Source: Acidimicrobiales bacterium
Lineage (GTDB): Bacteria; Actinomycetota; Acidimicrobiia; Acidimicrobiales; RAAP-2
Assembly (NCBI GenBank): GCA_030044045.1
Contig: JASHWO010000230.1
Location: 1 to 15,669, forward strand
Direction: 5' to 3'
Length of the DNA stretch: 15,669 nt
Shown here: piece by piece, positions 1-15,669 of the stretch
Layout of the letters: every line of letters starts with the position of its first letter
How positions within the stretch are numbered: position 1 is the first letter of the stretch
The notes under the pieces: generated by a model
What the model was told of the DNA's origin: nothing
The model's database searches: none
What the model saw: the letters and a program-made list of their open reading frames with translations, nothing else
Translations under genes and position numbers: made by a program

Positions 1-1290
1 CGCCCGCTCCCGCCCTTCCGGCTGTCTCCCGGCCCGCCCGGGGCCCCAACCCCGGGCTCCGCCGCTGCCGGAGGCCCCAACCCCCGGCCGGCCGTCCTGC
101 CCCTGCCGTTCCGACCCGGGCGCCGGCGCGGTCCGTTCCCCGGTGGGAGCGTGCAGGACCCGCCGGCCGACCCGGCCACTCAAGGCTTCCCGGAGCCGGT
201 CGCCCACCGCCGCCAGGTCGCCGAGAACGGTGGCCCCCTCGTCACCGTCGAGGAGCGGCCGGGCCATGACCTGGAGGGCCCGGAACCGTCCCGGGGTGAC
301 CTCGGCGCCGAGGCTGTCGGTCATGACCTCCTCGACCTCGTGGGCCTCGTCGAATACCACCACGTCGTGCTCGGGGAGCACGGCGCCGCCGCTAGCCAGG
401 TGGGCGCCGTAGAGATGGGTGTTGACCACGACCACGTCGGCCGCGGCTGCCCGGGTCCGGGCGTCCTCGGCGAAGCACTGCCGGCCCGACGGGCAACGGA
501 AGGCGCCGGGACACTCCCGGGGGCCCACGCTGAGCATGGCCCAGGCCCGGGGGTGCGGCTCGAAGGGCAGGTCGCCCCGGTCGCCGGTCTCGGTGGTCCG
601 GGACCACCGGAGGATGGCCCGCACCTGGTCCACCAGCCGGTCCTCGGTGGTGGCCCCGGCACCGGCCCCGCCCGGCCGCGCCGTCCCGTCGTCCGGCTCG
701 GTCCCGCCCGAGCTGCGAGCCCCGCCAACGTCGCCGGGTCCGCTCGGCTCCACGCCGGCCGCCGACTCGTCCAGGTCCAGGGCCAGCACCGGCTCGCTGT
801 CCCCGCCTCCGCCCCCGCCGGGGCCCACCGGGAGCTGCTGCTGGACACCGTGCCCCTCCACCTCGGCCGCCCGCTGCCGGCAGAGGTAGTTACTGCGGCC
901 CTTCAGCACGGCGTAGGTGAAGCCGTCCCCCAAGGCGGCGGCCACCATGGGCAGGTCCTTCTCGGCCAACTGGTCCTGGAGGGCCTTGGTGGCCGTGGCC
1001 ACCACCACTTTCCGGCCGGAGGCCACCGCCGGCACGGCGTAGGCCAGGGACTTGCCGGTGCCGGTGCCCGCCTGCACCACCAGGTGCCGCTCCCCGGCCA
1101 AGGCGGCGGCCACCGCCCGGCACATGGCCTCCTGCTCGGGGCGGCGCTCGCCGGCGGGGAGCCGGCCGGTGACCCGGGCCAGCAGCTCGGCCGCGGTGTC
1201 GGCGTCGGATACAGCGGTGGCGCTGGCCGGGACGGCACTGTCCGGGGACGGGCTGTTGGTGGGTGGGTCCGGCGGCGGGGCGGGAGGCAC
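1..1290 (-). CDS. dinG: DinG/XPD-family ATP-dependent DNA helicase, iron-sulfur type (partial, 3' end off the window)
   Basis: The leftward frame is open from GTG 1290 to the window edge (430 codons; the C-terminal helicase lobe is missing). Visible motifs: a Q-motif-like PEQEAM at residues 51-56, Walker A AGTGTGKS at 74-81, and a DEAH box (VVFDEAHEVEEV) at about 309-320. Four cysteines fit the family's [4Fe-4S] cluster: C137 (GRSNYLC), C259, C265 and C271, the last three spaced C-x5-C-x5-C. The family unwinds DNA 5'-3' and acts on R-loops and damaged templates; that role is inferred. Residues about 152-213 are a Gly/Asp/Pro-rich insert inside the Fe-S region. Residues about 371-430 are another low-complexity stretch and contain the paired-hairpin repeat. 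The start is uncertain: GTG 1290 has GGAGG 12 bases upstream and CATGAT 6 bases upstream, and the frame stays open further upstream. It diverges from uppS. Confidence 0.9.
   Translation of the reverse strand, partial: MPPAPPPDPPTNSPSPDSAVPASATAVSDADTAAELLARVTGRLPAGERRPEQEAMCRAVAAALAGERHLVVQAGTGTGKSLAYAVPAVASGRKVVVATATKALQDQLAEKDLPMVAAALGDGFTYAVLKGRSNYLCRQRAAEVEGHGVQQQLPVGPGGGGGGDSEPVLALDLDESAAGVEPSGPGDVGGARSSGGTEPDDGTARPGGAGAGATTEDRLVDQVRAILRWSRTTETGDRGDLPFEPHPRAWAMLSVGPRECPGAFRCPSGRQCFAEDARTRAAAADVVVVNTHLYGAHLASGGAVLPEHDVVVFDEAHEVEEVMTDSLGAEVTPGRFRALQVMARPLLDGDEGATVLGDLAAVGDRLREALSGRVGRRVLHAPTGERTAPAPGSERQGQDGRPGVGASGSGGARGWGPGRAGRQPEGRERA
36..88 (-). repeat. Paired-hairpin dispersed element, copy A (inside dinG)
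   Basis: Read on the dinG coding strand. Hairpin 1 (88 to 67) has arms GCCGGGGG and CCTCCGGC around loop TTGGGG, with one G-T wobble. A 9-base spacer, AGCGGCGGA, follows. Hairpin 2 (57 to 36) has arms GCCCGGGG and CCCCGGGC around the same loop TTGGGG. Stem lengths (8), loop lengths (6) and spacer length (9) match the copy in hemW at 3256-3308. Similarity extends outward to about 106-26. The element lies in a low-complexity Gly/Arg/Pro-rich stretch of the helicase, so it appears tolerated at protein level. Whether it acts as RNA or DNA structure cannot be told from sequence. Confidence 0.75.
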
Positions 1291-1365
1291 GTCCCGATCA
1301 TGCCTCCGGGCGGGGAGGTACCGGCGCCGGCGCCGGCCTGGTCGCGCCGTGGCGGGGCCAGGCGG

Positions 1366-1371
1366 TAGTTT
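1366..1371 (+). promoter_or_regulatory. -10 box for uppS, leaderless arrangement
   Basis: TAGTTT ends six bases before the GTG at 1378, which places the transcription start at or next to the start codon. This is the layout of leaderless mRNAs common in actinobacteria. There is no Shine-Dalgarno sequence upstream of that GTG. The box therefore helps choose GTG 1378 over later candidates at 1450, 1516 and 1540. No clear -35 is seen. Confidence 0.5.
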
Positions 1372-1377
1372 CGGCCT

Positions 1378-2265
1378 GTGCCCCGGACCGGCCCGCAGCA
1401 GTTGCCGTCCCGACGGGCGCGGCGCGGCGTCGGGTTCCTGGGGGAGGCGGTGCCTACCGGCCCGGGGGCGGCGGCACCGGGTGGTCCGGCTGCCGCGCCG
1501 ACCGGTGCCGCCGTGCCGGCCGGTGAGCCGTCGCCGGCGGTGGACCTGGTCCCGCCCGAGCTCGACCGCAGCCGGGTCCCGGCCCACGTGGCCTGCGTGA
1601 TGGACGGCAACGGCCGCTGGGCCAACCGGCGCAACCTCCCCCGCACCGAGGGCCATGCCGCCGGCGAGGCCGCCCTACTCGACGTGGTCAACGGGGCCCT
1701 GGAGATCGGGGTGCAGTGGCTGACCATGTACGCCTTCTCCACCGAGAACTGGCGCCGCCCGGCCGACGAGGTCCGGTACCTCATGGGGTTCAACGAGTCG
1801 CTGCTCATGCGGCGCCGGGACGAGCTGGACGAGAAGGGGGTGCGCATCCAGTTCGCCGGGCGGCGGGACTGGCGGGTGCCCCGCCGGGTGCTGCGGCGGA
1901 TGGACGAGTCGGTGGCCCAGACCCGGCACAACCGGCGCATGACCCTCACCATGGCCTTCAACTATGGCGGCCGGGCGGAGATCGTCGACGCCGTCCGGGA
2001 CCTGGTGGCCGAGGGCGTCCCGGCCAGCAAGGTGGACGAGCGGGCCATCCGGCGCCACCTCTACTTCCCCGAGATGCCCGACCCCGACCTGGTCATCCGC
2101 ACGTCGGGGGAGCACCGCATCTCCAACTTCCTTTTGTGGGAGATCGCCTACAGCGAGCTGGTCTTCCCCGACGTGCTCTGGCCCGACGTCCGCCGGGGCC
2201 ACCTCTACGCGGCGGTGCTCGAGTACCAGCGCCGCCACCGCCGCTACGGGGGCATCGAGCGGTGA
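1378..2265 (+). CDS. uppS: Isoprenyl transferase (undecaprenyl diphosphate synthase family)
   Basis: A 295-residue cis-prenyltransferase, which condenses isopentenyl diphosphate onto an allylic diphosphate to build the polyprenyl carrier used in peptidoglycan synthesis. Family signatures are clear: HVACVMDGNGRWA at about 70-82 with the Mg-binding Asp76, YAFSTENW near residue 120, FNYGGRAEI in the middle, and the C-terminal block RTSGEHRISNFLLWEIAYSE. The first 55 or so residues are Ala/Pro/Gly-rich and lie outside the conserved domain. GTG 1378 is chosen for its -10 box six bases upstream; a start near 1540 would still give a complete enzyme. The product chain length (C50, C55 or shorter) cannot be read from sequence. 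It leads the uppS-recO-hemW cluster and diverges from dinG. Confidence 0.95.
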   Translation: MPRTGPQQLPSRRARRGVGFLGEAVPTGPGAAAPGGPAAAPTGAAVPAGEPSPAVDLVPPELDRSRVPAHVACVMDGNGRWANRRNLPRTEGHAAGEAALLDVVNGALEIGVQWLTMYAFSTENWRRPADEVRYLMGFNESLLMRRRDELDEKGVRIQFAGRRDWRVPRRVLRRMDESVAQTRHNRRMTLTMAFNYGGRAEIVDAVRDLVAEGVPASKVDERAIRRHLYFPEMPDPDLVIRTSGEHRISNFLLWEIAYSELVFPDVLWPDVRRGHLYAAVLEYQRRHRRYGGIER

Positions 2266-2284
2266 CCACGGCCGGGTTACCACG

Positions 2285-2479
2285 ATGACCGTCACTCGGC
2301 TGGCCGTGGTGCTCGGGGTGCTCCTGGTGGCCGGGGTGTGCTGGCTGGCTGCCGACGGCATGGCCTTCGCCTACGAGCTGCTGGTCAGCCTGGCGGCGCT
2401 GGTGGTGCTGGTGGCCGGAGGGAACTGGCTGGGCGGTCGCCGCTCGTCGCCGGAGCGGCCCGACCCCACCGAGCCGTGA
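2285..2479 (+). CDS. Small two-helix membrane protein, function unknown
   Basis: 64 residues from ATG 2285. Two hydrophobic segments are visible, about residues 5-22 (RLAVVLGVLLVAGVCWLA) and 29-47 (ELLVSLAALVVLVAGGNWL). A short polar loop separates them, and the tail is charged and Pro-rich (GGRRSSPERPDPTEP). The positive GGRR after helix 2 suggests both ends are cytoplasmic. The gene lies 19 bases after uppS and its stop overlaps the recO start (GTGA), so it is very likely translated as part of the cluster. I do not recognise a family. Its position beside uppS invites a link to lipid-carrier metabolism, but nothing in the protein shows that. Confidence 0.75.
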   Translation: MTVTRLAVVLGVLLVAGVCWLAADGMAFAYELLVSLAALVVLVAGGNWLGGRRSSPERPDPTEP

Positions 2480-3210
2480 GCCTCTTCCGCGACCGGGGGG
2501 TGGTGCTCCGCACCTACCGCCTGGGCGAGGCCGACCGCATCGTGGTGCTGCTGACCGAGCACCACGGCAAGGTCCGGGCGGTGGCCAAGGGGGTGCGCCG
2601 CACGGCCAGCAAGTTCGGGGCCCGGCTGGAGCCGCTCAGCCACGTGGCCCTGCTCCTGTGGCAGGGGCGGAGCGAGCTCGACGTGGTGAACCAGGTGGAG
2701 GTGGTCGACCATTTCCGGGCGGTGCGCGAGGACCTCGACCGGGTGGGCCGGGGCCTCTCGCTGCTGGAGGTGGCCGACCAGCTCGCCCAGGAGCGCCACC
2801 CCGACCCCCGGCTCTACGAGATGCTGGTGGGGGCGTTGCGAGCCCTGGCCGACCCGGCCCGGGGTCCGTCCCTGGTGGCGCCGGCCTTCTTCCTGAAGGC
2901 GCTGGTGCTGGAAGGGGCGGGGCCGATCGTCGACGCCTGCGCCTCCTGCGGCGAGCCGGCCGGCCAGGTGGAGCTGGTGGCCTTCGACCTGGTCGAGGGC
3001 GGCGCCCTCTGCCGGCAGTGCCGCCGGGGCCGGCCGGTCTCCCCGGCGGCCTTCGAGGTGGTGCGCCAGATCCTGGGCGGGGCCCTGGGCCGGGTGCTCG
3101 CCGGGCCGGCCCCGTCGTGTGCCGACGAGGTGGCGGCCCTGGCCAACGAGGCCATGGAGGCCCACCTCGACCGCCGGCTGCGCAGCGTGCGCTCGCTGGC
3201 CGGCTACTGA
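2476..3210 (+). CDS. recO: DNA repair protein RecO
   Basis: 244 residues. RecO loads RecA onto SSB-coated single strands with RecR in the RecFOR pathway. The N-terminal OB-fold signature is seen in SLFRDRGVVLRTYRLGEADRIVVLLTEHHGKVRAVAKGVRR, where family members share the pattern LR-x-GE-D-i-v-LT-xx-G-k-AKG-r. A helical middle follows. A zinc-finger-like set of cysteines is at C155, C158, C179 and C182 (CASC...CRQC), which is usual in actinobacterial and Deinococcus RecO but absent in E. coli. The GTG start at 2476 overlaps the preceding stop by four bases (GTGA), implying translational coupling. Its own stop overlaps the hemW start (TGATG). Confidence 0.95.
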   Translation: MSLFRDRGVVLRTYRLGEADRIVVLLTEHHGKVRAVAKGVRRTASKFGARLEPLSHVALLLWQGRSELDVVNQVEVVDHFRAVREDLDRVGRGLSLLEVADQLAQERHPDPRLYEMLVGALRALADPARGPSLVAPAFFLKALVLEGAGPIVDACASCGEPAGQVELVAFDLVEGGALCRQCRRGRPVSPAAFEVVRQILGGALGRVLAGPAPSCADEVAALANEAMEAHLDRRLRSVRSLAGY

Positions 3211-4394
3211 TGCCGCCTGGCCCCCCATCCGGGCCAAGAAGTGCCAGCACAGCCGGCGTGGGGCAGGGGCCCCACGCACCGGAGGAGGATGGGGTTGGGG
3301 CCCCATCCGGGCTGGGGGTATATGTGCACGTGCCGTTCTGCCGGCGCCGCTGCGACTACTGCGCCTTCGCCACCTACACCGACCGGGACCACCTGATGGC
3401 CCGCTACGTCGACGCCTGCCTGGCCGAGCTGGCCCGGGCCCGGGACGCCAGCGACCTGCCGGCGGCCACCAGCGTGTTCTTCGGCGGGGGCACGCCCTCC
3501 CGCCTGCCGGCCGGGGACCTGTGCCGGATCCTGGCCGCCGTCCCTCTGGCCCCGGGCGCCGAGGTCACCGTGGAGTGCAACCCGGAGGACGCCTCGGTCG
3601 ACCGGTTCGCCGCCTACCGGGAAGCCGGGGTGACCCGGATGTCGTTCGGCGTGCAGTCCACCGCGGCCCACGTGCTGGCGGCGTTGGGCCGGCGGCACGA
3701 CCCGGCGTCGGTGGACCGGGCCGTGGGCCTGGCCGTGGCCGCCGGGTTCCCCACCTTCAACCTCGACCTCATCTTCGGCGCCGCCGGCGAGACCGACGAG
3801 GACTGGGCCCGCACCCTGGCCCGGGTAGTGGCCCTGGGGGCGCCCCACGTGAGTGCCTACGCGCTGACGGTGGAGCCGGGCACCCCGCTGGCCGCCGACC
3901 GGGCCCGCCACCCGGACGACGACGTGCAGGCACGCCGCTACGAGCTGGCCGAGGAGGTGCTCGGGGCCGCCGGCCTCCACTGGGAGGAGGTGTCGAACTG
4001 GGCGCGGCCCGGCCACGGCTGCCGCCACAACCGCCTGTACTGGCGCCAGGGCGACTACCTGGGGATCGGCTCGGCCGCCCACTCGCACCGGGCCGGCCGG
4101 CGCTGGTGGCACGTGCGCACGCCGGACCGGTACGTGGCGCTGGTGGCGGCCGGCCGGTCGCCGGTGGCCGGGGAGGAGGTGCTGGGCCCGGCCGAGCGGG
4201 CGTTCGAGCGGCTGGCGTTGTCGCTCCGCACCCCCGACGGGGTGCCCGGCAGCGCCCTGCCCGACCTCCCGGAGCTGGCGGGGCTGGTCGAGCGCGGGGA
4301 CGGCCGGGCCGTGCTCACCGTGCGGGGGCGGCTGCTGGCCAACGCCGTCACTGCCCACCTGCGGACGGTGGCGGGGGAAGCCGCCACGGAGTGA
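3210..4394 (+). CDS. hemW: Radical-SAM HemW-type protein (coproporphyrinogen III oxidase-like)
   Basis: 394 residues. The radical-SAM cluster motif C-x3-C-x2-C is at C44, C48 and C51 (HVPFCRRRCDYCAF), and the glycine-rich FFGGGTP loop is at about 90-96. Further family blocks are VECNPED, SFGVQS, NLDLIFGAAGET, VSAYALTVEPGTPLA, and a C-terminal HemN_C-like region with NWARPGHGCRHNRLYWRQGDYLGIGSAAHS. HemW proteins bind heme and are thought to deliver it; older annotation calls them oxygen-independent CPO, but CxxxCxxCxF is typical of HemW. The start at 3210 overlaps the recO stop (TGATG). The first 35 residues are not conserved and are encoded by the paired-hairpin repeat region. A later start, such as GTG 3322, would cut into the conserved block, so the extension is probably real. 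Confidence 0.92.
   Translation: MPPGPPSGPRSASTAGVGQGPHAPEEDGVGAPSGLGVYVHVPFCRRRCDYCAFATYTDRDHLMARYVDACLAELARARDASDLPAATSVFFGGGTPSRLPAGDLCRILAAVPLAPGAEVTVECNPEDASVDRFAAYREAGVTRMSFGVQSTAAHVLAALGRRHDPASVDRAVGLAVAAGFPTFNLDLIFGAAGETDEDWARTLARVVALGAPHVSAYALTVEPGTPLAADRARHPDDDVQARRYELAEEVLGAAGLHWEEVSNWARPGHGCRHNRLYWRQGDYLGIGSAAHSHRAGRRWWHVRTPDRYVALVAAGRSPVAGEEVLGPAERAFERLALSLRTPDGVPGSALPDLPELAGLVERGDGRAVLTVRGRLLANAVTAHLRTVAGEAATE
3215..3234 (+). repeat. Partial third copy of the hairpin element's right end
   Basis: CCCCATCCGGGC at 3223-3234 is identical to 3301-3312, which is the right arm of hairpin 2 plus its flank in hemW. Aligned over 20 bases the two stretches match at about 15 positions. The copy lies 78 bases upstream and lacks the left arm. 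It could pair instead with the left arm at 3287-3294 (GGATGGGG), giving an alternative fold. Confidence 0.45.
3256..3308 (+). repeat. Paired-hairpin dispersed element, copy B (N-terminal extension of hemW)
   Basis: Hairpin 1 (3256-3277) has arms GCGTGGGG and CCCCACGC around loop CAGGGG. A 9-base spacer, ACCGGAGGA, follows. Hairpin 2 (3287-3308) has arms GGATGGGG and CCCCATCC around loop TTGGGG. Aligned without gaps to the dinG copy over 81 bases (3238-3318 against 106-26), I count about 59 identities. Five stem pairs differ on both sides and still pair: two in hairpin 1 and three in hairpin 2. Phase relative to codons differs between the host genes, so this is nucleic-acid rather than protein homology. 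The G runs at 3291-3318 could also form a quadruplex. Confidence 0.75.
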
Positions 4395-4414
4395 GCCACC
4401 GCAGAGCGAGCCAG

Positions 4415-4420
4415 TAGTCT
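4415..4420 (+). promoter_or_regulatory. -10 box for glyS, leaderless arrangement
   Basis: TAGTCT ends six bases before ATG 4427, the same spacing as at uppS. Together with the lack of a Shine-Dalgarno sequence, this suggests glyS has its own leaderless transcript as well as possible read-through from hemW. No convincing -35 is visible. Confidence 0.45.
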
Positions 4421-4426
4421 GCGGCC

Positions 4427-5809
4427 ATGACCGAGGGCCCCACCGGAGGCAACGCCGTGCCCGGCGGCGAGACGGCCGCGCTGGCCGGCGATGCGACGGC
4501 GCCCGGCGGCGAAGATCTGATGGAGAAGGTGGTGGGCCTCTGCAAGCGCCGGGGCTTCGTCTTCCAGTCGGCCGAGATCTACGGCGGGTTCCGTTCCGCC
4601 TACGACTACGGCCCCCTCGGGGTCAACATGCTGCGGAACGTGAAGAACGCCTGGTGGCGCTCGATGGTGCAGTGCCGCGACGACGTGGTGGGGTTGGACG
4701 CGGCCATCCTCTCGCCGCCGGCGGTGTGGGCGGCCTCGGGCCACCTGGCCAACTTCACCGACCCGCTGGTCGACTGCCGGCAGTGCCACAGCCGGTGGCG
4801 GGCCGACAAGCTGGAGGGGGCCTGCCCCACCTGTGGCTCGACCGACTTCACCGAGGCCCGGGCCTTCAACCTGATGTTCAAGACCCACGCCGGGCCGGTG
4901 GAGGACGAGGGCGCGGTGGCCTACCTGCGCCCGGAGACGGCCCAGGGCATGTTCGTCAACTTCGGCAACGTGCTCCAGACCACCCGCAAGAAGCCCCCGT
5001 TCGGCATCGCCCAGGTGGGCAAGTCGTTCCGGAACGAGATCACCCCGCAGAACTTCGTCTTTCGCACCCGCGAGTTCGAGCAGATGGAGATGGAGTACTT
5101 CGTCCCGCCGGACGAGGCCAAGCAGTGGTACGAGTACTGGCTGGACGAGCGGTTCCGCTGGTACGTCGACCTGGGCATCCCCACCGATCGGCTGCGGTTG
5201 CGCCACCACCGGGAGGACGAGCTCTCGCACTACTCGGCGGCCACGGCCGACGTGGAGTTCCTCTTCCCTTGGGGCTGGGACGAGCTGGAGGGCGTGGCCA
5301 ACCGCACCGACTACGACCTGAAGGCCCACGCGGCAGCGTCCGGGGAGAAGCTGGACTTCTTCGACCCGGCCACTAACGAGCGGTACGTGCCCTACGTCAT
5401 CGAGCCGGCGGCCGGGGCCACCCGGACCATGATGGCCTTCCTGCTCGCCGCCTACGACGAGGACGAGATCGGCGGGGAGCGCCGGGCGGTGCTCCACCTC
5501 CACCACCGCCTGGCGCCGTACCAGGTGGCGGTGCTGCCGCTGTCGAAGAAGGACACGCTGGAGCCGTTGGCCCGCCAGGTCCTCGGCCTGCTCCAGCCCC
5601 ACTTCATGTGCGACTACGACGTGACCCAGAGCATCGGCCGCCGGTACCGCCGCCACGACGAGGTGGGCACCCCGTGGTGCGTGACCGTGGACTTCGACTC
5701 GCTGGAGGACCGGGCGGTCACCGTGCGCGACCGGGACACCACCGAGCAGGTGCGGGTGCCCGTCGACGGCCTGCTGGCCGAGCTGCGGTCCCGGGCCGGG
5801 GAGGGGTAG
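4427..5809 (+). CDS. glyS: Glycine--tRNA ligase, dimeric class II type
   Basis: 460 residues, the usual length for the bacterial alpha2 enzyme that attaches glycine to tRNA-Gly. Visible: an N-terminal catalytic block (LCKRRGFVFQSAEIYGGFRSAYDYGPLG), a zinc-type insertion with C117, C120, C133 and C136, RPETAQG at about 168-174, class II motif 2 FRNEITP at 200-206, REFEQMEMEYF, the motif 3 region EPAAGATRTMMAFL, and a C-terminal anticodon-binding domain (LAPYQVAVLPLSKK...SIGRRYRRHDEVGTPWCVTVDFDSL). The first 30 residues are Gly/Ala-rich and lie before the domain. ATG 4427 is preferred because of the -10 box just upstream; ATG 4520 would also give a complete enzyme. It lies 32 bases after hemW. 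Confidence 0.96.
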   Translation: MTEGPTGGNAVPGGETAALAGDATAPGGEDLMEKVVGLCKRRGFVFQSAEIYGGFRSAYDYGPLGVNMLRNVKNAWWRSMVQCRDDVVGLDAAILSPPAVWAASGHLANFTDPLVDCRQCHSRWRADKLEGACPTCGSTDFTEARAFNLMFKTHAGPVEDEGAVAYLRPETAQGMFVNFGNVLQTTRKKPPFGIAQVGKSFRNEITPQNFVFRTREFEQMEMEYFVPPDEAKQWYEYWLDERFRWYVDLGIPTDRLRLRHHREDELSHYSAATADVEFLFPWGWDELEGVANRTDYDLKAHAAASGEKLDFFDPATNERYVPYVIEPAAGATRTMMAFLLAAYDEDEIGGERRAVLHLHHRLAPYQVAVLPLSKKDTLEPLARQVLGLLQPHFMCDYDVTQSIGRRYRRHDEVGTPWCVTVDFDSLEDRAVTVRDRDTTEQVRVPVDGLLAELRSRAGEG

Positions 5810-5873
5810 GCCCGGGATCGGCGGCCCGGTTGGTGCCGTCGCTTGACGGTAGTCCTGGCCCGGTTTTTCGTAG

Positions 5874-5879
5874 TACGAT
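5874..5879 (+). promoter_or_regulatory. -10 box for the toxin-antitoxin pair
   Basis: TACGAT lies eight bases before GTG 5888, inside the most AT-rich stretch of this area (5864-5887). A TTGACG at 5843-5848 looks like a -35, but the gap of 25 bases is too long for a standard promoter, so it may be incidental. The arrangement again fits a leaderless or nearly leaderless transcript. Confidence 0.4.
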
Positions 5880-5887
5880 TATTTTGT

Positions 5888-6133
5888 GTGGAGATCCACA
5901 GATCGGCCCGGCGCCATCGTGTGCCCGACGAGGACATCGAGCACGCCTTCGTGCATTCCGTCACCTGGGCCCAGCTGGGCGAGGATCCTCCGCGTTACGT
6001 CCTCGCCGGGCCCGACCGAGCTGGAAACCTGCTCGAGCTGGTCGTCCTTGATGTGGGAGGAGAAGAGCTGGTGATCCACGCCATGTCGCTTCGGCGCTCG
6101 ACCGCCCAGGAACTGTTCGGAGACGAGAGATGA
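5888..6133 (+). CDS. Putative BrnT/RelE-like toxin of a type II toxin-antitoxin pair
   Basis: 81 residues from GTG 5888. Pattern: EIHRSARRHRVPDEDIEHAF (a short helix, then the R-x-H-x-V-x-D-E-D-I motif) and GPDRAGNLLELVVLDVGGEELVIHAMSLRRSTAQEL, where the central strands and the final VIHAM-x-LR resemble BrnT and related small RNase toxins. Family assignment is by pattern only. The stop overlaps the antitoxin ATG by four bases (ATGA), giving the toxin-first order also seen in brnTA. An alternative TTG start at 5843 would place the -10 box inside the gene and is unlikely. The expected activity is mRNA cleavage; this is inference. Confidence 0.65.
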   Translation: MEIHRSARRHRVPDEDIEHAFVHSVTWAQLGEDPPRYVLAGPDRAGNLLELVVLDVGGEELVIHAMSLRRSTAQELFGDER

Positions 6134-6417
6134 CCGACCAGCGCATCTACGGCCACACCAAGGGCGGTGAAGCCATCACCGATCAGACGATCGAGCGCTT
6201 TGCCGAGGAGGCCGAGCGCGGCTACGAGCCTGGTCAGCTGAAGGGACGTCGCCACGGTCCGGGCCGTCCGCCGTTGGGGGACGCTGCCAAGTCGGTCGAA
6301 TCGGTGCGGTTGGAGCCCGATCTGCGCGACGAGGTCGCTCGACGGGCGCAGGCCGAGGGCATCACCGTCTCGGAGGTCATCCGCCGCGCGCTCCGTGAGT
6401 ACCTGAAGAGCGCGTAG
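6130..6417 (+). CDS. Ribbon-helix-helix (CopG-like) antitoxin
   Basis: 95 residues. The C-terminal half, SVESVRLEPDLRDEVARRAQAEGITVSEVIRRALREYL (about 55-92), is a typical RHH fold: a strand, then a helix, then the G-I-T-V-S-E-V-I-R-R-A-L turn and helix. This fold dimerises to bind operator DNA. The N-terminal half is charged (GGEAITDQTIERFAEEAERGYEPGQLKGRRHGPGRPPLGD) and includes a GRPPLG linker. The order is reversed from many systems, where the DNA-binding domain comes first, so the N-terminal half is the likely toxin-contact region or a second flexible arm. It overlaps the toxin by four bases; the pair probably represses its own promoter near 5874. Confidence is high for the fold and moderate for the role. 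Confidence 0.75.
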   Translation: MTDQRIYGHTKGGEAITDQTIERFAEEAERGYEPGQLKGRRHGPGRPPLGDAAKSVESVRLEPDLRDEVARRAQAEGITVSEVIRRALREYLKSA

Positions 6418-6493
6418 CGAGGAGCTTCCACAGCGCGTCGCTTCCGCAGTGGCGCACCTGCCGGTGATGGTCGCCGGGTTGCCCGCTCGGAAG

Positions 6494-6529
6494 GGGTAGG
6501 CCTCGGTCCGCCCGTCGAGCGGGTAGGCC
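6494..6529 (+). repeat. Direct repeats GGGTAGGCC upstream of the response regulator
   Basis: GGGTAGGCC occurs at 6494-6502 and 6521-6529 (27 bases apart), just before a possible -10 TAGCAT at 6532-6537. An inverted pair, CCCGCTCG (6482-6489) and CGAGCGGG (6515-6522), overlaps it. A further copy is at the end of glyS (5804-5812). The 234-base gap 6418-6651 holds nothing else I can name. Confidence 0.35.
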
Positions 6530-6531
6530 CG

Positions 6532-6537
6532 TAGCAT
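6532..6537 (+). promoter_or_regulatory. Possible -10 box for the two-component operon
   Basis: TAGCAT fits TANNNT and would give a leader of about 105-110 bases before ATG 6652. No clear -35 is seen. The GGGTAGGCC direct repeats lie just upstream and could be regulator sites. Confidence 0.3.
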
Positions 6538-6637
6538 TGGTGCCGCGCTGCAGGTGGCAGCGGCGGTGCGGGGCAGAGATCCGGCGGACAGGCAGGGTGG
6601 ATCAGGGAGCCGTCCAGCCGGGCAAGCAGCGCAAGAC

Positions 6638-6649
6638 GGAGGAGGGAGG
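6638..6649 (+). promoter_or_regulatory. Strong ribosome binding site for the response regulator
   Basis: GGAGGAGGGAGG precedes ATG 6652 with eight bases after the first GGAGG. It fixes the start 37 codons before the conserved receiver domain; without it GTG 6760 would be the natural guess. Confidence 0.7.
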
Positions 6650-6651
6650 CC

Positions 6652-7398
6652 ATGTCGGAGCCATGGACGACCGACGACAACGCCGCGATGCGCCGTCCGG
6701 GGAGCGGCGAGCCCGCACTGCCTGTCCGCCGGGCCTCTTGGGTGACGGGGGACGGTCGGGTGCTCTCCGTGGTGATCGTGGACGACCACGCCTTGCTGCG
6801 CGAGGGCACCCGGCAGATCCTGGAGCGGGCCGGGGGCTTCGCCGTGGTGGGGGAGGCGGCTGACGGGGACGGCGCCCTGGTCCTGGTGGCCGAGCACCGG
6901 CCGGACGTGGTGCTGCTCGACGTGCGGCTGCAGTCGGCCAACGGGGTGGAGGTGGCCCGGCGGCTGGCCGAGGCGTCGCCGGGTTCCCGCATCCTTATGC
7001 TGAGCGCGCTGGACGAGGTGGACTACGTCCAGGCCTCGCTGGCCGCCGGCGCTGTCGGGTACCTGCTCAAGACCACCCCCGGCGACGAGCTGGTGCGGGC
7101 CATCCGGGAGGCGTGCGCCGGCGCGGTGGTGCTCGACCCGACCCTGCCTCCCTACCTGGCCCGGGAGCCCGCCGGTGGCCGGGCGGCCTCGGGGGTGGGG
7201 GCGCTCACCTCCCGGGAGCGGGAGGTGGTGCGGCTGGTGGCCCAGGGCCTGCCCAACAAGGCCATCGCCGGCGAGCTGGGGATCAGCCCCCGCACGGTGG
7301 AGGTCCACCTGAACCACGTCTTCGAGAAGGTGGGCGCCCCCTCGCGCTCGGCGTTGGTGCGGCTGGCCATGGTGCACGGGCTGGTGGACGGGGGATGA
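6652..7398 (+). CDS. NarL/FixJ-family two-component response regulator
   Basis: 248 residues. Receiver domain at about 38-155: acidic pair D44-D45 (VIVDDH), phospho-acceptor D90 (VVLLDVRL), S118 in place of the conserved Thr/Ser, and K140 (GYLLKTTP). A linker rich in Gly/Ala follows, then a LuxR-type helix-turn-helix, LTSREREVVRLVAQGLPNKAIAGELGISPRTVEVHLNHVFEKVG. It should bind DNA as a dimer once phosphorylated by the kinase encoded next. The first 36 residues are an unusual non-conserved leader supported by a strong ribosome binding site. The stop overlaps the kinase ATG by three bases (ATGA). Targets are unknown; the downstream secreted pentapeptide protein and mannosidase are candidates only by position. 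Confidence 0.92.
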   Translation: MSEPWTTDDNAAMRRPGSGEPALPVRRASWVTGDGRVLSVVIVDDHALLREGTRQILERAGGFAVVGEAADGDGALVLVAEHRPDVVLLDVRLQSANGVEVARRLAEASPGSRILMLSALDEVDYVQASLAAGAVGYLLKTTPGDELVRAIREACAGAVVLDPTLPPYLAREPAGGRAASGVGALTSREREVVRLVAQGLPNKAIAGELGISPRTVEVHLNHVFEKVGAPSRSALVRLAMVHGLVDGG

Positions 7399-9092
7399 CC
7401 GAGCTGCCGGGTGCGCTCCCGGCCGTCGAGCCCGCCCCGGCCGTCGGGGCCGCCGCCAGGCCGGCGACGGCTCGGCGGAGGCTCCTGCGGGACCACCGGC
7501 TCTGGGTCACGGTGGGACTGGTGGCGGTGCTGGCCATCGCTTGGCAGGTGCCGGCGGCGCTGCTCGACCACCCGCTCACCGGCACCACCACCACGCTGCT
7601 GCCGCTCGGGATCTTCCTGGTGCCGGTGCTCTACGCCTCGGTGACCTTCGGGCTGGGAGGCGGGCTGGTGCTGGCCATCGTGTCCGCCGTGGCCACGGTG
7701 CCCTGGGCCCTGGACTCGCTCTCCCACCAGTACACGCTGGGGGCCTGGTTCGACCTGGCCCAGGTGCTGGTGCTGGTGCTGGTGGCCTACTTCGTGGGCC
7801 GGGGGGTGCGGGACGAGCGGCGGGCCCGGGACGTGGCCGAGCGCTCCCGCCAGGACCACCTGCTGGCCGAGATCCGCTACCGGGACCTGTTCGACACGAA
7901 CAGCCAGCCCATCCTGCTGGCCGACGTGTCGGGGGTGGTGCACGAGGCGAACGTGGCCGCCGAGGAGCTGTTCAGGCCGGGCCGGTCGCCGGCCGGGGCC
8001 TCGGCGGCCGGCGGGCAGCAAGGTGGTGTCCTGCCGGCCGGGGCTCCGGGCGCCGGGACCTCGCTGGCCAACGCCAATCCGCTGGCCGGCGCCACCCTGG
8101 CCGACCTGCTCGGGGCTGAGGCGTTCGAGGCGCTGCGGGGGGGCACCGCCCGCTCGGGGCCGGTGGCCATGGTGGAAGTGCCGGGCCGGCCCGACGGCTC
8201 GCCGGCCGCGGTGTACCGACCGGCCAGCCGGCTGGTGGCACTCGATGGTCAGCCCATGCTGCAGGTGGTGTTGCAGGACGTCACCGAGGACGCCCGCCGG
8301 CGCCGGCTCGCCCAGGCCTACGCCGCCGACGTGTTGCGGGGGCAGGAGGACGAGCGCCGGCGCATCGCCCAGGAGCTGCACGACGGGCCGCTCCAGACGC
8401 TGGTCCACCTCTGCCGGCTGATCGATGCCGCGGCGGCCGGGGACAGGCCGGAGGCCCCGGTCGGGGTGGTGGCGGGAAGTCCATCGTTGGTGGCAGCCGG
8501 GGCGGCGGGACTTGCGGGGACGGCCGCGGCGGGCCCGGCCGGGGCGCTGGCCCAGGTGCGGGGGGCGGCCGAGTCGGTGGTGACCGAGGTGCGCCGCATC
8601 GCCCGGGGCCTGCGCCCGCCGCTCCTCGACGACCTGGGACTGGTGGCCGCCCTGCAGCGGCTGGCCGAGGACGTGGAGCTGCGGGCCGGGGTGGCGGCCC
8701 GGCTGCGGGTGCCCGGGCCGCTGCCGCCCTTGCTCCCGGCGGCGGAGCTGACCGTGTACCGCATCGTGCAGGAGGCACTGTCGAACGTCGACCGCCACGC
8801 CGGGGCCTCGTCGGTGGAGGTGACGCTGTGGGTGGCCGACGGCTGGCTCCAGCTCCGGGTGGCCGACGACGGTACTGGGTTCGACCCGACGGCGGCCAGG
8901 AGTGGGGGCACCCTGGGGCTGGCCGGGATGGTGGAGCGGGCCGGGCTGGTCGGGGGCACGCTGCAGGTGCGGTCGCAGCCAGGGGAGGGGACGGTGGCCG
9001 CCGCCGCCTTCCCGCTGGCTGGGGTGACCCCCGGTGGCGCGGGGGAAGCGCGCTCCGATGCCGTCAGCCCGGAGGCACCAGGGCGCCGTTGA
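7395..9092 (+). CDS. Membrane PAS-domain sensor histidine kinase (HisKA_3/NarX-like)
   Basis: 565 residues, partner of the preceding regulator (ATGA overlap). Four likely membrane helices at about 36-54, 67-83, 86-105 and 121-136 are joined by short loops, then a basic stretch and a PAS-like domain at about 161-297 (FDTNSQPILLADVSGVVHEAN). The HisKA_3 dimerisation helix carries H329 in RRRIAQELHDGPLQTL, and RGLRPPLLDDLGLVAAL follows. The HATPase_c domain has N464 (IVQEALSNVDRHA), D492 with ADDGTGFD, and GTLGLAGMVERAGLVGGTL. Two odd Ala/Gly-rich inserts are visible: 197-230 inside the PAS domain and about 345-385 between the two helices of the dimerisation domain. The small extracytoplasmic loops suggest sensing within the membrane or by the PAS domain. 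The 3' end overlaps the pentapeptide gene. Confidence 0.93.
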   Translation: MTELPGALPAVEPAPAVGAAARPATARRRLLRDHRLWVTVGLVAVLAIAWQVPAALLDHPLTGTTTTLLPLGIFLVPVLYASVTFGLGGGLVLAIVSAVATVPWALDSLSHQYTLGAWFDLAQVLVLVLVAYFVGRGVRDERRARDVAERSRQDHLLAEIRYRDLFDTNSQPILLADVSGVVHEANVAAEELFRPGRSPAGASAAGGQQGGVLPAGAPGAGTSLANANPLAGATLADLLGAEAFEALRGGTARSGPVAMVEVPGRPDGSPAAVYRPASRLVALDGQPMLQVVLQDVTEDARRRRLAQAYAADVLRGQEDERRRIAQELHDGPLQTLVHLCRLIDAAAAGDRPEAPVGVVAGSPSLVAAGAAGLAGTAAAGPAGALAQVRGAAESVVTEVRRIARGLRPPLLDDLGLVAALQRLAEDVELRAGVAARLRVPGPLPPLLPAAELTVYRIVQEALSNVDRHAGASSVEVTLWVADGWLQLRVADDGTGFDPTAARSGGTLGLAGMVERAGLVGGTLQVRSQPGEGTVAAAAFPLAGVTPGGAGEARSDAVSPEAPGRR

Positions 9093-10365
9093 CCGAGGTC
9101 CACCCCGACGGGAGTGAGGTCGGCGTGCCCCTGAACCCACCAGAGACGATACCTGTGAGGTTCGCGCCGGCGAGCTTGGCGCCCGCCAAGTCGGTGTCGG
9201 AGAGGTTGGCACCGTTGAGGTCGGCGCCGGACAGGTCGGCGCCGGCGAGGTTCGCGCCGCTGAAGTCGGCGTCTGTCGCCGTGGGCGAGATGAAGGACGT
9301 GTCCCGGAGGTCGGCGCCGGACAAGTTGGCGTGGGTCAGCTCGGCGCCGATGCCATCGGCGCCGAGCATGTCGGCGTTGACCAGATTGGCGGAGGAGAGG
9401 TCGGCTCCGAGGAGGTCGGCGCCGGAGAGGTCGGCACCGGCCAGGTTTGCCCCGGCCAGATCGGTCTTGGCATAGTCCACGCCGGCCAGGTCGGCGCCGG
9501 ACAGGTCGGCGCCGGAGAGATTGGCGCCCGGCCCCGCCAGGTACCCGTCGACGACGCTGAACCCAAGGGGGAACTGGGCTGGCACCGTCGTGATGCCGCC
9601 GGAGACCACACCTGTCGTGGTGGCGCCGGTGAGGTCGGCGTTCGTGAGGTCGGTGCCGGTGAGGGTGGCGTCGGCGAGGTCTGCGCCGGTGAGGTCGACG
9701 CCTTTCAGGTCCACGCCGGAGAGGTCGACGCCGGAGAGGTCGACGCCCGGCCCCGCCAGGTACCCGCCGACGACGCCGAACCCGGGGGGGAGCTTGGCCG
9801 GCCCGGTCGTGATGCCGCCGGAGGTCACACCCGTCATGGTGGCACCGGTGAGGTCGGCGTTCTCGAGGTCCGCGTCTTGCAGGCTCGCGTCGTAGAGGTT
9901 GGCGTACGCCAGGTCAGCGCCGGTGAGCGTGGCGCCGGTGAGCGTGCTGCCGGAGAGGTCGGCGCCGAGGAGGTCGGCGTGCGCCAGGTCCGCTCCGGAC
10001 AGGTTGGCCCCCTGCAGGTCGACGCCCTCGATGTCGACGTGCTGGAGATCCGCACCGCCGAGGTCGGCGCCGGCCAGGTCGGCTCCCGGGTAGAGCAGGT
10101 GGCCGTCGACAGACACGCCGGGAACGACGTGGTGGCGCCGCGGATGGGAGGTCACCCGGTACCGGTCGAGCACCCCACCGCCGCTCGACGCCGGGGCCTT
10201 CCAGGCGACGGTCGCGCTGTGGTTGCCGGCGACGGCCTGCACCGACCTGGGGGCGCTCGGGGGGGAAGCGAACGTCGCCCCGGCCGACGACGTACCGTCC
10301 AGCATTGGCACGGCCGAGATCAGGGTCGCCACGATCACGGAGATGACCACGTGCCTGTCGCGCAT
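9064..10365 (-). CDS. Secreted pentapeptide-repeat protein with N-terminal Fn3-like stub
   Basis: 433 residues from ATG 10365, preceded by AAAGGGGG nine bases upstream. A signal peptide is likely (MRDRHVVISVIVATLISAVP..., cleavage near SSAGA at 26-30). Residues 36-75 (PPSAPRSVQAVAGNHSATVAWKAP...GGVLDRYRVTSHP) look like the first strands of a fibronectin type III domain, but the rest is missing. From residue 93 it is almost entirely A(D/N)LxG pentapeptides, which fold as a right-handed square beta-helix. The repeats fall in three blocks separated by a recurring linker of about 33 residues, SGGITT.PA.LP.GF.VV.GYLAGPG (about 182-208 and 255-281), and the protein ends with a related SGGF...LPSGWTSVNGALVPPG. 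Function is unknown. The gene overlaps the kinase by 29 bases and diverges from the mannosidase. Confidence 0.85.
   Translation of the reverse strand: MRDRHVVISVIVATLISAVPMLDGTSSAGATFASPPSAPRSVQAVAGNHSATVAWKAPASSGGGVLDRYRVTSHPRRHHVVPGVSVDGHLLYPGADLAGADLGGADLQHVDIEGVDLQGANLSGADLAHADLLGADLSGSTLTGATLTGADLAYANLYDASLQDADLENADLTGATMTGVTSGGITTGPAKLPPGFGVVGGYLAGPGVDLSGVDLSGVDLKGVDLTGADLADATLTGTDLTNADLTGATTTGVVSGGITTVPAQFPLGFSVVDGYLAGPGANLSGADLSGADLAGVDYAKTDLAGANLAGADLSGADLLGADLSSANLVNADMLGADGIGAELTHANLSGADLRDTSFISPTATDADFSGANLAGADLSGADLNGANLSDTDLAGAKLAGANLTGIVSGGFRGTPTSLPSGWTSVNGALVPPG
9528..9853 (-). repeat. Internal duplicated module in the pentapeptide gene
   Basis: The stretch from about 9528 to 9640 (linker plus start of the next pentapeptide block) recurs at about 9745-9857, 217 bases away. 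I judge the two to be very similar at DNA level by eye. Each encodes the SGGITT...GYLAGPG linker. This points to tandem duplication of a unit of about 72 residues (block plus linker) rather than slow divergence of single pentapeptides. Confidence 0.6.
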
Positions 10366-10408
10366 GGCGCTGGACCCCCTTTCCGCCTGACGATCCGTCC
10401 CGCTGCCT

Positions 10409-10425
10409 CTGCCGGTGACCGGCAG
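10409..10425. promoter_or_regulatory. Perfect 8+1+8 palindrome in the divergent intergenic region
   Basis: CTGCCGGT, a central G, then ACCGGCAG. It lies between the pentapeptide gene (start 10365, leftward) and the GH92 gene (start 10476, rightward). It sits about 12 bases upstream of a possible GH92 -10 box (TACAGT, 10437-10442), overlapping where the -35 would be. It looks like a dimeric-repressor operator, and LacI/GntR-type sites are common for glycosidase genes. No such regulator is encoded in this window. Confidence 0.5.
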
Positions 10426-10436
10426 GATGCGGGCAG

Positions 10437-10442
10437 TACAGT
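10437..10442 (+). promoter_or_regulatory. Possible -10 box for the GH92 gene
   Basis: TACAGT would start transcription near 10449, leaving about 27 bases before GTG 10476 and including the ribosome binding site GGAGGGG at 10465-10471. On the other strand TACGAT (10456-10451) could serve the pentapeptide gene, so the two promoters would overlap. Confidence 0.35.
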
Positions 10443-10475
10443 GCCGGGGAATCGTAGGCGGAACGGAGGGGCAAC

Positions 10476-13118
10476 GTGCGGCGGAGCGTCCGGGCACCAA
10501 GCAAGCGACGTCGCCTGGCACTCGCCGGGGCGCGGGCAGTCGTGACGGCCACGCTGGCGGGCACGATCGCCTCGGTGGGCCTGGTCGCCGTCTCCGGCCC
10601 GGCCGGTGCCGCCGGTGCCGCGGTCCCCTACGTGGCCGACCCGGCGTCGCTGGTCAACCCGTTCGTCGGCACGGCCAGCGCTCCCGGGACGACACCGAAC
10701 CCGTTCGTGGGAGCCGAAACCGCCGGCAACACCTTCCCCGGAGCGGACGTGCCCTTCGGGATGGTCCAGTGGAGCCCCGACACCCCGACACGGCAGGAGA
10801 CCGGCGGGTACGCCTACGACGAGACGTCGATCATCGGGTACAGCCTGACCCACCTCTCGGGCACCGGTGGCCCGTCGGCCGGCGACGTCCCCATCCTCCC
10901 GGTGGCCGGCACCGTGCCGGCGGACCCCGGCAACGCCACCGAACCCCTGGTCCACACCGACGAGTCCGCGTCGCCCGGCTACTACAGCCTCGTGGCGGGC
11001 GGGGTGAGGACGCAGCTCACCGCCACCACCCGGTCGGGCATGGCCACCTTCACCTTCCCCACCGGCTCACCGGACGGCACGCTCCTCTTCAAGGTGTCGG
11101 ACAGCGCCACCCCGGTGACGGCCAGCCACTTCCACGTGGTCAGCAGCACCGAGGTCGACGGGTCGGCGACGACCAGCTCCTACACCGTGCACTTCGACAT
11201 GGTGTTCAACCGGCCGTTCACCTCCTCGGGGAGCTGGAGCACCAACGGCCAGGGCGGTGACGTGACGTTCGACACCGCCACCGATCCCGTGGTGGAGGCC
11301 AAGGTCGGCATCTCCTACGTGAGCACGGCCAACGCGGTGCTCAACCGGCGCGTCGAGAACCCCGGCTGGAGCTTCACATCGGTCAGGCAGGCCGCCCGCC
11401 GGACGTGGAGCTCCCTGCTGGGCAAGGTGCAGATCGCCGGTGGCACCGAAGCCGAACAAGCGACCTTCTACACCGCCCTCTACCACTCGTTGCTCCAGCC
11501 CAACGTGTTCAACGACGTCAACGGCCAGTACATGGGCTACAACCGGAAGGTCCAGAAGCTCGATCCGGGCCAGAAGAACGAATATACGAACTTCTCGGAG
11601 TGGGACATCTCCCGGAGCGAGATCCAGCTCCTGTCGCTCCTGGTGCCGGGGAGGATGGACGACATGATCACGTCCATGCTGAACGACGACACGCAGACCG
11701 GCCACCTCCCCAAGTGGTCGTCGGACGATACCGAGTCCTACGGGATGGTGGGCGACCCGGTGGACGACATCATCGCCGACGCGTACGCCTTCGGGGCCAG
11801 GGGCTTCGACGTCCACCAGGCGCTCGAGGACATGGAGCGGCAGGCTGACGTTCCCAGCGACTTCCGTCCTGGCCTCGACTACTACGAGCGCGATGGCTAT
11901 CTCCCGATCAACGGGAAGTACGGGTGCTGTGACTACAACGCACCGGTGTCGACGCAGGAGCAGTACGACGTCGACGACAACTCCATCGCCGAGCTGGCCG
12001 ACGAGCTGGGAGAGAGCGGCGTGGCTACGACGTTCGCCATCCGGGCCCAGAACTGGCAGAACGTCTTCGACCCGGCCAGCGGGTTCATGGAACCGAAGCT
12101 CCTCAACGGTGCGTTCGAGCCGGGGTCCGGTCCCGAGCAGGGGTTCGGTCCCAACCCGAACAACGGCTTCACCGAGACCGACGCCTACGTGTCGACGACC
12201 ATGATCCCCTTCGACGTCAAGGGCCTGGTCGACGCCGAAGGCGGGGACGCGGCCTGGATCGAGCTCCTCGACGGCCTGACCTCGAGCGTCGTGGCCGACG
12301 GCACCAACCAGGTCCAGATGGGCAACGAGCCGTCGTTCGGCGTCCCCTGGGAGTACGACTACGTCGGCGTGCCCTTCATGACCCAAGAGGTGGTGCGGGA
12401 GGTCCAGGACCAGGACTACGCCGACAGCCCCACCGGCCTGGCCGGGAACGACGACCTCGGCGAGATGAGCTCGTGGTACGTGTGGTCCGCGCTCGGCGCG
12501 TACCCGGAGAACCCCGGGTCGTCCGAGGTCGTGCTCGGGAGCCCGCTCTTCCAGGACATCGTCGTCCACCTGGGCGATGGCGGGACCATCACCGAGCACG
12601 CCCCCGCCGCCGCTGACGACGCACCGTACGTGCAGAACCTGACCGTCGACGGGACGAGCTGGACACGGACCTACCTCCCTTCCAGCGTATTCACCACGGG
12701 TGGGACGTTGGACTGGACCCTCGCCACCTCGCCCAGCACCACGTGGGGCGCGGCAGCCAAGGATGCGCCCCCGTCGAGCACCGAGGGGTTGCTCCCTGCG
12801 CTCGGGTACGTGTCCGACACCAATGGCAAGCGCGTCGTGGAGCCCACCTCGACCGCCGGCGTCTCGCTCGGCGTCCAGGGCATGTCCACCGACTCCCAGC
12901 ACGTCAGCTGGCACGCCACGCCGGAAGCCGGCTCCCACATCACCGTGGAACCGGCCGGCGGGACGCTGACGGTCAAGGGCGAGGCCAGGTCGGCGGCGTC
13001 GGTCCAGCTCCACGTCCCGGCGGCCACGCCGGCCGGGACGTACACGGTGACCTTCGCCCTCCATACGGCCGCCGGCACCGCCCTGCCGGCCGTCGTCACC
13101 GAGGTCGAGGTTCCCTGA
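10476..13118 (+). CDS. Secreted GH92 alpha-mannosidase
   Basis: 880 residues from GTG 10476, with GGAGGGG five bases upstream. A long basic signal peptide is seen (APSKRRRLALAGARAVVTATLAG..., cleavage near AGAAGA at about 44-48). GH92 blocks in order: NPFVGT...GNTFPGADVPFGMVQWSPDT, YSLTHLSGTG, GHLPKWSSDDTESYGMVGDPVDDIIADAY (from 409), NEPSFGVPWEYDYVGVPFMTQ with E618, and GLAGNDDLGEMSSWYVWSALGAYP with D659 and D660. The Glu in NEP and the Asp pair in GNDD correspond to the acid and base residues of this Ca-dependent inverting family. A C-terminal beta-sandwich-like domain, about 785-880 (ending AGTYTVTFALHTAAGTALPAVVTEVEVP), resembles NEW3-type accessory domains. The likely substrate is alpha-linked mannose of fungal, yeast or host glycans; linkage is not readable. 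It stands alone, without a transporter or sugar regulator next to it. Confidence 0.94.
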   Translation: MRRSVRAPSKRRRLALAGARAVVTATLAGTIASVGLVAVSGPAGAAGAAVPYVADPASLVNPFVGTASAPGTTPNPFVGAETAGNTFPGADVPFGMVQWSPDTPTRQETGGYAYDETSIIGYSLTHLSGTGGPSAGDVPILPVAGTVPADPGNATEPLVHTDESASPGYYSLVAGGVRTQLTATTRSGMATFTFPTGSPDGTLLFKVSDSATPVTASHFHVVSSTEVDGSATTSSYTVHFDMVFNRPFTSSGSWSTNGQGGDVTFDTATDPVVEAKVGISYVSTANAVLNRRVENPGWSFTSVRQAARRTWSSLLGKVQIAGGTEAEQATFYTALYHSLLQPNVFNDVNGQYMGYNRKVQKLDPGQKNEYTNFSEWDISRSEIQLLSLLVPGRMDDMITSMLNDDTQTGHLPKWSSDDTESYGMVGDPVDDIIADAYAFGARGFDVHQALEDMERQADVPSDFRPGLDYYERDGYLPINGKYGCCDYNAPVSTQEQYDVDDNSIAELADELGESGVATTFAIRAQNWQNVFDPASGFMEPKLLNGAFEPGSGPEQGFGPNPNNGFTETDAYVSTTMIPFDVKGLVDAEGGDAAWIELLDGLTSSVVADGTNQVQMGNEPSFGVPWEYDYVGVPFMTQEVVREVQDQDYADSPTGLAGNDDLGEMSSWYVWSALGAYPENPGSSEVVLGSPLFQDIVVHLGDGGTITEHAPAAADDAPYVQNLTVDGTSWTRTYLPSSVFTTGGTLDWTLATSPSTTWGAAAKDAPPSSTEGLLPALGYVSDTNGKRVVEPTSTAGVSLGVQGMSTDSQHVSWHATPEAGSHITVEPAGGTLTVKGEARSAASVQLHVPAATPAGTYTVTFALHTAAGTALPAVVTEVEVP

Positions 13119-13132
13119 GCCGCCGGTGGCTC
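13117..13132. terminator. Possible shared hairpin between convergent genes
   Basis: GAGCCG, loop CCGG, TGGCTC, directly at the GH92 stop and within the 48-base gap before the end of the ABC permease gene. The stem is six pairs including one G-T wobble, with no T run, so it would be a weak terminator at best. Confidence 0.3.
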
Positions 13133-13166
13133 GGCCTCGCGTCCCTGACCCGGTGGCGGTGCGATG

Positions 13167-14005
13167 TCAGGACGCCCGGCGGTAGCGCCAGACGGCCAGT
13201 GGGGCCAGCACCACCAGCAGCCCGACCGACCACAGCAGGGCCAGCCAGATGTCGGTGGTGGACCAGTAGTCGGAGTGGCCGCCGAGCATGAGCTGGCGGG
13301 AGGCGTCGATGACCAGGCTCACCGGCTGGTGCTTGGCGAAGGCCTGGAGCCAGCCGGGCATCGATGTGACCCGCACGAAGGCCGACGAGGCGAAGGTGAA
13401 CGGGAACAGGACCGGGAAGGCGGCCAGCTGGGCCGTCTCGCTGTTCGAGGCGGACAGGCCGATGATGGCGAACCCCCAGCTCAAGGCGTAGGCGAAGAAG
13501 AGTACCAGCAGCAGCCCGGCCACGAACGAGAAGAATGTGGTCTGTACCCGGAACCCGACGGCGTAGCCCACGGCGGTGATCAGCAGCAGCACGCCCACGT
13601 TCCGCACGGCGTCGGCCGTGGTGCGGCCGGCCAGCACCGCCGAGCGGGCCATGGGCAGGGCCCGGAACCGCTCGATCAGCCCCTGGTGGAGATCCTCGGC
13701 CAGGCCCACGCTGGTGCTGACCGCGCCGAACATGACGGTCTGCACGTAGACCCCGGCGATCAGGTAGTTGACGTAGGTGGTGCCGGGGATCTCGATGGCC
13801 CCGCCGAACACGAAGCGGAACAGCAGCACGAACATGATCGGCTGGACGCTGGAGAAGAAGATGGCGTCGGGGATGCGCGTGTAGCGCAGCAGGTTCCGCC
13901 AGGTGACGGTGGCGGTGTCGGCCACCACCCAGCGGCCGCGGCCCCGGGGCACGGTGCCGGCCGGCGCCGGGTCCGGCGCCAGGGTGGTGGGGTCGAGCGT
14001 GGTGG

Positions 14006-14009
<4 letters not shown>
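13167..14009 (-). CDS. ABC-2 type transporter permease, DrrB-like
   Basis: 280 residues. The soluble N-terminus is Pro/Thr-rich (TTTLDPTTLAPDPAPAG). Then six likely membrane helices: around IMFVLLFRFVFG, NYLIAGVYVQTVMFGA, VGVLLLITAVGYAVGF, FFSFVAGLLLVLFFAYAL, FPVLFPFTFASSAF and IWLALLWSVGLLVVLAPLAVW. The conserved DLHQGLIERFRALPMARSAVLAGRTTAD loop after helix 2 is the ABC-2 motif that contacts the ATPase. DrrB-type proteins export hydrophobic drugs or lipids; the substrate here is unknown. Its ATG at 14009 overlaps the stop of the ATPase gene by three bases (ATGA), so the two are translated together. An open frame continues upstream of this ATG, but that part only reads the ATPase gene out of frame. 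It converges with the GH92 gene. Confidence 0.93.
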
Positions 14010-15079
<1,070 letters not shown>

Positions 15080-15089
15080 TGACAAAGAA

Positions 15090-15104
15090 ACTTAGTGATA
15101 AAGT
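15090..15104. promoter_or_regulatory. MarR-type operator candidate
   Basis: ACTTAGTGATAAAGT is an imperfect palindrome (ACTT...T.A...AAGT) in the AT-rich core between the exporter and the regulator. It covers most of the exporter's -10 box (15094-15089) and all of the regulator's (15099-15104), so one bound dimer would shut both promoters. A second, wider inverted pair, TTGACA (15079-15084) and TGTCAA (15113-15118), frames it. Confidence 0.55.
15099..15104 (+). promoter_or_regulatory. -10 box for the MarR-like gene, leaderless arrangement
   Basis: TAAAGT ends seven bases before GTG 15112. A TTGACA at 15079-15084 is only 14 bases upstream, too close for a normal spacer, so the -35 is uncertain. 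The spacing supports GTG 15112 as the start. Confidence 0.45.
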
Positions 15105-15111
15105 GATCCAC

Positions 15112-15669
15112 GTGTCAAGGCGATGCTCCCGGGGCGAGATGTCGATGCGGCTGGCCCTGGCGCTGCGCGAGTACCTGGGGGCGGCCGACGTCTACGAGGA
15201 GGCCATGGCCGAGCGGCTGGGCGTGAGCCGGACCGACCTGCGCTGCTTCGACGTGCTGGAGCGGCGGGGCACCATGACCGCCGGCGCCCTGGCCGCCGCC
15301 GGGGGGCTGACCAGCGGGGCCATGACCTTCCTCCTGGACCGGCTGGAGGCGGCGGGGATGGTCCGCCGCCGGCGGGACACCGAGGACCGGCGCCGGGTGT
15401 TGGTGGAGGCCGATCCGGCGGCGGCCCGCTGGGCCTTCGGCCTGCACCAGCCGATGATCGAGGACATGCGCACGGTGGCCGGTCGGTTCACGCTGGAGCA
15501 GTTGGCCCTGGTCCACGACTTCCTCTGCGAGGCCCGGGCGGTCTACGAGGCGCACGCCCCGCTGCTGCGGGAGGGGGCAGTGGGTGCGGCCGCCAGCCGG
15601 CCGGGGGCGACAGCGACAGCGGCCCGGGACGGGGCCAGGCGCGCTGCCGACGCCGCCCGGGACGGGGCC
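15112..15669 (+). CDS. MarR-family transcriptional regulator (partial, 3' end off the window)
   Basis: The frame from GTG 15112 is open to the right edge (186 codons). The winged helix core is seen in TDLRCFDVLERRGTMTAGALAAAGGLTSGAMTFLLDRLEAAGMVRRRRDTEDRRRVLVE: recognition helix LTSGAMTFLLDRL and wing with the family D-x-R-R-x-x-V. MarR proteins are usually about 150 residues; here the domain ends near residue 150 and an Ala/Arg/Gly-rich tail follows. That tail contains AARDGARRAAD and then AARDGA again, so it may be an 11-residue repeat that continues beyond the window. Starts at ATG 15139 or 15145 are possible. It diverges from the DrrAB-like exporter and most likely represses it and itself, with a hydrophobic drug or metabolite as inducer; this is inference. 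Confidence 0.9.
   Translation, partial: MSRRCSRGEMSMRLALALREYLGAADVYEEAMAERLGVSRTDLRCFDVLERRGTMTAGALAAAGGLTSGAMTFLLDRLEAAGMVRRRRDTEDRRRVLVEADPAAARWAFGLHQPMIEDMRTVAGRFTLEQLALVHDFLCEARAVYEAHAPLLREGAVGAAASRPGATATAARDGARRAADAARDGA

Follow-up and report, generated by a model that had tools for sequence, protein, structure and literature searches.

RAYT transposases have been proposed as the movers of GTAG REPs, Rickettsia palindromic elements (RPEs) insert mainly within protein genes and the sites of mycobacterial MIRUs read DTGA. REPs carrying GTAG or CGTC tags are described mainly from gamma- and alphaproteobacteria and sit between unidirectional and convergent ORFs, as set out in PMC3733652. 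The PATEs of Haloquadratum are characterised by near-end palindromes, a terminal motif, a variable tail and, according to the same description, neither terminal inverted repeats nor target duplication (PMC3119063), while MIRUs are reported to have no dyad symmetry and to be oriented along the flanking ORFs (PMC4473831). For Acidimicrobium ferrooxidans, Table 3 of the RepRanger study gives 2,283 REP candidates and 152 RITs, figures that are a tool count of short palindromes (10–71 nt in E. coli) presented there without sequences or a two-hairpin unit for that species (PMC12306157). Judged by its name, A. ferrooxidans is a member of the same group as the bacterium studied here. Among the best-ranked titles and abstracts of our literature search, no element of the kind reported below was described for Acidimicrobiia.

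Our analysis concerns two hairpin pairs, copies A and B, in a 15,669-nt stretch of contig JASHWO010000230.1 from an Acidimicrobiales bacterium (the window). They are members of a large dispersed paired-hairpin family, mostly intergenic, in uncultured actinobacteria.

Copies A and B and their host genes

The core of copy A occupies 36..88 on the minus strand, with hairpin 1 at 88-67, a 9-nt linker at 66-58 and hairpin 2 at 57-36, and that of copy B occupies 3256..3308 on the plus strand, with hairpin 1 at 3256-3277, the 9-nt linker ACCGGAGGA at 3278-3286 and hairpin 2 at 3287-3308. A sequence-only reading had given these coordinates, the layout 8-6-8, 9, 8-6-8 and the loops (three TTGGGG and one CAGGGG), all of which were exact, and its five stem pairs in which both bases differ without loss of pairing can be read from the sequences, two in hairpin 1 and three in hairpin 2. 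The 53-nt cores are identical at 38/53 bases and fold into the claimed shape at -37.7 (A) and -37.0 (B) kcal/mol. Its count of about 59 identities over 81 ungapped bases was slightly high, the better of two 81-base frames tried giving 58 and the other 56. No inverted pair listed for the window is longer than 28-104/3240-3316 (77 nt, 74% identity), the runner-up measuring 48 nt, and two hairpins at 31-nt spacing matched three times on both strands of the window (by our own reading copy A once and copy B on both strands) versus none in 100 dinucleotide shuffles. This region of the window is GC-rich.

From the left-end motif ACAG(CC) to GGGC past hairpin 2, copy B spans 3249..3312 (plus strand), approximately the extent of a unit minus its tail. 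Directly 5' of it, a remnant at 3223..3248 on the plus strand comprises a hairpin-2 3' arm (CCCCATCC, 3223-3230) and a tail (GGGCCAAGAAGTGCCAGC, 3231-3248). A 12-nt direct repeat and the layout point to it as the probable last part of a tandem unit that has been lost, and a comparable remnant (3' arm plus tail) occurs at locus L162.

The recO gene (2476..3210, plus strand) ends in a TGA at 3208-3210 that overlaps the ATG at 3210 from which the hemW ORF (3210..4394, plus strand) can be read. With this start, most of the 37 residues ahead of YVHVPFC derive from the remnant and copy B. A codon-based gene caller set the hemW start at 3324, 3' of copy B, and copy B falls within the hemW ORF only with a start at ATG 3210 or GTG 3258. 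The dinG-like helicase ORF (1..1290, minus strand) runs past the contig end and contains copy A at about residues 401–418; as only 35 nt remain between copy A and the contig end, the insertion is visible from one side only. Relatives of dinG were encoded in 43/80 loci, and orthologues could not be aligned across copy A because, among 40 listed, 39 matches extend no further than residue 399 and that of L027 stops at 411. Of the proposed insertions in dinG and hemW, copy A is inside the dinG ORF and copy B is situated at the recO-hemW junction, in hemW only under the early starts; across the family an intragenic position is the exception. That the host genes read A and B in different frames was confirmed. 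The 80 hemW loci searched (1.05 Mb) yielded no copy of the element, the best match to our covariance model (R2) having an E-value of 0.049; the closest HemW relatives were a misleading place to look for it.

Distribution among Acidimicrobiales

R2 scored copy B at 84.9 bits (3243-3321) and copy A at 57.1 bits (23-101), the window copies having E-values of 1.3e-15 and 1.5e-9. Of 397 genomes taken as a sample of the order of the nearest relative (Acidimicrobiales), 35 gave matches, and a deeper search of 32 of these carriers (G282, G293 and G498 were left out) returned 301 matches, with up to 54 per genome. All of these counts are lower bounds, the 397-genome scan having applied tighter filters and scored 11 candidates in each genome, compared with 146 in the deeper search. 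G184, unmatched in the scan, has a weak match of 25 bits close to a contig end. Together with the covariation described below, this search of relatives bore out the reading of A and B as a dispersed, structure-conserved paired-hairpin element. A pattern search for hairpin 1 alone gave 18 matches versus 0 for the reversed control. Inspected by eye, 15 of these 18, which had been found without requiring a partner, preceded a hairpin 2 of matching orientation, two were themselves second hairpins (one with its partner masked by N) and one belonged to a unit without hairpin 2. R2 itself detects only the head-to-tail arrangement, and its counts carry no information on hairpin orientation.

Other searches were negative within their scope. 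The strict pair pattern matched once in 172 genomes from the family of G001, the match being a tandem repeat of 12 nt in G003; in 30 genomes, GGGGTTGGGGCC on its own showed no enrichment relative to the reversed control; the plasmids searched for the element gave no match; and Rfam 15 returned no match above the gathering threshold in the window or in the 8 of 60 carrier stretches tested.

Unit architecture and covariation

Each unit, about 70–87 nt long, consists of a left end ACGG, hairpin 1, a linker ending in GGAGGAG, hairpin 2, CGGG, a tail of about 10–25 nt that varies between genomes and a right end AC[A/G]G or similar, and units are frequently arranged in head-to-tail arrays. The alignment of 79 distinct rows showed two-sided changes at 9 of its 16 pairs, with 154 such cells compared to 40.1 in shuffled alignments and a covariation score of 0.368, which fell to 0.124 on shuffling and did not exceed 0.080 on sliding. 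Conservation was highest in the loop G tracts (0.92–1.0), the linker GGAGGAG (0.84–1.0) and the left ACGG (0.86–0.99), and the outer stem pairs were variable. Two pairs of close G runs are present in 60/80 rows, which may hint at a G-quadruplex role. The left-end 5-mer was CACGG in 27/73 copies and GACGG (complement CCGTC) in 14/73, and GTAG was absent both from the left-end motifs of these 73 copies and from the consensus. The consensus has no U tract and no terminal inverted repeats, and carries a palindrome near each end.

Genomic placement and occupied versus empty sites

Placement was scored for 75 of the 80 R2 matches (five weak or cut-off matches were excluded) in loci chosen for carrying the element, drawn from seven genomes (G243, G347, G306, G211, G240, G221, G251) and the window, with uncurated gene calls from our own caller. 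On this basis 64/75 copies lie between predicted genes, compared to 7.5% of random windows, and 8/75 lie inside predicted ORFs. Convergent gaps were over-represented (odds ratio 2.66, p 0.006), 12/75 copies fall between divergent genes, and there was no strand preference relative to genes (18 same, 19 opposite). After exclusion of two more copies without a recognisable left end from the end-motif and stop-distance counts, the stop codon of an upstream same-strand gene was found 0–3 nt from the first base of the element in 5/73 copies, and unit ends clearly overlap neighbouring start or stop codons at L208 and at the atpF-atpH joint. Operon joints cited as occupied are recO-hemW and, by reading, atpF-atpH and a trpE-pabC-like pair. 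Element-derived peptides are present in the proteins P0121, P0018 and P0122, the last with about eight units as counted by eye. The genome that encodes P0018 was not among 298 genomes searched for it, the best match reaching 72%.

A base-level junction was obtained at one site only, where the flanks of the compared species are 71–78% identical. Here a 74-nt unit lies between CGTGA and AGG at a gene joint of G306 and its tail provides a new start codon, while G277 and G184 are uninterrupted and R2 found no match in the loci of the three relatives. Gain rather than loss is favoured, because three family members are without the unit. There is no clear target duplication; TGA occurs both ahead of the insert (in CGTGA) and close to its right-hand end (GATGAACA), letters that would also fit a small duplication accompanied by three additional bases. 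At the same site G240 carries GCGGCGCC, which resembles the first bases of the element and may be either a scar or chance. Many copies are flanked by direct repeats. Target duplication was considered for these and set aside, since within arrays such stretches return as unit tails and no duplication is seen at the single clean empty site.

At a second joint, atpF-atpH (by reading), G306 has two units and the corresponding stretches of relatives have no strong match. The unit has a degraded and interrupted relative at site S3 in both G240 (25.3 bits) and G277 (28.4 bits), and part of the spread is therefore vertical. The flanks of site S1 align, with spacers too divergent for a base-level junction. 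Only one genome was available for the genus to which G243 belongs, and likewise for the family of G211.

Relation to described repeat families

Similar to MIRUs, which have units of comparable size, the element is actinobacterial, forms tandem units and occupies gene junctions, at two of which its ends clearly overlap neighbouring codons. MIRU membership, considered for the operon-joint sites, was rejected on account of the two covarying hairpins and the 18 same to 19 opposite strand distribution. The earlier suggestion of a resemblance to RPEs or REP/BIME families is fair in its REP-like part, whereas gene insertion of the RPE type is not the main mode (64 of the 75 copies being intergenic). 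RPEs and the element are both palindromic and can be read through in genes (PMC3733652), yet only 8/75 placed copies of the latter are inside predicted ORFs. As described for GTAG and CGTC REPs and BIMEs, the element is a short, multi-copy palindromic sequence, mostly intergenic and sometimes within genes, and it shares with CGTC REPs the lack of a known transposase (PMC3733652, PMC2817692). It differs from GTAG REPs in having neither the GTAG tag nor a RAYT above cut-off in 32 carriers, and from CGTC REPs, described as predominantly head-head dimers, in being a head-to-tail heterodimer with a conserved GGAGGAG linker whose CGTC-compatible end, GACGG, is limited to 14/73 copies and does not amount to a CGTC tag. 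The element also resembles PATEs, with which it has in common the lack of terminal inverted repeats, a palindrome close to each end, a length too short for a gene, no clear target duplication (here at one site), a heterogeneous part past the palindrome and a short terminal motif. In contrast to PATEs, it has another host group and sequence, its two hairpins differ from each other and are separated by a short, nearly constant distance, and its units form head-to-tail arrays. In the search for Y1 transposases, which gave none above cut-off in 32 carriers, no IS605-type relative came to light.

Probable origin and mobilisation

The element is dispersed over multiple sites and genomes as a conserved covarying structure, is mostly extragenic, forms arrays and has one presence/absence of 74 nt, and A and B are probably both copies of a mobile, non-autonomous DNA repeat of about 70–87 nt. 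Its hairpins and invariant single-stranded parts would be recognised by a trans-acting enzyme working on single-stranded DNA, by analogy with the HUH transposases that read IS200/IS605 and PATE ends, and arrays may expand and contract through slippage or recombination between units. Insertions would persist mainly between genes because start and stop codons in the tail keep the neighbouring genes readable, and rare in-frame events may yield element-derived protein segments, as in this window.

PF01797 (RAYT/IS200) was above cut-off in 0/32 carrier genomes (8 + 24; mostly draft assemblies, possibly incomplete), with one sub-cut-off fragment in carrier G251, and was present in 6/22 other genomes; the anticipated link to a RAYT-type transposase thus did not hold. 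This result, and the lack of GTAG in left-end motifs or consensus, makes a RAYT-mobilised REP/BIME family, in which hairpin 2 with its GGAG foot would be the REP, improbable despite short palindromes in many extragenic copies and an excess in convergent gaps, a location known for REPs (PMC3733652). It also weighs against a special case of the mobile repeat, a PATE-type remnant of fused IS200/IS605-like ends whose Y1 transposase has since been lost from most carriers, for which the missing terminal inverted repeats, the palindrome near each end, the short terminal motif, the variable tail (cf. PMC3119063) and the one site without clear target duplication all speak; we hold this as a tentative possibility, and no full-length parent transposon was noticed in the course of the other searches. 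Somewhat unlikely in our estimation is an orphan single-strand-type mobile element class of Acidimicrobiales that would use an enzyme other than Y1/RAYT, make no target duplication, bring a portable start/stop codon in its tail and settle operon joints left unbroken.

Two further readings were weighed. Strong hairpins, intergenic placement and the over-representation of convergent gaps would suit a cis-acting intergenic RNA (terminator, mRNA stabiliser or attenuator) that was selected and spread by duplication, but the orientation is random to genes although linker and loops are strand-specific, the consensus lacks a U tract, 12/75 copies lie between divergent genes and no Rfam match was obtained in the stretches tested, so that we give this account little credence. 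Chance low-complexity GC similarity was considered for this GC-rich region, where GGGGTTGGGGCCCC with up to two mismatches occurs on average 1.38 times per shuffled window and the four occurrences seen were reached in 15/200 shuffles; it is refuted by the lack of paired hairpins in 100 shuffles, the 18 pattern matches against none in the reversed control and the covariation.

In summary, an order of actinobacteria that has been little studied harbours a multi-copy REP-like family whose two-hairpin unit has a fixed head-to-tail order and for which no RAYT was found. The family offers a system for seeking the mobiliser of orphan REP-like elements. It is also an example of a repeat entering operon joints while translation is preserved, and it accounts for odd glycine/proline-rich extensions of HemW, a 2-oxoglutarate dehydrogenase/E2-type protein and an RluD-type protein. 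The element is probably behind some of the contig breaks in these metagenome assemblies.

Paired-hairpin copies in the window

The paired-hairpin copies that the sequence-only reading had placed at 88-36 on the minus strand (copy A, within the dinG ORF) and at 3256-3308 on the plus strand (copy B, at the recO-hemW junction) were exact in position and folded as drawn (-37.7 and -37.0 kcal/mol). Each core comprises two 8-6-8 hairpins and a 9-nt spacer, 38 of the 53 core bases are identical between copies, and among the inverted repeats listed in the window this pair is the longest (77 nt, 74%). The compensatory changes reported earlier were also borne out, as five stem pairs read from the two sequences are altered on both sides with pairing intact. 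Two such hairpins at 31-nt spacing occurred in 0 of 100 dinucleotide shuffles; the short core by itself can arise by chance in shuffled sequence.

Copy B, where the start of hemW is ambiguous, is preceded by CCCCATCC-GGGCCAAGAAGTGCCAGC (3223-3248), corresponding to a hairpin 2 end and tail, which suggests that copy B is the remaining member of a former two-unit array. The window, which is an entire contig of 15,669 nt, ends 35 nt beyond copy A, and several copies from other genomes also lie at contig ends (e.g. G347:C76:9-88, G347:C138:1-80 and G306:C76:15-95), as expected because repeats break assemblies. Elsewhere in the window, a minus-strand ORF at 9132-10072 carries a repeat of 15-nt period (31 registers by the repeat finder) that is pentapeptide-repeat-like by eye.

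A dispersed family in related genomes

The loci closest to the window's HemW belong to metagenome assemblies titled Acidimicrobiaceae, Acidimicrobiales or Actinomycetes; the best of these loci showed 78% identity, and the nearest protein was 80% identical. The element was not found in 80 hemW loci of relatives by pattern, BLAST or model, and the recO-hemW junctions displayed from these loci were without an element-like stretch. The first clue to its dispersal came from protein searches, which returned three sequences, seen at the protein level: P0018, a HemW from another contig with an N-terminal extension similar to that of the window; P0121, with 19 identical residues between its 2-oxoglutarate dehydrogenase N-terminus and E2 acyltransferase domains; and P0122 (481 aa), an RluD-type pseudouridine synthase ORF that continues into an array of approximately eight units as counted by eye, translated from the opposite strand, giving a long Gly/Pro/Arg-rich C-terminus. 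When 397 genomes from the order to which genome G001 belongs were sampled with a hairpin 1 pattern derived from these proteins, 8 of them gave matches, at 18 places (reversed control, 0), and in 15 of the 18 a second hairpin followed in the same orientation (by eye). A strict pair pattern run on 172 genomes of the family of G001 gave one match, L091 (G003:C46), where the matched stretch showed three tandem copies of GGGGTTGGGGCC at a 12-nt period and no sign of the two-hairpin unit.

With a covariance model built from 16 copies (R2), strictly filtered and cut at E <= 0.001, 35 of the 397 genomes sampled from the order were positive and 362 lacked a match; on 1.05 Mb of hemW loci its best match outside the window had an E value of 0.049. 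Deeper searching of 32 of the 35 positive genomes yielded 301 matches, distributed as 54 in G243, 44 in G306, 28 in G347, 22 in G236, 19 in G221, 15 in G251 and 1 to 13 in each remaining carrier. The proposed dispersed element is real and more extensive than could be known from the window. Rfam gave no match for the window, nor for the 8 carrier stretches searched out of 60.

Unit anatomy and covariation

The unit was characterized from the window and 60 stretches of seven carrier genomes, with 80 R2 matches including the window's two. In the alignment of 79 distinct rows, pairing holds in 98.3% of cells and 9 of the 16 pairs are altered on both sides. Both-side-changed cells number 154 (on average 40.1 after shuffling), and covariation scores 0.368 in comparison to 0.124 when shuffled and 0.080 for the best slid version, these rows being fitted to the R2 model, which biases covariation upward. 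A MAFFT alignment of 16 copies again showed covariation (6 pairs, 15 cells; either value reached by 0 of 500 shuffles), supporting mainly hairpin 2, since the search pattern had fixed hairpin 1 in 14 of the 16. Outer stem pairs are variable, but three segments hardly change, with conservation of 0.92-1.0 for the unpaired GGGG of the loop, 0.84-1.0 for the linker GGAGGAG and 0.86-0.99 for ACGG at the left end. As the element lies on either strand relative to neighbouring genes (18 same, 19 opposite) and yet these positions stay nearly fixed, such strand-specific conservation suggests recognition of the element as DNA.

Side-by-side reading gave the order ACGG, hairpin 1, linker, hairpin 2, CGGG and tail, with the next ACGG immediately following in arrays and neighbouring units spaced approximately 70-87 nt apart. 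Many single units and array ends, though not all, terminate in ACAG or similar. Tails vary from genome to genome: those of G243 are GGGCNNNTGTCACAG-like, part of those in G306 are GGGNNATGAGCACAG-like, and G347 has ...CCGCCAGCAAAC..., which CGACCAGCAAAC in one copy of G316 resembles. Some G243 copies (L183, L187, L190, L192, L193) have a long hairpin 2 loop holding a tail-like stretch, e.g. CCAAGTGGGTGTCATA, and look as though the loop had received a tail by insertion.

Genomic placement and occupied sites

Using genes from our own codon-composition caller, which are rough and uncurated, 75 copies were assigned to tandem gaps (37), convergent gaps (15), divergent gaps (12), ORF interiors (8), an ORF end (2) and an edge (1). 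Gene-inserted copies, as envisaged by the sequence-only reading, are therefore the minority, and copy A within dinG is atypical of a family found mostly between genes. Random 54-nt windows from the same loci were wholly intergenic in 7.5% of cases (1,838/24,400). Elements were commoner in convergent gaps, of which 15 of 57 held one versus 43 of 363 others (odds ratio 2.66, p = 0.006); as the loci were selected for carrying elements, these gap figures are meaningful only as a comparison of gap types.

A joint between trpE-like and pabC-like genes (names read from translations) carries one unit in G306, reading ...CGTGA[74 nt]AGGTTTGG..., and is uninterrupted in G277 and G184 (...CGTGAAGGT...), with no R2 match in the relatives' loci. 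The insert ends have one ambiguous A in common, and with TGA also near the right end a small duplication may be present. At the empty joint the upstream stop overlaps the downstream start as GTGA; in G306 the upstream TGA is kept and an ATG in the element tail (GGGCGATGAACA) is available as the downstream start. G240 (L243), without a unit, reads GTGA-GCGGCGCC-AAGG, where the similarity of GCGGCGCC to the 8 bases with which the G306 unit begins (ACGGCGCC) is possibly an excision scar, or chance.

The atpF-atpH joint (names by reading) holds two units in G306, again with a start codon on offer in the tail (ATGAGCACAG), no recognisable unit in G240, G184, G332 or G355, and in G277 a different 91-nt stretch without an R2 match. 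At another atp joint (S3; L272, two units in G306), G240 and G277 retain a sequence related to the unit but degraded and interrupted (L303:10417-10540 and L304:5008-5131; R2 25.3 and 28.4 bits), indicating an old insertion common to these genomes and that some insertions are inherited. G184, negative in the wide search, also has one weak R2 match close to the end of a contig (L305:11748-11808, 25 bits).

Probable mobility and relation to known repeats

The element would be non-autonomous, with a trans-acting enzyme reading its hairpins in single strands. This mode is probable given its near-end palindromes, lack of inverted terminal repeats, short terminal motifs and lack of clear target duplication, the same features with which PATEs and IS605-type relatives are described (PMC3119063). 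Y1_Tnp (PF01797) was above cut-off in 0 of 32 carrier genomes and in 6 of 22 other genomes, part of which were tested for the element. Since most of these genomes are metagenome assemblies that may be incomplete, and in which genes in several copies readily go missing, the negative result only lowers the probability of a Y1 mobiliser. Selection and the codons in the tail would suffice to explain why copies persist in intergenic gaps and operon joints, making target specificity unnecessary.

GTAG/CGTC REPs have size, abundance and extragenic location in common with the element, and are mostly head-head dimers (PMC3733652, PMC2817692), whereas the element is a head-to-tail heterodimer; it lacks the GTAG tag, and CGTC is compatible with only 14 of 73 copies. 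MIRUs likewise occur in tandem and at gene joints, but PMC4473831 describes them, unlike the element, as without dyad symmetry and as following ORF direction. RPEs share read-through in genes, although gene insertions are a minority here. For Acidimicrobium ferrooxidans, a tool-based survey (PMC12306157) counted 2,283 REP candidates, with which our family possibly overlaps. No printed account of such a family in Acidimicrobiales came up in the literature searches. In summary, the element is a REP-like/PATE-like family of Acidimicrobiales, built on an unusual fixed two-hairpin head-to-tail unit.
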